DNA from: Aliiroseovarius sp. Z3 | GTDB lineage: Bacteria; Pseudomonadota; Alphaproteobacteria; Rhodobacterales; Rhodobacteraceae | Assembly (NCBI RefSeq): GCF_029105185.1 | Contig: NZ_JAFMZK010000006.1 | Span: 1-64,000 of the forward strand | DNA length: 64,000 bases | Direction of reading: 5' to 3' | Shown here: positions 1 through 64,000 of the stretch, one piece after another | Layout: each line of letters begins with the position of its first letter | Position numbering within the stretch: the stretch's first letter is position 1 | Notes under the pieces: model-generated | What the model saw: the letters and a program-made list of their open reading frames with translations, nothing else | Told to the model about the DNA's origin: nothing | The model's database searches: none | Position numbers and translations under genes: made by a program

Positions 1-8
1 CCAGACAG

Positions 9-368
9 ATGGCAAACAGCAAACGGACCCTGTTCCTCAAGCGCCGCCTGCGCGTCCGGAACAGCCTGCGCAAACACAACGTAGGCAAGATGCGCCTTTC
101 GGTGCACCGCTCGAACAAGAACATCAGCGTTCAGCTGATCGACGATGTGAATGGCGTCACCCTGGCTTCGGCTTCTTCGTTGGAGAAGGATCTGGGCGTG
201 GTTGGCAAAAACAACATCGACGCAGCCAGCAAAGTGGGTGCAGCGATCGCGGAACGTGCCAAGAAAGCCGGCGTCGAGGAATGCTATTTCGACCGCGGCG
301 GCTTCCTGTACCACGGCAAAGTGAAGGCTCTGGCCGACGCGGCGCGCGAAGGTGGTCTGAAGTTCTAA
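9..368 (+). CDS. rplR: 50S ribosomal protein L18
   Basis: Ribosomal protein L18, which binds 5S rRNA together with L5 in the 50S subunit. The 119-aa product has the basic N-terminus ([17 protein letters not shown]) and the C-terminal core ([27 protein letters not shown]) typical of bacterial L18, at the usual length. It is the first gene in the window. By spc-operon order rplF should lie just upstream, and only 8 bases precede this start. It is followed by a 121-base spacer with a hairpin and then rpsE. The identification is firm. Confidence 0.97.
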
Positions 369-377
369 GTGACCTGA

Positions 378-408
378 GAGGGGCGCCGGACCTGATCCGC
401 TGCCCCTC
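378..408 (+). other. hairpin in rplR-rpsE spacer
   Basis: GAGGGGC (378-384) pairs with GCCCCTC (402-408), with an inner CGGA/TCCG helix (387-390 with 396-399). No T-run follows, so it is more likely an mRNA-processing, stability or attenuation element than a terminator. A similar GAGGGGC hairpin follows rplO. Confidence 0.4.
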
Positions 409-489
409 CGATGATCCGGGGGCACATCAAACGCCCACCAGGATTGAGATAAACGGCGCAAACGCGCGCCATCATGAAAGGAATGCCTG

Positions 490-1059
490 ATGGCAGAACG
501 TGAAAACCGCCGGAACCGTCGCGACCGCGACGAAACCCCGGAATTTGCCGATCGTCTGGTTGCGATCAACCGTGTGTCGAAAACCGTTAAGGGTGGTAAG
601 CGCTTTGGCTTCGCCGCACTTGTCGTTGTTGGCGACCAAAAAGGCCGTGTTGGCTTTGGTAAAGGTAAAGCGAAAGAGGTCCCCGAGGCCATTCGCAAAG
701 CCACCGAGCAAGCCAAGCGTCAAATGATCCGCGTGCCGCTGCGCGAAGGTCGCACGCTGCACCACGACATCGAAGGTCGTCATGGCGCCGGTAAAGTGGT
801 CATGCGCACCGCCCCGGAAGGTACCGGTATTATTGCTGGTGGTCCGATGCGTGCCGTGTTCGAAATGCTGGGCGTCAAAGACGTTGTGTCGAAGTCGATC
901 GGCTCGCAGAACCCATACAACATGATCCGCGCCACCATCGACGGGCTGCAAAAAGAAGCCAGCCCCCGCATGATCGCCCAACGTCGCGGCAAGAAAGTCG
1001 CCGACATTCTGGGCGCCAAATCTGAAGCTCCGGCAGACGCCGAAGCCGCAGACGCGTAA
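490..1059 (+). CDS. rpsE: 30S ribosomal protein S5
   Basis: Ribosomal protein S5, which lies in the 30S body and contributes to decoding fidelity. The 189-aa product has the N-terminal double-stranded-RNA-binding S5 domain ([18 protein letters not shown], about residues 23-42) and the C-terminal S5 fold ([21 protein letters not shown]). A short acidic, alanine-rich tail at the C-terminus is common in alphaproteobacteria. The start at 490 follows a GAAAGGAA Shine-Dalgarno region. It is 12 bases upstream of rpmD and clearly co-transcribed with it. Confidence 0.97.
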
Positions 1060-1071
1060 GGAGACTGATCC

Positions 1072-1260
1072 ATGGCTAAAACCATCGTCGTCAAGCAGAT
1101 CGGCTCCCCGATCCGCCGCCCCGCCAAACAGCGCCAGACGCTGATCGGCCTGGGCCTGAACAAGATGCACAAGACCCGTGAGCTGGAAGACACCCCCGCC
1201 GTCCGCGGCATGGTCGCGTCGATCCCGCACATGGTGGAGATCATCGAAGAGAAGGGCTGA
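1072..1260 (+). CDS. rpmD: 50S ribosomal protein L30
   Basis: Ribosomal protein L30, 62 aa, the usual length. It has the conserved opening ([15 protein letters not shown]) and the L30 signature ([19 protein letters not shown]). An AAGGAG ribosome-binding site sits just upstream. It ends the first part of the spc operon here. A strong terminator follows at 1295-1325 and the usual next gene, rplO, starts only at 3238. Confidence 0.97.
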
Positions 1261-1294
1261 GCCTCGGCTTGGACCAACTCTTGAAGACTTGAAG

Positions 1295-1325
1295 CACCCC
1301 GGTCAGAAATGGCTGGGGTGTTTTT
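1295..1325 (+). terminator. Rho-independent terminator after rpmD
   Basis: An 11-bp stem (CACCCCGGTCA, 1295-1305, with TGGCTGGGGTG, 1310-1320, including G-U pairs) closes a GAAA tetraloop and is followed by TTTTT. It would end the rplR-rpsE-rpmD transcript and so splits the spc operon. Confidence 0.85.
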
Positions 1326-1462
1326 GATACTAGGTATTAGTTCGCAAGCTTAGAGTCATATGAAGCGCTCTCTATATGAGTGCTGCGCCTCTATAAAAGA
1401 CCGTCATTTTGGCTAGATGGAAGCTTCCGTACCAACGAGCTGTGGAAATCGAGAAGTTTTTG

Positions 1463-1492
1463 TTGACCTGCTAGGGCTCAATGGTGCGATAT
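1463..1492 (+). promoter_or_regulatory. candidate sigma-70 promoter for small membrane ORF
   Basis: TTGACC at 1463-1468 is followed after about 18 bases by CGATAT at 1487-1492. Transcription from here would begin near 1500, just before the 9-bp dyad and the 66-aa ORF. This is inferred from consensus similarity only. Confidence 0.35.
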
Positions 1493-1506
1493 TACCCCTC
1501 AAGGGG

Positions 1507-1533
1507 TGACACACTATAGCCGGGAGTGTGTCA
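1507..1533 (+). promoter_or_regulatory. perfect 9-bp inverted repeat over a start codon
   Basis: TGACACACT (1507-1515) and AGTGTGTCA (1525-1533) are exact reverse complements separated by 9 bases. The right arm ends on the A of the ATG at 1533. The GGGAG ribosome-binding site (1522-1526) lies between the loop and that arm. It could be a protein operator or an RNA hairpin that hides the start site. Confidence 0.55.
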
Positions 1534-1733
1534 TGACGCTAGAACCACCTACCTCAATAACGGATAAGATGTTGCAGCTAATAGCGAACGCCGAGTTGAG
1601 TTTTGGCATCGCAAGTGGAAACGGGGTTGGGGCATTCCTGCTTGCGCTTGTTGTCGTCGTTTTTCTGTTTCGTCCGCCATCATCACTTCAAAACCTTTCC
1701 GGTGTAATTAAAGCGTGGCGTAGGCGTGACTAA
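1533..1733 (+). CDS. small single-span membrane protein, unknown function
   Basis: A 66-aa ORF that I do not recognise. It has one hydrophobic span (GVGAFLLALVVVVFLF, about residues 32-47), a short polar N-terminus and a basic C-terminus ending RRRD, so it is probably a small inner-membrane peptide. I chose the ATG at 1533 because GGGAG lies 6-7 bases upstream; an in-frame GTG at 1506 lies in the dyad. The DNA from about 1325 to 1735 is clearly AT-richer than the flanking ribosomal genes, which suggests acquired DNA. Coding status is plausible but unproven. Confidence 0.5.
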   Translation: MTLEPPTSITDKMLQLIANAELSFGIASGNGVGAFLLALVVVVFLFRPPSSLQNLSGVIKAWRRRD

Positions 1734-1789
1734 TGCGAGGAACTGGCTAGATATGTTTTCTGGTTCAGGTGGTCTTCAGTTCGAGAAAC

Positions 1790-1863
1790 GCCTGACCCTC
1801 CCCGTCGTGCCAAAGGCACGCCTCGGGCGTGACAGGGCGCTTCACGCCCACCCAGGGTCGGGT
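1790..1863 (+). ncRNA. predicted three-way-junction RNA element
   Basis: An outer stem of about 10 bp (1790-1799 with 1854-1863, core GACCCT/AGGGTC, G-U pairs at the ends) encloses two perfect hairpins. These are CGTGCC-AAA-GGCACG (1806-1820) and GGGCGTGA (1825-1832) with TCACGCCC (1842-1849). A third small hairpin, CCCCG-CAACC-CGGGG (1899-1913), and a pyrimidine stretch with CCCCCTCCT follow. It could be the leader of the small ORF at 1994 or a free sRNA. It matches no riboswitch class I can name. The rest of 1734-1993 holds no convincing gene. Confidence 0.4.
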
Positions 1864-1993
1864 GCTGCCCTCTGTGGCTTGCCCCCAACCCATGCACTCC
1901 CCGCAACCCGGGGTTTCAGATTCAACTGTGGTCCTCTTCCCGTCCCCCTCCTATCAGGGCGCTAACAATTCACCCCTGTTTAGGACAACAGAC

Positions 1994-2137
1994 ATGAACG
2001 CCCTTGTTACCCCCGTCGCCCCGCTGGCCAATGCCATCGCCGAGGTGATCACCGCCGCTCAGACTGCCGCACACCGTTTCCTGACCTCGGACAGTGTTCC
2101 GACCTGGACCGAGTATCTGCGGGGTTGCAACAAATAA
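1994..2137 (+). CDS. 47-aa small protein, unknown function
   Basis: A small ORF starting MNALVTPVAPLANAIAEV and ending TWTEYLRGCNK. It has an alanine-rich, probably helical N-terminal half, no signal peptide and a single cysteine near the end. An AGGA lies 8 bases before the ATG. It sits between the structured element (1790-1913) and a strong terminator (2159-2185), so element and ORF look like one short transcript inside the spc operon. Protein-like composition and this layout support coding; I cannot assign a function. Confidence 0.5.
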   Translation: MNALVTPVAPLANAIAEVITAAQTAAHRFLTSDSVPTWTEYLRGCNK

Positions 2138-2158
2138 GCGACCCAACATCGCATGACG

Positions 2159-2185
2159 AACCCCGGCCTTGATGCCGGGGTTTTT
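2159..2185 (+). terminator. Rho-independent terminator after 47-aa ORF
   Basis: AACCCCGGC (2159-2167), loop CTTGAT, GCCGGGGTT (2174-2182), then a T-run to 2185. A textbook terminator. Confidence 0.9.
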
Positions 2186-2265
2186 CGTTTCGGGATGGCG
2201 CGAAGGTGATTGGCAGGGCGGTGCCCGTGGCGGTATGGCTGGGACACCTCGAAAAGGCCGATGAC

Positions 2266-3102
2266 TTGAGACTTATTGCCCTGACCACGCTGACCATGAT
2301 CGCCTTCGCGGCCAATTCGCTTTTGAACCGGGCGGGGCTGGCGGGCGAATATATCGGGCCGGCAGGTTTTGCCCTGATCCGGGTTGTGGCGGGTGCGGTC
2401 ATGCTTTGGGGCCTGCTCTGGGCCAAAGCGCGGCAGGCCCCGCCGCGCCCGTCGCCGGATTGGGCTGCGGTTGCGGGTCTGGTTGCATACCTTGTCGGAT
2501 TTTCCTTTGCCTATGTTGCGCTCGACGCTGGGCTGGGCGCGCTGGTTCTGTTTGCAGGCGTCCAAATCACCATGTTTGTTGGGGCCATTCTGGGCGGCGA
2601 TCGTTTTCCGGCCCGCCGATGGGGCGGTATGGCCATCTCGCTTGGCGGGCTGGCCTATCTGGTCTGGCCGGGGCAGGCGCAGTCCTTTGACCCTTGGGCG
2701 CTGGGCCTGATGGCGTTGGCGGCTTTGGGATGGGGTGTCTATTCGCTGATCGGACGCCGGGCAAGCGCGCCTTTGGCGGCGACGGCGTGGAACTTCGTCT
2801 ATGCCGTTCCACTGGTGGCGTTGGCGTCGTTCCCCTTCGTGATGGGCGAGGGCATGACGGCATCGGGCGTTCTGCTTGCCATCACCTCGGGCGCGGTTAC
2901 GTCCGGGCTGGGCTATGCGTTGTGGTATCGTGTCCTGCCCGCGCTGGGCGCCAGCACCGGCGCCTTGGCGCAATTGTCCGTCCCGGTCATCGCCATGCTG
3001 GCGGGTGTGATTCTGTTGGGAGAAGGATTGACCCTGCGCGCCGTGTTGGCATCGGCGCTGGTTCTGGGCGGCATTGCCTTCGGGCTTCTGCCTCGCCGCT
3101 AA
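2266..3102 (+). CDS. EamA/DMT-family transporter
   Basis: Drug/metabolite transporter superfamily permease, about 278 aa, with two EamA repeats and about ten hydrophobic segments (LTTLTMIAFAANSLLNRAGL at the start, then GLVAYLVGFSFAYVALDAGLG, and a second repeat ending LVLGGIAFGLLPRR). The substrate cannot be told. The frame is open back to a GTG at 2206, but family members start near the first helix, so I chose the TTG at 2266, which has AAAGG upstream; the ATG at 2296 is an alternative. It lies between a terminator and rplO, an unusual guest in the spc operon, and may be read with rplO. Confidence 0.85.
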   Translation: MRLIALTTLTMIAFAANSLLNRAGLAGEYIGPAGFALIRVVAGAVMLWGLLWAKARQAPPRPSPDWAAVAGLVAYLVGFSFAYVALDAGLGALVLFAGVQITMFVGAILGGDRFPARRWGGMAISLGGLAYLVWPGQAQSFDPWALGLMALAALGWGVYSLIGRRASAPLAATAWNFVYAVPLVALASFPFVMGEGMTASGVLLAITSGAVTSGLGYALWYRVLPALGASTGALAQLSVPVIAMLAGVILLGEGLTLRAVLASALVLGGIAFGLLPRR

Positions 3103-3237
3103 CAACGCCGGACTTGCACGGCGGGCGGCAAGGGTCTATACGCCCCCGGTGGCGTCTTGCGCCACAGAATCAAAACCAAGAAAAGCCGTGTTTGGCCCCT
3201 TCCGCTTCGTGGGTCAGTTCCGGCAAGGAGAAGCGAC

Positions 3238-3708
3238 ATGAAATTGCATGAACTGCGCGACAATCCTGGCGCAACCAAACCCCGCAAACGCGTTGGCCGT
3301 GGTCCCGGCTCGGGCATGGGTAAAACCGCTGGCCGTGGTATCAAAGGTCAGAAATCGCGGTCGGGTGTGGCCATCAATGGCTACGAAGGCGGCCAAATGC
3401 CGCTCTACCAACGTCTGCCCAAGCGTGGATTCAACAAGCCGAACCGCAAAAAGTTCGCTGTTGTGAACCTGGGCCTGATCCAGAAATTCATCGATGAAAA
3501 GAAGCTGGACGCCAAAGAAATCACCGAAGATACGCTGGTTGCCTCGGGTCTGGTACGTCGCAAGCTGGACGGTGTGCGCGTTCTGGCCAAGGGCGAGTTG
3601 ACGGCCAAGGCCAACATCACCGTGACCGGCGCGTCGAAATCGGCTGTTGAAGCTGTCGAAAAAGCTGGCGGTAAATTGACCGTCGCTGCTCCGGCTGCAG
3701 CTGAATAA
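3238..3708 (+). CDS. rplO: 50S ribosomal protein L15
   Basis: Ribosomal protein L15, 156 aa. It has the conserved N-terminus ([34 protein letters not shown]) rich in Gly and Lys, and the C-terminal L15 fold. The frame is open further upstream, but the ATG at 3238 has an AAGGAGA ribosome-binding site and gives the canonical start. It resumes the spc operon after the 1.9-kb interruption and is followed by a hairpin and then secY. Confidence 0.97.
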
Positions 3709-3714
3709 GACCTT

Positions 3715-3738
3715 GTGAGGGGCGACGCTGCCCCTTAC
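3715..3738 (+). other. hairpin in rplO-secY spacer
   Basis: GTGAGGGGC (3715-3723) pairs with GCCCCTTAC (3730-3738) around a GACGCT loop, with one G-U pair. No T-run follows. It resembles the GAGGGGC hairpin after rplR, so both may be processing or stability elements within ribosomal mRNA. Confidence 0.4.
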
Positions 3739-3814
3739 ATATCTTGCTATGTTTTCAAGCGCCGCCGGAGCCGGGAACGGTCCGGCGGTGTTTTACTTGG
3801 ATCGAGGGGGCCTT

Positions 3815-5170
3815 ATGGCATCTGCAGCAGAACAAATGGCCGCGAACATGAGTTGGGGCGCCTTTGGTAAGGCGACCGAGCTGCGTCAGCGGATTTTCTT
3901 CACGATCGGGCTTCTGATCATCTATCGCCTTGGCACCTATATTCCCATTCCGGGGATCGACGGCACCGCCCTGCGCGAATTCATGGATCAGGCACAATCC
4001 GGCATTGCGGGCGTGCTGGGCATGTTCACCGGCGGCGCGCTGAGCCGTATGGGCGTCTTTGCGTTGGGCATCATGCCCTATATCTCGGCCTCGATCATCG
4101 TGCAGCTTCTGTCTTCCATGTGGGAGCCGTTGAAGCAGCTGAAGAAAGAGGGTGAGCAGGGTCGCAAGAAGATCAACCAATACACCCGCTATGGCACCGT
4201 TCTGCTGGCCACCGGGCAGGCTTTCGCACTGGCAAACAGTCTGCAAGCCGGTGATCTTGTCACCAATCCCGGCATGTTCTTCATCGCCGCCTGTGTGATC
4301 ACCCTTGTCGGCGGCACCATGTTCCTGATGTGGTTGGGTGAACAGATCACCGCGCGCGGCATCGGCAACGGTATTTCGCTGATCATCTTCGTCGGCATCG
4401 TGGCCGAGATTCCCGCCGCATTGGCGCAATTCCTCGCGTCGGGTCGTTCGGGCGCGATCAGCCCTGCCGTTATTATCGGTGTGATGGTGATGATCGTCGC
4501 CGTGATTGCATTTGTCGTGTTCATGGAGCGCGCGCTGCGCAAGATCCACATTCAATATCCCCGTCGTCAGGTGGGCATGAAGGTATATGACGGTGGTTCG
4601 TCGCACTTGCCGATCAAGGTAAACCCCGCTGGCGTGATCCCGGCAATCTTTGCGTCGGCACTGTTGCTGCTGCCGACCACCATCTCGACGTTTTCGTCGG
4701 GTCAGGCGGGGCCGGTTATGTCGGTTATTCTGGCCTATTTCGGGCCGGGCCAACCGCTGTATCTGCTGTTCTTCACGGCGATGATCGTCTTCTTTACCTT
4801 CTTCTACACCCGCGAAGTGGCGTTCAAGACGGATGAGGTCGCCGACAACCTGAAAAACCAAAACGGCTTTGTTCCAGGCATCCGCCCGGGCAAGAAAACG
4901 GCTGAGTATCTGGACTATGTCGTCGTGCGCCTGTTGGTTCTTGGGTCGGGCTATCTGGCCGCTGTCTGTCTGCTGCCGGAAATCCTGCGCAGCCAGTTGG
5001 CCATCCCGTTCTATTTTGGCGGCACATCGGTTCTGATCGTTGTGTCGGTGACGATGGACACGATCCAACAGGTTCAGTCGCATCTGCTGGCCCACCAGTA
5101 TGAAGGTCTGATCGAGAAATCACAGCTGCGCGGCAAGAAACGTTCGAAGAAGGCTCCGTCGCGTCGATGA
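3815..5170 (+). CDS. secY: preprotein translocase subunit SecY
   Basis: The channel-forming subunit of the SecYEG translocon in the inner membrane. The 451-aa product has ten predicted spans. It carries SecY signature 1 ([15 protein letters not shown], residues 85-99), the cytoplasmic loop [23 protein letters not shown] and the conserved [22 protein letters not shown] before TM9. The ATG at 3815 follows GAGGGGG and gives the standard N-terminus; an upstream in-frame extension was rejected. Its stop overlaps the adk start in ATGA, so the two are translationally coupled. Confidence 0.97.
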
Positions 5171-5745
5171 GTATTATTCTGCTTGGACCACCCGGTGCCG
5201 GGAAAGGCACTCAAGCCCAGATTCTTGTTGAAACGCGTGGGATGATCCAGCTTTCGACCGGGGACATGCTGCGCGAGGCGAAAGCCTCGGGCACCGAGAT
5301 GGGCAAGAAAGTTGCCGCGATCATGGACGCGGGCGAGCTTGTCACGGACGAGATCGTCATTGGCCTGATCGAAGAAAAGCTGGAAGGCGACACTGGCGGC
5401 GGCTTCATCTTCGATGGCTTCCCCCGGACGCTGGCGCAGGCGGATGCCTTGGGCGCTTTGCTTGAGAAGCATGGCCAGTCTCTGGATGCCGTGATCGAGA
5501 TGCAGGTCAATGACGAGGTGCTCGTCGGCCGCATCGTTGGCCGCGCGGAAGAGGCGCGCGCCGCCGGCAAACCCGTGCGTGCGGACGACAACGAGGAAAG
5601 CCTGAAGATTCGTCTGATGGAATACTACAAGAAGACCTCGCCGCTGATCGGGTATTACTATGCCAAGGGCGACCTGAAGTCGGTCAATGGGCTGGGCACC
5701 ATTGAAGAAGTGCAGGGCGAGATTGCCGAGGTGCTGGGCGCCTGA
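5167..5745 (+). CDS. adk: adenylate kinase (short form)
   Basis: Catalyses ATP + AMP = 2 ADP in the cytoplasm. P-loop GPPGAGKGT at residues 7-15, AMP-binding STGDMLR at 30-36 and DGFPRT in the middle. At 192 aa it is the short form with a reduced LID, which lacks the zinc-finger LID insert and is common in Rhodobacterales. It overlaps secY by 4 bases (ATGA), the usual spc-operon place for adk. A terminator follows at 5771. Confidence 0.97.
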
Positions 5746-5770
5746 TCCAGGCGCCAAAGATGAGTTGCCA

Positions 5771-5803
5771 AGCGCCGCGGATCTAACGCGGCGCTTTGGT
5801 TTT
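5771..5803 (+). terminator. Rho-independent terminator after adk
   Basis: AGCGCCGCG (5771-5779), 7-base loop, CGCGGCGCT (5787-5795), then TTGGTTTT. It separates the spc operon from the rpsM-rpsK-rpoA-rplQ unit. Confidence 0.85.
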
Positions 5804-5990
5804 ACAGGTTGGGCCGGGGCGTCCAAAAGGCTTGGAGCTATGATGGGGTTGACGCCCAAGGCAATCCCATCTAAGTCACCCCATCCCTAACGGGAATCGG
5901 TGGTTGTGCGGGGTCGCTCCCCCATCCCACCAGACCAGAAATTCAGCGTGGCCCGCAGGAATGATCCGGCGGGCTTCCGTTGTGAAAAAA

Positions 5991-6010
5991 GGTTCCGGCA
6001 TTACGGAACC
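5991..6010 (+). promoter_or_regulatory. leader hairpin before rpsM
   Basis: GGTTCCG (5991-5997), loop GCATTA, CGGAACC (6004-6010), ending 22 bases before the rpsM start. A GCCCGC/GCGGGC stem precedes it (5951-5956 with 5969-5974). In E. coli the rpsM leader is the S4 repressor site; whether this hairpin has that role is inference. Confidence 0.4.
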
Positions 6011-6032
6011 GCAACGAAAAGGAAAGTGACAC

Positions 6033-6401
6033 GTGGCACGTATTGCCGGCGTAAACATCCCGACCCACAAACGGGTCCCGATCGCCCTGACTTATATCAC
6101 CGGAATTGGTCATACTTCGGCCAAAGCTATCTGCGAAGCCGTGAATATCGACGTGACACGTCGTGTGAACGAACTGTCGGATGCCGAAGTTCTGGCCATT
6201 CGCGAGCACATCGACGCGACCTACACTGTTGAAGGTGACCTGCGTCGTGAAGTTCAAATGAACATCAAGCGTCTGATGGATCTGGGCGCTTATCGCGGCC
6301 TGCGCCATCGTCGTAACCTGCCCGTTCGCGGTCAGCGTACCCACACCAATGCTCGTACTCGCAAAGGCCCCGCAAAGGCCATTGCCGGTAAGAAGAAATA
6401 A
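6033..6401 (+). CDS. rpsM: 30S ribosomal protein S13
   Basis: Ribosomal protein S13, in the 30S head, contacting the 50S subunit and P-site tRNA. The 122-aa product begins (V)[21 protein letters not shown] and carries the helix-hairpin-helix region [12 protein letters not shown] and the C-terminal [15 protein letters not shown] motif. It starts with GTG after AAAGGAAAG. It is the first gene of the alpha operon here, 15 bases before rpsK. Confidence 0.97.
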
Positions 6402-6416
6402 GGGAGGGTTTGATCA

Positions 6417-6806
6417 ATGGCACGCGATAAGACTCGTATGAAGCGCAAAGAGCGTAAGAACATCGCCTCGGGCGTTGCTCACGTAAACTCTTCGTTCAAC
6501 AACACCAAGATCCTGATTTCGGACGTTCAAGGTAACGCGATTTCGTGGTCTTCGGCAGGCACCATGGGTTTCAAAGGGTCGCGCAAATCGACACCTTATG
6601 CTGCTCAGATGGCTGCGGAAGATGCTGGTAAGAAAGCACAAGAGCACGGCGTGAAAACGTTGGAAGTTGAAGTTCAAGGCCCCGGTTCGGGTCGTGAATC
6701 GGCTTTGCGCGCTCTGGCTGCGATTGGTTTCAATATCACGTCGATCCGTGACGTGACCCCGATCGCCCACAACGGCTGCCGCCCGCCAAAGCGCCGCCGC
6801 GTATAA
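6417..6806 (+). CDS. rpsK: 30S ribosomal protein S11
   Basis: Ribosomal protein S11 of the 30S platform. The 129-aa product has the family signature GAGRESA-like segment ([15 protein letters not shown]) and the C-terminal [16 protein letters not shown]. It has a strong GGGAGGG ribosome-binding site. rpsD, which often follows rpsK in other phyla, is absent here, as is usual in alphaproteobacteria, and rpoA comes next. Confidence 0.97.
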
Positions 6807-6910
6807 TTCGATTTTCTCCGGGCTGCGGTTGTCGCGGCCCGGTTTCCGTCATTTTAACCTCGGGCGTCCTGCCCTTTGGACATGGGGACAGGACTGGTAT
6901 GGAGGGACGC

Positions 6911-7927
6911 ATGATCCATAAGAATTGGGCTGAACTGATCAAGCCGACACAGCTGGAAGTCAAACCCGGCAACGACCCCGCGCGTCAGGCGACTGTGGTT
7001 GCAGAACCGCTGGAGCGTGGCTTTGGTCTGACCCTGGGCAATGCCCTGCGCCGCGTGTTGATGTCGAGCCTGCAAGGCGCGGCCATTACGTCGGTTCAGA
7101 TTGACAACGTGCTGCATGAGTTCAGCAGCGTTGCTGGTGTGCGCGAAGACGTCACCGACATCGTTCTGAACCTCAAAGGTGTTGCGATCAACATGGAAGT
7201 CGAAGGCCCCAAGCGCCTGTCGATTTCTGCCAAAGGCCCGCAGGTGGTGACCGCTGGTGACATCTCGGAAACCGCTGGTATCGAGATTCTGAACAAGGAT
7301 CACGTGATCTGTCACCTTGATGACGGCGCTGATCTGTTCATGGAACTGACCGTCAACACCGGTAAGGGCTATGTCGCGTCGGACAAGAACAAGCCGGAAG
7401 ATGCTCCGATTGGCCTGATCCCGGTCGATGCGATCTATTCGCCGGTCAAGAAAGTGTCGTATGACGTTCAGCCGACCCGTGAAGGTCAGGTTCTGGACTA
7501 TGACAAGCTGACTTTGAAGCTGGAAACTGATGGTTCGGTTTCGCCGGAAGATGCCGTGGCATTCGCTGCCCGTATCGTTCAGGACCAGTTGTCGATCTTC
7601 GTGAACTTCGACGAGCCGGAAGCCGCTGGTCGTCAGGACGAAGACGATGGGCTTGAGTTCAACCCGCTGCTTCTGAAGAAAGTGGACGAGCTGGAACTGT
7701 CCGTGCGTTCGGCAAACTGCCTGAAGAACGACAACATCGTTTATATTGGCGATCTGATCCAGAAAACCGAAGCCGAGATGCTGCGCACTCCGAACTTCGG
7801 CCGCAAGTCGCTGAACGAGATCAAGGAAGTGCTTTCGGGCATGGGTCTGCACCTTGGCATGGATGTCGAGGAATGGCCGCCTGAGAACATCGAAGAGCTG
7901 GCGAAGAAATTCGAAGATCAGTTCTGA
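6911..7927 (+). CDS. rpoA: RNA polymerase alpha subunit
   Basis: The assembly platform of RNA polymerase. The 338-aa product has an N-terminal dimerisation domain (about 1-235, including [18 protein letters not shown]) and a C-terminal domain (about 255-338: [41 protein letters not shown]) that contacts UP elements and activators. The ATG at 6911 has GGAGGG immediately upstream; an ATG four codons earlier is less likely. It lies between rpsK and rplQ in the standard alpha-operon order. Confidence 0.97.
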
Positions 7928-7935
7928 TCTTCTTC

Positions 7936-7978
7936 GGGGCCGTCCCGTACGGCCCCGGCAATGCCCGCCTGATGCGGG
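7936..7978 (+). other. tandem hairpins between rpoA and rplQ
   Basis: GGGGCCGT (7936-7943) with ACGGCCCC (7949-7956), then CCCGC (7964-7968) with GCGGG (7974-7978). Neither has a T-run, so they probably stabilise or mark processing of rpoA mRNA rather than terminate it. Confidence 0.4.
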
Positions 7979-8077
7979 GAATATCCGGGCAATCCTGCCC
8001 CAAGGAGAGGGACCGACACGCATCGGTTCACAGACAAAGCATCGCTCGTTCAAGAGCACCAAAGAAGGATTAAGAAA

Positions 8078-8506
8078 ATGCGTCACGCTCGTGGTTACCG
8101 CCGCCTGAATCGCACCCATGAACACCGCAAAGCGATGTTCGCCAACATGGCTGGTTCGCTGATCGAACATGAACAGATCAAAACAACCCTGCCGAAAGCC
8201 AAAGAACTGCGCCCGATCATCGAAAAGATGATCACGCTGGCCAAACGCGGTGACGTTCACGCCCGCCGTCAGGCTGCTGCACGGTTGAAGCAAGACCAGC
8301 ACGTTGCAAAACTGTTTGACGTTCTTGGCCCGCGCTTTGCTGATCGCAAGGGCGGCTATGTTCGCGTTCTGAAGGCTGGCTTCCGTTATGGCGACATGGC
8401 ACCGATGGCGATCATCGAATTCGTTGATCGTGATGTCGACGCCAAAGGCGCCGCAGACCGTGCACGTCTGGAAGCAGAAGAAGCTGCCGACGCGGCCGAC
8501 GAATAA
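8078..8506 (+). CDS. rplQ: 50S ribosomal protein L17
   Basis: Ribosomal protein L17, lining the peptide exit tunnel region of the 50S subunit. The 142-aa product begins [20 protein letters not shown], has the L17 core ([24 protein letters not shown]) and an acidic alanine-rich C-terminal tail. An AAGGATTAAGAAA region precedes the ATG. It is the last gene of the alpha operon and is followed by a strong terminator. Confidence 0.97.
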
Positions 8507-8532
8507 AGATCATCCCCTATCGGGATTTTAGA

Positions 8533-8562
8533 AGCCCCGCGCTGGTGCGCGGGGCTTTTTTT
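8533..8562 (+). terminator. Rho-independent terminator after rplQ
   Basis: AGCCCCGCGC (8533-8542), loop TGGT, GCGCGGGGCT (8547-8556), followed by a T-run to 8562. It closes the ribosomal region. Confidence 0.95.
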
Positions 8563-8617
8563 GTCCGCGGTTCAATAAAATTGCTGGAAAAGCCATTGCG
8601 CGCAAAGAAAAGTTGCA

Positions 8618-8638
8618 CAAACAATTTAAGGTTGTTTG
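8618..8638 (+). promoter_or_regulatory. lux-box-like dyad upstream of luxR gene
   Basis: CAAACAA (8618-8624) and TTGTTTG (8632-8638) are perfect inverted repeats around a 7-base spacer, 21 bp in all, 51 bases before the LuxR-family start. The size fits a lux box (about 20 bp dyad), but the sequence is not the canonical one, so autoregulation is inference. Confidence 0.4.
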
Positions 8639-8689
8639 ACTCCTGCGCGACTGTCTAAAAGGATAGGTATGGGGATCGGGGATTAAACG

Positions 8690-9301
8690 ATGGTCGAAGA
8701 TTTTGGCCTTGATCAAGGTTTGGCTAAGCTGTCTGACTTGGCGCCGAAAGGCTATGCGCTGGGGCTGCACATTCGGTATGCTTCGGCCCATATCATGATC
8801 CAGACCTATGACCCACGTTGGAGCCAGCTTTACACCGAAAAAGGGTATATGTTGGCTGACCCGATGGTGTTTTGGGGCTTTGGCAATGAAGGCACCATAA
8901 GGTGGAGCGCATTGAACCTGCCCGATCCACATGGAATCCTGTCGCAAGCGGCTGGGTTTGGTCTGAAATACGGGGTGGCCGTATCGCACGGGTCTACAGC
9001 ATCGCGTACGATTGGCGGGTTCGCTCGTGATGATCGTGAATTCACCGATGACGAAATAGAAAAAATCTATGAACTGGTTGTGGAACTGCATGACAGATCG
9101 ACACCACCCGAGCAGCTAACCTCAGCCCAGCGGATGGCCTTGCGCCTGATCGCCAAAGGCAGCCGCCATGCCGAGGCCGCCGCCCTTCTGGGCATATCGG
9201 AAAGCGCGCTGAAGGCACGGTTGCGCAGCGCGCGCGAGCGATTGTTCGTGCGCACTACCGCCGAAGCAATTCAGCGCGCGCAGGAGTATAACCTTCTGTA
9301 A
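8690..9301 (+). CDS. LuxR-family autoinducer-binding transcriptional regulator
   Basis: A quorum-sensing type regulator of 203 aa. The N-terminal autoinducer-binding domain (about 5-135) keeps the LuxR/TraR ligand residues as I align them: W44, Y48, D57-P58 and W72. The C-terminal helix-turn-helix (about 145-190, LTSAQRMALRLIAKGSRHAEAAALLGIS) follows the LuxR pattern, but the E of the usual LTxRE motif is replaced. There is no luxI-type synthase in the window, so locally it is a solo receptor. It stands alone between the rplQ terminator and rarA, with a 21-bp dyad upstream. The family is certain, the ligand unknown. Confidence 0.88.
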   Translation: MVEDFGLDQGLAKLSDLAPKGYALGLHIRYASAHIMIQTYDPRWSQLYTEKGYMLADPMVFWGFGNEGTIRWSALNLPDPHGILSQAAGFGLKYGVAVSHGSTASRTIGGFARDDREFTDDEIEKIYELVVELHDRSTPPEQLTSAQRMALRLIAKGSRHAEAAALLGISESALKARLRSARERLFVRTTAEAIQRAQEYNLL

Positions 9302-9361
9302 CCCGCTCAGGCGGGCCGTTTTCGCCTTTCAACTCGCGGGCCGCATCCCTAGATTTGAATC

Positions 9362-10684
9362 ATGGCTGACCTGTTTGATAATGATCCCGCGTCCAAAGTG
9401 TCTGACCACGGGAAAGATGCGCCGCGCCCTCTGGCCGACCGGCTCAGGCCGCAATCATTGTCCGAGGTTGTCGGACAGGAGCAGGTTCTGGGACCGGACG
9501 CACCGCTTGGCACAATGCTTGCGGCGGGCAGCCTTGGCTCGCTGATCTTCTGGGGCCCCCCCGGCGTTGGCAAGACGACCATTGCGCGCTTGCTGGCACA
9601 GGAAACAGATCTGCACTTCGTTCAGATCAGCGCGATTTTCACAGGCGTGCCCGAGCTGCGAAAGGTGTTTGAAGCCGCGCGCCATCGGCGATCAAATGGG
9701 CAAGGCACCTTGCTGTTCGTGGACGAAATCCATCGCTTCAACAAGGCACAGCAGGACGGGTTCCTGCCACATATGGAAGACGGCACCATCCTTCTGGTGG
9801 GTGCGACCACGGAAAACCCGTCGTTCGAGCTGAATGCCGCCGTGCTCTCGCGCTCGCAGGTTCTGGTGCTGACCCGCCTGTCGCTTGCGGATCTTGAACG
9901 GCTTGCCCAACGAGCCGAGAAAGAGCTGGATCGCCCCTTGCCGCTGACCGGTGACGCCCGCGAGGCGTTGTTAGAGATGGCAGATGGGGATGGGCGCGCC
10001 GTTTTGAACTTGATCGAACAGGTTTTCGCGTGGAAGGTCGATGGCAAGCTGGATGTCGAAGGTCTGTCCAAACGTCTGATGAAACGCGCGGCGATCTATG
10101 ACAAATCTGGCGATGAGCATTACAACCTGATCTCGGCCCTGCACAAATCGGTGCGGGGATCGGATCCTGACGCCGCGTTATATTGGCTCGCACGGATGCT
10201 AACCGGTGGCGAAGACCCTCGTTATCTTGCCAGGCGCATCACGCGCATGGCGGTCGAGGATATCGGGCTGGCCGATCCACAGGCTCATCGGGTGTGTTTG
10301 GACGCGTGGGAAACCTATGAGCGATTGGGAAGCCCTGAGGGTGAACTGGCGCTGGCGCAGGCTGTGACGTATCTGGCACTGGCGCCGAAATCCAACGCGG
10401 CCTATGTCGCCTATAAGGCTGCGATGGCTGCGGCGAAGAAAACCGGGTCAGAGCCCCCGCCCAAGCATATCCTGAATGCGCCCACGTCGTTGATGAAGGA
10501 TCAGGGATATGGTGATGGCTATGCCTATGACCATGATGCGCCGGATGGGTTTTCGGGGCAGAACTACTTCCCCGACGGCATCAAACGTGGGGTGTATTAC
10601 CTGCCTGTTGAGCGGGGTTTCGAGCGTGAGCTGAAGAAACGCACGGATTATTTCGCGCGTCTGCGTGCCAAACGGGCTGATTGA
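9362..10684 (+). CDS. rarA: replication-associated recombination protein A (AAA+ ATPase)
   Basis: RarA/MgsA, a AAA+ ATPase that acts at stalled replication forks and is related to clamp loaders and Mgs1/WRNIP1. The 440-aa product has Walker A GPPGVGKTT (residues 65-73), Walker B LLFVDEIHRFN (117-127), sensor-1 LVGATTENPSFELN and the C-terminal tetramerisation region (VGIA-type RMAVEDIGLADPQAH). The length is typical. The next gene, crcB, begins 78 bases downstream in the same direction. Confidence 0.95.
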   Translation: MADLFDNDPASKVSDHGKDAPRPLADRLRPQSLSEVVGQEQVLGPDAPLGTMLAAGSLGSLIFWGPPGVGKTTIARLLAQETDLHFVQISAIFTGVPELRKVFEAARHRRSNGQGTLLFVDEIHRFNKAQQDGFLPHMEDGTILLVGATTENPSFELNAAVLSRSQVLVLTRLSLADLERLAQRAEKELDRPLPLTGDAREALLEMADGDGRAVLNLIEQVFAWKVDGKLDVEGLSKRLMKRAAIYDKSGDEHYNLISALHKSVRGSDPDAALYWLARMLTGGEDPRYLARRITRMAVEDIGLADPQAHRVCLDAWETYERLGSPEGELALAQAVTYLALAPKSNAAYVAYKAAMAAAKKTGSEPPPKHILNAPTSLMKDQGYGDGYAYDHDAPDGFSGQNYFPDGIKRGVYYLPVERGFERELKKRTDYFARLRAKRAD

Positions 10685-10762
10685 GCCAAACACCACCGCC
10701 AGAGGTCCGCAAAGACCACCCTGACGCTTGACAAGCGCGGCGCGGGGCCTCAGTCAGACCGC

Positions 10763-11140
10763 ATGATGACACCCCTTATTCAAGTTGCCCTTGGTGGCGC
10801 GATTGGCGCTTCGGCCCGGTATCTGACCGGCAACGCAGTTGCGCGCTGGGTGGGCCACGGTTTCCCTGCGGGCACGATGGTCGTGAATGTCCTGGGCTCG
10901 TTTTTGATGGGCGTTTTGGTGGTCGTGTTGGCCCGCAAAGGTGGTCAGGCGGCAGCGCCGTTTCTGATGACCGGGCTGCTGGGTGGGTTCACGACCTTCT
11001 CGGCGTTTTCACTAGATGCGATCACATTGTACGAACGGGGGCAGATTGCCGCCGCCAGCGGTTACGTGATCGGGTCGGTGGTTCTGTCACTGGCCGGTCT
11101 TATCGCAGGTCTGCATGTCGCCCGCATGGTGCTGGCATGA
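10763..11140 (+). CDS. crcB: fluoride ion channel CrcB/Fluc
   Basis: A small dual-topology fluoride exporter of the inner membrane, 125 aa with four hydrophobic segments. It carries the N-terminal GGAIGASARYL motif and GGFTTFSAFSLDA in TM3, whose Phe and Thr residues line the pore. Tandem ATGs at 10763 and 10766 are both possible starts. No fluoride riboswitch is evident upstream. Its stop overlaps rluC in ATGA, opening a four-gene overlapping chain. Confidence 0.93.
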   Translation: MMTPLIQVALGGAIGASARYLTGNAVARWVGHGFPAGTMVVNVLGSFLMGVLVVVLARKGGQAAAPFLMTGLLGGFTTFSAFSLDAITLYERGQIAAASGYVIGSVVLSLAGLIAGLHVARMVLA

Positions 11141-12186
11141 GCGGCGTTCAGATTATTACAATCGGCCCGGACGAAGCCGAGCAACGACTGGATCGCTGGG
11201 TCAAGCGGATGTTTCCGCATGTGGGACAGGGGCGGATCGAGAAGGGATGTCGCAAGGGTGAGTTTCGCGTCAACGGCGCGAAGGTGAAGACTTCGACCCG
11301 CGTTGCGCCGGGCGACGAAGTGCGTGTGCCCCCATTGCCGGTGCCGGAAGGCGGGCAAGAGCGTCCGAAAGCCCCGCCGCGGGTGTCTGATGCGGATGCC
11401 AAGTTGATCCAGTCCTGCGTAATATACCGCGATGACCATATCATTGCACTGAACAAACCACCGGGCCTGCCCAGCCAAGGCGGCAGCAAACAGACCCGCC
11501 ATGTGGACGGTTTGGCCGAGGCGCTGAAGTTTGATCGCGACGAAAAACCGCGTCTTGTGCATCGGCTCGACAAGGATACGTCGGGCGTTTTGTTGTTGGC
11601 GCGCAGCCAGAAAATGGCCTCGGATCTGACGCAGGCGTTCCGCTCTCGCGATACTCGAAAGATCTATTGGGCCTTGGTGGCAGGTGTGCCGCAGCCACGT
11701 TGGGGCACATTGCGCTGGGGGCTGGTCAAAGCACCGGGCCACGGGGGCAAGGGCGAGGCGGAAAAGATGATCTGCGTACATCCGCGACATGTCGATGAAA
11801 CGCCGGGCGCCAAGCGTGCCACCACCGATTATGCGGTGCTGACGACACTTGCCAGCCGTGCGGCGTGGGTCGCGCTGGTGCCTGTGACGGGGCGCACTCA
11901 CCAACTTCGCGCCCATATGGCCGAGCTTGGTCATCCGATCGCTGGGGATGGCAAATACGGAGGGTCGAGTCAGGAGAATCTTGGCGACGGGTGGGGTGCA
12001 CAGCTGGGCGGTGAGCTGTCGAAAAAGCTGCATTTGCACGCCCGCTCGATCACGTTCACGCACCCTGTCACCAAGAAACAGGTGACGATCACCGCACCAC
12101 TGCCGGACCATATGCAGCGCACGTGGAATTATATGGGTTGGCAAGAGGGCGATGTGCCCGCAGACCCGTTCGAGGATTTGGAATGA
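11137..12186 (+). CDS. rluC: RluC/RluD-family 23S rRNA pseudouridine synthase
   Basis: Converts specific uridines of 23S rRNA to pseudouridine. The 349-aa product has an N-terminal S4 RNA-binding domain (about 12-68) and a catalytic domain with HRLDKDTSG (residues 142-150), in which D145 is the nucleophile, plus the ALV..TGRTHQLRAHM motif. It overlaps crcB and the HAD gene by 4 bases on each side. RluC is more likely than RluD from length and the 'HRLDKDTSG' context, but the exact target uridines are inferred. Confidence 0.88.
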   Translation: MSGVQIITIGPDEAEQRLDRWVKRMFPHVGQGRIEKGCRKGEFRVNGAKVKTSTRVAPGDEVRVPPLPVPEGGQERPKAPPRVSDADAKLIQSCVIYRDDHIIALNKPPGLPSQGGSKQTRHVDGLAEALKFDRDEKPRLVHRLDKDTSGVLLLARSQKMASDLTQAFRSRDTRKIYWALVAGVPQPRWGTLRWGLVKAPGHGGKGEAEKMICVHPRHVDETPGAKRATTDYAVLTTLASRAAWVALVPVTGRTHQLRAHMAELGHPIAGDGKYGGSSQENLGDGWGAQLGGELSKKLHLHARSITFTHPVTKKQVTITAPLPDHMQRTWNYMGWQEGDVPADPFEDLE

Positions 12187-12872
12187 GTGATGCGCCCTTG
12201 CGGTTGGCTGTGTTCGATGTTGATGGCACGCTGATCGACAGTCAGGATTTCATCGTCGAAGCGATGAACAGAGCCTTTGGTGCGATGGGTGTGACGCTGC
12301 CCACCCGCGCCGAGGTTTTGTCGATTGTCGGGCTGTCGCTGCATGACGCGATCCGGCGCCTTGTGCCGTCAATGAGCCCAACGGAAGTCACCGAAGCGTC
12401 ACAACAATACAAAGACATGTTCATCCAGTTGCGCGCCGAAAAAGGCGGCGAGGCATCAGCGCCGATGTATCCCGGTGCGCGCGCTGCCTTGGAGCACTTG
12501 CATAAGCGGGATGACGTGCTGCTGGGTGTCGCAACCGGCAAGGCGCGGCGCGGGTTGGATCACGCCTATGATGCCCACGATCTGCGGCACTTTTTCGTCA
12601 CCAGTCAAACCGCGGACAGTCACCCGTCGAAACCGCACCCGTCGATGTTGCAAGCCGCACTGGCGGAAACCGGGGCAGATGCCACCAACGCCGTGATGAT
12701 TGGCGACACGAGCTTCGATATCGAAATGGGCCGCGCTGCGGGCTATCGCACCATCGGTGTTACCTGGGGGTATCATCCGCGCGAACGGTTGGTCACAGCC
12801 GGGGCCGACCTGCTGATCGATACCTATGCGGATCTGGCGGCCGCTTTGGATGAACTTTGGGGGACAGCATGA
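12183..12872 (+). CDS. HAD-family phosphatase (phosphoglycolate phosphatase-like)
   Basis: Haloacid-dehalogenase superfamily hydrolase, 229 aa. Motif I is DVDGT with the nucleophile D12 and acid D14; motif III is KPHPSM; motif IV is MIGDTSFDIEMGRAAG, followed by GVTWGYH. A cap domain sits between motifs I and II. It resembles Gph-type phosphoglycolate phosphatases, though the physiological substrate is not certain. The ATG at 12183 overlaps the rluC stop (ATGA); the longer frame upstream is a shadow. Confidence 0.88.
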   Translation: MSDAPLRLAVFDVDGTLIDSQDFIVEAMNRAFGAMGVTLPTRAEVLSIVGLSLHDAIRRLVPSMSPTEVTEASQQYKDMFIQLRAEKGGEASAPMYPGARAALEHLHKRDDVLLGVATGKARRGLDHAYDAHDLRHFFVTSQTADSHPSKPHPSMLQAALAETGADATNAVMIGDTSFDIEMGRAAGYRTIGVTWGYHPRERLVTAGADLLIDTYADLAAALDELWGTA

Positions 12873-13585
12873 GCGACTGGGCGGCAAAACGGTTCTGGAA
12901 ACAGGCACAGGTCGTTAAGACCGACGGCGGGTATTCGGTCGAACTGGATGGTCGCCCTATCAAGACGCCTGCCAAGGCACTTCTGCAAGTGCCGACACTT
13001 GCGCTTGCCGAAGCGATTGCCAAAGAATGGGATGCGCAGGTCGACAAGATTGATCCCGACACGATGCCGGTCACCCGAACCGCAAATTCGGCATTGGACA
13101 AGGTGGCGCATCAATTTGCAGATGTTGCCGACATGTTGGCCGCCTATGGTGATAGCGATTTGCTGTGCTATCGCGCCACCCATCCAGAAGAACTGGTCAG
13201 CCGTCAGTCTGACCTTTGGGACCCATTGTTGGATTGGGCGGCTGATGACTTGGGCGCACGGTTGGTGCCGGTGGCGGGAATCATGCATCAACCGCAGGAT
13301 GGCATTGCGCTTTCCCGGCTCACGGAACGGGTGCATGCGCTGTCGGATTTCGAGCTGGCAGGCTTTCATGATCTGGTGGCAATCAGCGGATCGCTTGTAT
13401 TGGCGCTGGCTGTTACCTCCGAAAGGTTATCTGTGGACGAGGCTTGGTCACTGTCCCGGCTGGACGAGACCTGGCAGGAAGAACAGTGGGGGGTGGACGA
13501 GGAAGCCTCGGAACTTGCAGAGAAAAAACGTATCGACATTGTGAACGCTGCTTGGTTCTTCCACGCAAGTCGCCGCGAAATATAA
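12869..13585 (+). CDS. ATP12-family F1-ATPase assembly chaperone
   Basis: An ATP12 homologue of 238 aa, a family that in mitochondria binds the F1 alpha subunit before assembly. Typical features are the opening W..KRFW (DWAAKRFWKQAQV), VELDGRPIKTPAKALLQVPT, the middle segment YGDSDLLCYRATHPEELVSRQSDLWDPLLDWA and the C-terminal EEQWGVDEEASE. It starts in ATGA overlap with the HAD gene and closes the crcB-rluC-HAD-ATP12 chain. A role in bacterial F1 assembly is inferred from the family. Confidence 0.92.
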   Translation: MSDWAAKRFWKQAQVVKTDGGYSVELDGRPIKTPAKALLQVPTLALAEAIAKEWDAQVDKIDPDTMPVTRTANSALDKVAHQFADVADMLAAYGDSDLLCYRATHPEELVSRQSDLWDPLLDWAADDLGARLVPVAGIMHQPQDGIALSRLTERVHALSDFELAGFHDLVAISGSLVLALAVTSERLSVDEAWSLSRLDETWQEEQWGVDEEASELAEKKRIDIVNAAWFFHASRREI

Positions 13586-13790
13586 TGCAACCAACGCGTT
13601 AGCTTCGATAATATTCTTGCTTTCCCCTAGGTTAAGCATCGCTATTCGCGATGTTGCCCTTGACGATAACTGATCAATTCTTTCAAACTCCTCTCCATGC
13701 CGAAGGGGCAATCCTTTCGCTAACATCTTGTGACCACAATGGTTGCGAATTCAGCCCGAAACTACGGGTAACTATCAGGAAGAGGTAAAC

Positions 13791-14810
13791 ATGAAAAAAT
13801 CCGTTTTTCTTGGCGCACTGACCGTCGCCAGCATCGCTGCTGGCGCTTCGGCGGCTGCGACCCTTGATGACGTCAAGGCACGTGGCAAGCTGAACTGCGG
13901 TGTGACCACCGGTCTTGTCGGCTTCGCCGCACCGGACGCAAACGGCAAGTGGGAAGGTTTCGACGTCGGTGTGTGCCGCGCTGTGGCTGCTGCTGTTCTT
14001 GGCGATGCTAACGCGGTCGAATTTGTTCCGACCACCGGTAAAACACGCTTCACGGCTCTGGCTTCCGGCGAAGTCGATATGCTGGCACGTAACACCACCT
14101 GGACGCTGTCGCGCGATGTCGACCTGAAGTTCGACTTCGTCGGCGTGAACTATTATGACGGCCAAGGTTTCCTTGTCTCGAAAGAGATGGGTGTAAGCTC
14201 GGCCAAGGATCTGGACGGTGCAACCGTTTGTATCCAGACCGGCACCACCACCGAGCTGAACCTGGCGGACTTCTTCCGTGCAAACAACATCAGCTATGAG
14301 CCGGTTCCGATCGAAACCAACGCTGAAGGTCAGCAACAGTACCTTGCCGGTGCTTGTGATACCTACACCACCGACGCTTCGGGTCTTGCCGCAACGCGCG
14401 CAACCTTCGAAGATCCGTCGGCACACGTTGTTCTGCCGGAAATCATCTCGAAAGAGCCGCTGGGCCCGCTGGTCCGTCACGGTGACAACGAGTGGGGCGA
14501 TATCGTTCGCTGGACGCTGAACGCGCTGATCTCGGCAGAAGAGCTGGGCATCACGTCGACCAATATCGGCGAGCTGTCGGCTGCACCCGGCGACAACCCG
14601 GAAATCAACCGTATGCTGGGCACCGAGGGTAACCTGGGTGAAATGCTCGGCCTCGACGCTGATTGGGCCAAGCGCGCCATCATGGCGGGCGGCAACTACG
14701 GCGAGCTGTTTGCCAAGAACATCGGCGAAAGCACACCGATCGCTCTGGCCCGTGGCCTGAACGCTCAGTGGAAAGATGGCGGTCTGATCTATTCGCCGCC
14801 GTTCCGGTAA
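13791..14810 (+). CDS. bztA: glutamate/glutamine/aspartate/asparagine ABC transporter, periplasmic binding protein
   Basis: Solute-binding protein of the BztABCD (AapJQMP) polar amino-acid importer, 339 aa. It has a Sec signal peptide (MKKSVFLGALTVASIAAGASA) and then the SBP_bac_3 fold (TLDDVKARGKLNCGVTTGLVGFA; DVGVCRAVAAAVLGD; TTGKTRFTALASGEVDMLARNTTWTLSRD). The ATG at 13791 follows AGGAAGAGG; the earlier open frame lacks a signal sequence. A 205-bp promoter region precedes it and a stem-loop follows it, as is usual where the binding protein is made in excess over the permeases. Confidence 0.95.
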   Translation: MKKSVFLGALTVASIAAGASAAATLDDVKARGKLNCGVTTGLVGFAAPDANGKWEGFDVGVCRAVAAAVLGDANAVEFVPTTGKTRFTALASGEVDMLARNTTWTLSRDVDLKFDFVGVNYYDGQGFLVSKEMGVSSAKDLDGATVCIQTGTTTELNLADFFRANNISYEPVPIETNAEGQQQYLAGACDTYTTDASGLAATRATFEDPSAHVVLPEIISKEPLGPLVRHGDNEWGDIVRWTLNALISAEELGITSTNIGELSAAPGDNPEINRMLGTEGNLGEMLGLDADWAKRAIMAGGNYGELFAKNIGESTPIALARGLNAQWKDGGLIYSPPFR

Positions 14811-14822
14811 AAACATTCTTGG

Positions 14823-14850
14823 AAAGGGCGTGGTTCATCCACGCCCTTTT
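14823..14850 (+). terminator. intercistronic terminator/attenuator after bztA
   Basis: AAAGGGCGTGG (14823-14833), loop TTCAT, CCACGCCCTTT (14839-14849), then T. The perfect 11-bp stem probably lets part of transcription stop and protects bztA mRNA, lowering expression of bztBCD. Confidence 0.75.
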
Positions 14851-14933
14851 CGTATCTATCTGAACGCACCCTGGCACAGCGGTAAAATCCGCATCTTAAA
14901 GAAACAAAGCCAGGGGCAACGGGGACGTCATCA

Positions 14934-16196
14934 ATGACAACTATAACCGACCCTCATCAGGGCCAGTTCCGGCTATCCATGCTGTTATATGACAGCCGGT
15001 ATCGCTCGATGACCATTCAGATTGTCGCCTTGATCGGCTTTCTGATGCTTCTTGGCTGGCTCTTGTCCAACACCGCACAAAACCTTGCGGATCTTGGCAA
15101 AGAACCCAGCTTCCGTTTCATGTTCGAGCCAGCAGGCTATGACATCAACCAGCGACTGCTGGAATATGATTCCCAAGACACCCACTTGCGTGCGTCCTTG
15201 ATGGGGCTCTTGAACACGCTGCTTGTGGCTGTGCTGGGGTGTATCGCTGCGACCATCATCGGCGTGGTGATCGGTGTGCTGCGCTTGTCACCCAACTGGA
15301 TTATTTCACGTTTGTCGGCTGTCTATGTCGAAGGGTTCCGGAACGTTCCGGTGCTGTTGTGGATCGTTTTCATAATGGCAATCCTGATCGAAACACTTCC
15401 ACAGCCGCGGGCGTTCAGAAGCGGCGATGCAACGATGTCCTTTTGGGAAAGCGTCGCGGTCACCAACCGCGGGGTCTATATTCCCGAACCATTGTTTTCG
15501 CGCAGCCTTGGCGATGTTCACGTCTTCGGCGCATCCAGTCTGCGCTTTGACGTCAGCCTTGACCTGCTGGCGCTTTTGGCTGTCCTGATTGCGGGTATCC
15601 TTACGTCTGTGCTGATCAAGCGACGTGCGGATGCGACGCAGGAAGCAACCGGCGTGCGTCCCCGCACATGGCATTGGCGCCTTGGTGTTGTCGTGGTGCC
15701 GTTCCTTGTGGTGATGGGTATCCTTGGCTTCTATCTGGGCTATCCCGAACTGAAGGGTTTCAACTTCCGAGGCGGAACCCATTTGCGCAACTCGTTAATT
15801 GCACTGTGGCTAGCATTGTCGCTTTACACTGGTGCTTTCATCGCCGAGATCGTGCGCGCAGGTATTCTGGCTGTCTCGAAAGGGCAGACCGAAGCCGCCG
15901 GTGCGCTGGGTTTGCGCCCAAATCGCACGATGAGCCTTGTGATTTTGCCGCAAGCGTTGCGGGTGATCATCCCGCCGCTCATCTCGAACTACCTTAACCT
16001 TACCAAGAACAGCTCATTGGCGATTGCCGTGGGTTATATGGACATCACGGGCACTTTGGGTGGCATCACCATGAACCAGACAGGCCGCGAGCTTGAAACG
16101 GTTCTGCTCTTGATGCTGGTGTATCTGGCCATCTCGCTGACCATTTCAGCGGTGATGAACTGGTACAATGAATCCGTGAAGCTGAAGGAGCGCTGA
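14934..16196 (+). CDS. bztB: polar amino-acid ABC transporter permease BztB/AapQ
   Basis: Inner-membrane permease of the Bzt/Aap importer, 420 aa. A long N-terminal region with a first span (IQIVALIGFLMLLGWLLSN) precedes a BPD_transp_1 domain, which ends with the EAA loop (EAAGALGLRPNRTMSLVILPQALRVIIPPL, about residues 320-349) that contacts the ATPase. It is followed one base later by bztC. BztB and BztC are expected to form a heterodimer. Confidence 0.94.
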   Translation: MTTITDPHQGQFRLSMLLYDSRYRSMTIQIVALIGFLMLLGWLLSNTAQNLADLGKEPSFRFMFEPAGYDINQRLLEYDSQDTHLRASLMGLLNTLLVAVLGCIAATIIGVVIGVLRLSPNWIISRLSAVYVEGFRNVPVLLWIVFIMAILIETLPQPRAFRSGDATMSFWESVAVTNRGVYIPEPLFSRSLGDVHVFGASSLRFDVSLDLLALLAVLIAGILTSVLIKRRADATQEATGVRPRTWHWRLGVVVVPFLVVMGILGFYLGYPELKGFNFRGGTHLRNSLIALWLALSLYTGAFIAEIVRAGILAVSKGQTEAAGALGLRPNRTMSLVILPQALRVIIPPLISNYLNLTKNSSLAIAVGYMDITGTLGGITMNQTGRELETVLLLMLVYLAISLTISAVMNWYNESVKLKER

Positions 16197-16197
16197 T

Positions 16198-17682
16198 ATG
16201 TCTGATATGTCTTATGTCCGCTCTGAAATGTTGCCCGAACGCGCCCCACCCGCTTCGTCGGTCGGTATCGTAGGCTGGGCACGCCAAAACCTGTTCAATG
16301 GTGTTGGTAACTCGATCCTGACGGTATTGGCTTTGATCCTGCTTTGGATTGTGGTCAGCCGACTGGTGCCTTGGTTCTTCTCGCCAACCTGGAACAGCGC
16401 GTCGCTGAACGAGTGTCGAGAGATCGTTGGAACAGGCCATGGCCATGGCGGCGGTGGCGCGTGTTGGGGGGTCATCCGTGACCGCTGGCAACAGCTCCTG
16501 TTCGGCTTCTATCCCGAAGCAGAACGCTGGCGCACGGTGCTTGCCTTCGCATTGCTTTTCGTGGCCCTGATCCCTGTGCTGTTCAACATGATCTCGCGCC
16601 GGATGAACTGGGTGCTGCTGCTGGCCGTGCTGGGTTTGGCCGCGCTTTATCTGGGTGGCGCTCTTGGCATCATCGTCGGGCTTGCCCTGATTGCTGCGGC
16701 TGGGTTCGTTGGCTTCAAGGCACTGTCCACATCGAAAGAAGACCGTGCTGCGGAGATCGAGGCGGGGGCAAAGCGCCTTCCCAACCCTCTGATTTTCTCG
16801 GCGATCTTCCCGTTTGTGGCGCCTTGGCTGCTGTGGGGTGGATCGATCTGGTTGCCAATCGGCGCCGCGCTGGGCTTTGTGGTTGGCTACATTGCTTTCC
16901 GCTATCTGACCCCGATCGTGGGCAGCTTGGCGGGGTTGATCATCGCAGTGTTGGCAACCGTCATCTGGTGGTTGGTCCTGACTGGCGGCTTCGCCAGCAT
17001 CATGAGCAGCATCATCCCAATTGGACTTGAGCCTGTGGAAAGCCGCAACTTCGGTGGCTTCATGCTGTCGATCACCATCGGCGTGGTCGCCATTGCCTGT
17101 TCGCTGCCAATCGGCATCGTTCTGGCGTTGGGCCGTCAATCCGATCTGCTGATCGTGAAAGCCCTGTGTGTTGGCTTCATCGAGTTCATTCGCGGTGTGC
17201 CGTTGATCACGCTTCTGTTCGTGGCTTCGACGCTTCTGAACATCTTCATGCCGCCGGGCACGAACTTTGACATCATCCTTCGGGTGCTGATCATGGTGAC
17301 GCTTTTCGCCGCAGCCTATATGGCCGAGGTGATCCGGGGCGGTCTGGCAGCCCTTCCAACGGGCCAGTATGAGGCAGCGGATGCGCTTGGGCTGGACTAT
17401 TGGAAGGCTCAGCGACTGATCATCATGCCGCAAGCACTCAAGATTTCGATCCCGGGGATCGTGTCGACCTTCATCGGCGTGTTCAAGGACACGGTGCTGG
17501 TGTCGATCATCGGCCTTCTGGATCCGCTTGGGCTTACAAATGCTATCCGTGCAGATGTCGCGTGGAACGGATTGGTGTGGGAGCTTTACGGCTTCATCGC
17601 CTTCATGTTCTTCGTCTTCTGTTTCTCGATGTCGCGCTATTCGATGTATCTCGAACGCCGGCTTCGCACGGACCACCGTTAA
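16198..17682 (+). CDS. bztC: polar amino-acid ABC transporter permease BztC/AapM
   Basis: The second permease, 494 aa and longer than BztB, as usual for AapM. An N-terminal span is followed by a periplasmic loop containing the His/Gly-rich stretch GHGHGGGG (about residues 81-88) and GACW-type CWGVIRDRW. Several extra spans then lead to the transport domain with the EAA loop ([30 protein letters not shown]). It ends just before a GGAGAG ribosome-binding site for bztD. The His-rich loop could bind metal, but this is only a compositional remark. Confidence 0.94.
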
Positions 17683-17693
17683 AGGAGAGACTT

Positions 17694-18479
17694 ATGTCTT
17701 CTATTACACTCGAAACCCATGCCGATCGTTCCAAAATGGAAGTGTCGGAAGAGGTCGCCATCGAAATTCGTGGCATGAACAAATGGTATGGGGCCTTCCA
17801 CGTGCTGCGCGACATCGACCTGACCGTCTATCAAGGCGAACGGATCGTCATCGCGGGGCCATCCGGGTCGGGTAAATCAACCTTGATCCGTTGCATCAAC
17901 CGGCTTGAGGAACATCAGGAAGGTCAGATCATCGTGGACGGGACCGAACTGACCTCGGACCTGAAAAACGTCGACAAGGTGCGTTCGGAAGTGGGAATGG
18001 TGTTCCAGCACTTCAACCTTTTCCCGCATCTGACCATTCTGGAAAACTGCACGCTCGCCCCCATCTGGGTGCGCAAAACGCCCCGTAAAGAGGCGGAAGA
18101 GATCGCGATGCACTTCCTTGAAAAGGTGAAGATCCCTGAACAGGCCCACAAGTATCCGGGCATGTTGTCGGGTGGTCAGCAGCAGCGTGTGGCCATCGCG
18201 CGCTCGCTGTGCATGCGTCCGCGCATCATGTTGTTTGACGAACCGACCTCGGCGCTTGACCCCGAGATGATCAAGGAAGTTCTGGAAACCATGGTGGAGC
18301 TTGCCGAGGAAGGCATGACCATGCTCTGCGTGACCCACGAAATGGGTTTCGCGAAAGAGGTCGCCAACCGCGTGATCTTCATGGATGCCGGTCAAATAGT
18401 GGAACAGAACGAACCGAACGAGTTCTTCAACAACCCACAAAACGAACGCACCAAGCTGTTCCTCAGCCAGATCCTCTGA
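17694..18479 (+). CDS. bztD: polar amino-acid ABC transporter ATP-binding protein BztD/AapP
   Basis: The ATPase that powers the Bzt importer, 261 aa. Walker A GPSGSGKS (residues 55-62), Q-loop [13 protein letters not shown], signature LSGGQQQR (158-165), Walker [14 protein letters not shown] and the switch His in [14 protein letters not shown]. The ATG at 17694 follows AAAGGAGAG; the much longer upstream open frame is an out-of-frame shadow of bztC. A terminator at 18498 closes the operon. Confidence 0.95.
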
Positions 18480-18497
18480 TCTATGCCGTATATTGTG

Positions 18498-18527
18498 AAA
18501 AGCCCCGCCATTTGGTGGGGCTTTTTA
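18498..18527 (+). terminator. terminator after bztD
   Basis: AGCCCC (18501-18506) through GGGGCT (18517-18522), with an inner CC/GG extension and a TTT loop, flanked by AAAA on the left and TTTTT on the right. The A/T symmetry suggests it may also serve the convergent LysE gene. Confidence 0.85.
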
Positions 18528-18585
18528 TTTGGAACGGGTCTGACCCGTGTGTCTGCTTGTCGAAGGCCGTCGATGTCGCCTTGGA

Positions 18586-19194
18586 TCAGTCGGATGTCGC
18601 AAGTTTAAGGCCCAAGAAGCCAAATGTTCCGGCAAAGCCACGTTTGATCCAACGAAGTACAGACGGTCGGGATATAATGTATGTGCGCGCCGAGGCCGAA
18701 AACGCGCCATAGCCGACAAAGACGATGAAGGTCATCACCATGAACGCCAATGCAAGCTGGACGAGTTCATGGGTGGAACTGGCTGAAGCTGGCGAAATGA
18801 ACTGGGGCAGGAAGGCAAGGAAAAACAGTGAGAGTTTCGGATTCAATACGTTGATAAGCGCGCCTGTCACGGCGATTTTGACCAGAGATCGCGGTGATTT
18901 CTCTTCTTCGATGTCCATGGGACCACCGTCTTTGACGATGTTCCATGCCATGAAAAAGAGATACGCGACGCCTGCGTACTTAAGAATCTGGAACGCCAGT
19001 GCACTTGTGTGAAGCACGGCCGCAAGTCCAATGATACTTGCAACCGCCGCCGGAATGATGCCGAACGTACAGCCAACAGCGGCAGCAATGCTTGCTTTGA
19101 AACCACGGCTAAGCCCAACGGCCAACGTATAAAGAACACCTGTCCCGGGAAGTAACACCACGACAAGGGAGGTCAGAATAAATTCCAGCGACAT
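18586..19194 (-). CDS. LysE/RhtB-family amino-acid exporter
   Basis: An inner-membrane efflux protein of about 202 aa with six hydrophobic segments. It starts MSLEFILTSLVVVLLPGTGVLYTLAVGLSRG, the family motif, where PGP is replaced by PGT. Then come AAVGCTFGIIPAAVASIIGLAA and, in the middle, GALINVLNPKLSLFFLAFLPQF. Two adjacent ATGs (19197 and 19194) are possible; the second is better spaced from an AAAGG. The substrate is unknown. It converges with bztD across a shared terminator. Confidence 0.87.
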   Translation of the reverse strand: MSLEFILTSLVVVLLPGTGVLYTLAVGLSRGFKASIAAAVGCTFGIIPAAVASIIGLAAVLHTSALAFQILKYAGVAYLFFMAWNIVKDGGPMDIEEEKSPRSLVKIAVTGALINVLNPKLSLFFLAFLPQFISPASASSTHELVQLALAFMVMTFIVFVGYGAFSASARTYIISRPSVLRWIKRGFAGTFGFLGLKLATSD

Positions 19195-19246
19195 CATGTG
19201 CCTTTCAATTTGGTATTTGTCTGTTTCAGCGTGTTGGAAATTGCAC

Positions 19247-19750
19247 CTAAATGAGTTCGCGCGGCACGACGAAATCAACCACGCGTCCCGTATCCCAGTC
19301 GATATCCTCCCAGCGATCCGTATCAAATTCGATAACAGCAGTTGCTGCAGTCGGATAATGATTGAACTTCGGATGGGGATGCGGTTCAACGACCAACCGA
19401 CGTGCCATGAAGGCCGAGCCGGGATTATGCGCTACGATCATTACCACCGGCGCCTCAGCACTGCGCAGGCTGTCCAACATCACCTTGGGATCGGCAAGAT
19501 ATAGTTCGCGCAAATAGGAGGCTTTGGGCACTCCCACAAGTTTGTCTGCAATCAAGGCCCAGGTTTCTCGTGTGCGCTCGGCGTCTGAACACAGTACCGC
19601 TTCCGGCATATATCCCTTACTGGCAAGCCAACGCCCAATGGCTTTGGCTGACGCGCGACCGCGCTTGTTCAATGGCCGGGCGTGATCGTCCAGATCTGCG
19701 TCACCCCAGCTGGATTTTGCGTGTCGGGTCAGAATCAAAGTCAGTGTCAT
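19247..19750 (-). CDS. SixA-like histidine phosphatase
   Basis: Histidine phosphatase superfamily (phosphoglycerate-mutase-like), 167 aa. The catalytic motif is RHAKSSW near the N-terminus (R9, H10), with later catalytic candidates in the CSDAERTRETW and VAHNPG segments. The RHAKSSW opening is typical of the SixA branch, which in E. coli dephosphorylates phosphohistidine in ArcB or NPr. The actual partner here is unknown. Its start overlaps the stop of the upstream ferredoxin-like gene (ATGA), so they are coupled. Confidence 0.85.
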   Translation of the reverse strand: MTLTLILTRHAKSSWGDADLDDHARPLNKRGRASAKAIGRWLASKGYMPEAVLCSDAERTRETWALIADKLVGVPKASYLRELYLADPKVMLDSLRSAEAPVVMIVAHNPGSAFMARRLVVEPHPHPKFNHYPTAATAVIEFDTDRWEDIDWDTGRVVDFVVPRELI

Positions 19751-20433
19751 ATCGGGTTAAACGCTTTCATGTGAAATGCAGACTGAGCGGCCAACCTGCC
19801 ATAGTTTTGGCTGATGGGGCAAGCACGACGCGCGGCGCATCCAGATCCCATGCAATCTGCGCTGTCCTTTCCGTTCAGATGTGAACGGCATGTGTCGACA
19901 TCGTATTGTTCAGGTTTCAATGCGCCCACGGGGCAGGCCGTGCGGCACGGGGCCGGGCACGCGTCGCAGGGGTTAACGGGGGCGGGGGGCAAGGCAAGGT
20001 GTCCTGCCAGTCTCACCGCGCCGCGATAGCTGACCCAAAGGCCAGCGGTGTTATGCACCAACAGCGTAACCGGCGATTGCCACGCCCGTCCAGATCGCAA
20101 TGCCCAATCGAAGAACGGCGGATAGGGTGGTCCGTCCGAGGGAAAGATGGCCTGCCCCGCCCAGCGGTCTGCCAAATCAGAGATCACGGATTTCGACCAC
20201 CGATCCATCGGGTCTGGCAATCCGTCGGCATACTCGGCGCTTTTGGTGAAACCAGCCCAAAACCCCGGCTCAAACGGCCCCAGAAGGACCACGGTCTCAC
20301 GCCCGTCATGCAACGCTCCGAAAACGTCAAGGTGCCGGGCGCGTGCATCACGCGTCAGTGTATCAATGGTTACTTCCGTCGAAACGGCAGCATCAGGCTC
20401 CAGCCCAGCTTCGATGGATTGTCGTTTTGCCAT
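19747..20433 (-). CDS. ferredoxin-like iron-sulfur protein
   Basis: A 228-aa protein with a cysteine-rich C-terminal half. It contains CDACPAPCRTACPVGAL, close to a 4Fe-4S pattern, and a second group DTCRSHLN...DCMGSGCAARRACPIS. The spacing recalls the ferredoxin domain of QueG-like reductases, but the rest of QueG is missing. The N-terminal 120 residues have no recognisable motif. The start at 20433 overlaps the upstream desaturase by 64 bases; no good later start is visible. It is coupled to the SixA-like gene. Function unknown; electron transfer is likely. Confidence 0.7.
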   Translation of the reverse strand: MAKRQSIEAGLEPDAAVSTEVTIDTLTRDARARHLDVFGALHDGRETVVLLGPFEPGFWAGFTKSAEYADGLPDPMDRWSKSVISDLADRWAGQAIFPSDGPPYPPFFDWALRSGRAWQSPVTLLVHNTAGLWVSYRGAVRLAGHLALPPAPVNPCDACPAPCRTACPVGALKPEQYDVDTCRSHLNGKDSADCMGSGCAARRACPISQNYGRLAAQSAFHMKAFNPI

Positions 20434-21164
20434 TCCAGTCCAATCACCATGTCGTCATGCCCGTCGCGCGGCTGGTCGGTATATGTTTTGAATATACGGT
20501 CCCAGACTGACAAGCAGAAGCCATAGTTGCTGTCTGTTTCATCTCTGTGAATGGAATGGTGGACGCGATGCATGTCCGGTGTCACCAGAAACAGCCTGAG
20601 CCAGCGATCCAGACCAAGGGGCAACCGCATATTCGCATGGTTGAACATTGCCGACCCGTTCAGAACGACTTCGAACAGGATCACTCCAAGGGCAGGGACG
20701 CCAATCAGATACACCATGCCGATTTTGATGATCATGGAGGCCGCGATTTCGATTGGATGAAACCGCAGCGCGGTTGTGACGTCAAAGTCGCGGTCCGCAT
20801 GGTGTACCCGGTGCAGCCGCCATAGGACGGGCACTTTGTGAAACGCCACATGCTGCGCCCAGATCGCCAGATCGAGGATCAGCATGGACGCAACGACCTC
20901 GGCCCATACAGGAAGATTGAGCGTGTTGAACACCCCCCATCCCTGTGCCTCGGCATCCAGTGCCGCACCCACCGCCAGTAATGGCATCAACAGCGCCATA
21001 AGGCGCAGGGTCAGGCTGTCGATCACGATGATGGACAGGTTGGTGAACCAGCGCGTTTGCCGCGGCTGTGTGCGTGGGCGCCGTGGCACCTTGGCCTCGA
21101 TGATCGCGAACAATGCGAACAGGCCCACAAAGGTGCCCAGCCGAAGAAGAATTTCGTATTCCAT
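20370..21164 (-). CDS. fatty acid hydroxylase / sterol desaturase family protein
   Basis: An integral-membrane di-iron oxygenase of 264 aa. The His boxes that bind the two irons are visible: HVAFH (about 105-109), HRVHH (about 118-122) and MHRVHHSIH toward the C-terminus, between several hydrophobic spans. Family members hydroxylate or desaturate lipids; the substrate here is unknown. The neighbouring ferredoxin-like gene, which overlaps its 3' end, could supply electrons, but that is inference from context. Confidence 0.87.
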   Translation of the reverse strand: MEYEILLRLGTFVGLFALFAIIEAKVPRRPRTQPRQTRWFTNLSIIVIDSLTLRLMALLMPLLAVGAALDAEAQGWGVFNTLNLPVWAEVVASMLILDLAIWAQHVAFHKVPVLWRLHRVHHADRDFDVTTALRFHPIEIAASMIIKIGMVYLIGVPALGVILFEVVLNGSAMFNHANMRLPLGLDRWLRLFLVTPDMHRVHHSIHRDETDSNYGFCLSVWDRIFKTYTDQPRDGHDDMVIGLEWQNDNPSKLGWSLMLPFRRK

Positions 21165-21231
21165 AGGGTGAATTTATGGGCTGCCACCCCAAGTGCAAGA
21201 CACTTTCCCGCGACATGGGGCGCGGTGATGA

Positions 21232-22092
21232 TCACGCGCGGATCAGCGATCCCGCACCGTGATCGGTATAAAGCTCTAACAAGCAGGCATTGGGCGCGCG
21301 ACCATCAAGGATCACCACTGCCCGCACACCGTCTTCGATTGCGGCCAGCGCGGTTTCAGTCTTGGGAATCATTCCGCCAGCAATCACACCGGATGCCGTC
21401 ATCTCGCGAATTTGCGTGGGCGTCAGCTGGGTTAGAACCGCCCCATCGGCGTTCTTAACGCCTTCAACATCCGTCAAAAGAAGCAGGCGATCGGCCTTCA
21501 ATCCGGCAGCAATGGCACCCGCCATCGTGTCGCCATTGATATTGTAGGTCTCGCCGTTCCGGCCAGCGCCCAGGGGGGCGATCACTGGAATTGTCTCTGC
21601 TGCTGCAAGGTCGTGCAGGATCGACACATCCACGTCTGTCGGTGTGCCAACGAAACCCAGATCAGGATTGGTTTGATCGCATGTGACAAGTCCAGCGTCC
21701 TTGCCAGACAGTCCGACAGCCTTGCCGCCCTCGGCGTTGATGGCTTGAACAATCCGTTTGTTCACCGCGCCGGACAGAACCATTTCAACCACCTCAACAG
21801 TGGCCGCGTCGGTTACACGCTTGCCGTTCACGAACTCGCTTTTGATCTGCAACCGGTCCAGCATGGCGTTGATCATCGGCCCACCGCCATGCACGACCAC
21901 AGGTTTCACGCCCACCTGCCGCATCAGAACAATATCGCGCGCGAAGCTGGCCATCTCTTCGTCGTCGCCCATGGCATTGCCGCCAAACTTGATGACGACC
22001 GTGGCGCCGGTATAGCGCTGCAGATAGGGCAGGGCCTGGGACAGAGTGCGGGCAGTGGCGATCCAATCGCGGTTCATATCTTGGGTCTTCAT
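21232..22092 (-). CDS. argB: acetylglutamate kinase
   Basis: The second step of arginine biosynthesis: N-acetylglutamate + ATP gives N-acetylglutamyl phosphate. The 286-aa product has the amino-acid kinase fold with [12 protein letters not shown] (Lys and Gly-rich loop), [13 protein letters not shown], the substrate segment [22 protein letters not shown] and the C-terminal [27 protein letters not shown]. The ATG at 22092 has GAGG upstream; the ATG at 22077 is an alternative. It lies downstream of engB on the minus strand, with the SDR gene between them on the opposite strand. Confidence 0.96.
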
Positions 22093-22209
22093 TCCATTAT
22101 CCTCGTGCCACACTGTGTTAGAGCGTTGGTTCCCCCATGCCAAGGCCCATTGCACGCAGCCCGGGTGCTGATAGGGTTGCCGCGAAACCTACTGACGGGA
22201 ACGCAGATC

Positions 22210-22944
22210 ATGGCCGAAAGACAGAAGACCCTTTTGCTGACGGGTGCCAGCCGTGGCATTGGCCACGCGACCGTGCGCCGGTTCAATCTGGAAGGTTGGC
22301 GGGTCATCACCTGCTCGCGCCATCCCATACCCGAAGAATGCCCGTGGGGTGGGGCCGGGGACGACCATGTGCAACTTGATCTGTCCGATCCCGCTGACAC
22401 GATCAACGCGGTCGGGGTCATTCAGGAAAAACTGGACGGGCGTCTGGATGCCCTGGTGAACAATGCAGGTATTTCGCCCAAAGGCCCGAAGGGTGAGCGC
22501 CTGAGCACCCTGAACACCGACCTGATGGATTGGGGCAAAGTGTTTCACGTCAATTTCTTCGCCTCGGTCGTGCTGGCCCGTGGGTTGAAGGATGAGCTGG
22601 CAGCGGCCAAAGGGTCCGTGGTGAACGTAACGTCGATCGCAGGCGTTCGCGTGCATCCGTTCGCGGGGGCTGCCTATGCCACCTCCAAGGCGGCGCTTGC
22701 TGCGTTGACCCGCGAAATGGCGCATGACTTCGGCCCGCTGGGTGTGCGCGTGAACGCGATTGCCCCCGGAGAGGTCGAAACCTCGATCCTGTCCCCGGGA
22801 ACAGAGAAAATTGTCGAGAAGCTGCCGATGCAACGGCTGGGCCAGCCCGAGGAAGTCGCCGCCGCGATTTATTTCCTGTGCTCAGACGACAGCTCTTACA
22901 TTTCGGGGTCCGAAATCGAAGTGAATGGCGCCCAGCACGTCTGA
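22210..22944 (+). CDS. SDR-family oxidoreductase
   Basis: Short-chain dehydrogenase/reductase, 244 aa. Rossmann motif TGASRGIGHA (11-20), NNAG (84-87), catalytic S142, Y156 and K160 (YATSK), and the C-terminal ISGSEIEVNGAQHV, which is typical of FabG-like SDRs. The substrate cannot be told. The frame is open far upstream, but only as the antisense of argB, so the ATG at 22210 is used. It is convergent with engB, whose stop is 8 bases away. Confidence 0.9.
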   Translation: MAERQKTLLLTGASRGIGHATVRRFNLEGWRVITCSRHPIPEECPWGGAGDDHVQLDLSDPADTINAVGVIQEKLDGRLDALVNNAGISPKGPKGERLSTLNTDLMDWGKVFHVNFFASVVLARGLKDELAAAKGSVVNVTSIAGVRVHPFAGAAYATSKAALAALTREMAHDFGPLGVRVNAIAPGEVETSILSPGTEKIVEKLPMQRLGQPEEVAAAIYFLCSDDSSYISGSEIEVNGAQHV

Positions 22945-22952
22945 TCTGTGTT

Positions 22953-23606
22953 TCAGTCCAGTGTTGCGATGATGGCCCGCAATGTTTCGATCCCCAGTCC
23001 CTTTTCGGACGAGGTCAACACCATCTCGGGAAAGGCTGCGGGATGCTTTGATAGCGCACCTCGCACCTGAGCCAGGATTTTCTCGCGGTCTTTTTCCTTC
23101 ACCTTGTCGGCTTTGGTCAGAACCACTTGAAAGGTCACGGCGGACTTGTCCAGCAGTGACATGATCTCGTCATCCACGGGTTTTACGCCGTGGCGCGCGT
23201 CGATCAGAACAAAGGCACGCCGCAGATTTTGTCGACCCGAGAGATAGGATTTCAGCAGCCGCTGCCATTTCTCAACCACCTTGACCGGCGCGTTGGCATA
23301 GCCATAGCCAGGAAGGTCCACCAGATAGGGGCCGTCGGTGGCTGTGAAAAAGTTGATCTCTTGCGTGCGGCCGGGGGTGTTGGACGCGCGTGCCAGCCCT
23401 TTCCGCCCCGTCAGGGCATTGATCAGGCTGGATTTCCCAACATTGGAACGTCCTGCAAAACAAACCTCGATCCGGTCCGGCGCAGGCAGACCGTCCATCG
23501 CGACAACCCCTTTCAGGAAGTCGGTCGCGGCTGCGAACAGCAAGCGCCCAGCCTCTCGGTCTTGTTGATCCGGTTCGTCTGCAAGAGGGAAAGGAAGCTG
23601 GTTCAT
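22953..23606 (-). CDS. engB: ribosome biogenesis GTP-binding protein EngB/YihA
   Basis: An essential GTPase in 50S subunit assembly. The 217-aa product has G1 GRSNVGKSS (52-60), G3 DLPGYG and G4 TKAD, plus the family segment ASNTPGRTQEINFF. The ATG at 23606 overlaps the stop of the MOSC gene in ATGA. The longer upstream frame runs antisense through MOSC and is not real. It belongs to the yidC-MOSC-engB-argB order typical of this group. Confidence 0.95.
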   Translation of the reverse strand: MNQLPFPLADEPDQQDREAGRLLFAAATDFLKGVVAMDGLPAPDRIEVCFAGRSNVGKSSLINALTGRKGLARASNTPGRTQEINFFTATDGPYLVDLPGYGYANAPVKVVEKWQRLLKSYLSGRQNLRRAFVLIDARHGVKPVDDEIMSLLDKSAVTFQVVLTKADKVKEKDREKILAQVRGALSKHPAAFPEMVLTSSEKGLGIETLRAIIATLD

Positions 23607-24355
23607 GCGAGCACCTCGACCGGGCTGTCGATGTGAACATGACCCGGTTTGGTAACTTGGGCGTAGACCCCAAATTGCTGATGGCCCCAACCCTGCTTCA
23701 AAGCGCCCAATGTGTCCGCATCCCGAATACCGGTGTCGGGATTGGCCGTGGTGGCAAGGCACCGGGTTATTTCTTCCCTGACTTCCATCTCCGCCTCACC
23801 GATACGAAGGGTCTTGCCGATCCAGTGCTTTTCGTCCCAAGCCTGAAGGCCTGCCAAAATCAGGTTGCCACGCCACCGCAGCGGGGACAATTGTTGCCCA
23901 AGCTGCTTCTCGACAGCGGCGTGAGAGGCCAGGTTGATCAGCGCTACAGACGGGAAATCGGTGTCTGTCATGCCGCGATCTGCCTTTACGATCCGCGCGG
24001 GTGCCGCCCGGTTCGCGGGGCAAAGAGGGGAGATCCATTCGATGAACCGTCCGTGATCCTCGGCACGGTCAGGGTTGAACGTGATACCGGGTTGGCTTGG
24101 ATGAGTGAGCGTGACCGTGTTGCTGGCAACGTCTAAACTAGCATCCAGTGCCATCAGCGACGGCGCCTTCGCCCCGCGCGAAAAGTTCGAGCACGGTGCC
24201 CACTGACCCTCTTCACCCAATTTGGCCGCGTCATGGGCCACAGCCCAATGGCGATCATAGGGCAGGCACTCCCCTGCATTCAGGGACACACTCAGAAGCG
24301 CCTCGCGCCCGTGCGACTTGATCGGATGCCGCCAGATTTCGGCGACATGCACCAT
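23603..24355 (-). CDS. MOSC-domain protein
   Basis: A 250-aa protein with an N-terminal MOSC beta-barrel region (VAEIWRHPIKSHGREALLSVSLNAGECLPYDRHWAVAHD) and a C-terminal MOSC domain (WRGNLILAGLQAWDEKHWIGKTLRIGEAEMEVREEITRC). The conserved Cys in TRCLATTANPDTG matches the residue used for sulfur or molybdopterin binding in the MOSC/mARC family. It probably handles the molybdenum cofactor or reduces N-hydroxylated compounds; the substrate is unknown. Its start overlaps the yidC stop by one base and its stop overlaps engB. Confidence 0.87.
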   Translation of the reverse strand: MVHVAEIWRHPIKSHGREALLSVSLNAGECLPYDRHWAVAHDAAKLGEEGQWAPCSNFSRGAKAPSLMALDASLDVASNTVTLTHPSQPGITFNPDRAEDHGRFIEWISPLCPANRAAPARIVKADRGMTDTDFPSVALINLASHAAVEKQLGQQLSPLRWRGNLILAGLQAWDEKHWIGKTLRIGEAEMEVREEITRCLATTANPDTGIRDADTLGALKQGWGHQQFGVYAQVTKPGHVHIDSPVEVLA

Positions 24356-26166
24356 TATCCCGCGTCCTTCGACTTGCGTTTGAAGGTTTTCAGGACATTG
24401 CCCAGAACGTCCGGTTTGTGCCCGTGGCTACGCATGATGGTGTATTGTTGGATGAAGGTGATCGTGTTGTTCGCGATCCAGTAAACCACGAGACCCGAGG
24501 CAAACCGACCCAACATGAACATGAAGACCCATGGCATCCACGCAAAGATCATTGCCTGAGTAGGGTCGGTGGGCGCCGGGTTCAGCTTCTGCTGCAACCA
24601 CATCGAGATGCCCAGAATGATCGGCAAGACGCCCAGCGAAAGGATTGCCAAAAGGCTTTCCGGACCCGGAGGTGCATAGGGCAGCAAGCCGAACAAGTTC
24701 AGGATCGAGCTGGGATCGGGCGCCGAAAGGTCTTTGATCCAGCCGATCCACGGAGCGTGCCGCAGCTCCAGCGTCACGAAGATCACCTTGTAGAGCGAGA
24801 AGAAGATCGGGATTTGCAGCAGGATCGGCAGACAGCCGGATGCCGGGTTGACCTTTTCCTTCTTGTAAAGCTCCATCATTTCCTGTTGCAGCTTGGCGCG
24901 GTCGTCGCCGGCGCGTTCCTTCAGCTTCTCCATCTCGGGCTGAAGTTCTTTCATCTTCGCCATCGAGACATAGGATTTATAGGCCAGCGGGAACAGGATC
25001 GCCTTGATCACCAATGTCAGGCCGATAATGGCCCAGCCCATGTTGCCGATCACACCGTTCAGCCAGTGCAGGACGGCAAAGATCGGCTTGGTCAGGAAAA
25101 AGAACCAGCCCCAGTCGATCGAGTCGATGAACCTGTGGATGCCGTCTTCGTTCTGATAGGCGCGGATGGTTTCCCATTCTTTCGCACCGGCGAACAGGCG
25201 GGTTTCAACGCTGGCGGTGGCACCGGGGGCCACATCCTGTGTCTGCATCCTGATTTGTGTTTGATAAATGTCCGATTTCTCAGCATAGCGCACGACCGAG
25301 GTGAACCCCTGACCGGGTTCGGGGATCAGCGTGGTCATCCAGTAATGATCCGTGAAGCCGATCCAGCCGTTTTCCTCGACCTGGGCGACGTCGGCCCGTG
25401 CGCCTTCGCGTTCGTCAAATGACAGGTCGGCCACGTCGGAATAATCGGTCTCTTCCAACTCCTTGTCGACTTGCCGGATGACGCCTTCATGCAGGATGAA
25501 AAACCCCTTCAGATTTGAGGGTTCACCGTGACGCGCCAGCACCCCATAGGGCGCCATGCGCTGGGCCGTGTCGCCGGTATTTTCGACCGACTGATTGATC
25601 GTGAACATGAAATTTTCGTCAACCGACACGGTGCGGCGAAAAATCAGGCCGTTGCCATTGTCCCAACGCAGTGTAACTGGCGTTTCCGGTGTCAGTTTGG
25701 AGCCGGTTTCAACTGACCAGATGGTCGTTGGTCCAGGGACGTCTTCCAGCGTCGTTTGACCACCGGGTGTCCAGCCATAAAGCGCATAATATGCCTCGGC
25801 CTCGCCGGTGGGGCGCAGCAGTTTGACGATGTCGCTCTCTTTTGACAGCTCGACGTGATAGTCCTTGAGCTTCAGGTCATCCAGACGCCCGCCCAGAAGG
25901 GAAATGGATCCGGCAAGCTCGGGCGTGTCGATCTCCACGCGGCCAACATTTGCTTGTTCGGCAGATACATCCGCCGTTGTGGCCGCCGGGGCGACCGCGC
26001 TGTTGGTGTCGGGAAGGGCCGGAACGACCTGACCTTCGGCGGTCGCCTGTTCGGTCGGCGCGGTGGCTTCGACAGGCTCTGCCGGTGGAAACATGATCAT
26101 CCATCCAGTGATGACGAGAAAGCTCAGCACTGTTGCGAGGATCAGGTTCTTGTTTTGGTCGTCCAT
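24355..26166 (-). CDS. yidC: membrane protein insertase YidC
   Basis: Inserts and folds inner-membrane proteins, alone or with SecYEG. The 603-aa product has TM1 at the N-terminus (ILATVLSFLVITGWMIMF), a large periplasmic P1 domain (about 60-340) and the conserved five-helix core with GWAIIGLTLVIKAILFPLAYKSYVSMAKM, the hairpin GDDRAKLQQEMMELYKKEKVNPASGCLPILLQIPIFFSLYKV and a C-terminal segment with WMPWVFMFML. The length suits a Gram-negative YidC. yidD and rnpA lie 3.6 kb upstream rather than adjacent, because other genes intervene. Confidence 0.96.
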   Translation of the reverse strand: MDDQNKNLILATVLSFLVITGWMIMFPPAEPVEATAPTEQATAEGQVVPALPDTNSAVAPAATTADVSAEQANVGRVEIDTPELAGSISLLGGRLDDLKLKDYHVELSKESDIVKLLRPTGEAEAYYALYGWTPGGQTTLEDVPGPTTIWSVETGSKLTPETPVTLRWDNGNGLIFRRTVSVDENFMFTINQSVENTGDTAQRMAPYGVLARHGEPSNLKGFFILHEGVIRQVDKELEETDYSDVADLSFDEREGARADVAQVEENGWIGFTDHYWMTTLIPEPGQGFTSVVRYAEKSDIYQTQIRMQTQDVAPGATASVETRLFAGAKEWETIRAYQNEDGIHRFIDSIDWGWFFFLTKPIFAVLHWLNGVIGNMGWAIIGLTLVIKAILFPLAYKSYVSMAKMKELQPEMEKLKERAGDDRAKLQQEMMELYKKEKVNPASGCLPILLQIPIFFSLYKVIFVTLELRHAPWIGWIKDLSAPDPSSILNLFGLLPYAPPGPESLLAILSLGVLPIILGISMWLQQKLNPAPTDPTQAMIFAWMPWVFMFMLGRFASGLVVYWIANNTITFIQQYTIMRSHGHKPDVLGNVLKTFKRKSKDAG

Positions 26167-26274
26167 CGGGGCCTACCACTCATCAATTTCGGTCAGAGTG
26201 GTTCAACAGGGCAGGGCGCAAAAGGTCAAGCAGTTTTAGGGCGCGCGCCCTTTGCATTCTCGACGCTTTGGACT

Positions 26275-27807
26275 TTAGGCAAGCTTGGGGGCAACCATAT
26301 CCGCTGCCCTTTTTTGCTCATGCGCCAATGCCCAATCCAGGAACTCGTCGGCTGGCATTGGTCTTGCGATCGAATACCCTTGTGCGTGGTCGCAGCCCAA
26401 TGCTGCAAGCATCGCATGTTCTGCATGAGTTTCGACCCCCTCTGCCAGTGTTCCGACATTAAGTTGCTTCGCAATGGTCAGGATGGCCGAGATCATGCTT
26501 TGTTGATCAGTGTCGCTGTCGATATGGGTGACGAAAGACCGGTCGATCTTGATCCGGTGGACGTTGAAACGGGCAATGCTTGCGATGGCTGCGTTTCCGG
26601 TGCCGAAATCGTCAAGATCGATCTTACATCCCGCACGAGTCAGCGCAGTAACATTGTGGATTGCGACGTCGTCTTCGGTCTGTGCGATTACATTTTCGAG
26701 GATTTCGACCACCAAACGCTCGGGCGGGGTGTCGAACCGATCCAACTCCCATCTGATCTTGTCGCTCAGCGTCGGGTTGCTCAGTTCGTCAGCCGAGAGG
26801 TTGACGGCCACTGTGGGTACGATGAACCCGGCACTTTCCCAGTCGCGCAGAGCCGTCAGGGCTTCGAAAAGCACAACCTCGCCCAACCTTTCCAGCAGTC
26901 CCGCCTTGGCGAGGGCGGGCAAGAAAGCCCCCGGCGCAATCAAACCCATTGTAGGGTGCTGCCAACGGGCCAATGCCTCGCAGCCGGTGATGCGCCCCGT
27001 TTTCACGCAGAGCTGTGGCTGAAACCATGGTTTGATCTGCCCTTCATCCAGTGCGCAGAGCAGCGTGTCGCGGTTGTGTTCAACCCGCCCGACGCGGGGT
27101 GTCATGCCATTGGAAAAGGCGCGAATCGATCCGGGTCCGGACTGAATCGCGACAGAAAGCGCGCTTTCGGCTGCTGCAAGCAGCACCTCGCCATTGGCCT
27201 CGGGGGACTTGCCGGGCAAAGCGAATCCCACGCAGGAAGACAGCAATACCCGCGTTTGATCAAGCGAGATCGGGTCGCTGACGGCGGCTTGAAGGCGGGC
27301 GGCCAATTGCAGCGTTGCTTCCAGATCAACGCGCTGTCGTTTGTCGATGGAAAGACCAAAGCGGCCCACACCCAGAACACAGATCAGATCGGTTTCGCGC
27401 AGCGCTGTCCGCAGGCGATCAGACACGGTGCGCAACACATGATCAATGGCGTCATTCCCAAGCTGCTCGGCCAGTTTGGTGATCTCGTCGATTTCAAGGA
27501 CAAGGCAAGATTTCTCGTAATCTGCGTCTTGTGTGAACCCAAGGTCCAACTGTTCAAGAAGCCGGGAGCGTTCCGGCAATCCAGTGGTTGCATCAACTTT
27601 GCGAAGCGCCGGTGGTGACGGGCGCGTCAAAGCGCCACCAATGGCCAATAGACCAGGAAACACGACGGCGACCAGAACCATCAGATGCTCACCGCCATAC
27701 CAATAGGCGAGGATCATGGTTGCAGGCAAAAAAGCCGCCAAATGGGGCGCGGTCAACACCGCGCGAATACGTCGTTTAACTTGCTCAGCCCCCTGAACGA
27801 TTGCCAT
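26275..27807 (-). CDS. membrane-anchored GGDEF(degenerate)-EAL protein
   Basis: A cyclic-di-GMP signalling protein of 510 aa. Two hydrophobic segments at the N-terminus (about 20-60) precede a GGDEF domain (70-235) in which the active-site motif is replaced by GVGRF (146-150), so it should not make c-di-GMP. The EAL domain (255-500) keeps EALARW (277-282), an Asn/Glu segment ILENV, DLDDFGTG, IKIDRSF and GTLAEGVETHAE, so phosphodiesterase activity is predicted. It sits between yidC and ttcA on the same strand with 108-109-base gaps. Partner systems are not visible here. Confidence 0.88.
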   Translation of the reverse strand: MAIVQGAEQVKRRIRAVLTAPHLAAFLPATMILAYWYGGEHLMVLVAVVFPGLLAIGGALTRPSPPALRKVDATTGLPERSRLLEQLDLGFTQDADYEKSCLVLEIDEITKLAEQLGNDAIDHVLRTVSDRLRTALRETDLICVLGVGRFGLSIDKRQRVDLEATLQLAARLQAAVSDPISLDQTRVLLSSCVGFALPGKSPEANGEVLLAAAESALSVAIQSGPGSIRAFSNGMTPRVGRVEHNRDTLLCALDEGQIKPWFQPQLCVKTGRITGCEALARWQHPTMGLIAPGAFLPALAKAGLLERLGEVVLFEALTALRDWESAGFIVPTVAVNLSADELSNPTLSDKIRWELDRFDTPPERLVVEILENVIAQTEDDVAIHNVTALTRAGCKIDLDDFGTGNAAIASIARFNVHRIKIDRSFVTHIDSDTDQQSMISAILTIAKQLNVGTLAEGVETHAEHAMLAALGCDHAQGYSIARPMPADEFLDWALAHEQKRAADMVAPKLA

Positions 27808-27916
27808 GACAGGTTCCTTTTGTTGGCGTCACACACCCAAGGTGGCGATGCGAATGCCCCATGCGGGGACAAAGTAGGAACATGTGGTCAATCAGAGGTT
27901 AATGCGTCAAAGGGAA

Positions 27917-28780
27917 TTAGAGCGAATTGTCACGATCTTCTGCAGCGTCTCGCATCAGGCCTTTGAAATCAAACAATTGCGGGTCCAGAAGGTGGCTTGG
28001 GCGCGTGTTCATCAGGGCCTTGAACATGATCTGACGGCGGCCGGGGAAGTTCGCCTCCCACCCGTCGATGATCTTTTTCACCTGCTGGCGCTGCAGCCCG
28101 TCTTGTGAGCCACAGAGGTCACAGGGGATGATCGGATAGTTCATCTGGGTGGCAAACTTTTCGCAATCCTGTTCCGCCACGTGGGCCAGCGGGCGATAGA
28201 CGAACAGATCGCCTTCTTCGTTCACCAGTTTGGGCGGCATGGTGGCCAGCCGTCCGCCGTGAAACAGGTTCATGAAAAAGGTCTCTAAGATGTCGTCCCT
28301 GTGGTGGCCCAGAACAACGGCCGAGCAGCCTTCCTCACGCGCAATGCGATAGAGATTGCCGCGGCGCAGGCGCGAGCAGAGCGAGCAGAAGGTGCGGCCC
28401 TGCGGGATCTTGTCCATGACAATGGAATAGGTGTCTTCGTATTCGATCCGGTGCGGCACCTGCATCTTTTCCAGAAACTCCGGCAGGACGGTTGCGGGGA
28501 AGCCGGGCTGCCCCTGATCCAGATTGCAGGCCAGAAGTTCGACCGGAAGAACGCCACGCCATTTCAACTCATAGAGCGCGGCCAGCATTGTATAGCTGTC
28601 CTTACCGCCCGACAGGCAGACCAGCCATTTTGCGCCGCGTTCAACCATCCCGTATTGGTCCAAGGCCTCGCGCACATTACGCATGATGCGCTTGCGCAGC
28701 TTCTTGAACTCGGTGGTCGAGGGCGCGCCGTGAAACAGCGGGTGTATGTCGTCCAGTTGGTCGCTGATAAGATCGGTCAT
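27917..28780 (-). CDS. ttcA: tRNA 2-thiocytidine(32) synthetase TtcA
   Basis: An ATP-dependent enzyme that thiolates C32 of some tRNAs using a [4Fe-4S] cluster. The 287-aa product has the PP-loop SGGKDS (57-62), the CxxC pairs C132/C135 (CSLC) and C220/C223 (CDLC), and [21 protein letters not shown] chose the ATG at 28780, which gives the usual N-terminus, over an ATG 12 codons upstream. The DUF1127-like gene with a SoxR-type promoter lies 73 bases upstream on the same strand, so ttcA may share that promoter. Confidence 0.92.
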
Positions 28781-28853
28781 GGGCGGGCGTCTAAGCGCTT
28801 TGGCGGCGTCTGGCAAGTATTCGTGGCGCGGGGCGGCAAAGGTTGCGCGCCGC

Positions 28854-29087
28854 CTAAAGCAGATCGTGCCATGGATGCGCCTTGGTGGGGCTGTCCGTGG
28901 GGAACCCCATGTCGCGCTTCAGTGCCGGGGGCAGAGTGTCCAGATCGAACTGGCGGCGGGGCCGCGCAAAGAACGCGGCCCGGATCACACGCCAGCGGCC
29001 ATGCCGGCGGATCAGGCCAACCAGCGTAGCTTCCAGCCGGAAGGGCGTCTTGTGGGCGCGGGGTGGCAGGGTCAGTGTGTCAGTCAT
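28854..29087 (-). CDS. DUF1127-like small basic protein (copy 1)
   Basis: A 77-aa Arg-rich protein. The segment [18 protein letters not shown] followed by [12 protein letters not shown] resembles the DUF1127/YjiS pattern, in which a conserved Arg-rich helix precedes L..RD.G. A second similar protein is encoded just upstream (29191-29415). The start has a clear AGGAGA about 7 bases upstream, and a SoxR-type promoter ends about 30 bases before it. DUF1127 proteins are often stress-induced in alphaproteobacteria and implicated in RNA metabolism. The family call is by motif only. Confidence 0.65.
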
Positions 29088-29115
29088 TTCTTGTCTCCTG
29101 TCGCGATGTCGATGT

Positions 29116-29146
29116 GTTGTCGGACCTCAAGTCGACTTGAGGTCAA
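29116..29146 (-). promoter_or_regulatory. SoxR-type promoter: SoxR box between -35 and -10
   Basis: A 22-bp perfect palindrome spans 29123-29144: GACCTCAAGTC is directly followed by GACTTGAGGTC. Its 18-bp core has the form CCTCAAGT-N2-ACTTGAGG, like the SoxR box of enterobacterial soxS. On the minus strand a -35 TTGACC (29146-29141) and a weak -10 GACAAC (29121-29116) are 19 bp apart with the palindrome between them, the overlong spacing used by MerR-family activators. It points into the DUF1127-like gene at 29087. The regulator gene itself is not in the window. Confidence 0.75.
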
Positions 29147-29190
29147 GAGGTTTTTCGCCGCCCCGCGGTGAAAACTGCGGGGCAGGAAGA

Positions 29191-29415
29191 TCAAAACCGC
29201 GGGTCTTGAAACCGTGGCGGAGGGTGCCCGGGTGGAAGCCCCACGTCGCGTCGCAGGTGATCGGACAGATGATCTGTCAGCGGTCGCCGATGACGCCGGG
29301 TTGCAATGTTTGTGACCAGGACACGGACGACGCGCCATGCGCCGTGCCGGGTGACCAGATCGTCAACAAGATCGTTGAGCCGCAGCGGCTCGGAATGAAA
29401 GTTAGAGTCCATCAT
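29191..29415 (-). CDS. DUF1127-like small basic protein (copy 2)
   Basis: A 74-aa protein with the same layout as copy 1: RHGAWRVVRVLVTNIATRRHRRPLTDHLSDHLRRDVGLP compared with [12 protein letters not shown]...[12 protein letters not shown]. The pair therefore looks like a tandem duplication. Two ATGs (29415 and 29412) are possible, and no clear ribosome-binding site is visible. A stem GCCCCGC/GCGGGGC lies just after its stop, before the SoxR-type promoter of copy 1. The function is unknown. Confidence 0.6.
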   Translation of the reverse strand: MMDSNFHSEPLRLNDLVDDLVTRHGAWRVVRVLVTNIATRRHRRPLTDHLSDHLRRDVGLPPGHPPPRFQDPRF

Positions 29416-29495
29416 GGATTGGATACCGGCAAGGAAACCGGCCCTCTTGGGTTGGATTGTGGTTAATGGGACTCTCTGATGCGCGCGCAGGCCTT

Positions 29496-29514
29496 TGACA
29501 CAGGAATGGTGTCA
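29496..29514 (-). other. hairpin between small ORF and DUF1127-like copy 2
   Basis: TGACAC (29496-29501) and GTGTCA (29509-29514) form a perfect stem around a 7-base loop. A GCCC/GGGC stem lies near 29545. The stretch 29416-29592 otherwise holds no gene I can support; it could yield a small processed RNA. Confidence 0.3.
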
Positions 29515-29592
29515 GGACGCACGTGTTTCAGAGATGTCAGAAATGCCCTTCACGGGCAACTTGGCGGGGCCGTCAGGCGCGCGATGCGAAGA

Positions 29593-29661
29593 TCACGAGG
29601 CGGTTGTGCCCCACAAACCCGGAACGCGACAGGCGAATTGGAGAACGCTGGTATTCATCAT
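29593..29661 (-). CDS. 22-codon small ORF with strong Shine-Dalgarno
   Basis: A short reading frame starting ATG-ATG (29661 and 29658) and ending TGA at 29593, giving a 22-aa peptide (MMNTSVLQFACRVPG... ending TTAS). A perfect AAGGAGG (29674-29668) lies 6 bases before the first ATG, which is why I list it. About 27 bases further upstream is a sigma-32-like element. In Rhodobacteraceae, short ORFs before DUF1127 genes and sRNAs are often stress-induced. Translation and function are untested. Confidence 0.45.
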   Translation of the reverse strand: MMNTSVLQFACRVPGLWGTTAS

Positions 29662-29700
29662 GTAACGCCTCCTTCTGATTAGTGCGCTGCGAGTAGGTGT

Positions 29701-29729
29701 GTTCTAGCGCGGCTAACCGAGATTTCAAG
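29701..29729 (-). promoter_or_regulatory. candidate heat-shock-type (RpoH) promoter
   Basis: On the minus strand CTTGAAA (29729-29723) exactly matches the sigma-32 -35 consensus. CTAGAAC (29707-29701) follows after 15 bases and could serve as a relaxed -10. A transcript would begin near 29695, about 20 bases before the strong Shine-Dalgarno of the 22-codon ORF. The rest of 29662-29777 shows nothing else. Confidence 0.35.
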
Positions 29730-29777
29730 AACTGTGTTCAGGAAGTCGCAGGTTGTGTCCATCTGGTCACGATCTGG

Positions 29778-30026
29778 TCAGTCTGGGCGCGTACAGTCGT
29801 GATCCGAACCGGGCACCGGGTCATAGCCGCACGATCCCCACGGGTTGCATCGCGCAATCCGTTTGGCCGCCAACCAGCCGCCCTTGATCGCGCCGTGTTT
29901 TTGCAACGCCTCAAGCGCATAGGCGCTGCAGGTCGGTTGATAACGGCAGCTCCAACCAACCCACGGGCTGAGGACGACCCGATAGGCCCGGATTGGCAAA
30001 GATAAGAGATAGGCGGCGGGGGTCAT
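29778..30026 (-). CDS. yidD: membrane protein insertion efficiency factor YidD
   Basis: A small membrane-associated protein of 82 aa that assists YidC-dependent insertion. It has the family pattern [27 protein letters not shown]...[27 protein letters not shown], with all the conserved Cys and Pro residues. The start overlaps the rnpA stop in ATGA. The order rpmH-rnpA-yidD is standard, with yidC displaced further downstream in this genome. Confidence 0.94.
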
Positions 30027-30463
30027 GGTTTCTGGCGTGATGTGTGAATCTGATTGAGCGCGCGAACAAGGTCCGCTTTCAGATCAACATAGTCACGGCT
30101 GGCGGTTTTTTCAGCGCGACCGATCAGCACGTAGTCCCATCCGGGTTTGCCATGTATCGGCAGGATATCCTGCGCGATGGCGCGCAGACGGCGCTTGGCG
30201 CGGTTGCGGGCGACGGCATTGCCAACTTTTTTCGAACAGGTAAACCCGATGCGAATCTGGGCAGATGGCGCTTTCTCGGTTTCGCGCCGCTTACGTGCCT
30301 GCAGCAGAAATGCAGGCGCAGGGGCGCGCCGGGCGCGCGCGGCAGCCAGAAAATCCCGACGTTCCGTCAGGGTTGCAAGTTCTGATCCGTCCGCACAAAC
30401 GGAAACCGCCGCAGGCCCTTCGGCCTCGGCGGTCTTCGTGTTGTCAGCTTTGGGCGCAGACAT
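30023..30463 (-). CDS. rnpA: ribonuclease P protein component
   Basis: The protein subunit of RNase P, which removes 5' leaders from pre-tRNA. The core has [31 protein letters not shown], the RNR motif that binds P RNA, and [18 protein letters not shown]. With the start at 30463 the product is 146 aa. About 35 N-terminal residues before TERRDFLAA are Ala-rich and extra to the usual core; no better internal start is seen. rpmH lies 17 bases upstream and yidD overlaps downstream. Confidence 0.93.
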
Positions 30464-30480
30464 GACTGCGGCCCCGGCGC

Positions 30481-30615
30481 TTATGCGCTCAGCGACTTCC
30501 GGCCACGCGCGCGGCGTGCGTTCAGGATCTTGCGACCGGCTTTCGTTGCCATACGCGCACGGAAGCCGTGGCGGCGTTTGCGAACCAGGTTCGAAGGTTG
30601 GTAGGTGCGTTTCAT
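30481..30615 (-). CDS. rpmH: 50S ribosomal protein L34
   Basis: Ribosomal protein L34, 44 aa, a highly basic small protein with the classic opening [20 protein letters not shown] and ending [12 protein letters not shown]. It was found by reading the minus strand inside a longer overlapping frame. It is the first gene of the rpmH-rnpA-yidD unit. The 250-base divergent region to the gene at 30866 should hold its promoter. Confidence 0.96.
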
Positions 30616-30865
30616 CGCCCGTCTCCGTCATATGCCCCCAATCCCGGTGGATTCGGAGCGTGTGTCATTCGAAGCCCGGTCTATAGGGGGCATTGACGGG
30701 CAAGTCAAATGCCAGATGAAGAAATTTCCGCCCTTTGTTACAGGTGGGAACGATTTGGTCATCACGGTTCAACCACGCGTGATGTGGGTGGGCAAGGGGG
30801 CTGTTTCACCCCATCCTGATGCCAACCCCACGCGGCCCGCTGCCGCACAGGCACCGGAGCCGCAT

Positions 30866-31609
30866 ATGATGATGACCGAACCGAAAACCCAGACGCCCAA
30901 AGACGCGCCGCATCCCATGCTGCGCCGCCTTCCGATCATGGCCATTCTTGCCGTGGCCCTGATCGGGGCGTTCACGCTGCGCGATTACCTCAGTTTCGAG
31001 ACATTGGCGCAAAACCGCGAGGCGCTATTGGCGTTTCGGGATGCGAATTACCTGATGACCGTGCTGGTGTTCGTTTTGGCCTATGTCGTGATCGTTGGCT
31101 TTTCGCTGCCCGGTGCAACAATTGCGACGCTGACCGGCGGCTTCCTTTTCGCAACCTTTCCCGGCGTGGTGTTTAACGTCACCGGGGCCACGATTGGTGC
31201 CACTATTATCTTTCTGGCCGCCCGTTGGGGGTTGGGTGAAAAACTCGCCGCCCGGATGGAAACCAGCGAAGGCAAGGTGAAAGCGATCAAGGATGGGATC
31301 GACGAAAACCAGTGGTCCGTCTTGTTCCTGATCCGCCTTGTGCCCGCCGTGCCGTTCTTCGTGGCCAACCTGATCCCCGCACTGGTCGGTGTTCCGCTCT
31401 ATCGCTTTGTGATCTCGACATTTGTTGGAATCATGCCCGGTGCGCTGGTCTATACATCCGTCGGCGCCGGGCTGGGCGAGGTCTTTGCCCGTGGCGAGAC
31501 CCCCGATTTGGGCATCATCTTTGAGCCACATATCCTTCTGCCCATACTGGGATTGGCGGCGCTTGCCGCCTTGCCGATAGTGCTGAAGCGCTTCAAAAAA
31601 GGAGCCTGA
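30866..31609 (+). CDS. TVP38/TMEM64 (VTT/DedA-like) membrane protein
   Basis: An inner-membrane protein of 247 aa with the VTT domain. It has about six hydrophobic segments, including GFSLPGATIATLTGGFLFATFPG and the conserved RLVPAVPFFVANLIPALVGVPLYRFVISTFVGIMPG stretch. The family is linked to lipid scrambling or transport and membrane homeostasis; the exact role here is unknown. GGAG 7 bases before the ATG at 30866 decides the start; two further ATGs follow at once. It is separated from the flavoprotein gene by one base and clearly co-transcribed with it. Confidence 0.9.
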   Translation: MMMTEPKTQTPKDAPHPMLRRLPIMAILAVALIGAFTLRDYLSFETLAQNREALLAFRDANYLMTVLVFVLAYVVIVGFSLPGATIATLTGGFLFATFPGVVFNVTGATIGATIIFLAARWGLGEKLAARMETSEGKVKAIKDGIDENQWSVLFLIRLVPAVPFFVANLIPALVGVPLYRFVISTFVGIMPGALVYTSVGAGLGEVFARGETPDLGIIFEPHILLPILGLAALAALPIVLKRFKKGA

Positions 31610-31610
31610 G

Positions 31611-32981
31611 ATGGCTGAGCGTATCAAGGTTGATGTCTGTGTCATCGGCGCAGGGTCCGGCGGATTGTCGGTTGCTTCAGGTGCAGTTCAGATGGGGGCA
31701 TCGGTGGTGCTTCTGGAAGGTCACAAGATGGGCGGGGACTGCCTGAACTATGGCTGTGTGCCGTCGAAAGCATTGCTTCATGCAGCCAAGGTTGGAATGG
31801 GGTGGGGCGACGCCCATGACCATGTCAGGAAAACCATCGCGACCATCGAGCCGCACGATTCGGTTGACCGGTTCGAAGGGCTGGGCGTGCGCGTCATTCA
31901 GGAATACGGGCGGTTCATATCTGAAACCGAGGTCGAGGCGGGCGACCACATCATCGAAGCGCGCCGCTTCGTGATCGCCACCGGATCTTCGCCCTTTGTG
32001 CCCCCCATTCCAGGGCTGGACAGCGTGCGCTACCTGACAAACGAAACGCTTTTCGATCTGAAGGAACAACCCAAACACCTGCTTATCATCGGCGGCGGAC
32101 CCATCGGGCTGGAAATGGCGCAGGCGCATCGCCGCCTTGGCTGCAAGGTCACTGTGATTGAGGGCATGAAAGCGCTGGGTAAGGATGACCCCGAGATGGC
32201 GGCGCAGGTGTTGGACACCTTACGGGACGAGGGTATTGCCATCGAAGAAGATGCGATGGCGGCCGAGGTTCGCGGCAAAGCCGGCGCAATCGAGGTCGAA
32301 GTCAAAGATGGCCGCGTGTTCAAGGGCAGCCATTTACTGGTCGCTGTGGGGCGCAAAGCCAATACCGACAAGTTAAATCTGAAGGCGGCAGGTGTAGAGC
32401 CGACGCGCGCAGGCATCAAGGTGGATGCGGGTCTGCGCACCACCAATCGCAAGATCTATGCCATCGGCGATGTGGCCGGTGGGCTGCAGTTCACGCATGT
32501 GGCGGGCTATCATGCGGGTGTTATCATCCGTTCGATGCTGTTTGGGCTGCCATCCAGGCAACGCACAGATCATATCCCCTGGGCGACTTACACGTCACCT
32601 GAGTTGGCGCAAATCGGTCTGACCGAAGTCGAAGCATGCGAGAAACATGGCGATAAACTTGAACTTGCCCGGTTTGACTTCCAAGGCAATGATCGCGCCA
32701 TTGCTACACAGCAAACCAACGGGCTGATCAAGGTGATGATCGTGAAAGGCCGACCCGTGGGCGTCTCCATTGTTGGACCGGGGGCGGGTGAAATGATCAA
32801 CCTGTGGGCGCTGGCGCTGGCCAATAACCTGAAAATGAGCCAGATCGCCGCTATGGTCGCGCCCTATCCCACGATGGCGGAAGTCAGCAAACGTGCAGCA
32901 GGGGCCTATTTCTCGCCGCGACTGTTTGATAACCCTTGGGTCAAGCGGATTGTCGGACTGGTGCAACGAGTCCTTCCGTGA
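31611..32981 (+). CDS. FAD-dependent disulfide oxidoreductase (MerA/Lpd-like)
   Basis: Class I pyridine nucleotide-disulfide oxidoreductase, 456 aa. FAD motif GAGSGG (13-18), redox-active C44/C49 in GGDCLNYGCVPSK, NAD(P) motif GGGPIGLEMA and second FAD motif YAIGDVA. Near the C-terminus the usual His of the HPT motif is replaced by Tyr (APYPTMAEV), as in mercuric reductases, so it is probably not a true lipoamide dehydrogenase. It is paired with a VTT membrane protein, an arrangement common in proteobacteria. Substrate unknown. Confidence 0.88.
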   Translation: MAERIKVDVCVIGAGSGGLSVASGAVQMGASVVLLEGHKMGGDCLNYGCVPSKALLHAAKVGMGWGDAHDHVRKTIATIEPHDSVDRFEGLGVRVIQEYGRFISETEVEAGDHIIEARRFVIATGSSPFVPPIPGLDSVRYLTNETLFDLKEQPKHLLIIGGGPIGLEMAQAHRRLGCKVTVIEGMKALGKDDPEMAAQVLDTLRDEGIAIEEDAMAAEVRGKAGAIEVEVKDGRVFKGSHLLVAVGRKANTDKLNLKAAGVEPTRAGIKVDAGLRTTNRKIYAIGDVAGGLQFTHVAGYHAGVIIRSMLFGLPSRQRTDHIPWATYTSPELAQIGLTEVEACEKHGDKLELARFDFQGNDRAIATQQTNGLIKVMIVKGRPVGVSIVGPGAGEMINLWALALANNLKMSQIAAMVAPYPTMAEVSKRAAGAYFSPRLFDNPWVKRIVGLVQRVLP

Positions 32982-33005
32982 TGGCGTAACAGCGGAGCGC
33001 GCGTC

Positions 33006-34394
33006 GTGTTTAACACCCTTTCAGGCCGTTTCCTGATCCTGACGACCCTGTTCGTCATGTTGGCCGAAGTGCTGATCTTTGTGCCGTCCGTGGCGCGCTT
33101 TCGCGAGGATTACCTGCGCACCCGGTTGGAACGCGCCCAAATTGCGTCTCTGGTGCTTTTGGCCGATGATATGATCGCCCCCGAGTTGGAGGCCGAGCTT
33201 CTGGAAAACGCCGAAGTCTATAACGTTGTCCTGCGGCGTGATGAGGTGCGGGAATTGATGTTGTCCTCTCCCATGCCAGCAGCGGTCGATAAGAGTTACG
33301 ATCTGCGGCAGTCGACACCCTTTATCCTGATCCGGGATGCGATGGCACGGCTGTTCACACCGGAACCCGAGGTGATCCGCGTGATCGGCGACCCGGTGCG
33401 CGAAGGCGGATTGGTGATCGAAATCACGATGATGACGGGCAAGCTGCGCAGTGCGATGTTGGAATATGGGCGGAACATCTTCTATCTGTCGGCGGTCATT
33501 TCGGTGATCACGGCAGGGCTTTTGTTTGTGGCGGTGCGCTCGCTTATGGTGCGACCGATCAAGCGCGTGGTCAGCAATATGAAAGACTATGCCATCGCCC
33601 CGGAAGATGCGCGCAGGATCATCCAGCCCAACACCAATGTCACCGAACTGCGCGAGGCCGAGCTAGCCTTGAAAAGCCTGCAGACCGATTTGACCGGTGC
33701 GCTGAAGCAGAAGGAACGGCTGGCGCAACTAGGCGGCGCGGTGGCCCGGATCAGCCACGATTTGCGGAATATTCTGACGACCGCGCAACTGTTTGCCGAC
33801 CGCATGGAAAGCAGTAAGGATCCGATGGTGAAACGGGTGGGCCCAAAGCTGGTGAACTCGATCCACCGTGCCGTCAGCTTGTGTGAAAACACACTTACTT
33901 TCGGGAAGGCCGAGGAACCTGCGCCGTCGCTGGGATGGGTGGTGCTGACCGATCTTGCGGGCGACATATTTGACAGTGAGCGATTGGCCGCTGGCGACCA
34001 TGACCTGTCGTTTGCCGAAGATATTCCGACCGGTATGACCTTGCGCGCAGATCCCGAACAGCTTTATCGCGTTCTGTCCAATCTTGTGCGCAACGCGCGA
34101 CAGGCAATTGTCGCAACCGGCAAGCCGGGTGAAATTGCCGTTCAGGCCAAAGAAACCGACACGGATTGGCAGATTCGCGTGGCGGATACCGGGCCGGGCC
34201 TTCCCAAACCCGCCCAGGACCATCTGTTTCAACCCTTTGCAGGCACCAACCGCAAAGGTGGGTCAGGTCTTGGGCTGGCCATCGCCGCCGAGCTGGCACG
34301 GGGTCATGGTGGCACGATGGTGTTGGAGCAGACCGGCCCTGACGGCTCCACTTTCTTGCTGACCTTGCCGAAAGAGGTTGCACACGCCGAATAG
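33006..34394 (+). CDS. sensor histidine kinase (orphan)
   Basis: A two-component kinase of 462 aa. TM1 is near residues 8-28, a periplasmic sensor covers about 30-155, TM2 is about 158-180 and a HAMP-like linker follows. H-box RISHDLRN with H251, N-box LSNLVRNARQAI, G1 VADTGPGLP and G2 GGSGLGLAIAAEL are all intact. It starts with GTG at 33006. No response regulator is in the window. It follows the flavoprotein by 24 bases and may be co-transcribed with it. The signal is unknown. Confidence 0.9.
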   Translation: MFNTLSGRFLILTTLFVMLAEVLIFVPSVARFREDYLRTRLERAQIASLVLLADDMIAPELEAELLENAEVYNVVLRRDEVRELMLSSPMPAAVDKSYDLRQSTPFILIRDAMARLFTPEPEVIRVIGDPVREGGLVIEITMMTGKLRSAMLEYGRNIFYLSAVISVITAGLLFVAVRSLMVRPIKRVVSNMKDYAIAPEDARRIIQPNTNVTELREAELALKSLQTDLTGALKQKERLAQLGGAVARISHDLRNILTTAQLFADRMESSKDPMVKRVGPKLVNSIHRAVSLCENTLTFGKAEEPAPSLGWVVLTDLAGDIFDSERLAAGDHDLSFAEDIPTGMTLRADPEQLYRVLSNLVRNARQAIVATGKPGEIAVQAKETDTDWQIRVADTGPGLPKPAQDHLFQPFAGTNRKGGSGLGLAIAAELARGHGGTMVLEQTGPDGSTFLLTLPKEVAHAE

Positions 34395-34416
34395 GTGTGG
34401 CCTTGGCAAAAATGCG

Positions 34417-34890
34417 TCAGGCTGAGGGTGCCGGGACCTCTAGCATCTTGCAGATCGCCCCATCCGCCGACCTGTAGGTGCGGAACCCCATCGCCTCGTA
34501 ATAAGCCAGACCTTCGGCGTTCGTGGAACCGATGGTCGCGTCAATATTCTTGATGCCCGCATTCTGTGCCGCCGTGAGCGTTGCAGCGAATAGGGCTTTC
34601 CCGACACCTCGGCGGGCCGCACTGGGTTTGACATGCGTGCCAATAATGCCCCAACCGGGCGTCACGTCGTAGATATTGCCTTGCACTGCACGCGACAGGG
34701 CCTGCATCCCAAGGATCGTGCCATCGTCGTCCACGGCAACGCTGCATTGAATGCCATCGGGATTGTTGACGTAGCAATCACGAACAAACGTTTCCTCCCA
34801 TGGTCTTTTTCGTTTCCCACGATCCACCAATTCCTTAAGGAATGCGCTGATTTCTGCCGCGTCTTCTGTTGTCGCCTGTCGGGTCTTCAT
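34417..34890 (-). CDS. GNAT-family N-acetyltransferase
   Basis: A 157-aa acetyltransferase with the GNAT fold. The acetyl-CoA motif A is VKPSAARRGVGKALFAAT (about 92-109), followed by NIDATIGSTNAEGLAYYEAMGFRTY. A strong AGGAGG precedes the start. It lies 28 bases downstream of the reductive dehalogenase on the same strand and may be the third gene of that operon, but its acceptor substrate cannot be inferred. It converges with the histidine kinase. Confidence 0.87.
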   Translation of the reverse strand: MKTRQATTEDAAEISAFLKELVDRGKRKRPWEETFVRDCYVNNPDGIQCSVAVDDDGTILGMQALSRAVQGNIYDVTPGWGIIGTHVKPSAARRGVGKALFAATLTAAQNAGIKNIDATIGSTNAEGLAYYEAMGFRTYRSADGAICKMLEVPAPSA

Positions 34891-34918
34891 AACCTGACCT
34901 CCTGTGATTTTCGTTTTG

Positions 34919-37900
34919 CTAAAGGTCGATCTCGATCTCGCCGTCCGGGTCAGCGGCCCTGCTTTGGCATAAGATCATGCTTTCGCTGCGCTGGGCGTTG
35001 GACAAAACGAAGTCGCGGTGTTCGACATCGCCCGCGATAACGCCGCATTTGCAGACGCCACAGATACCGTCCGAGCATTTGACATCGACATGTATGCCCG
35101 CAGCGTTCAGGGCATCTGCCGCGGTTTCGTCATCGGCCACCACAATCCGTCGCCCATTTTTGAGCTTAAGGGTGAACGGGTGATTTTCGTAGTCGGGCTG
35201 TTCAGGTGGACTGAAGTATTCCAGATGGCGCGCGGCTTCCGGGATCCCCTGCCGTTCTGCAGCCTCCATCACCGCCGACATGTAGCGGTCGCCCCCACAG
35301 CAATAGACATGGGTGCCATCGGGTGGGTTCAACAAGATCGCATCGAAGTCGGCCCGCGTATCTTCATCCGAGAAATGAAAATGCACACGGTCTGACCATG
35401 GCATCGCGGCAAGATCGTCCAGAAATCCGGCATCTGCCCGTCGACTGGCCGAGTAATGCAGCACGAAATCCGCGCCGATGGCGTGCAGGCGGTGGGCAAA
35501 AGCGATCATCGGTGTCACGCCTATCCCGCCGCCCATCAGGAATGTCTTGGTGGCGCTTTCGTTCAGTTCAAAGTGGTTGATTGGCTTGGCGACAAAGACC
35601 TTTCGCCCCTCGGAAAATATCCGATGAAGCAAAGCCGACCCGCCGCGCCCTTCTGGTTCACGCAATACGCCGATCTGATAGGTCATACGGTCCGCCGGAT
35701 CACCGGACAGAGAGTATTGGCGCAGAAAATCGGGCGACACCAACACATCCAGATGTGCGCCCGCTGTCCATTGGGGAAGCGGCGCGCCATTGAGGGAAGA
35801 CAGCTCGTATTTTGTCACGCTTTCGGTCATCGGTTCGACGCGGTTCACCACCAGTTGAACCACTGGCGCATCGTCAGGGACGGTATAGCGGTGGATCATG
35901 GACACGTCGCCCGTCGCCAACCGTGCGCGGTATTCGCTGGCTGGAATCATGGCCTGATAGGCCGCGATACCCGCCTCGCGATCCATCGGGAAAGGATAGG
36001 GATAGGGCGGAGGAGCGAGGGGGGCCGGATACACCGCCAGCGTCTGATCATTGTATTTCAGGTTCAGTTCACGGGTCAGCCCACGCCGATTCACCGGGTC
36101 TTCTGTCGGGTGATACCCGCCATCCGGGCCGAGTTTCAGATCCCACCACCATTTCTTCGTGTCGTTCAGCTCTCCGTTCCCGACTGCGTCATCCAGTCTG
36201 GCCAACACCGGGGCCGCACCCGGCAGGTTCGAGGCCGCCCAACGGAACGGCGCTTGCGCAAACAGACCTTCAAGGTTCCACGGGCAGGTTTTCATGCAGC
36301 GCCCACACATCGCGCCGCCGGGCTGGGTCACGCGAAAGGTGGTGCATTTCTGGCTGTCGGACTTCCATATCTCATAGCCGTTGAACATCAGCTTCGGCCC
36401 GGCCGTGATCGCGCCTGACGGACATTCCCGCGCGCATTTGTTACAGGAGTTGCAAAACCGTTGCAGACCGAAATCAATCGGCTTGTCATGGGCCATCGGC
36501 ATATCGGTCGTCACCACCCCGGATTTAAGGCGCGGGCCAAGATATGGGTTCAGGATCACCTCGCCGATCCGGCTGACCTCTCCCAATCCCGCCAGCAGCA
36601 AAAGCGGCGGCTGAAGAACGGTGCCGTCCATCACGGTATGCGCCTTGGCAGAGTAGCCAAGGTTGCGGATCTGCTGCGCAATCACGCCGCCAATCAGCGA
36701 GAACCTCAGATAGGCGCGCATGGATTGGCTGACGGCAATCCAGTCGTCGCCCGACGCGCCTTCCATCGTTTCAAAGCCCTGATCCACGATCATCGAGATC
36801 GCCTGATCATGCGCGGGCGTTATTTCGGCCCCCGTCGCGTCGTGGCTGTACCACGTCCAGTCGGGGCAACGGCTGGTGCCGACCGCGTCGATGCCAAGGA
36901 AATAGCAGGCGGCTTTCAGAGCATTGGCGTTGTCGACCAGATCGGCAGGTCGGCTGGCCGGATCCGCGATGGGCCCGTCTTGCAGTGGCGTCAGCAATCC
37001 CAATGCGCGGCGCTGGGCATAGCTGGGCGCGGCCTTACGCACATACAAGCCGCCGGATGAATGTTCTTGCAGATGTTTCCCCATATCCCCGAACTGGGCA
37101 CGGGCGAACATGTCGGCGCGTTTCGGAACGCGGGCGACGTTGGCTTCGTCAATGTAAGTGGTCGGAGTGTCCACCCGTTTCAGACGTTCGAACGGATGGG
37201 CACCCATTGCATAATCGCGCTTGGCAAAGGGATCGCGGTTCAGGGCGGATTTCGTGGTCTTCGTGCCCAGCCACCATGACGGGCCGTTGATCCGGTGCCA
37301 GGGTTGTTGTGACATAGGGGCAAGAGGTTCGTCGGGCGCGAGGGCCATTTCCGTCGTCACGGCGGCCAACCCGAACCGGGGGCCGATCCAGGGTGCAACA
37401 AGTTGTCCGTTTTCCACGGTGGCCAGCCCGCCTGCCACAGCCAGCCGATGCAAATCCACATCTGTTGCGGCCCCGGTATGCGCCTTGGCATCAAAGCCCA
37501 GAAGTCGGATGTAGTTTGCGATGACAATGGCGGTCTCGGCCCCCAACAGGCAGGCACGCTGCTTCTGTGTGTCCATGATCCAGTCGGCGCCGGGTTCGTC
37601 CGGCCTGGGGTCGCGGTGGTGTTCATACAGAAACACGATTGCATGCCGGTGGCTGCTGATCGGACGGGGCGTTGACTTAAGGCTATCGCGCAGCTCGGCC
37701 ATCAATGTGTCAATGCCAGCAGCCAGGGTGCGCACTTCGCGGTGATCCAGTGATGTGACCAGCGCCTCGATATTGGGGTTGATGATCGGCTGGCTGAGAA
37801 GATCATCCGAATTCAACTCCGAGATGCCCACCATGGACGCATCCGAGAAATAGCCAAATGCTTTCAGATGTTCACTTCGTTCCACCGGATCACCCGGGAT

Positions 37901-38125
37901 GGTTGCCCGTGCCGGGTTCACATCCCCATCGCGGATGGCATCCAATGCTGCCTGATAGGGGGCCATGGCGTTGACGATGCTGTCTGGCCTGTCCGGGCGG
38001 CTGAAACTGACAGGCGCCAATCCGGGGATATCGGACAGGTCGGGCGCGCGGCGTACCCGAAGCAAATCTTCAAGCGGGTATGGCCCCAAATGCACCGGGC
38101 GGTTCCGGGTCGAGAAAAGCCGCAT
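34919..38125 (-). CDS. self-sufficient reductive dehalogenase fused to FMN/[2Fe-2S] reductase
   Basis: A 1068-aa multidomain protein. The first ~640 residues form a cobalamin-type reductive dehalogenase: two [4Fe-4S] motifs (CNSCNKCARECP near 558-569; CGRCMKTCPWN near 605-615) close the core, with the RdhA-type segment YEIWKSDSQKCTTFR between them. Then comes a phthalate-dioxygenase-reductase-like module: FMN motif RQYSLSGDP (~800), NAD(P) motif GGGIGVTPM (~862) and plant-type [2Fe-2S] CSDGICGVC (~1017-1025). This is the architecture of catabolic NpRdhA and BhbA, which remove ortho halogens from halophenols with NADPH. No Tat signal or RdhB anchor is seen, so it should be cytoplasmic. It follows the sulfatase gene by 2 bases; a 59-codon upstream extension was rejected. 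Confidence 0.88.
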   Translation of the reverse strand: MRLFSTRNRPVHLGPYPLEDLLRVRRAPDLSDIPGLAPVSFSRPDRPDSIVNAMAPYQAALDAIRDGDVNPARATIPGDPVERSEHLKAFGYFSDASMVGISELNSDDLLSQPIINPNIEALVTSLDHREVRTLAAGIDTLMAELRDSLKSTPRPISSHRHAIVFLYEHHRDPRPDEPGADWIMDTQKQRACLLGAETAIVIANYIRLLGFDAKAHTGAATDVDLHRLAVAGGLATVENGQLVAPWIGPRFGLAAVTTEMALAPDEPLAPMSQQPWHRINGPSWWLGTKTTKSALNRDPFAKRDYAMGAHPFERLKRVDTPTTYIDEANVARVPKRADMFARAQFGDMGKHLQEHSSGGLYVRKAAPSYAQRRALGLLTPLQDGPIADPASRPADLVDNANALKAACYFLGIDAVGTSRCPDWTWYSHDATGAEITPAHDQAISMIVDQGFETMEGASGDDWIAVSQSMRAYLRFSLIGGVIAQQIRNLGYSAKAHTVMDGTVLQPPLLLLAGLGEVSRIGEVILNPYLGPRLKSGVVTTDMPMAHDKPIDFGLQRFCNSCNKCARECPSGAITAGPKLMFNGYEIWKSDSQKCTTFRVTQPGGAMCGRCMKTCPWNLEGLFAQAPFRWAASNLPGAAPVLARLDDAVGNGELNDTKKWWWDLKLGPDGGYHPTEDPVNRRGLTRELNLKYNDQTLAVYPAPLAPPPYPYPFPMDREAGIAAYQAMIPASEYRARLATGDVSMIHRYTVPDDAPVVQLVVNRVEPMTESVTKYELSSLNGAPLPQWTAGAHLDVLVSPDFLRQYSLSGDPADRMTYQIGVLREPEGRGGSALLHRIFSEGRKVFVAKPINHFELNESATKTFLMGGGIGVTPMIAFAHRLHAIGADFVLHYSASRRADAGFLDDLAAMPWSDRVHFHFSDEDTRADFDAILLNPPDGTHVYCCGGDRYMSAVMEAAERQGIPEAARHLEYFSPPEQPDYENHPFTLKLKNGRRIVVADDETAADALNAAGIHVDVKCSDGICGVCKCGVIAGDVEHRDFVLSNAQRSESMILCQSRAADPDGEIEIDL

Positions 38126-38127
38126 GG

Positions 38128-39783
38128 TCAGGCCTTGCCGACCGGCGTCGCCTTGCCGGAATAGGCGGCGAGGTATTCCTCGGGGATGTCCTCGTCTCCG
38201 AAAAGACCCAGAAGGATACCGACTTTTCCCGAGCCACCCTTGCGCCGTGTCATGATTTGCGCATCCGATACGGTGGTGCGCTGGGATTGCCGACGCGCCC
38301 AATTGTGGAGATAGGTATAGAGCGTCTTGATTACCTCGGTATGGTCGTCCGAAGCGCCAAGATCGACCAGTTCGTCAGGGTCATTTTCCAGATCAAACAG
38401 CATCGGGCGGAACCCACCCTCGGCATGCATCATCTTCCAGCGGTCGGTGACGACCATGAACAGGCGGCAATCCTTTGGATCCAGCCCCAGTCTGGTGGCT
38501 GCGCCCGAGGTGGAAAAATCATACTCGCTGATCGCATAGTCCCGCCACGCCACTTCGTGCCCGCCCAGCAGCGGCAGCAGCGAGCGGCCTTCAAGGATGT
38601 GATCCGGCACTTCGCCGCCCGCCATCTCGACAAAGGTCGCAGCTAGGTCGATCTGTTCCACCAGCCTGTTGCAAACTGTTCCGCGGGTCGTATCTGCTGT
38701 GGGTCGCGGGTCGGCGATGATCAGCGGCACCCGCACGGATGGGTCGTGGAACAAGTCCTTTTCCCCCATCCAGTGGTCCCCCAGATAATCCCCGTGATCC
38801 GATGTCAGAACGATGACGGTGTTGTCGGTCTGCCCGCTCTCATCAAGATAATCCAGAAGCCGGCCCAGCTGGTCGTCGCATTGCTTGATGAGCCCCATAT
38901 AGGCGGGGATGACGGTTTCGCGCACCTTGTCGCGGGAAAAGGCGGTGCCGATGCCACCTTCCATGTAAGCGCCATAAACCGGGTGAGGATCGCGGCGTTC
39001 GTCTTCCGACCGGACCACTGGCTTGATGTGATTGTGGCCATACATATCGTTGTAAGGCGCGGGCACGATATAGGGCCAGTGGGGCTTGATGAAACTCACA
39101 TGGGCACACCATGGGGCTTTGCCCTTCTGCGCTTCAATGAAGTCGATGGTGCGTGACGTGAGCCACGGTGTTTCGCTGTCTTGTTCACGGATGTTGGCAG
39201 GCTTGTTGGCGTGCATCATCAGAAAGCCGGACGCGATGTCGCCCTCGTCCGTCACGCCTGCATTGGCATTGTCATGCCACGGGTTATCAGACGGGTATCC
39301 TTTTGCCTTGAGGTATTCGTTGTAGGGCGAGCGTTTCTGGTCGTAGAACCCTGCCGGACCCTCGGCCCACAACCCGTCATCTCGGATCCAGACATCAAAG
39401 CCGCATTCCTCGACCCGTGCGCCGATCACGCTGTCTGGTGACAGACCCAGCCGGGCCATCCCTTCGGCATCGGCTTTCATATGGGTTTTGCCGATCAGCC
39501 AGCAGCCCATGCCCGCCTTTCGCAGATGATCGCCCATCGTCATTTCGCCGACCTTCAGCGGGAAGTTGTTGAACGACGCACCGTGCGAAGAGACATAGCG
39601 ACCGGTATAGGTGCTCATCCGGCTGGCACCACAGACGGGGGACTGGCAGTAAGCGCGATCAAATCGAACGCCCCGCGCGGCCACGCGGTCGAAGTTCGGT
39701 GTCTTCAGCGTCGGGTGTCCCGCACAGCTGAGGTAATCGAACCGCAACTGGTCATACATGATGAAAAGGATGTTTGGAGCCAT
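38128..39783 (-). CDS. sulfatase / phosphonate monoester hydrolase-type enzyme
   Basis: An alkaline-phosphatase-superfamily hydrolase of 551 aa. Metal-site D11-Q12 (MYDQLRFD), the formylglycine motif C51-G-A-S-R55 (CxAxR), GRYVSSHG after it, and SDHGDYLGDH in the second half. The C-terminal layout (FDLENDPDELVDL, then a helical LHNWARRQSQRTTV tail) recalls phosphonate monoester hydrolase/arylsulfatase enzymes. No signal peptide is present, so it is probably cytoplasmic. GGAGGAGG precedes the ATG at 39783. It is the first gene of an operon with the reductive dehalogenase, which suggests it removes a sulfate or phospho ester from a halogenated aromatic. Confidence 0.85.
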   Translation of the reverse strand: MAPNILFIMYDQLRFDYLSCAGHPTLKTPNFDRVAARGVRFDRAYCQSPVCGASRMSTYTGRYVSSHGASFNNFPLKVGEMTMGDHLRKAGMGCWLIGKTHMKADAEGMARLGLSPDSVIGARVEECGFDVWIRDDGLWAEGPAGFYDQKRSPYNEYLKAKGYPSDNPWHDNANAGVTDEGDIASGFLMMHANKPANIREQDSETPWLTSRTIDFIEAQKGKAPWCAHVSFIKPHWPYIVPAPYNDMYGHNHIKPVVRSEDERRDPHPVYGAYMEGGIGTAFSRDKVRETVIPAYMGLIKQCDDQLGRLLDYLDESGQTDNTVIVLTSDHGDYLGDHWMGEKDLFHDPSVRVPLIIADPRPTADTTRGTVCNRLVEQIDLAATFVEMAGGEVPDHILEGRSLLPLLGGHEVAWRDYAISEYDFSTSGAATRLGLDPKDCRLFMVVTDRWKMMHAEGGFRPMLFDLENDPDELVDLGASDDHTEVIKTLYTYLHNWARRQSQRTTVSDAQIMTRRKGGSGKVGILLGLFGDEDIPEEYLAAYSGKATPVGKA

Positions 39784-39859
39784 GCCCGTGCCTCCTCCGG
39801 CATATCATTCTGTTCGCAATGGAATCAGTTGAGCATGGAAGGAAAGAGGGCGCTACCCC

Positions 39860-39878
39860 ATATTGGATTCAATATCCA
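39860..39878 (-). promoter_or_regulatory. GntR-like operator dyad upstream of sulfatase-dehalogenase operon
   Basis: Overlapping inverted repeats: ATATTG-GATT-CAATAT (39860-39875) and TGGAT-TCAAT-ATCCA (39864-39878). They lie about 77-95 bases before the sulfatase start, in the 132-base region shared with the coiled-coil gene. The ATTG-N4-CAAT form is like operators of FCD/GntR regulators. No regulator gene is adjacent. Confidence 0.45.
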
Positions 39879-39915
39879 TTCTTGACGAAGAGCCGATGGA
39901 GTTTTCGAACGACCG

Positions 39916-40245
39916 TCAGGTCGCCTGCTGAACCCGCTCGATATAGGCGCGAAGCTCACCTGCTTCCTGCCGGGCGTCGCGCAGACCATCCATGGCGGCG
40001 CTTAGCTCTGCTTCGGTTTGTTGCAGTTGGTTGGACATTTCCGCTTCGCGTTGTTGTAGATAGGTCATGGCCTGATCGCGGGTTTCTTCCGCTTCGTGAA
40101 GGGCTTGCGCCATCTTGTCCAGTTCATCCATTTCCGTTCCGGCGACGTGAACGAACCGATGGATCAGCCAATGGGTGAACCACCCAAGCGCGAAGGCCAC
40201 GAACAGGATAATGGCGGTGACGATGATAAACTCGGTTCTGTTCAT
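39916..40245 (-). CDS. membrane-anchored coiled-coil protein
   Basis: A 109-aa protein of unknown function. One N-terminal transmembrane helix (FIIVTAIILFVAFALGWFTHWLIH) is followed by a charged, Glu/Gln-rich segment (about 38-105) with a heptad-like pattern predicted to form a coiled coil. It lies 23 bases downstream of the OmpA-family gene on the same strand, so a role in the envelope is likely. I recognise no named family. Confidence 0.75.
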   Translation of the reverse strand: MNRTEFIIVTAIILFVAFALGWFTHWLIHRFVHVAGTEMDELDKMAQALHEAEETRDQAMTYLQQREAEMSNQLQQTEAELSAAMDGLRDARQEAGELRAYIERVQQAT

Positions 40246-40268
40246 CGTGGATGGTCCTTGTCTGGTGC

Positions 40269-42380
40269 CTAGCGCTCGGGGCGCGGTTGGGGGCGGGTGT
40301 CATCAGTTTCGGGCGTGAATACGTCAACGCCGCTGTAGGGCGGGGCCTCGGCGTCTTGCGCCGCGTCCCCGTCTGGTGCGTCGGGATCAGCTTCACCAGC
40401 GTCAGAATCCGAGGGTGCGGTACCCTCAGCGCCGGTGTCAGCATCGGCATCCGGGGTCGTGCCGTCATCAGGCGCTGATGATGGTTCATCTGTTTCACCT
40501 GTCTCGCCCGCGTCAGTGGTCCCATCCTGATCTGTGTCAGCATCGCTGACTTTCGCTTCGGACGTGTCCAGCAGGCGGAACTCGATCCGGCGGTTGGCTT
40601 CGCGACCGTCTTCGGTGCCGTTATCGGCAATCGGGTCCGCCTCGCCATAGCCCTGAGCGGTCAGGTTCGTTGTCAAAATGCGTCGCGTCAGAAGCGCGTT
40701 CAAAACGGCCTGCGCCCGGCTTTGTGACAGGGCAAGGTTCATTTCCTCGCGCCCCTGACTGTCGGTATAGCCCTGAATTTCCATCCGCACATCCACGCAA
40801 TCTTTCATGGCTTCTGCGATCTCGTCGATGATTCCGGCGGCCGAGGCTTCGATATTCGCCGACCCGGGGGCAAATGTAATCTTCTGTTTGGCCAGGATCG
40901 CATTGATCGTGGCGGCGCATTGTTCGGGGCTGGGCAGCGCATGGCGCGGATCAAGTTCTTCCTGATAATCCACATTGACCTGAAAGTTCTCAGATGCACC
41001 CAGTTTTTCGCTTAGAATGCGCGAGACCGAGTCGCTTGCGTCCGGGTCGCCGGTAACGCCACGAATGTCCACGACCTCGGGCTGAACCACAACCGACCCG
41101 CTGGATAGAAACGAAAGCGCCTCCAACCCGGCCAGCACACGGGTCGGCCAGTCATTCGGCAATTCACTGTCCAGCCGTGTAGCCGGATACACATTGCCTG
41201 ATCCGAACTTTGCCCGGGCGAAACTTTCAGTGGCACTGCGCAAGGTTTCGTCCGTCAGGCGGCCCCGCATCTGCAACAACCCTTCCGGGCTGCGGGTGGC
41301 GACGAATTCCGGCGGCCCGCTGCCTTCGCCACTGCCGTCGATCTTCACCGGTGCGGGCAGGACCGAATGCAGGGAATACAGGTCTGGCAAGTTGTTCTCC
41401 AACTCGCCCACGATGCGGTCGAACGTGGCTTGCGAGGTGGTGTCGGGGGCGACAAGGGTCACGTCCGCATCCGAGAAGGTGATAGACCCGCCGCCCAACT
41501 CGCTGACCGCGCGAATACCAGTTTCAACCGCGTCCGGCCAATCGGGTGATGGAACACCCAGCCCGATGGTGCAGTTGGCCGCGTCGGTCAGGCCCGCTTC
41601 GGTCGCAGCGGACACGATCCGCGCCCGCCCCACGGTTGTATGGGCAGAACAGGCGTCAAAGCGCGGCCCGTCGTCGTCTATCAGGAACCGCAGGGTGAAC
41701 GGGGTAATCACGGGGCGGGGGGCCGAAATATCAATCGACAAAAGCGCCGTGCGGGGGGCGGCGCGTTTCAGGTCGCGTGCCCATTCGGCTTTCTGCTCCT
41801 CGCTATCTGCCAGAGCGGTGATCGCCACCTTGTCCGCATCCATCGAGATCTTAGAACGCGGCAAAGTCTCTAACGCATAAACGGAGAAGGCCAGCACCTC
41901 GTCCCAGTTTGCAGGCACTGGATAGTCGGCGGTCTCAAGCAGGTCGGTGACATGTGAATCGCGTGCAATCGCATTGACGTCTTTGTTCAGGGCGTCCCTG
42001 TCGGACGCCGCCGGGATCAGTCCGATCATCGAAATACCGGCATCATTGCGCAAGATCTCGATCGAAAAGCGTGGCGGCTTGATCGCTTCGGCCGCCGGGA
42101 TCGTCACATTGTCGATGACGCGTGTCGAATCGACGATCTTGCCAGCGGCAGCAAGTGCGCGGAACCGGGCGGCTTCATTGGGGGCCACACCGGACAGGAT
42201 CACCTGAAGCCCGTCTGCTTCGACACTGGCCCATTCATGGCCCTGCAGAAAAAGCTCGCTTGTAACGCCGTCCTGCGATGTTGTCTCGATCGCGGAAACG
42301 GCAAGATTGGCTGCGAGAAGCGACACCAATGCAGCGACAAAAAACGAGGCAGGAACCAGAATAACTTGCGAAAGGCGCAT
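40269..42380 (-). CDS. OmpA-family protein with BON-like repeats
   Basis: An envelope protein of 703 aa. It has an N-terminal signal or anchor helix (VILVPASFFVAALVSLLAANLAV), BON-like repeats and a C-terminal OmpA peptidoglycan-binding domain (about 505-625, including ITFAPGSANIEASAAGII, IQGYTDSQGREEMNLALSQSRA and GYGEADPIADN...ANRRIEFRLL). The last ~75 residues are acidic, rich in Asp, Glu, Thr and Pro, and probably disordered. It is likely to tether the envelope to peptidoglycan. It is followed by the coiled-coil membrane protein gene. Confidence 0.85.
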   Translation of the reverse strand: MRLSQVILVPASFFVAALVSLLAANLAVSAIETTSQDGVTSELFLQGHEWASVEADGLQVILSGVAPNEAARFRALAAAGKIVDSTRVIDNVTIPAAEAIKPPRFSIEILRNDAGISMIGLIPAASDRDALNKDVNAIARDSHVTDLLETADYPVPANWDEVLAFSVYALETLPRSKISMDADKVAITALADSEEQKAEWARDLKRAAPRTALLSIDISAPRPVITPFTLRFLIDDDGPRFDACSAHTTVGRARIVSAATEAGLTDAANCTIGLGVPSPDWPDAVETGIRAVSELGGGSITFSDADVTLVAPDTTSQATFDRIVGELENNLPDLYSLHSVLPAPVKIDGSGEGSGPPEFVATRSPEGLLQMRGRLTDETLRSATESFARAKFGSGNVYPATRLDSELPNDWPTRVLAGLEALSFLSSGSVVVQPEVVDIRGVTGDPDASDSVSRILSEKLGASENFQVNVDYQEELDPRHALPSPEQCAATINAILAKQKITFAPGSANIEASAAGIIDEIAEAMKDCVDVRMEIQGYTDSQGREEMNLALSQSRAQAVLNALLTRRILTTNLTAQGYGEADPIADNGTEDGREANRRIEFRLLDTSEAKVSDADTDQDGTTDAGETGETDEPSSAPDDGTTPDADADTGAEGTAPSDSDAGEADPDAPDGDAAQDAEAPPYSGVDVFTPETDDTRPQPRPER

Positions 42381-42444
42381 ACTGAATGGCGTCCGTTATC
42401 TTGTGAATCCTACGCTTCTTAAGGCCTGTCGCAGTTCGGCGCAA

Positions 42445-43413
42445 TCAAAGCAATATCGCAATGGCGAGAAACAGCACAGGGATCAGCCCGGTATTGCGAT
42501 TGGAGCGGAACAGCCGAAGACAGGTCTCGGGATCATCCGTTTTCAATTGTCTCAGCTGCCACATCATGTGCCAGCCCATAAACCAAACACCGCCAAGTGC
42601 GATGGCCAGCAAAAGCGCGTTCGCACCGGGCGCCAAGGCCAAAACCACTGCAAATGCCATGAATACGACGGTCAGTATCTGAAACAGCAGAAGCCATTTT
42701 CTGCTGTTTTCACCAAACAGGCGGGCCGTGGATTTGACGCCGATCAGGGCGTCGTCTTCCGTATCCTGATGGGCATAGATCGTGTCGTAAAACAGTGTCC
42801 ATGCAATGCCTGCGACATAAAGCATCACCGCGGGCCAGCCAAGACTTCCGGTATGCGCCGTCCATGCCAGAAGGGCGCCCCAGTTGAATGCGATGCCGAG
42901 AAAGACCTGTGGCCACCACGTGAATCGCTTGGCGAAGGGATAGATGGCGACCGGCACCAGCGAGATGATGCCCAGCAAAATGGCAGCGCCGTTGAAGGTC
43001 AGCAGAATTCCGAAGGCGATCAGGGCTTGCAGTGCCATCCATATCGCCGCCTGCTGTGTCGTGACTTGTCCCGAGGGGATGGGGCGACTGCGCGTCCGTT
43101 CGACCTGTGCGTCGATGTCGCGATCCGTGATATCGTTCCAGGTGCACCCGGCCCCGCGCATCAACCAAGCGCCTATGGCACACCCCACCATGATCCACAC
43201 ATCCATCCAGCCGAAACGCCCGGTGACATTTGCCGCCAGCAATACGCCCCACCAGCAGGGCAGCAATAGAAGCCATGTACCAATGGGCCGGTCCGCGCGG
43301 CTCAGGCGCAGATACGGGCGGCTCCAGTCCGGGGCGCGATGATCGACCCAATTGCCGGTGTACGCGTCGGACACTCGTCCTTTTGGCTCTGGCATATCGG
43401 CGTTTTGGGTCAT
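42445..43413 (-). CDS. ubiA: 4-hydroxybenzoate polyprenyltransferase
   Basis: Prenylates 4-hydroxybenzoate in ubiquinone synthesis, an inner-membrane enzyme of 322 aa with about eight spans. The first Asp-rich motif is NDITDRDID (in GAGCTWNDITDRDIDAQVERTRSRP) and the second is DTIYAHQDTEDD, both binding Mg-diphosphate. The start has GAGGGGA upstream on the minus strand. It is divergent from rsmE with only 11 bases between the two start codons. Confidence 0.95.
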   Translation of the reverse strand: MTQNADMPEPKGRVSDAYTGNWVDHRAPDWSRPYLRLSRADRPIGTWLLLLPCWWGVLLAANVTGRFGWMDVWIMVGCAIGAWLMRGAGCTWNDITDRDIDAQVERTRSRPIPSGQVTTQQAAIWMALQALIAFGILLTFNGAAILLGIISLVPVAIYPFAKRFTWWPQVFLGIAFNWGALLAWTAHTGSLGWPAVMLYVAGIAWTLFYDTIYAHQDTEDDALIGVKSTARLFGENSRKWLLLFQILTVVFMAFAVVLALAPGANALLLAIALGGVWFMGWHMMWQLRQLKTDDPETCLRLFRSNRNTGLIPVLFLAIAILL

Positions 43414-43424
43414 AGGTTCCCCTC

Positions 43425-44150
43425 ATGAAACAGGCGAAAGTCAGGCTCTATGTAGATCACCCCTTGGCCGAGGGGCAAACCGTTTCGCTGGAACGTGAGC
43501 AGGCGCATTACCTTTTTGGGGTGATGCGGCTGGGCGAAGGCGATCTGGTGGCGCTGTTCAATGGCCGGGACGGAGAGTTCACGGCGCAGGTTGTGGAAGC
43601 CGGGAAGCGCAAGGGTGTTCTGGAATGTCAGGCCCAGTCGCGGCCTTTGCATATGCCCCCCGACCTGTGGCTGTGCTTTGCACCCATCAAGAAGGCGCGC
43701 ACGGATTTCATTGTCGAGAAAGCTGCCGAGATGGGTGCTGCCCTGATCCAGCCGATGCAAACCGAGTTCACGAATTCAGAACGCATCCGACGCGACCGCC
43801 TGCAGGCCCACGCAGTTGAAGCAGCGGAACAATGCGGCGGCACCTATGTGCCCGAGGTCGTCGACCTGATGCGCATGGACAAACTGTTGGATGCGTGGCC
43901 CGAGGATCGCCAAATCATGTTCTGCGACGAGGCGTTGGTGGGCGCGGCCGAGACGCTTTCTGCCGCCAGCGGTCACCGCTGGGCCATCTTCATTGGCCCG
44001 GAAGGCGGGTTTTCGGATCGTGAACGTGCTCGCCTTCACGCGATGGACAATGCCCATCCCGTCAGCCTTGGCCCGCGCATTTTGCGCGCGGATACGGCGG
44101 CGGTGGCGGCAATGACGCTTTGGCAGCAGGCCTTGGGGGACTGGTCGTGA
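43425..44150 (+). CDS. rsmE: 16S rRNA (uracil(1498)-N(3))-methyltransferase
   Basis: A SPOUT-class methyltransferase that modifies U1498 of 16S rRNA with S-adenosylmethionine. The 241-aa product has an N-terminal PUA-like domain (VRLYVDHPLAEGQTVSLEREQAHYLFGVMRL) and the C-terminal trefoil knot with FIGPEGGFSDRERA and LGPRILRADTAAVAAM. The length is typical. Its stop overlaps the GTG start of the GNAT gene (GTGA). Confidence 0.95.
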   Translation: MKQAKVRLYVDHPLAEGQTVSLEREQAHYLFGVMRLGEGDLVALFNGRDGEFTAQVVEAGKRKGVLECQAQSRPLHMPPDLWLCFAPIKKARTDFIVEKAAEMGAALIQPMQTEFTNSERIRRDRLQAHAVEAAEQCGGTYVPEVVDLMRMDKLLDAWPEDRQIMFCDEALVGAAETLSAASGHRWAIFIGPEGGFSDRERARLHAMDNAHPVSLGPRILRADTAAVAAMTLWQQALGDWS

Positions 44151-45013
44151 TCCGCTTGGCGCAATCGGGGGACGAGGGTGCGATTGATGCGTTCCTCAAG
44201 CCACATTCCGAAAGCTCGATGTTTCTGCGATCCAATCTGGCGCAATTCGGTGTTGGGCCAAATCGCTCAGACGATCCACGCGCCACCACATTCTGGCTGA
44301 TCGAAGACGGACCCATTCGCGCGGTTTTTGGGCGAAGCAATGGTGGGTTTTTGATGGGCCAATCGCCCGACAATGACCCCGCGGACTGGCAGGCCTTTCG
44401 CGATGTGTTGCACGGAGCGACGGTGGCGGGGATCACAGGGGCGACGCCTCAGATCAAGGTTGCGCTGGATGTGTTGGACCTGCGTGATGCGCCATTCTCA
44501 ATGATGCGGGATGAACCGCATTACAAACTGGATTTACGGGATCTCGAACCCCCGTTGGTCGATGCGCGGCTTCGCCCGGCCCAACCTGGTGATTTCGATA
44601 CACTGTTTGATTGGGTCATGGATTATGACACCAGTGTGTTGGGTTCATCGGCGACTGAAGAAACCCGTATTCGCGCCCGAACAAATGCGCACGCGCACAT
44701 GAATTCGGACAATCATCGTATTCTAGAGGTTGGCGGCACTCCCGTGGCAAAAACGGCGTTTAACGCCGCATTGCCGGACATGGTACAGATCGGGGGCGTC
44801 TACACTCCGCCAGAGCACCGGTCGAAAGGCTACGCCCGCACCGCTGTTGCGCTTCACCTTTTGGAAGCTCGAAAGCGCGGCGTGAAAATCGCCATTCTGT
44901 TTGCCAGCGGTGAACCGGCATGCCGCGCTTATGAAGCCATCGGCTTTCAAAGGATCGGCACCTATACCCTGGCAATTCTCGCTGAACCGTGCGTGATAGG
45001 TTCTGACGGATGA
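44147..45013 (+). CDS. GNAT-family N-acetyltransferase
   Basis: A 288-aa protein with a C-terminal GNAT domain. The acetyl-CoA segment is QIGGVYTPPEHRSKGYARTAVALHLLEA, followed by ILFASGEPACRAYEAIGFQRIGTY. The N-terminal half (about 1-125) is unlike small GNATs and may be a second, degenerate GNAT fold. The GTG at 44147 overlaps the rsmE stop and defines the start. It is coupled downstream by ATGA to a membrane-protein gene. Substrate unknown. Confidence 0.82.
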   Translation: MIRLAQSGDEGAIDAFLKPHSESSMFLRSNLAQFGVGPNRSDDPRATTFWLIEDGPIRAVFGRSNGGFLMGQSPDNDPADWQAFRDVLHGATVAGITGATPQIKVALDVLDLRDAPFSMMRDEPHYKLDLRDLEPPLVDARLRPAQPGDFDTLFDWVMDYDTSVLGSSATEETRIRARTNAHAHMNSDNHRILEVGGTPVAKTAFNAALPDMVQIGGVYTPPEHRSKGYARTAVALHLLEARKRGVKIAILFASGEPACRAYEAIGFQRIGTYTLAILAEPCVIGSDG

Positions 45014-45522
45014 GTTTTATGCGGCCAGAAGCAGGTGAAACACTTGCCCGGTATCGCGAAGCGATAATGGGCGGCGTGGTGATCGCGTTGGGGCTCTGGT
45101 GGGCTATTGGTTCGTTAGGGTTGATCAAGTGGATAGGGCTGACTGTCGCGACATTCGGGGTCGCCATACTGTGGTCGGGCTTGCGTCACGCGCGCATTCG
45201 GGCAGGACATGGTGGTGTTGGCGTCGTGCAGGTGGATGAACGACAAATCACCTATCTGGCCCCCGTCGGCGGTGGTTTTGTCTCGTTAGATGATGTTGGG
45301 CTGGTCGAGATTGCCGAAGATCGCGCGGGCACAGCGGTTTGGCGCTTTCGCACAGGAAACGACATTCTGTTCGTTCCGGCGCAGGCAAAAGGCGCCGAGG
45401 CATTGTTCGATGCATTGACCGCCTTACCGGGTGCCGACATCAATGGTGCGATCCGTGCGGCCAATACGCCGCCCCATGACACTGTCGTGATCTGGCAACG
45501 ACCGGTCATGTCATTGCATTGA
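45010..45522 (+). CDS. two-span membrane protein, unknown function
   Basis: A 170-aa protein with two adjacent transmembrane helices (about 20-36 IMGGVVIALGLWWAIGS and 38-58 LIKWIGLTVATFGVAILWSG). A soluble beta-rich C-terminal part follows (VVQVDERQITYLAPVGGGFVSLDDVGLVEIAED). The last region looks like a PH-like or small sensor domain, but I cannot assign a family. It overlaps the GNAT gene by 4 bases, and gshA follows 64 bases downstream. Confidence 0.75.
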   Translation: MSFMRPEAGETLARYREAIMGGVVIALGLWWAIGSLGLIKWIGLTVATFGVAILWSGLRHARIRAGHGGVGVVQVDERQITYLAPVGGGFVSLDDVGLVEIAEDRAGTAVWRFRTGNDILFVPAQAKGAEALFDALTALPGADINGAIRAANTPPHDTVVIWQRPVMSLH

Positions 45523-45586
45523 CAGTCCCGGCCCGTTGGCCCACCACTGAAAGACCTTGCAAGGCGCGAACAAGCAGGAGACGCCC

Positions 45587-46957
45587 ATGTCCATCCCTCA
45601 GTCCGGCGGCGGACCGATCACCCACCACGACCAGTTGGCCCAGTATCTGGTAGACGGTTGCAAACCGCGCGACGCGTGGAAAATCGGCACCGAACATGAG
45701 AAGTTCGGCTATTGCAAGGATACGCTTAAACCGCTGCCATATGATGGGCCGCGGTCCATCCTGGCAATGTTGGAGGGGTTGCGAGACCGCTTCAATTGGA
45801 CCGAGGTGCGTGAAGCCGGAAACCTGATCGGCCTTGAACGCGAGGGGGCCAATATCAGTCTTGAACCGGGTGGGCAGTTCGAACTTTCCGGAGCGCCTTT
45901 GGACAGCATCCACCAAACCTGTGATGAGGTGAATGAACACCTTCGCGAGGTGCAGGACGTCGCCGACGGGATTGGTGCGCGCTTCATCGGTCTCGGCGCG
46001 GCACCCGAATGGACGCATGATCAGATGCCGGTGATGCCCAAGGGGCGTTACAAGCTGATGACCGACTACATGGACAAGGTCGGAACCCACGGAAAACAGA
46101 TGATGTATCGGACCTGCACGGTGCAGGTGAACCTCGATTTCGCAGACGAGGCCGACATGGTGCAGAAATTCCGCGTGGCGCTGGCGTTACAACCCGTGGC
46201 CACCGCGCTGTTCGCCAATTCACCCTTCTTTGAAGGCAAACCCAACGGTCACAAATCATGGCGATCGCGCATTTGGCGCGATCTGGATCCGGCCCGCACG
46301 GGAATGCTGCCGTTCGTGTTCGAGGACGGGATGGGGTTTGAACGCTATGTGCAATATGCGCTCGATGTGCCGATGTATTTTGTCTATCGCGACGGGGAAT
46401 ATATCGACGCACTGGGTCAGTCCTTCCGCGACTTCATGCAAGGCAAACTTCCCGCACTGCCCGGCGAAACCCCAACGCTTTCCGATTGGGCCGACCACCT
46501 GACCACAATCTTCCCCGAAGCCCGTATCAAGCAATACATGGAGATGCGCGGTGCCGATGGTGGCCCGTGGCGCCGCCTATGTGCGTTGCCGGCCTTCTGG
46601 GTTGGATTGATGTACGATAAGGGCAGCCTTGATGCTGCATGGGATCTGGTCAAGGGACTTGATGCGGAAACGCGCGAGGGCCTGCGTGTCGCAGCCTCGG
46701 TAAACGGTCTGCAAGGCGGCGCTGGCAGTGTGACCCTGCACGACCTTGCACGTGAGGCGCTAAAAATAGCCGAGACCGGCCTGAAAGCCCGTGCCCGCGC
46801 AGGCAATGCCGGATTGGTGCCCGACGAGACCCACTTCCTGAATGCCCTTCAGGAAAGTGTCGAAGAAGGGCGTTCGCCCGCCTGTGAATTACTTGCCAAA
46901 TACAATGGCGAATGGGGCGGAGATTTGAAGCACCTTTATGCAGAATACAGCTACTGA
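45587..46957 (+). CDS. gshA: glutamate-cysteine ligase (plant/alphaproteobacterial type)
   Basis: The first step of glutathione synthesis: L-glutamate + L-cysteine + ATP. The 456-aa product belongs to the GCS2/plant-type family: KIGTEHEKFGY near the N-terminus, ISLEPGGQFELSGAP, DYMDKVGTHGKQMMYRTCTVQVNLDF and the C-terminal NGEWGGDLKHLYAEYSY. GCAGGAG precedes the ATG at 45587; a 10-codon upstream extension was rejected. A 311-base intergenic stretch with inverted repeats follows. Confidence 0.94.
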   Translation: MSIPQSGGGPITHHDQLAQYLVDGCKPRDAWKIGTEHEKFGYCKDTLKPLPYDGPRSILAMLEGLRDRFNWTEVREAGNLIGLEREGANISLEPGGQFELSGAPLDSIHQTCDEVNEHLREVQDVADGIGARFIGLGAAPEWTHDQMPVMPKGRYKLMTDYMDKVGTHGKQMMYRTCTVQVNLDFADEADMVQKFRVALALQPVATALFANSPFFEGKPNGHKSWRSRIWRDLDPARTGMLPFVFEDGMGFERYVQYALDVPMYFVYRDGEYIDALGQSFRDFMQGKLPALPGETPTLSDWADHLTTIFPEARIKQYMEMRGADGGPWRRLCALPAFWVGLMYDKGSLDAAWDLVKGLDAETREGLRVAASVNGLQGGAGSVTLHDLAREALKIAETGLKARARAGNAGLVPDETHFLNALQESVEEGRSPACELLAKYNGEWGGDLKHLYAEYSY

Positions 46958-47045
46958 CCAAGGCGACGCACCGTCTCAGCGATCTGTTGAAACGTCCCAA
47001 GGGGCGCTGCCCCTCGGCCGCCCGCTGCGCGGGCGACCTCACCCC

Positions 47046-47067
47046 GGGATATTTAGAACAAGAAAAA
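47046..47067 (+). repeat. intergenic repeat, left copy
   Basis: A 22-base sequence starting GGGATATTTAGAACAAG that recurs in inverted orientation at 47181-47203 with one mismatch. The pair brackets a stem-loop. The 311-base interval 46958-47268 holds no gene I can support; apart from these repeats and the hairpin I see only a GC-rich stretch with GCCCGCTGCGCGGGC near 47020. Confidence 0.7.
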
Positions 47068-47090
47068 AGAGAGGGGGTCGCCCTCTCTTT
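47066..47090. terminator. strong stem-loop after gshA, possibly bidirectional terminator
   Basis: AAAGAGAGGG (47066-47075), loop GGTCG, CCCTCTCTTT (47081-47090): a perfect 10-bp stem with A-rich left and T-rich right flanks. It would end gshA transcripts and could also serve the minus-strand gene at 47269-47511. Confidence 0.7.
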
Positions 47091-47180
47091 CAAGCTTTCG
47101 CTTTTCCTTGTGCGGTCATCGGCGTCCCCGCCTGTACCGCAAAACCAAGCTAACGCGGATTGGTTAACAAAAGCCTACGC

Positions 47181-47203
47181 TTTTTCTTGTTCCAAATATC
47201 CCC
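47181..47203 (-). repeat. intergenic repeat, right copy (inverted)
   Basis: The reverse complement reads GGGGATATTTGGAACAAG and continues AAAAA, matching the left copy at 47046 except for A/G at one position. The copies are about 115 bases apart. The element looks like a REP-type repeat of Rhodobacteraceae intergenic regions; a genome-wide count would tell. Confidence 0.7.
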
Positions 47204-47268
47204 GCCGGAGGCATCAGACACTTCGAGGTTTGGGGAAGGGGAAGTCAATCTCCCATGTCGACGAAGAC

Positions 47269-47511
47269 CTACTCTTCCTTGGTCTGCGTTGAACGATAGA
47301 TCCCTTCAGGCAGGTTCAGAGCCGCGGTCAGATCCCTGAGCTGAGCAAGTGACAGTGTAATTCGGTGCACCAGGTCCGTGCGAGGATCCCATTGCTCCAA
47401 CGTAACGCAGTCGTCGAAAGCATTGATCGTGACATCTTCGTTCAGATGCTCTCTGCCCTCGTCCACAAGAGTGACGACAGTGGCATCAAATTCGTGCTCA
47501 ATGGTAAACAT
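47269..47511 (-). CDS. conserved-looking hypothetical protein, 80 aa
   Basis: A small acidic protein (MFTIEHEFDATVVTLVDEG..., ending YRSTQTKEE) with no membrane segment or signal peptide. The alternation of beta-like N-terminal residues and a C-terminal helix (LSLAQLRDLTAALNLPEGIY) looks like a real folded protein. I do not recognise the family. It is divergent from the IMPACT-family gene, with 82 bases between the starts. Confidence 0.65.
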   Translation of the reverse strand: MFTIEHEFDATVVTLVDEGREHLNEDVTINAFDDCVTLEQWDPRTDLVHRITLSLAQLRDLTAALNLPEGIYRSTQTKEE

Positions 47512-47593
47512 AGGTCGAGTTTACGCGTTCGCGCGGCAAAGACCAGAGCCAGATTCAAGCGCGGTCGTTGGTAAAAGGGGGGTGCCGGGACAT

Positions 47594-47962
47594 ATGCAGC
47601 AATTCAGTGGATTTCTATCGGATCGAGGGTCCAAATATGCCGTATCGGGTGGCCCGGTCGCAACGCGCGCCGAGATAAAGGCGTTTCTAAAAGACCTTGC
47701 CCGCGACAAGCGGTTTGCCAAAGCCACTCACAACACGTGGGCGGCGATCCTACCCGATGATGGCCCGGTTAAGGGGGACGATGGAGAGGCCGGTGCCGGG
47801 TTGGTCATTCTCAGGATGCTCGAGCGCGAAGAATTGTTTGGGCATATTATCGTGGTCACGCGTTGGTTCGGCGGCACCAAGCTGGGCGGCGACCGATTTC
47901 GCCGCGTACAGGATTGCGTGGATCACTACATCGCCAATGCCCAACCGCAGGTGCGGCAATGA
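47594..47962 (+). CDS. IMPACT/YigZ-family protein (UPF0029)
   Basis: A 122-aa protein with the N-terminal IMPACT domain: THNTWAAILPDDGPVKGDDGEAGAG, then HIIVVTRWFGGTKLGGDRFRRV, the hallmark RWFGGTKLG. Family proteins in E. coli and yeast relate to translation control, but the bacterial role is unclear. It is shorter than YigZ (about 205 aa) and lacks the C-terminal domain. The ATG at 47594 was chosen as the first start giving a normal N-terminus. It overlaps dgkA in ATGA. Confidence 0.85.
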   Translation: MQQFSGFLSDRGSKYAVSGGPVATRAEIKAFLKDLARDKRFAKATHNTWAAILPDDGPVKGDDGEAGAGLVILRMLEREELFGHIIVVTRWFGGTKLGGDRFRRVQDCVDHYIANAQPQVRQ

Positions 47963-48312
47963 TCCGGTCAGAACTGAAACGCTTTTGGAACACTTGTATC
48001 TGGTCCTTGGCTGGGTGGCGCACCGCATGGGAAACCGAAAAGTCGTTGCGCCAATGGACGATTGTCTGCCTTCTTTCCTGCGGCCTTGCGCTATGGCTTG
48101 ATTTGAGCCGGGGCGAGCGCGCCCTGATGCTTGCGTTGTCCGTGCTGGTTGTGGCGTCGGAGTTGATCAATACGGCGATCGAGCGGGCCGTCGATCTTGT
48201 CACGAAAGACATTCACCCACTCGCAAGGCAGGCAAAGGATGCAGGTAGCGCCTTTGTTGCGCTGTCAGCGTTGGCCGGTGGCGTTGCATGGCTGGCGATC
48301 TTGTTGGGGTGA
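47959..48312 (+). CDS. dgkA: diacylglycerol kinase
   Basis: A small trimeric membrane kinase that recycles diacylglycerol to phosphatidic acid. The 117-aa product has three hydrophobic segments and the conserved SELINTAIERAVDLVTKDIHPLARQAKDAGSAFV motif, in which the Glu residues bind Mg-ATP. The start overlaps the IMPACT gene (ATGA). It converges with the minus-strand gene at 48317, with only 4 bases between the stops. Confidence 0.93.
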   Translation: MIRSELKRFWNTCIWSLAGWRTAWETEKSLRQWTIVCLLSCGLALWLDLSRGERALMLALSVLVVASELINTAIERAVDLVTKDIHPLARQAKDAGSAFVALSALAGGVAWLAILLG

Positions 48313-48316
48313 ACCC

Positions 48317-48775
48317 TTAGCTGCCGCTTTCTTCTTCCAGATGCAGCTTCATGTCGATCAGCACGTGTTGAAGTGCCAGCGTTTCACGCAGCAGCCGTTT
48401 GGCTTCATTGATTGTGATGACGCCGTCTTCTATGGATTGCTGATACTCGCCCATCAACATGGCAAACCGCTGTGACAGCGCGATAACGTCGGCATTCACA
48501 CCGCCCCCTTGGGTGTTCTTGCGCTCGGCATCGTAAGACATGGTGATGCCACGCAGCTCTGCCAGTGCGCCTGTGACATGAGGGTAACGCGCAGCTTCTT
48601 CCAAGGCAGCAACGGCGTCGACTGGCATGAAGCGATCCGAATGCTCGTCACTGTCGGAATAGTACCGACCCAGTGTCGCCTTGGATTTGCCTGTAAGCTC
48701 ACAGGCGGCTTCAAGCCCCACATCCTTGACCAATGCCTCGGTGTGTTTTTTCAGATAGCTGCCGATACTGTCCAT
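48317..48775 (-). CDS. probable helix-turn-helix regulatory protein
   Basis: A 152-aa protein that I do not recognise by name. The N-terminal half has a helix-turn-helix-like segment (LVKDVGLEAACELTGKSKATLGRYY, about 15-39) and the C-terminal half is mainly helical (RFAMLMGEYQQSIEDGVITINEAKRLLRETLALQ). A DNA-binding role is inferred. GAGG precedes the ATG at 48775. The frame stays open upstream to 49108 but lacks good starts and crosses the palindrome at 48898, so I did not extend it. Confidence 0.65.
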   Translation of the reverse strand: MDSIGSYLKKHTEALVKDVGLEAACELTGKSKATLGRYYSDSDEHSDRFMPVDAVAALEEAARYPHVTGALAELRGITMSYDAERKNTQGGGVNADVIALSQRFAMLMGEYQQSIEDGVITINEAKRLLRETLALQHVLIDMKLHLEEESGS

Positions 48776-48897
48776 ATTCGTAACCTCATCGCGTCCGCAT
48801 TGGCTTGCGGGGAAATCCGGTATTCTTTTCCCATTATTCTCAGCGCAATGGAATGGCTTATTTAGTTCGTGGCAAGTTGGTGAGTTTATCGAGTGCT

Positions 48898-48914
48898 TGG
48901 CGCAAGTTGCGCCA
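48898..48914. promoter_or_regulatory. 17-bp palindrome, candidate operator
   Basis: TGGCGCAA (48898-48905) and TTGCGCCA (48907-48914) are perfect arms around a central G. It lies in the 360-base divergent region (48776-49135) between the HTH-like gene and tdk, 123 bases upstream of the former. A GTGTC/GACAC hairpin (about 48974-48988) and a GAGGTC/GACCTC pair near 49003-49037 are the only other structures I see there. Confidence 0.4.
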
Positions 48915-49135
48915 GCGCGCGGAAAGGGCCCGTCATGTGTATTATGGCGGGGATCTGGTCGGGTGATCAGGTCAGTGTCAGCAGGACACGCGTAGTGAGT
49001 TTGAGGTCCGTTCCATCCCCAGGGTTTCGACCCGCAGACCTCGGTATTGATTTCGTCTCTGCTGCCCCCTTTTCGTCTGCGCCCATGTCGCCGGATGGTC
49101 TTGATCACAGCACCTGCGCCGCGTAATCCCTGTAC

Positions 49136-49729
49136 ATGGCAAAACTATATTTTCAGTACTCCACGATGAATGCGGGGAAATCGACCCTGCTTTTGCAAGC
49201 CAGCCATAACTATGGCGAGCGCGGGATGCAGACGTATTTGATCACCGCACAGTTGGACAAACGCGCTGGCGCAGCCCGTATTGGCAGCCGGATCGGGATC
49301 GGGTCTGATGCCGATACATTTGCCGCGGGCGAAGACCTGTTTCAGAAGATAAAGGCGCGGTTGGAGGCTGGTCCCTGTGCCTGTGTGTTCATCGACGAAG
49401 CGCAGTTCCTTGAACCCGAACAGGTGTGGCAACTGGCGCGCGTGGTGGACGATCTTGGTGTGCCGGTCATGTGCTATGGTTTGCGTGTGGATTTTCAGGG
49501 CAAACTGTTTCCCGGTTCTGCTGCTTTGTTGGCGCTGGCTGATGAAATGCGCGAGGTCCGCACGATCTGCCATTGCGGCAAGAAGGCCACGATGGTTGTG
49601 CGCCAGGACGGGGAAGGCAATGTGCTGACCGCTGGCGATCAGGTCCAGATCGGCGGGAACGAGACCTATGTTTCGCTTTGTCGGCGCCACTGGCGTGAGG
49701 CGGTCGGCGACATCGCAACCGGAGTTTAA
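49136..49729 (+). CDS. tdk: thymidine kinase
   Basis: Type II thymidine kinase, salvaging thymidine to dTMP. The 197-aa product has the P-loop STMNAGKSTLLLQ (9-21), the DEAQFL motif (FIDEAQFLEPEQV), the lasso-domain zinc Cys in TICHCGKKA and LCRRHW, and GDQVQIGGNETYVSLC for substrate binding. The length and motifs fit closely. It converges with the 2-hydroxyacid dehydrogenase gene, the stops one base apart, with no terminator between. Confidence 0.95.
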   Translation: MAKLYFQYSTMNAGKSTLLLQASHNYGERGMQTYLITAQLDKRAGAARIGSRIGIGSDADTFAAGEDLFQKIKARLEAGPCACVFIDEAQFLEPEQVWQLARVVDDLGVPVMCYGLRVDFQGKLFPGSAALLALADEMREVRTICHCGKKATMVVRQDGEGNVLTAGDQVQIGGNETYVSLCRRHWREAVGDIATGV

Positions 49730-49730
49730 G

Positions 49731-50681
49731 TCAGACCGGGCTGACCAGCGGTTTGCCTGCTGCGAAGGCTTCCAGATTGTCCATCGCCAGCATTCCCATC
49801 GCGGTGCGCACCTCAAGCGTCGCCGTGCCCAGATGGGGCAGTAAAGTCACGTTTTCCCGCGCGATCAGGGCGTCAGGCACCTTGGGTTCAAACTCGTACA
49901 CATCCAGACCGGCGCCGGCGATTTGTCCTTCATCAAGTGCGGTGATCAAGGCGGCCTCGTTCACGATCTCGCCACGGGCAATATTGATCAGAATGGCGTG
50001 GGGCTGCATTGCGTTGAACGTGTCAGCGTCGATCAAGTGCCGGGTGTCCGCCCCTCCGGGGACGGCGATCACGAGTATATCACAGGTATGGGCCACGTCG
50101 TGGATGCTGTCCAACTGACGCGCTGGGAAGGGCGGGGATTTTGGCGATCGGTTGAAAAACACCACGTTCATTCCAAACCCATGTTGGCACCGCGCGGCGA
50201 TTGCCTCGCCAATCCGCCCCATGCCGATAATGCCGACGGTTTTGCCGGTAACGTGCATCCCCAGCATCTGCGTCGGGTGCCAGCCGTCCCAACGACCCGC
50301 CCGCACCATACGCTCGCCTTCGCCCGCGCGACGAGCTGTCATCAGGATCAGGGTCATCGCGGTGTCGGCAGTCGCGTCCGTTACGGCGCCCGGTGTGTTG
50401 GATACAGCGATCCCATGGGCGCGGGCGGCATCCACGTCGATATGGTTATAGCCGACGCCGAAATTGGCCAGCAGCTTGGCGCGGATGTCTTTCGCGGCAT
50501 TAAAAACCTCCGCCGAATAGAAATCCCCCAGCGTGGGCAACACCAGGTCATAGTCGCGCAGGCTAGCGACCATTTCGTCTTGCGACATAGATGTCGTTTC
50601 GGTGCGCAGAGTCACATCGAAACCCGCACGGGCGCGATCAATGACCGCGTCAGGCAAGGGGCGCGAGATGAAAAGTTTCAT
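49731..50681 (-). CDS. D-isomer-specific 2-hydroxyacid dehydrogenase (glyoxylate reductase-like)
   Basis: An NAD(P)-dependent dehydrogenase of 316 aa. Rossmann motif GIIGMGRIGEAIA, catalytic Arg in NIARGEIVNEAAL, Glu in the GLDVYEFEP region and His in TLLPHLGTATLEVR. The overall pattern suits glyoxylate/hydroxypyruvate reductase (GyaR-like), but substrate choice among 2-hydroxyacids is not certain. The ATG at 50681 overlaps the csaA stop (TGATG). It is the last gene of a proC-csaA-dehydrogenase run. Confidence 0.87.
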   Translation of the reverse strand: MKLFISRPLPDAVIDRARAGFDVTLRTETTSMSQDEMVASLRDYDLVLPTLGDFYSAEVFNAAKDIRAKLLANFGVGYNHIDVDAARAHGIAVSNTPGAVTDATADTAMTLILMTARRAGEGERMVRAGRWDGWHPTQMLGMHVTGKTVGIIGMGRIGEAIAARCQHGFGMNVVFFNRSPKSPPFPARQLDSIHDVAHTCDILVIAVPGGADTRHLIDADTFNAMQPHAILINIARGEIVNEAALITALDEGQIAGAGLDVYEFEPKVPDALIARENVTLLPHLGTATLEVRTAMGMLAMDNLEAFAAGKPLVSPV

Positions 50682-51019
50682 CAATACATCCTTGCACCGT
50701 TGGGCACGGATTTGTCGGGGGTCAGCAGCACGACCTCTTCATTCTCGTCGGGCACACCAAGGACCAGAACCTCGCTCATCACCGGGCCGATCTGGCGCGG
50801 GGGGAAGTTGACGACCGCGAGCACCTCTTTGCCCACCAGTGTTTCCGGGTCGTAATGCACGGTGATCTGTGCCGAGCTTTTCTTTTCGCCCAGCTCTGCC
50901 CCGAAATCGACCCACAGCTTGATGGCGGGTTTGCGGGCTTCGGGAAAGGGTTCAGCGCGGGTGATCGTGCCCTTTCGAATGTCCACTTTCAGAAAATCAT
51001 CAAAACTCAGATCACCCAT
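50681..51019 (-). CDS. csaA: CsaA-like tRNA-binding-domain protein
   Basis: A 112-aa stand-alone tRNA-binding (EMAP/OB-fold) domain. Typical are DFLKVDIRKGTITRAEPFPEARKPAIKLWVDFG, the Lys-rich contact and VVNFPPRQIGPVMSEVLVLGVPDE. B. subtilis CsaA has been described as a Sec-linked chaperone; the role here is uncertain. The ATG at 51019 overlaps proC by 8 bases; an earlier ATG (51055) would overlap proC more and has no support. Confidence 0.9.
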   Translation of the reverse strand: MGDLSFDDFLKVDIRKGTITRAEPFPEARKPAIKLWVDFGAELGEKKSSAQITVHYDPETLVGKEVLAVVNFPPRQIGPVMSEVLVLGVPDENEEVVLLTPDKSVPNGARMY

Positions 51020-51839
51020 TGGCAAGCTCCTTGGATCGGTTGGCGGCAGCGGCAACGGCGCGGGTCAAAAGCGCCGGGAAGCCGTCGGTTTCATTCATCA
51101 ACACCTCAAGTGCGGCGGCGGTTGTGCCGCCGGGGCTGGTGACGTTTTTGCGCAGTTGCGCCGGATCATCGTCGGCCTGTTCTGCCAATGCGCCCGCCCC
51201 GCCAACGGTGGCCTTGGCCAGCTGCATCGACAATTCCGGCGACAGACCTTGCGCGACACCAGCCGCCGCCAGCGTTTCGATCAGGTGAAAGACATAGGCG
51301 GGGCCGGAACCGGAAACACCCGTGACCGCGTCCATTTGGTGTTCCCCGTCCAGACGGACAACTTGCCCGACCGCCGACAGCAGTGCCTCTGCCATGTCCA
51401 GATGCGCAGCTGTCGCGTGGTCATTTCCGCAAATCGCCGTGATCCCGTGACCGATGGCGGCAGGGGTATTGGGCATCGCGCGGATAATCGGTGTTTTGTC
51501 GCCCAGCATCGCCTCGTAAGTTGTGATCGGTGTGCCCGCAGCGACGGAAAGAAACAGGGTGTCGCTGTTCCCATATGCTTTCAAGGTCGGCAAGGCGTCG
51601 GCCATCATCTGCGGCTTTACGGCAATCAGGACAATGGCCGGATCGTCCGGCAAGTCTGTGTTCAGGTTCACCCCTGTCCCGGTCAGCCAATCAGACGGGT
51701 AGGGATCATTCACCCAGACAGACCCGACAGGCAAACCCTGCGCCAGCCAACCTTCCAGCATCGCCGACCCCATCTTGCCGCACCCCAGCAGCACAAGTCC
51801 GCGTGCCTCAAGCTCTTTCACGTTCCCAGCGCTCATCAT
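51012..51839 (-). CDS. proC: pyrroline-5-carboxylate reductase
   Basis: The last step of proline synthesis: pyrroline-5-carboxylate + NAD(P)H to L-proline. The 275-aa product has the N-terminal Rossmann motif LGCGKMGSAM (about 18-27), RAMPNTPAAIGHGITAICG and the C-terminal P5CR signature VTSPGGTTAAALEVL near residues 228-243. ATG at 51839 or 51836. It lies between the YbjN-like gene's terminator and csaA. Confidence 0.94.
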   Translation of the reverse strand: MMSAGNVKELEARGLVLLGCGKMGSAMLEGWLAQGLPVGSVWVNDPYPSDWLTGTGVNLNTDLPDDPAIVLIAVKPQMMADALPTLKAYGNSDTLFLSVAAGTPITTYEAMLGDKTPIIRAMPNTPAAIGHGITAICGNDHATAAHLDMAEALLSAVGQVVRLDGEHQMDAVTGVSGSGPAYVFHLIETLAAAGVAQGLSPELSMQLAKATVGGAGALAEQADDDPAQLRKNVTSPGGTTAAALEVLMNETDGFPALLTRAVAAAANRSKELANG

Positions 51840-51893
51840 GGCTCCTCCGTTGTTGCTGCCATGGATAACGCGAGCGTCAGGCTGGGGGCCAGC

Positions 51894-51918
51894 AAAAAAG
51901 CCCAGCCGAAGCTGAGCT
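51894..51918 (-). terminator. terminator after YbjN-like gene
   Basis: On the minus strand AGCTCAGC (51918-51911), loop TTCG, GCTGGGCT (51906-51899), then six U. The UUCG tetraloop and U-run make a classical terminator, separating this gene from proC. Confidence 0.85.
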
Positions 51919-51945
51919 CTGTTCGTTGCCTGTCATGTGGTTGTA

Positions 51946-52449
51946 TCAGGCCCGGCCATATGCCTCGGCAATGGCGACCTGAAGCGCGTCGTCCACACTG
52001 CGATCCGCCCAGCAAACCAATTGGAAGGCGGGATAGAAGCGTTCTGATGTGGCAACCGCGCTTGAGATCAACTGGTCGATCTGCTGCGGGCTGACGATCT
52101 GCCCGCCATTCAGCGCAAGGCCATAGCGATACACCATCAACCGCTGTTCATGCCAATAGGTGAAAGCCCCGGTCCAGCACATATCATTGGTGCGGTTCAG
52201 CGCCTCGTAAAGTTTGGGCAGGCTATGCTCGGGCGGCTCCATCTCGAACGTGCAGATCAGCCGCAGGGTTTCGTCATAGGGCGACCATGCCAATGTCAGG
52301 GAATAGGTGCGCCACTGTCCTTCAACGGCCATCGCGATCTGGTCATCGGCCACGCGGTCGAACTCCCATGCGTGGTGTTCTGCAATGGTTTCGACGATGT
52401 CGATGGGGTGAAGGTCGTCACTTTCGATGAACTGCTCGGTCGCGGACAT
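51946..52449 (-). CDS. YbjN-domain protein
   Basis: A 167-aa cytoplasmic protein of the YbjN family, whose fold resembles type III secretion chaperones. Visible features are HPIDIVETIAEHHAWEFDRVADDQIAMAVEG and YWHEQRLMVYRYGLALNGGQIVSPQQIDQLI. The molecular function is unknown; E. coli YbjN affects motility and stress traits. AAGGA precedes the ATG at 52449. It has its own terminator, so it is probably monocistronic. Confidence 0.82.
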   Translation of the reverse strand: MSATEQFIESDDLHPIDIVETIAEHHAWEFDRVADDQIAMAVEGQWRTYSLTLAWSPYDETLRLICTFEMEPPEHSLPKLYEALNRTNDMCWTGAFTYWHEQRLMVYRYGLALNGGQIVSPQQIDQLISSAVATSERFYPAFQLVCWADRSVDDALQVAIAEAYGRA

Positions 52450-52630
52450 GTTTTGTCCTTCCATTCGTTTCAGCCTTGCGGCGTGGTGTGCAGATGGTCG
52501 GCCAAGACCAAATGCGGCCACTAAGACTTGATGCCTGTACTAGGTTCGGCGTTCTGCGCGCCTTGCCCTTACTAGATATGGTGTCAGGTCGCCGAGTCCC
52601 TGTAAAGACAAACTTTCGCAAGTGAAGCAG

Positions 52631-52660
52631 TTGTCCACAGAAAACGTTGGTTTCTCCACA
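52631..52660 (+). promoter_or_regulatory. two DnaA-box-like 9-mers in the lolC leader
   Basis: TTGTCCACA (52631-52639) and TTCTCCACA (52652-52660) differ by one base each from the DnaA box TTATCCACA. They lie in the same orientation exactly 21 bp apart, about two helical turns. They sit in the 324-base divergent region 52450-52773 between the YbjN gene and lolC/E, where I otherwise see no gene. Confidence 0.4.
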
Positions 52661-52773
52661 AGTTAACGGTGCAGGGTCGGAATGGCGAAACATTGCCAAC
52701 ATCGCGCGCCCGCTTGACGTTGCCCCCCCGAACCCCCAACTTGCCGCGAAAGACCAGAGGTCAGGAGAAACAG

Positions 52774-54060
52774 GTGTCCAAACACACAGCCCCGTTTTCA
52801 CGGTTCGAGTGGCAGATAGCGTGGCGATACCTGCGGGCGCGGCGTGCCGATGGGGGCGTCAGCACGATGACATGGATCAGCCTGATCGGCATCACGCTGG
52901 CGGTTGCGGCCCTGATCATCACGCTGGCCGTGCGCACCGGGTTCCGCGACGAGTTTGTCGACACGATCCTTGGAGCCAATGCGCATGTCGAAGTGTTTGC
53001 CCAAAGCCATGTGAATGATGCCGGGCAGGTTGAAAACACGATCACCGATTACGACGGGTGGGCCACGCGGATCGCCCAGGTGCCCGGCGTCATGCGGGCG
53101 GCCCCCCTGATCAAGGGGCAGGTCATGGCCAATGCGGGCCAGAACAACGCGGGGGTCGAGGTGTTCGGCATCACCTATGACGACCTTCTGGCCATCCCGC
53201 GCGTGGCCAAGCCGGAAAGTTTCGTGGGCGACATCACCGCGTTCGAGGACGGCATCGCCATCGGGTCGGGCGTGGCGGCGGAACTGGGCATCGGGCTGGG
53301 CGACAAGATCAAGATCATTTCGCCCAACGGGGTGAAAACCGCCTTTGGCACCAGCCCGCGGGTGAATGCCTATGACGTGACCTATATCTTCACCGCCGGG
53401 CGCTGGGATATCGACCGCACCCGCGTCTATCTTCCGTTTGCCGAGGCGCAGAGTTTCTTCAACCGTGAAGGCACCGCCGATCAGATCGAGGTCATTGTCG
53501 AAGACCCCGAACGCGTGGACCGTTTGATCGAGGATATCCTGACCGCGACCGGGGAACCGTCGACCTATTGGACATGGCGCGACCGGTCCGGCGCGTTTCT
53601 GCGCGCACTGGATATGGAGGATAACGTGATGTTCATCATCCTGTCCGTGCTGGTGCTGATTGCCTCGATGAACATCACCTCGGGCCTGATCATGCTGGTG
53701 AAGAACAAGGGACGCGATATCGGCATCCTGCGCACGATGGGCCTGACCGAAGGGTCCATCCTGCGCGTGTTCTTCCTGTGCGGGTCGCTGACCGGGATTG
53801 TCGGCACCATCGCAGGGGTTGTCGTTGGCTGCCTGTTTGCCATTAACATCGACGCCATCTTCTCGGTGGTGGATTACTTTGCCGGGGGCGGGGTGTGGGA
53901 TCCGTCGATCCGCGGCATCTATCGCCTGCCTGCGAAGCTGGAGTTCTGGGACGTGGCCTCGGCGGTTGGCCTGTCGCTGACCCTGTCCTTTCTTGTCACC
54001 CTGTTTCCGGCGCGCAAAGCGGCCCGGATGAACCCGGTCGAGGCACTGCGCTATGAGTAA
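52774..54060 (+). CDS. lolC: lipoprotein-releasing system permease LolC/LolE
   Basis: The transmembrane subunit of the Lol ABC system that extracts lipoproteins from the inner membrane. The 428-aa product has a first span after [14 protein letters not shown], a large periplasmic domain (about 55-280) and the FtsX-type C-terminal three spans ending [19 protein letters not shown]. Alphaproteobacteria often have one LolC/E-type subunit. The GTG at 52774 follows AGGAGA; a longer upstream frame lacks a sensible start. lolD overlaps its end by 8 bases. Confidence 0.92.
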
Positions 54061-54781
54061 CCCTGTTCTGCACCTGTCGGGCATCGAAAAGACCTATAAC
54101 GAAGGCACGCCCGGCGAAATCCGCGTGCTGCGTGGGGCCGACCTTCAGATCGCGCGGGGCGAGGTTGTGGCGCTGGTTGCGCCCTCGGGGTCCGGCAAAT
54201 CGACGCTTCTGCATATCGCGGGGCTGCTGGACACTGCCGATGCGGGGCAGGTGGCGATCAACGGGCAGGATATGGGCGCGCTGTCGGACCGCAGACGCAC
54301 CGCCGCCCGCCGGAACGAGGTGGGGTTCATCTATCAGTTCCACCACCTGCTGCCGGAGTTCACGGCGCTGGAGAACATCGTCCTGCCGCAACTGGCCAAC
54401 GGGATCGGCGACAAACCGGCTCGCGACCACGCGATGGAGCTTATGGCGCGGGTGGGCGTCGATGCCCGCGCGACGCACCGGCCTGCGGAATTGTCGGGCG
54501 GCGAACAGCAACGCGTTGCGTTCTGCCGGGCGCTGGCCAACCGTCCCGCGCTTTTGCTGGCCGACGAACCCACCGGCAACCTTGACCCGGACACCGCCGA
54601 CACGGTCTTTGCCGCGCTGATGGAGCTGGTGCGCGACACCGGCCTGTCGGCCCTGATCGCCACCCACAACCTTGAGCTTGCCGGGCGGATGGATCGAACG
54701 CTCAGGCTGGATGCGGGCGTGATCGTGCAAGGCGCGGGCGCAAAGGCGCAAATCGCCGCCGCCCCGCCACCTTCCGGTTGA
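54053..54781 (+). CDS. lolD: lipoprotein-releasing system ATP-binding protein LolD
   Basis: The ATPase of the Lol system, 242 aa. Walker A APSGSGKS (43-50), Q-loop [23 protein letters not shown], signature [11 protein letters not shown] and Walker [16 protein letters not shown], typical of the LolD/FtsE/MacB group. The last ~25 residues are Ala/Pro-rich and unusual. The ATG overlaps the lolC/E stop, and the two form one complex and one operon. Confidence 0.94.
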
Positions 54782-54836
54782 ACGCGGACCCGCGCGTGAT
54801 ACTCTGTTCCCGACCCCCAAACGCAAGCGAGGTTCC

Positions 54837-55250
54837 ATGCTGCGCACCGCCCTGATCATCCCCGCCCTGACCCTGACCCTTGCCGCGTGCGAGCAGGACG
54901 GCATATTCCCCGCCAAGTCCAACCAGATCGACGTGACGGATGAAACCGGCGCACAGATCTTTGCCGAGAATTGCGCCCTGTGCCATGGGGCAGACGCCAA
55001 GGGCGGCGCGATGGCGGGGGCACCGGACCTGACCACCCTGACCGCCCGCCACGGCGGCAAATTCCCCGCGCGCTACGTCATGTCCACCATCGACGGTTAT
55101 GCCCAAGGCACCCACCGCGGCCCGATGCCCGAATTCGGCGCCTATCTGGAAAGCGAAATGGAGGTCTGGGTGGACGAAAAAGGCGTGCAGACTCCAACGC
55201 CGGGGGCCTTGGTAAGGCTGGCGGAGTATTTGGAGAGTGTGCAGGGGTGA
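54837..55250 (+). CDS. lipoprotein cytochrome c
   Basis: A 137-aa secreted haem protein. The signal peptide ends in a lipobox LAAC (residues 15-18), so Cys18 is predicted to be lipidated. The haem-binding CALCH motif (C46, C49, H50) follows, and a later Met (RGPMPEFG) is a likely second axial ligand. It is a single-haem class I cytochrome of unknown partner. It lies 55 bases after lolD and could be co-transcribed or independent. Confidence 0.87.
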   Translation: MLRTALIIPALTLTLAACEQDGIFPAKSNQIDVTDETGAQIFAENCALCHGADAKGGAMAGAPDLTTLTARHGGKFPARYVMSTIDGYAQGTHRGPMPEFGAYLESEMEVWVDEKGVQTPTPGALVRLAEYLESVQG

Positions 55251-55291
55251 GCCGGACTAAACTTAAACCTAGTTTGTTGCAGCAATTCGGT

Positions 55292-56071
55292 TTATCCTTC
55301 GGTTCGACTGCTGGCGATGATGCTTGCGGCATTCTCTCCATCGTATGACGTCAAGAACCTTTCAAAGCTAAGGGCCGCTGCACAAGTCAGGGGATTGTTC
55401 GCGTCGGGTGATATGAGCACCTGAAGATAGTCAGCGTCAGTTGTTGGCAAAGCCATCCACTGTTCAGCGACCGATTGCCAGTCTTCTTCTGTCGCTGCAG
55501 GGCGCAGGATTTTCTCCTTCCTGCCTTCTGCAATAACCACAAATGTCTTAGTAGACAGATCCATCACCAGATCAAAAGGTAGTTCTTGCGCCTCTGATCT
55601 GGAGAGGCCGACACCACCAAATAGAACATATTTTGCGCAAATGGTTGGTTTAGTTTGCAACGCTTCCATCACAGCCAAACTCGCTGCTTGCAAATCATGA
55701 AGAGACTCCGTCGATGCGTGCGCAATGTGGTGAATGTTTTCGGTGCGCAAAGTCGCGGTAAATTCTTGCGAAGACTGAAAGATTAGCCGCTGTTGCTCGG
55801 CTTTGGTGATGCCTTTGTCATTCGAGATCGAAACCGTGTTCTTAATCATTGCGTCGAATTCAGAAGGGAACTCAGCCGCAATAACATTGTAAAGTTGACC
55901 GAAATCCGTCTCTAAGAGCCCTGCTCTTACCTCAACTTCAGTGATCTCTTTGTGTCGTGAAAACAGAGTGGTGCCGCTGGATGCAAATAGGTTGGCCCCA
56001 ACGATCCCCACTACAATCGCAAAGAACATAAAACTGTTATTTTTAATATAGCCAAAAGTCCGACTAAACAT
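55292..56071 (-). CDS. hypothetical membrane-anchored protein, AT-rich gene
   Basis: A 259-aa protein I do not recognise. One N-terminal transmembrane helix (NNSFMFFAIVVGIVGANLFA, about 11-30) precedes a soluble domain, probably periplasmic or extracytoplasmic. It has no catalytic motif I can point to. GGAGGAG precedes the ATG at 56071, and the start overlaps the parE stop by 8 bases. Base composition is visibly AT-richer than all neighbours, with codon use to match, which suggests recent acquisition. It may be transcribed from the parE promoter. Confidence 0.65.
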   Translation of the reverse strand: MFSRTFGYIKNNSFMFFAIVVGIVGANLFASSGTTLFSRHKEITEVEVRAGLLETDFGQLYNVIAAEFPSEFDAMIKNTVSISNDKGITKAEQQRLIFQSSQEFTATLRTENIHHIAHASTESLHDLQAASLAVMEALQTKPTICAKYVLFGGVGLSRSEAQELPFDLVMDLSTKTFVVIAEGRKEKILRPAATEEDWQSVAEQWMALPTTDADYLQVLISPDANNPLTCAAALSFERFLTSYDGENAASIIASSRTEG

Positions 56072-58022
56072 CCAACTCCTCCACAAACTTCGCGTTCTCC
56101 TGAATATACTGGAACCGAAGCTCGGGTTTCTTGCCCATCAACTGCTCAACCAAGGCTGCGGTTTCACCCGGTTCGTCCTCGTCAATCGTGACGCGGATGA
56201 GCGTGCGCGAGGCCGGGTCCATCGTGGTTTCTTTCAGGTCTTTCGCGTCCATTTCGCCCAGCCCCTTGAAGCGGCTGACGTCGATCTTGCCTTTGCCGCC
56301 CAGCCCCTTTTCAAGCCACGCGTCACGCTCGACCTCGTCGATGCAGTAAACCCGCTTGGCCCCTTGGGTCAGGCGAAACAGCGGCGGGCAGGCCAGATAC
56401 AGGTGGCCTGCGTCGATCATCGGGCGCATCTGGGTGAAGAAGAACGTCATCAGAAGTGACGCGATATGGGCACCGTCCACGTCTGCGTCGGTCATGATGA
56501 TGATCTTGTCATAGCGCAGGTCATCGACGTTGAACTTGGTGCCAAGGCCCACGCCCAGTGCCTGTGTCAGGTCGCTGATTTCCGCATTGGTGCCCAGTTT
56601 CGAGGACGCCGCCCCCAGCACGTTCAGGATCTTGCCGCGCAGGGGCAAAAGCGCCTGCGTCTTGCGATCCCGCGCCATCTTGGCCGAGCCACCGGCGCTG
56701 TCGCCCTCGACAATGAACAGCTCGGTTCCTTCGCGGTTTGTCGCGGAACAATCGACCAGCTTGCCGGGCAGGCGCAGCTTCTTGGTGGCGGTCTTGCGGG
56801 CGGTTTCCTTTTCCTGCTTGCGGCGCAGACGTTCCTCGGCCCGAAGCACAAGGAAATCAAGGATCGCGCCCGCGGATTTGGTGTCTGCCGCCAGCCAGTT
56901 GTCGAAATGGTCGCGCACCGATTGCTCGACCATCTTGTTGGCACTTTCGGTCGACAGCCGGTCCTTGGTTTGCCCGACGAAAGACGGATCGGCGATGAAG
57001 CAAGACACCAGCGCGCAGCCGCCCGTCATCAGGTCGTCGCGGGTGATATTGGCGGCCTTCTTGTTGCCCACCAACTCTCCATACGCCTTGATGCCTTTCA
57101 GGATCGCGGCCCAGAAACCGGTGACATGGGTGCCGCCCTCGGGCGTTGGCACGGTGTTACAATAGGACTGGATGTAGCCGTCGCGCGATGGCGTCCAGTT
57201 GATCGCCCATTCGACATAACCGGGTTCGTTGAAGCGTTCACGAAACTCGACCTTTCCGGCGAAGGGCTGATCGGCATAGACCGACGCGCTGCCCAGCGTT
57301 TCCTTCAGGTAATCGGACAGCCCGCCGGGGAAGTGGAATGTGGCCTCTGCCGGGGTTTCGCCGTCGTCAATATGCGACTTCCAGCGAATCTCGACGCCCG
57401 AGAACAGGTAAGCCTTGGACCGCACCATGGTGAACAGTCGCTTTGGTTTGAACCGGTGATGGCCGAAAATCTCTTCATCCGCGTGAAAGGTGACTTCGGT
57501 GCCGCGCCGGTTGGGGGCAGCGCCGATCTTTTCGACCGGGCCAAGCGGGATCCCGCGTGAGAAGCGCTGTTCGAACAGCTCCTTGTTCTTGGCGACCTGA
57601 ACCACCATCGAATCCGACAGGGCGTTCACCACCGACGAGCCCACGCCGTGCAACCCGCCCGAGGTCTGATAGGCCTTGCCGGAAAACTTGCCGCCCGCGT
57701 GCAGGGTGCACAGAATGACCTCCAGCGCCGATTTGTCGGGGAACTTGGGGTGTGGATCAATTGGGATGCCGCGCCCGTTGTCGCGGATGGTGACGGCGTA
57801 ATCGGCGTGCAGCTCAACCTCGATCCGGTTGGCATGGCCCGCAACCGCCTCGTCCATCGAGTTATCGAGGATTTCGGCCACCATATGGTGCAGCGCGCGC
57901 TCATCGGTGCCGCCGATATACATGCCGGGCCGCTGGCGAACAGGCTCCAACCCCTCCAGCACCTCGATCGAGGATGCGTCATAGGTGTCGTGGCCCTGAT
58001 CAGCCAAAAGATCGTTGCTCAT
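56064..58022 (-). CDS. parE: DNA topoisomerase IV subunit B
   Basis: The ATPase subunit of topoisomerase IV, which decatenates daughter chromosomes. The 652-aa product has the GHKL ATP site (EVLEGLEPVRQRPGMYIGG; EILDNSMDEA; IRDNGRGIP), the TOPRIM motif IVEGDSAGGSAKMARDR and DADVDGAHIASLL, and the C-terminal GLGEMDAKDLKETTMDP. ParE rather than GyrB is indicated by the YIGGTDERALHHM opening and the short TOPRIM-tail layout without the GyrB insertion. The start at 58022 is preferred over 58040. Confidence 0.9.
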   Translation of the reverse strand: MSNDLLADQGHDTYDASSIEVLEGLEPVRQRPGMYIGGTDERALHHMVAEILDNSMDEAVAGHANRIEVELHADYAVTIRDNGRGIPIDPHPKFPDKSALEVILCTLHAGGKFSGKAYQTSGGLHGVGSSVVNALSDSMVVQVAKNKELFEQRFSRGIPLGPVEKIGAAPNRRGTEVTFHADEEIFGHHRFKPKRLFTMVRSKAYLFSGVEIRWKSHIDDGETPAEATFHFPGGLSDYLKETLGSASVYADQPFAGKVEFRERFNEPGYVEWAINWTPSRDGYIQSYCNTVPTPEGGTHVTGFWAAILKGIKAYGELVGNKKAANITRDDLMTGGCALVSCFIADPSFVGQTKDRLSTESANKMVEQSVRDHFDNWLAADTKSAGAILDFLVLRAEERLRRKQEKETARKTATKKLRLPGKLVDCSATNREGTELFIVEGDSAGGSAKMARDRKTQALLPLRGKILNVLGAASSKLGTNAEISDLTQALGVGLGTKFNVDDLRYDKIIIMTDADVDGAHIASLLMTFFFTQMRPMIDAGHLYLACPPLFRLTQGAKRVYCIDEVERDAWLEKGLGGKGKIDVSRFKGLGEMDAKDLKETTMDPASRTLIRVTIDEDEPGETAALVEQLMGKKPELRFQYIQENAKFVEELDV

Positions 58023-58160
58023 AGATTTTTTGCCCTGCATGCTGCTTTGCTTTGCGATTTGGTGTAGTATGACAGAGCGACCCGACCGGGAAAAGGGCGG
58101 GTGTGCACCCTGATTGTATTAAAAGACCTTTTTTTGCTAAGAATTTTGAAGGACCGGATT

Positions 58161-59612
58161 GTGACGGAACAGATGAATATCAAAGGTATTGAGCCTGTCG
58201 AAATTGACCCCGATGGGCACCTTAACCCACCTGATTGGAACGTTTTTCGCGAGCAGATGCACGATTTTCTGGATCGCTGCGTTGATCGCATGTGCGCGGC
58301 CGAAAGTCATCCGTGGCAGGTGCCGCCAGATGACCTGTCTGAAACCTACGCCATCGGGCAGGGCGGCGATCTGGTCGCGCGCCTGACCGAACAGGTGATG
58401 CCTTATCACAGCGGCAACACGCACCCGCAGTTCTGGGGGTGGGTTCAGGGCAGCGGGTTGCCGTCTGACCTGATGGCGGGGCTTGCCGGGGCGGTCATGA
58501 ATTCGAATGTCGGCGGGCGCCATCATGGGGCCAACGCGATGGAATGGGCGGTTATCGACTGGGCGCGCCGCAAGATGGGCATGGGTCCCGAGGCAAGCGG
58601 GGTGCTTGTCACTGGCACTTCACAGGCCACGGTTCTGTCGCTTCAGGCGGCAAAGGTGCGCGCCATTCCGAATCTGCGGGCCGAAGGGTCGCAAGCGAAG
58701 CTGACGGTTTATGCCGGAAACGGGGTTCACAATGCGACGCGCAAGGCGGTTGAGTTGTTGGGCCTTGGGCACGACGCGTTGCGGCTTGTCCGGACCGATC
58801 ATGGCAAGATGGATGTGTTGGCCCTGTCGCAGCAAATCGCACAGGATCGCGCCGACGGCTTTCTGCCACTGGCAATCGTCGGAACGGCCGGGTCCGTGGA
58901 TGTCGGCAGTTTCGATGACCTGAACGCCCTGGCCGATGTCGCGAAAGCGCAGGATATCTGGCTGCATGTCGACGGCGCTTTTGGCGCGTGGACGCGGCTG
59001 GCGGATGATCCCTGGCGCGGTCTGAGCGACGGGATCGAGCGGGCCGACAGCATCGCGATGGATTTCCACAAATGGATGTATGTCGGGTATGATTGCGGCC
59101 TGGCCCTGATCGCGAACGAGGCTGATCACCGCGCCGCTTTCGCCGTTCGCCCGCCCTATCTTGAGGGGTTCGAAGCTGGGCTGTCCGGGGGCGACCGCTG
59201 GTTCTGCGACTACGGTATCGACCTGTCGCGGGGCAACCGCGCGCTGAAGGTTTGGTGCGCGTTGGAAATGTTCGGGGAAGACGCATTCGCGGCCTCGATT
59301 ACCCGCAACTGCGCGCAAGCCGCACTATTGGCTGATCTGGTTCAATCGCAGGGCATGGCGCTGGTTGCGCCGGTTGTGTCGAACATCTGTGTGTTTACCG
59401 CAAACCCAGATCTGTCGCTGCAAGAGCAGTCGACGCTGAACAGCCAGATTGCGATCAAACTGCAGCTCGATCAGCGGGCGGTGTTTTCGACCACCCATGT
59501 GAATGGGATGATCTGTCTGCGTGCGGCATTTACCAACCATCGAACGCGGGAGCGTCATATCCATGCGGCTGTGCAGGATGTGAAGGCGCTTGCCGAAAAG
59601 GGCGCTTTGTAA
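58161..59612 (+). CDS. PLP-dependent group II amino-acid decarboxylase
   Basis: A pyridoxal-phosphate decarboxylase of the aromatic-L-amino-acid/glutamate decarboxylase family, 483 aa. The PLP Lys is K304 in DFHKWMYVGYDCG, and the conserved HVDGAFGAW lies before it. The substrate is uncertain: aromatic amino acids, cysteine sulfinate or diaminobutyrate are all possible. The GTG at 58161 follows GAAGGA; an ATG at 58173 and a longer frame are alternatives. It is divergent from parE and ends at a shared hairpin. Confidence 0.85.
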   Translation: MTEQMNIKGIEPVEIDPDGHLNPPDWNVFREQMHDFLDRCVDRMCAAESHPWQVPPDDLSETYAIGQGGDLVARLTEQVMPYHSGNTHPQFWGWVQGSGLPSDLMAGLAGAVMNSNVGGRHHGANAMEWAVIDWARRKMGMGPEASGVLVTGTSQATVLSLQAAKVRAIPNLRAEGSQAKLTVYAGNGVHNATRKAVELLGLGHDALRLVRTDHGKMDVLALSQQIAQDRADGFLPLAIVGTAGSVDVGSFDDLNALADVAKAQDIWLHVDGAFGAWTRLADDPWRGLSDGIERADSIAMDFHKWMYVGYDCGLALIANEADHRAAFAVRPPYLEGFEAGLSGGDRWFCDYGIDLSRGNRALKVWCALEMFGEDAFAASITRNCAQAALLADLVQSQGMALVAPVVSNICVFTANPDLSLQEQSTLNSQIAIKLQLDQRAVFSTTHVNGMICLRAAFTNHRTRERHIHAAVQDVKALAEKGAL

Positions 59613-59647
59613 AGCCGCAGGTAACGCATCAACCACCGATAACGCAG

Positions 59648-59675
59648 AAATGGCACCACTTGCATGGTGCCATTT
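59648..59675. terminator. bidirectional terminator hairpin
   Basis: AAATGGCACCA (59648-59658), loop CTTGCA, TGGTGCCATTT (59665-59675): a perfect 11-bp stem between convergent genes. The flanks carry only short A and T runs, so it may act in both directions. Confidence 0.75.
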
Positions 59676-59695
59676 CAGTCTGAACCTGTTGGCGC

Positions 59696-60553
59696 TTAGC
59701 TGTACAAAGCAGGCTCGCCCATCCGCTGATGGATTGCGTTGGCGGTGCGGGGGTCAATCCCCAAGGCCTGACCCAATGCATGCAGGTATTTCGCTTCCGC
59801 CTGACTGTCGAGGTCCAACCCTACCAGCGACATCGCATAGACCTGTGCCTCCATTCCGCGTGGCACGTCGCGGACCAGCCCCTCGACGCTGACCGGGCGG
59901 CGGAAGGCGTCGTTTACTGCATCCACCTCGTCGGGCGTCATGTCACCCATGTGCTGCATCAACGCCTCTTTCTCGCGTTCGTCGATACGTCCGTCACATT
60001 TGGCGGCCTGCACGATGGCACGCAGCAGAACAGCGGCTTGATCCTCTTGCTCTTGTGTCGGGGTTGCCGAAGGGGAGCCGCCGCGTTGAAACGCATCGTT
60101 CAGCATGTCGCCCAGCGATCCGGGTGCCGGGGCTGCGGGGCCTGCCCCTTGGGCGCCGCCTGACAGGCTTTCCAGCAAGCCCCCCAGGCCGCCCTGCGCA
60201 GCACCGCCGGCCCGTGAGCCACCCAACATGCCGCCCAGCATGTCCATCAGATCGCCGCCGGGATTGGCGGGTTGCCGACCCGATTGTTGCGCCCCGCCGC
60301 CAGCCTGCAGGATATTTCCGAGCATGTCGGACAACCCGCCACCCGAGCTTTGGGCGGTCGTTGGCGCCCCGCCGGACAGGCCGCCCAGCAAATCGCCCAG
60401 ACCACCACCGGGGGAATGATCGCTGCCAAATATGCTGCCGCTGCCCGGATCAGATGCGGGGCGTTGGCGCGTGCTGCCCCGACCCATGCTTGACACCCCC
60501 TTGGCGATGGCAGCGCCAAGGGCAATTTTCGCCAGCGTTCCTACAAGACTCAT
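59696..60553 (-). CDS. DUF533 / TerB-like protein with Gly-rich linker
   Basis: A 285-aa protein with a short N-terminal hydrophobic stretch (LAKIALGAAIAKGVSS), a long low-complexity linker rich in Gly, Ser, Pro and Leu (about 25-160, repeating GGLGDLLGGLSGG-like units) and a C-terminal helical domain (about 165-285) of the DUF533/TerB type (RAIVQAAKCDGRIDEREKEALMQHM). It is probably membrane-associated; function unknown. It lies upstream of no minus-strand gene and is likely monocistronic. Confidence 0.8.
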   Translation of the reverse strand: MSLVGTLAKIALGAAIAKGVSSMGRGSTRQRPASDPGSGSIFGSDHSPGGGLGDLLGGLSGGAPTTAQSSGGGLSDMLGNILQAGGGAQQSGRQPANPGGDLMDMLGGMLGGSRAGGAAQGGLGGLLESLSGGAQGAGPAAPAPGSLGDMLNDAFQRGGSPSATPTQEQEDQAAVLLRAIVQAAKCDGRIDEREKEALMQHMGDMTPDEVDAVNDAFRRPVSVEGLVRDVPRGMEAQVYAMSLVGLDLDSQAEAKYLHALGQALGIDPRTANAIHQRMGEPALYS

Positions 60554-60689
60554 ATCAATACCTCCCAGATGAAATCTGGGTCGAGGTTAGGCGAATATGC
60601 GCGATGGCATAAGGGGAAACACGGAATGCGTGCGTCAGAAGCCCGCCGGGATGGATCTGCCAGAGGTCCGGGGGCGCGTGACCTGCATC

Positions 60690-61457
60690 TCAGGCAAACG
60701 GATCTTCTGGGTAAGAGACCCCCGCCAGATACAGCCCGTCCGGGGGGCATACGGGGCCACAGGCCGCCCGGTCGCGGGCGGCAAGGGCGCGGCTGACATC
60801 ATCGGGCGTCCAGGCCCCTGCGCCCACCCGTTCCAGCGTGCCGACGAAGCTGCGCACCTGATTGTGCAGGAATGATCGGGCGCGGACGTGAAAGCGGTAT
60901 TCAGTTCCGTTTTGGATTGCGATCTCCTCGACCCGCAGTTCGTCCAGCGTCTTGACGGGGCTGTCGGCCTGACAGATCGACGACCGGAAAGTTGTGAAAT
61001 CATGGCGTCCCAACAGGCGGTCTGCCCCGGCCTGCATGGCCTTTGCGTCCAGCTTGTGCTTGATGTGCCACGCCAGACCCCGATCGTGGGTCAGTGGCGC
61101 GCGGCGACTGATCAAACGGAACAGATACCGCCGTTCAAGCGCCGAGAAACGGGCGTGGAAATCATCGTCCACGCGGGCGCAATCAACAATCGCAACACGC
61201 AGGCCGCGCAGGTGATAATTCAGCGCCTCGGACAGGCGAAACGGTTCCCAATCCTTGACCAGATCGCAATGGGCCACCTGCGCCAGTCCGTGCACGCCTG
61301 CATCGGTGCGCCCAGCCGCTGCGATGGTGTGATCGCCGGGTTCCAGCTTGGCCAAGGCGGCCTCAATCGCGCCCTGGACCGAGGGGTGTTCTTTCTGGCG
61401 CTGCCAACCGGCGAAACCCGCGCCGTGATATTCGATTTTCAATGCGTATCTGGGCAT
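60690..61457 (-). CDS. truA: tRNA pseudouridine(38-40) synthase TruA
   Basis: Makes pseudouridine at positions 38-40 of tRNA. The 255-aa product has the catalytic Asp D52 in GRTDAGVHG, the N-terminal [15 protein letters not shown] and the C-terminal [21 protein letters not shown] motif. The ATG at 61457 gives the canonical start; 43 extra upstream codons are not supported. The 136-base gap to the DUF533 gene holds nothing I can identify. It is divergent from the YcjX gene. Confidence 0.95.
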
Positions 61458-61588
61458 GGCCTTCCGCATATCGCGCGACGGGGGTGCGGGCAAGTCATGA
61501 CACGACGGGGAGGTCGCGGTGAAAGCTCCCCTCTGGCACAGAGCCGCCCGCGCACATATGTTCAGGTGAACAAAAGACGGAGGCACCC

Positions 61589-63004
61589 GTGGGGCTAGGC
61601 GATATCGCAGACAGCATCACCCGACAGATCGAAGCCATAGGCGACGCCACAAGCGAGGCGTTGTTCGAGCCGGTGATCCGTCTGGGCGTCACCGGCCTGT
61701 CGCGCGCAGGCAAGACCGTGTTCATCACATCGCTGGTTGCCAACCTGATGAACCGGGGGCGGATGTCCGGACTTTTGGCGGCGTCTGACGGGCGTATCCA
61801 GACGGCATTCCTGCAACCGCAGCCGGACGATACGGTGCCGCGATTTGATTTTGAAACCCATCTGGCGGCAATGACGGGACCGACGCCGCACTGGCCGGAT
61901 TCGACACGCGCCACATCGGAATTGCGTCTGTCGTTCCGGGTCCAGCCCTCGGGCTTGCTGGGCGGATTGCGTGGCCCGCGCACCGTGCATCTGGACATTG
62001 TTGACTATCCCGGCGAATGGCTGCTGGACTTGTCCCTGCTTGACCTTAGCTACAAAGATTGGGCCGCGCAGGTGTTGGAGCGGATTGCCGACCGCCCGCA
62101 GGCGTCGAATTATCTGGGTATGGTGCAAGGGATCGACGGAGCGGCCGCTCTGGACGAGATGGAGGCAAAACGCCTTGCCGGCGGGTTTGCCGCCTATCTG
62201 ACGTCTGCGCGCGAAGATGGATACAGCGATTGCACGCCCGGTCGGTTCCTTTTGCCCGGTGATCTGGAAGGCAGCCCGGCCCTGACCTTCGCGCCCATCC
62301 TTCAACCCGGTTCGACCCCGCGCAAAAGCCTGTGGCGCGAGATGGAGCGGCGGTTCGAAGCCTATAAATCCCGTGTGGTCAAGCCGTTCTTTCGCGATCA
62401 CTTCGCCAAGATCGACCGCCAGATCGTGCTGGTCGATGTGTTAGGGGCCATTCATTCAGGCCCCGCCGCGTTAGAGGACCTGCGCCGCGCCATGGCCGAG
62501 ATTCTGACCGCCTTCCGCCCCGGCGCGAATGCGTTCCTCAGCTCCATCTTTCTGGGGCGACGCGTCGAACGGATCCTGTTTGCCGCCACCAAGGCGGATC
62601 ACCTGCACCACAGCCAACATCCCCGGTTGACTGCGATCACCGAGGCGCTGCTGCGCGAAGCGCGAGACAGGGCGGATTTTGCGGGCGCGAAGACTGCCGC
62701 CATGTCCATCGCCGCCCTGCGCACAACGGTTGAAGAGCGCATGGAACACGACGGGCGAGTGCTGGATTGCGTGCGCGGGCGGCTTCTGGATAGCGGTAAA
62801 ACCGCGGCGTTTTATCCGGGCGATCTGCCCGATGACCCCGCGCGCCTGCTGTCACCCGCACGAAAGGGGGCCGAGGTCTGGCTGGATGCGGATTACGAGG
62901 TCATGCGCTTTGCGCCCGCCGTTGTGTCGCTTAAACCCGGCGAGGGGCCGCCGCATATTCGCTTGGACAAGGCGGCTGAATTTCTGTTTGGGGATCGGCT
63001 ATGA
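61589..63004 (+). CDS. YcjX-family GTPase-like protein
   Basis: A 471-aa P-loop protein of the YcjX/DUF463 family. Walker A GLSRAGKT (36-43) opens the nucleotide site, and the family segments [17 protein letters not shown] and [18 protein letters not shown] follow. YcjX proteins are induced by envelope or heat stress in enterobacteria, next to YcjF and the phage-shock genes; the role is unknown. The GTG at 61589 follows ACGGAGG. It overlaps the GNAT gene, and the YcjF gene follows, so the pair is kept together. Confidence 0.9.
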
Positions 63005-63438
63005 AAATCCGGCCCGCAACAATGGCGGATGCGCCCGCTATTGCAAACATTCTGACGGGGTGGATCGCGGCAACCCCATGGATGCCACGCGTTCATTCCC
63101 GTGCGTCTGAAAAAGACTTTGCGCGGATATTGGTTGGCCGCGGCTGGACCACAGTGGCGCAGGAGGGCATGCGAACACTTGGATTTCTGTCTCGCGATGG
63201 GGACGAGGTGCACGCGCTTTACTTGTTGCCTGCGGCGCGTGGACACGGGATCGGAAAAGCCTTGTTGGATGATGCCAAAGCGGCAGCTCCACAGCTGGCG
63301 CTCTATACTTTTCAGGCGAATGAAGGCGCGTGTCGCTTTTATCAGCGCGAAGGGTTTACCGAGGCGTTTCGCACCGATGGGGCGGGCAATGACGAGCATC
63401 TGCCCGATATTCGCTTTACTTGGAGGGCTGTGTGTTGA
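63001..63438 (+). CDS. GNAT-family N-acetyltransferase
   Basis: A 145-aa acetyltransferase. It has a typical N-terminus ([21 protein letters not shown]) and the acetyl-CoA loop ALYLLPAARGHGIGKALLDDA (about 74-94), then ALYTFQANEGACRFYQREGF. It is inserted between ycjX and ycjF with 4-base overlaps at both ends (ATGA and TTGA), so it is in the same operon. Acceptor substrate unknown. Confidence 0.88.
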   Translation: MKIRPATMADAPAIANILTGWIAATPWMPRVHSRASEKDFARILVGRGWTTVAQEGMRTLGFLSRDGDEVHALYLLPAARGHGIGKALLDDAKAAAPQLALYTFQANEGACRFYQREGFTEAFRTDGAGNDEHLPDIRFTWRAVC

Positions 63439-64000
63439 GCAGGTCTGAAAAACCCAGAACCGGCCCGGTGTTGATCGAACTGGAAGATACGCAAACGGTA
63501 TCGCCTGCCGACGCCCCACCGGTGCCAGAAATTGCGGCGGTTGACGCCACCGGGGCAGCCATGCAGGGCGCGATCAGCTTTGCGGGGCGCAAACGCTCGC
63601 GTCTGGCGCGCTGGTTTTGGTCGCTTCTGCTGACGATCACCGGGTTCGTTCTGTCCGTGGCAGCATATGATTTTGTCAGCAGCCTGATCACTCGCCAAAC
63701 TGTGTTGGGCTATGCGGCGCTGGGTCTGGTTGCGGCCTTCATTCTGGTGCTGCTGATCATCGCGCTGAAGGAATGGGTGGCGTTTGCCCGGCTGCGCCGA
63801 GTCGATACATTACACCATGCCGCCGAAGCGGCTGTGGCACACAACGACCTGACCGAAGCGCGGGATGTCGTTGAAAAGCTCAAGCGTCTTTACCGGGGGC
63901 GTGACGATCTGCGCTGGGGATTGGAGCGCTTGGCCGAGCGCGAAGCAGATGCCTTCGATGTGGACACTCTGCTTACCTTAACGGAGCGCGAGCTTCTGAC
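63435..64000 (+). CDS. YcjF-family membrane protein (3' end outside window)
   Basis: The 5' part of a YcjF/TIGR01620-type inner-membrane protein; 188 codons are visible. A proline-rich N-terminus (about 1-55) is followed by two hydrophobic segments (LARWFWSLLLTITGFVLSVAA, about 60-80, and LGYAALGLVAAFILVLLIIAL, about 93-113), then a soluble helical domain (EWVAFARLRRVDTLHHAAEAAV...). The start is TTG at 63435 (or GTG at 63432), overlapping the GNAT stop. The family usually accompanies YcjX. The gene runs off the window end. Confidence 0.85.
   Translation, partial: MSRSEKPRTGPVLIELEDTQTVSPADAPPVPEIAAVDATGAAMQGAISFAGRKRSRLARWFWSLLLTITGFVLSVAAYDFVSSLITRQTVLGYAALGLVAAFILVLLIIALKEWVAFARLRRVDTLHHAAEAAVAHNDLTEARDVVEKLKRLYRGRDDLRWGLERLAEREADAFDVDTLLTLTERELL

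Follow-up and report, generated by a model that had tools for sequence, protein, structure and literature searches.

A SpAS2-type arylsulfatase gene adjoining a self-sufficient reductive dehalogenase gene in Aliiroseovarius: recurrent linkage and a plausible desulfation-debromination pathway

In Aliiroseovarius sp. Z3, a sulfatase gene ends two bases before the gene for a reductive dehalogenase (RdhA) that carries its own reductase. Do the two enzymes serve one pathway, and what would its substrate be? The locus lies in a 64,000-nucleotide stretch of contig NZ_JAFMZK010000006.1, called the window below. ORF calls place three genes in the same direction on the minus strand, running from 39783 to 34417. 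The SpAS2-type arylsulfatase gene (38128–39783, minus strand, stop included; 551 aa) is followed by the RdhA–reductase fusion gene (34919–38125, minus strand) and by a GNAT acetyltransferase gene (34417–34890, minus strand; PF00583, 42.5 bits). The likely RdhA start is the ATG at 38125, giving 1068 aa; the mechanical ORF list puts it at an upstream TTG, which gives 1127 aa and overlaps the sulfatase gene. The ORF coordinates bear out the gaps reported in the initial annotation (2 bp between sulfatase and RdhA, 28 bp between RdhA and GNAT) and move its lower end from 34419 to 34417.

Both the sulfatase and the RdhA gene are under purifying selection. Against three congeners dN is 0.07–0.10 and dS 0.9–1.3, which gives dN/dS values of ∼ 0.06–0.08 that are rough because dS is near 1. 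Since dN lies so far below dS, the two ORFs are not chance ones. Upstream of the sulfatase, a small protein (39916–40245, minus strand) gave no Pfam match; it forms part of the flank that congeners share here, and we assign it no role in the pathway. Promoter and terminator scans found no excess over shuffled sequence. The wider window holds core-type genes (8 of 10 further window proteins gave family matches, including SecY, YidC and a gyrase B-type protein), and the window neighbours scanned include no importer, transporter or aromatic-degradation gene.

Judged from its sequence, the dehalogenase is an ordinary self-sufficient debrominase of the BhbA/JtRdhA type. It scores 202.9 bits against the RdhA profile TIGR02486 (cut-off 160.35), and the NpRdhA core (PDB 4RAS) aligns over residues 1–109 and 158–738 (E 4e-163). 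The two [4Fe-4S] binding motifs (36284–36454, minus strand) are CxxCxxCxxxC at residues 558–568 and CxxCxxxC at 607–614. The reductase part (34922–35854, minus strand; residues ∼ 758–1068) comprises a flavin/NAD(P)H part and a [2Fe-2S] motif, CxxxxCxxC, at 1017–1025; residues 749–1060 align with phthalate dioxygenase reductase (PDB 2PIA, E 7e-49) and a Fer2 domain lies at 991–1057 (40 bits). These matches agree with the initial description of an RdhA core, two [4Fe-4S] motifs and an FMN/NAD(P)/[2Fe-2S] reductase in one chain. A PF13486 profile search of the source genome gave no match anywhere; because the controls had no match either, this profile was uninformative and TIGR02486 was used instead. 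By eye there is no TAT signal on the protein, the NpRdhA alignment beginning at residue 1 of both.

The catalytic residues are intact. F291, S422, M423, Y426, K488 and R552 of NpRdhA, named as conserved active-site residues (PMC10463259), correspond in the sequence alignment to F340, S468, M469, Y472, K534 and R598 of the window protein, 6/6 identical. These six pocket residues and the eleven cluster cysteines examined are invariant in 81/81 RdhA proteins, namely that of the window and those of 80 named loci (the best 80 of 290 relatives), so that the cobalamin-pocket Tyr and Lys on which the initial annotation had made its reading depend are present. The fused enzyme JtRdhA from Jhaorihella thermophila carries out NADPH-dependent debromination of phenols in air (PMC10463259). 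With NADPH it debrominates and deiodinates ortho-halophenols, and the chlorinated ones tested gave no turnover. Its best substrates are carboxylated bromophenols, with 2,6-dibromophenol at 6.8% of the best rate; the compounds tested were commercially available phenols, a herbicide and a flame retardant (PMC10463259).

The sulfatase matches PF00884 with 144.5 bits. Its best PDB match is 4UPL (783.8 bits), then 4UPI (610.7 bits), which we take to be SpAS1; the listed structures of phosphonate/phosphate monoester hydrolases (PMHs) reach ≤ 203 bits. 4UPL is SpAS2 (PMC12421950), to which the window sulfatase is 62% identical over 540 residues. By best match the enzyme belongs to the SpAS2 arylsulfatase clade and not to the polysaccharide sulfatases, the class that the initial annotation had set against its own reading. 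The formylglycine motif CGASR, noticed at the outset, occupies residues 51–55. C51, R55, D11, D329, H330, Q12 and K342 are invariant in 69/69 sequences, among which the third position of the Cys motif varies (A 48, S 14, P 6, G 1). By analogy with EfAS and SpAS2 (PMC12421950), D11, D329 and H330 would form the metal site and C51 would be the formylglycine site.

The same protein might instead act mainly as a PMH, or on a non-halogenated sulfate, so that its place beside RdhA would be incidental. It falls within the AS/PMH clade and matches the PehA profile with 285 bits, below the cut-off of 900. SpAS2 itself also turns over a phosphonate and a phosphate as side reactions, with kcat/KM values, quoted without units, of 4.0 x 10^2 and 5.6 (PMC12421950). 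For p-nitrophenyl sulfate the corresponding figure, likewise without units, is 2.1 x 10^5 (PMC12917725, PMC12421950), and sulfate is preferred to phosphonate ∼ 500-fold (PMC12421950). This preference, and scores of 784 and 611 bits for the best solved relatives against ≤ 203 for PMHs, speak against such a role, which we regard as very improbable.

For full activity the host must convert the motif Cys to formylglycine, an ability that does not define the family. Profile searches of the source genome found no formylglycine-generating enzyme of the PF03781 family (FGE) and no anSME over the cut-off. Three of its four PF00884 genes have a Cys-type motif (CGASR, CGPSR and CAPGR; window 38128–39783, L187 and L188). 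PF03781 is absent from 34 of the 88 SpAS2-bearing genomes among 198 genomes searched, and E. coli modifies the cysteine by machinery not identified (PMC6189696).

How regularly do the two genes occur together? Among 21 genomes of the genus, the source included, RdhA is present in 20 and the sulfatase in 19, and the sulfatase adjoins RdhA in eight, again with the source. Two further pairings are decayed: in G353 the genes lie side by side with broken frames, and G356 has an intact RdhA beside a sulfatase remnant (L152:6830-7636) that has lost ∼ 205 internal residues in frame, including those matching D329 and H330. They bring the genus pairings to nine and ten. At the seven junctions read among the eight adjacent-pair genomes, window included, the sulfatase stop lies −1 to +2 bases from the RdhA start, and this near-zero spacing indicates stop–start coupling in part of the genus. 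Nine other genomes carry one SpAS2-like sulfatase away from RdhA (66–72% identical), and in the eight linked genomes the copy beside RdhA is the only one at E ≤ 1e-100; each genome of the genus thus tends to keep one sulfatase. G346 has RdhA and no sulfatase, G352 neither gene.

The linked sulfatases of the genus form one clade in the sulfatase tree (support 100/99; the bootstrap of this tree was not fully settled), which points to a single event. The flank genes of the RdhA site are the same in the nearest Aliiroseovarius relatives. Congeners also show a full-length MttB-type methyltransferase and an NADH:flavin-family oxidoreductase beside RdhA (L154:9212-12853; 8 of 80 loci); in the window the sulfatase directly follows the flank gene, without these two genes.

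Across Rhodobacteraceae, the RdhA fusion was found in 130 of 345 genomes, each with its own genus code. A sulfatase (E ≤ 1e-150) is present in 95/130 of these versus 63/215 genomes without RdhA (odds ratio 6.5, P 2e-15); 35/130 RdhA genomes have none at this threshold among the matches listed, the best four candidates per genome being scored. The choline sulfatase control is found in 109/130 RdhA genomes versus 150/215 others (odds ratio 2.2, P 0.003). Both statistics ignore phylogeny, and because choline sulfatase co-occurs too, part of the signal reflects lineage or lifestyle.

Physical linkage also recurs. In at least six other genera a sulfatase lies ≤ 10 kb from RdhA, versus ∼ 0.75 expected for random positions in 4-Mb genomes (P 1.3e-4). 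The distances are ∼ 0.2 kb in G064, 1.6 kb in divergent orientation in G137 (whose linked sulfatase shares 79% identity with SpAS2), 2.9 kb in G251, 5.2 kb in G176, 7.8 kb in G081 and 9.7 kb in G057. The weak cases are G081, where by eye housekeeping-like genes lie between, and G057 with its wide separation. P rises to 0.007 if three such sulfatases are assumed per genome, or if the count is restricted to four of the six linkages. Choline sulfatase lies within 10 kb of RdhA in 0/71 genomes among the matches listed (nearest 13.6 kb), and the difference between the two enzymes has P 0.036. All these proximity counts are lower bounds, the matches listed covering 83 of 95 sulfatase and 71 of 109 choline-sulfatase RdhA genomes.

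When linkage is mapped as a label on the 69-sulfatase tree, seven changes are needed, at least five of them forced; without G081 and G057 there are five changes, at least three forced. These counts bear on a reading by shared ancestry, in which both genes are simply common in marine roseobacters and the genus pair goes back to a single chance joining, passed on by descent. The single genus clade fits that account, as do a co-occurrence test that ignores the tree, the weaker association of choline sulfatase, and the two changes that suffice on the tree if direct adjacency alone is the label. The separate linkages in G064, G137, G176 and G251 argue against it, and we consider it quite unlikely.

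A general sulfatase–RdhA pairing was rejected. Among the named loci (best 80 of 290 relatives; upstream flank examined up to 8 kb, < 1.7 kb in L053, L054 and L068) the sulfatase stands beside RdhA in 5/80, namely L003, L004, L013, L028 and L056. Identical sulfatases in the tree equate four of these with genus genomes and L056 with G064, so the five add no further evidence. The search for the gene pair across the family, which the initial annotation had proposed, thus gave a divided answer: general conservation fails, whereas recurrence, in 8 of 21 genus genomes and in the other genera above, holds. In a plasmid collection, a full-length RdhA relative occurs in eight records; at least two plasmids carry both RdhA and a sulfatase, those of Yoonia SS1-5 and Nitratireductor OM-1 (best 40 of 66 sulfatase records), with the genes at least 43 kb apart.

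The surroundings of the two genes differ between relatives. Some linked loci include import functions: in G251 the sulfatase and RdhA genes are separated by an ABC importer, and in G176 the two share a co-directional run with an alkylsulfatase-like metallo-beta-lactamase (PF14863), a TRAP permease (PF06808), an NMT1-like binding protein and an SDR, beside an IclR-type regulator. Besides RdhA, a TRAP transporter and an alkylsulfatase-like protein, the wider G176 cluster (L112:2605-19899) contains a P450 and three sulfatases, two of them SpAS2-like; of all these loci it is the strongest candidate for a more complete organosulfate pathway. On Marinovum algicola pMaD5 (L194:7998-12778), a SpAS2-like sulfatase is followed by what is annotated as a fused TRAP transporter and a TAXI receptor, with no RdhA in the 17 kb examined; its place beside TRAP genes fits small imported substrates. 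The GNAT gene is a variable companion, matched in 3/80 named loci (L004–L006; best 80 of 290), and in three other loci a fasciclin-like protein, identified by eye, takes its place after RdhA.

A general RdhA neighbour was likewise rejected: the commonest neighbour family occurs in 25/80 named loci, and the clusters among the matches listed are largely from Ruegeria. In many loci of that genus three subunits resembling those of molybdenum hydroxylases (CO/xanthine dehydrogenase), assigned by eye, lie downstream of RdhA (e.g. L021:11335-14929), the corresponding clusters comprising 24, 10 and 21 of the named RdhA loci. In Shimia a fumarylacetoacetase-like gene, by eye, stands beside RdhA. With such different neighbours elsewhere, RdhA is a module that serves in several settings.

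This variety bears on the possibility that the operon holds two independent salvage or detoxification enzymes, the sulfatase scavenging sulfate from miscellaneous aryl sulfates and RdhA handling free bromophenols, with their linkage due to shared regulation or island turnover. In its favour, the genes around RdhA change markedly from one relative to another. Within the genus the RdhA site may hold an intact sulfatase, a degraded one or none, and 9 of 21 genomes have a single, unlinked copy; pMaD5 shows a SpAS2-like sulfatase among TRAP genes with no RdhA nearby. That linkage and co-occurrence exceed both chance and the choline-sulfatase control tells the other way, and we judge independence somewhat unlikely.

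Joint action of the two enzymes, desulfation of an aryl sulfate followed by ortho-debromination, is plausible, and we hold the case for it to be evenly balanced. In its favour stand the gene identities and intact catalytic residues, the coupled junctions, co-occurrence and close linkage beyond both chance and the choline-sulfatase control, and the TRAP and alkylsulfatase-like genes of G176. Against it weigh the adjacency in no more than 5/80 named loci, the 35/130 RdhA genomes lacking a listed sulfatase, the decayed sulfatase next to an intact RdhA in G356, the weaker co-occurrence of choline sulfatase, and the absence of FGE, anSME and PobA matches over the cut-off in the source genome and of an importer among the window neighbours scanned. 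The pair would be translationally coupled. After import, a small aryl sulfate, with an algal brominated phenyl sulfate the likeliest, would be cleaved by a cytosolic SpAS2-type sulfatase, which sets free its phenolic hydroxyl. The RdhA-PDOR fusion, passing electrons from NADPH over FMN, [2Fe-2S] and two [4Fe-4S] clusters to cob(I)alamin, could then remove bromine (or iodine) ortho to this hydroxyl under aerobic conditions. We place desulfation before debromination because characterized relatives such as JtRdhA work on free phenols. The pathway may stop at a detoxified phenol, the gain being sulfate. Since JtRdhA favours carboxylated bromophenols over 2,6-dibromophenol, the true substrate may be something other than a plain bromophenyl sulfate. 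In the source genome PobA, the sole aromatic-degradation enzyme searched genome-wide, gave weak matches under the cut-off.

A bolder version, which we put forward tentatively and at rather less than even weight, is a dedicated, repeatedly assembled roseobacter pathway in which an importer, a cytosolic SpAS2-type sulfatase and an NADPH-driven RdhA would unmask and debrominate red-algal sulfated bromophenols such as lanosol sulfates. Lanosol-4,7-disulfate is one of the major metabolites in extract of the red alga Vertebrata lanosa, where sulfate amounts may depend on extraction (PMC9322897). If true, such a pathway would return bromide and sulfate to the sea, give the large family of aerobic RdhAs a natural-product function and make bromophenol sulfates natural substrates of SpAS2, an enzyme assayed with model substrates (PMC12421950). 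The source bacterium may then degrade sulfated bromophenols of seaweed, and the joint pathway would link bromine and organosulfate turnover in coastal water. A sulfatase recurring beside a fused aerobic RdhA points to a testable class of natural substrates, the sulfated bromophenols.

Both enzymes belong to known families; their recurrent pairing is the new element. Judged mostly from listings of the open-access literature, the pairing was not found described there; PMC6129605 reports reductive dehalogenase and sulfatase genes in one genome group, with no pairing described in the part available. Among the closest known systems is JtRdhA, compared by description; like the window enzyme it is a fused RdhA-PDOR with no TAT signal, and all active-site residues listed for it are present in the window protein (PMC10463259). 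Unlike the window locus, it has no sulfatase partner in the available text of that source, where only iron sulfate is mentioned. BhbA of Comamonas sp. 7D-2 matches the window RdhA over its full length with 50.9% identity, but its gene lies on plasmid pBHB beside genes for a transporter binding protein and a protocatechuate 4,5-dioxygenase-type enzyme, with no sulfatase in 21 kb according to an incomplete gene table. NpRdhA (PDB 4RAS, 6ZXU) has the same catalytic core and the six pocket residues but lacks the reductase domain (PMC10463259); of the two enzymes initially cited as fused, BhbA is and NpRdhA is not, JtRdhA being a further fused one. Ros_A3X954, again compared by description, is a roseobacter bromophenol debrominase without a TAT signal; it is reported to be oxygen-sensitive, and the accessible part of PMC13101508 describes two [4Fe-4S] motifs and an RdhA domain but no reductase domain. 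SpAS2 of Silicibacter pomeroyi (PDB 4UPL) resembles the window sulfatase in its type of motif and metal site, and is closer to five other sulfatases of the set (77–81%, that of G137 among them) than to the window enzyme.
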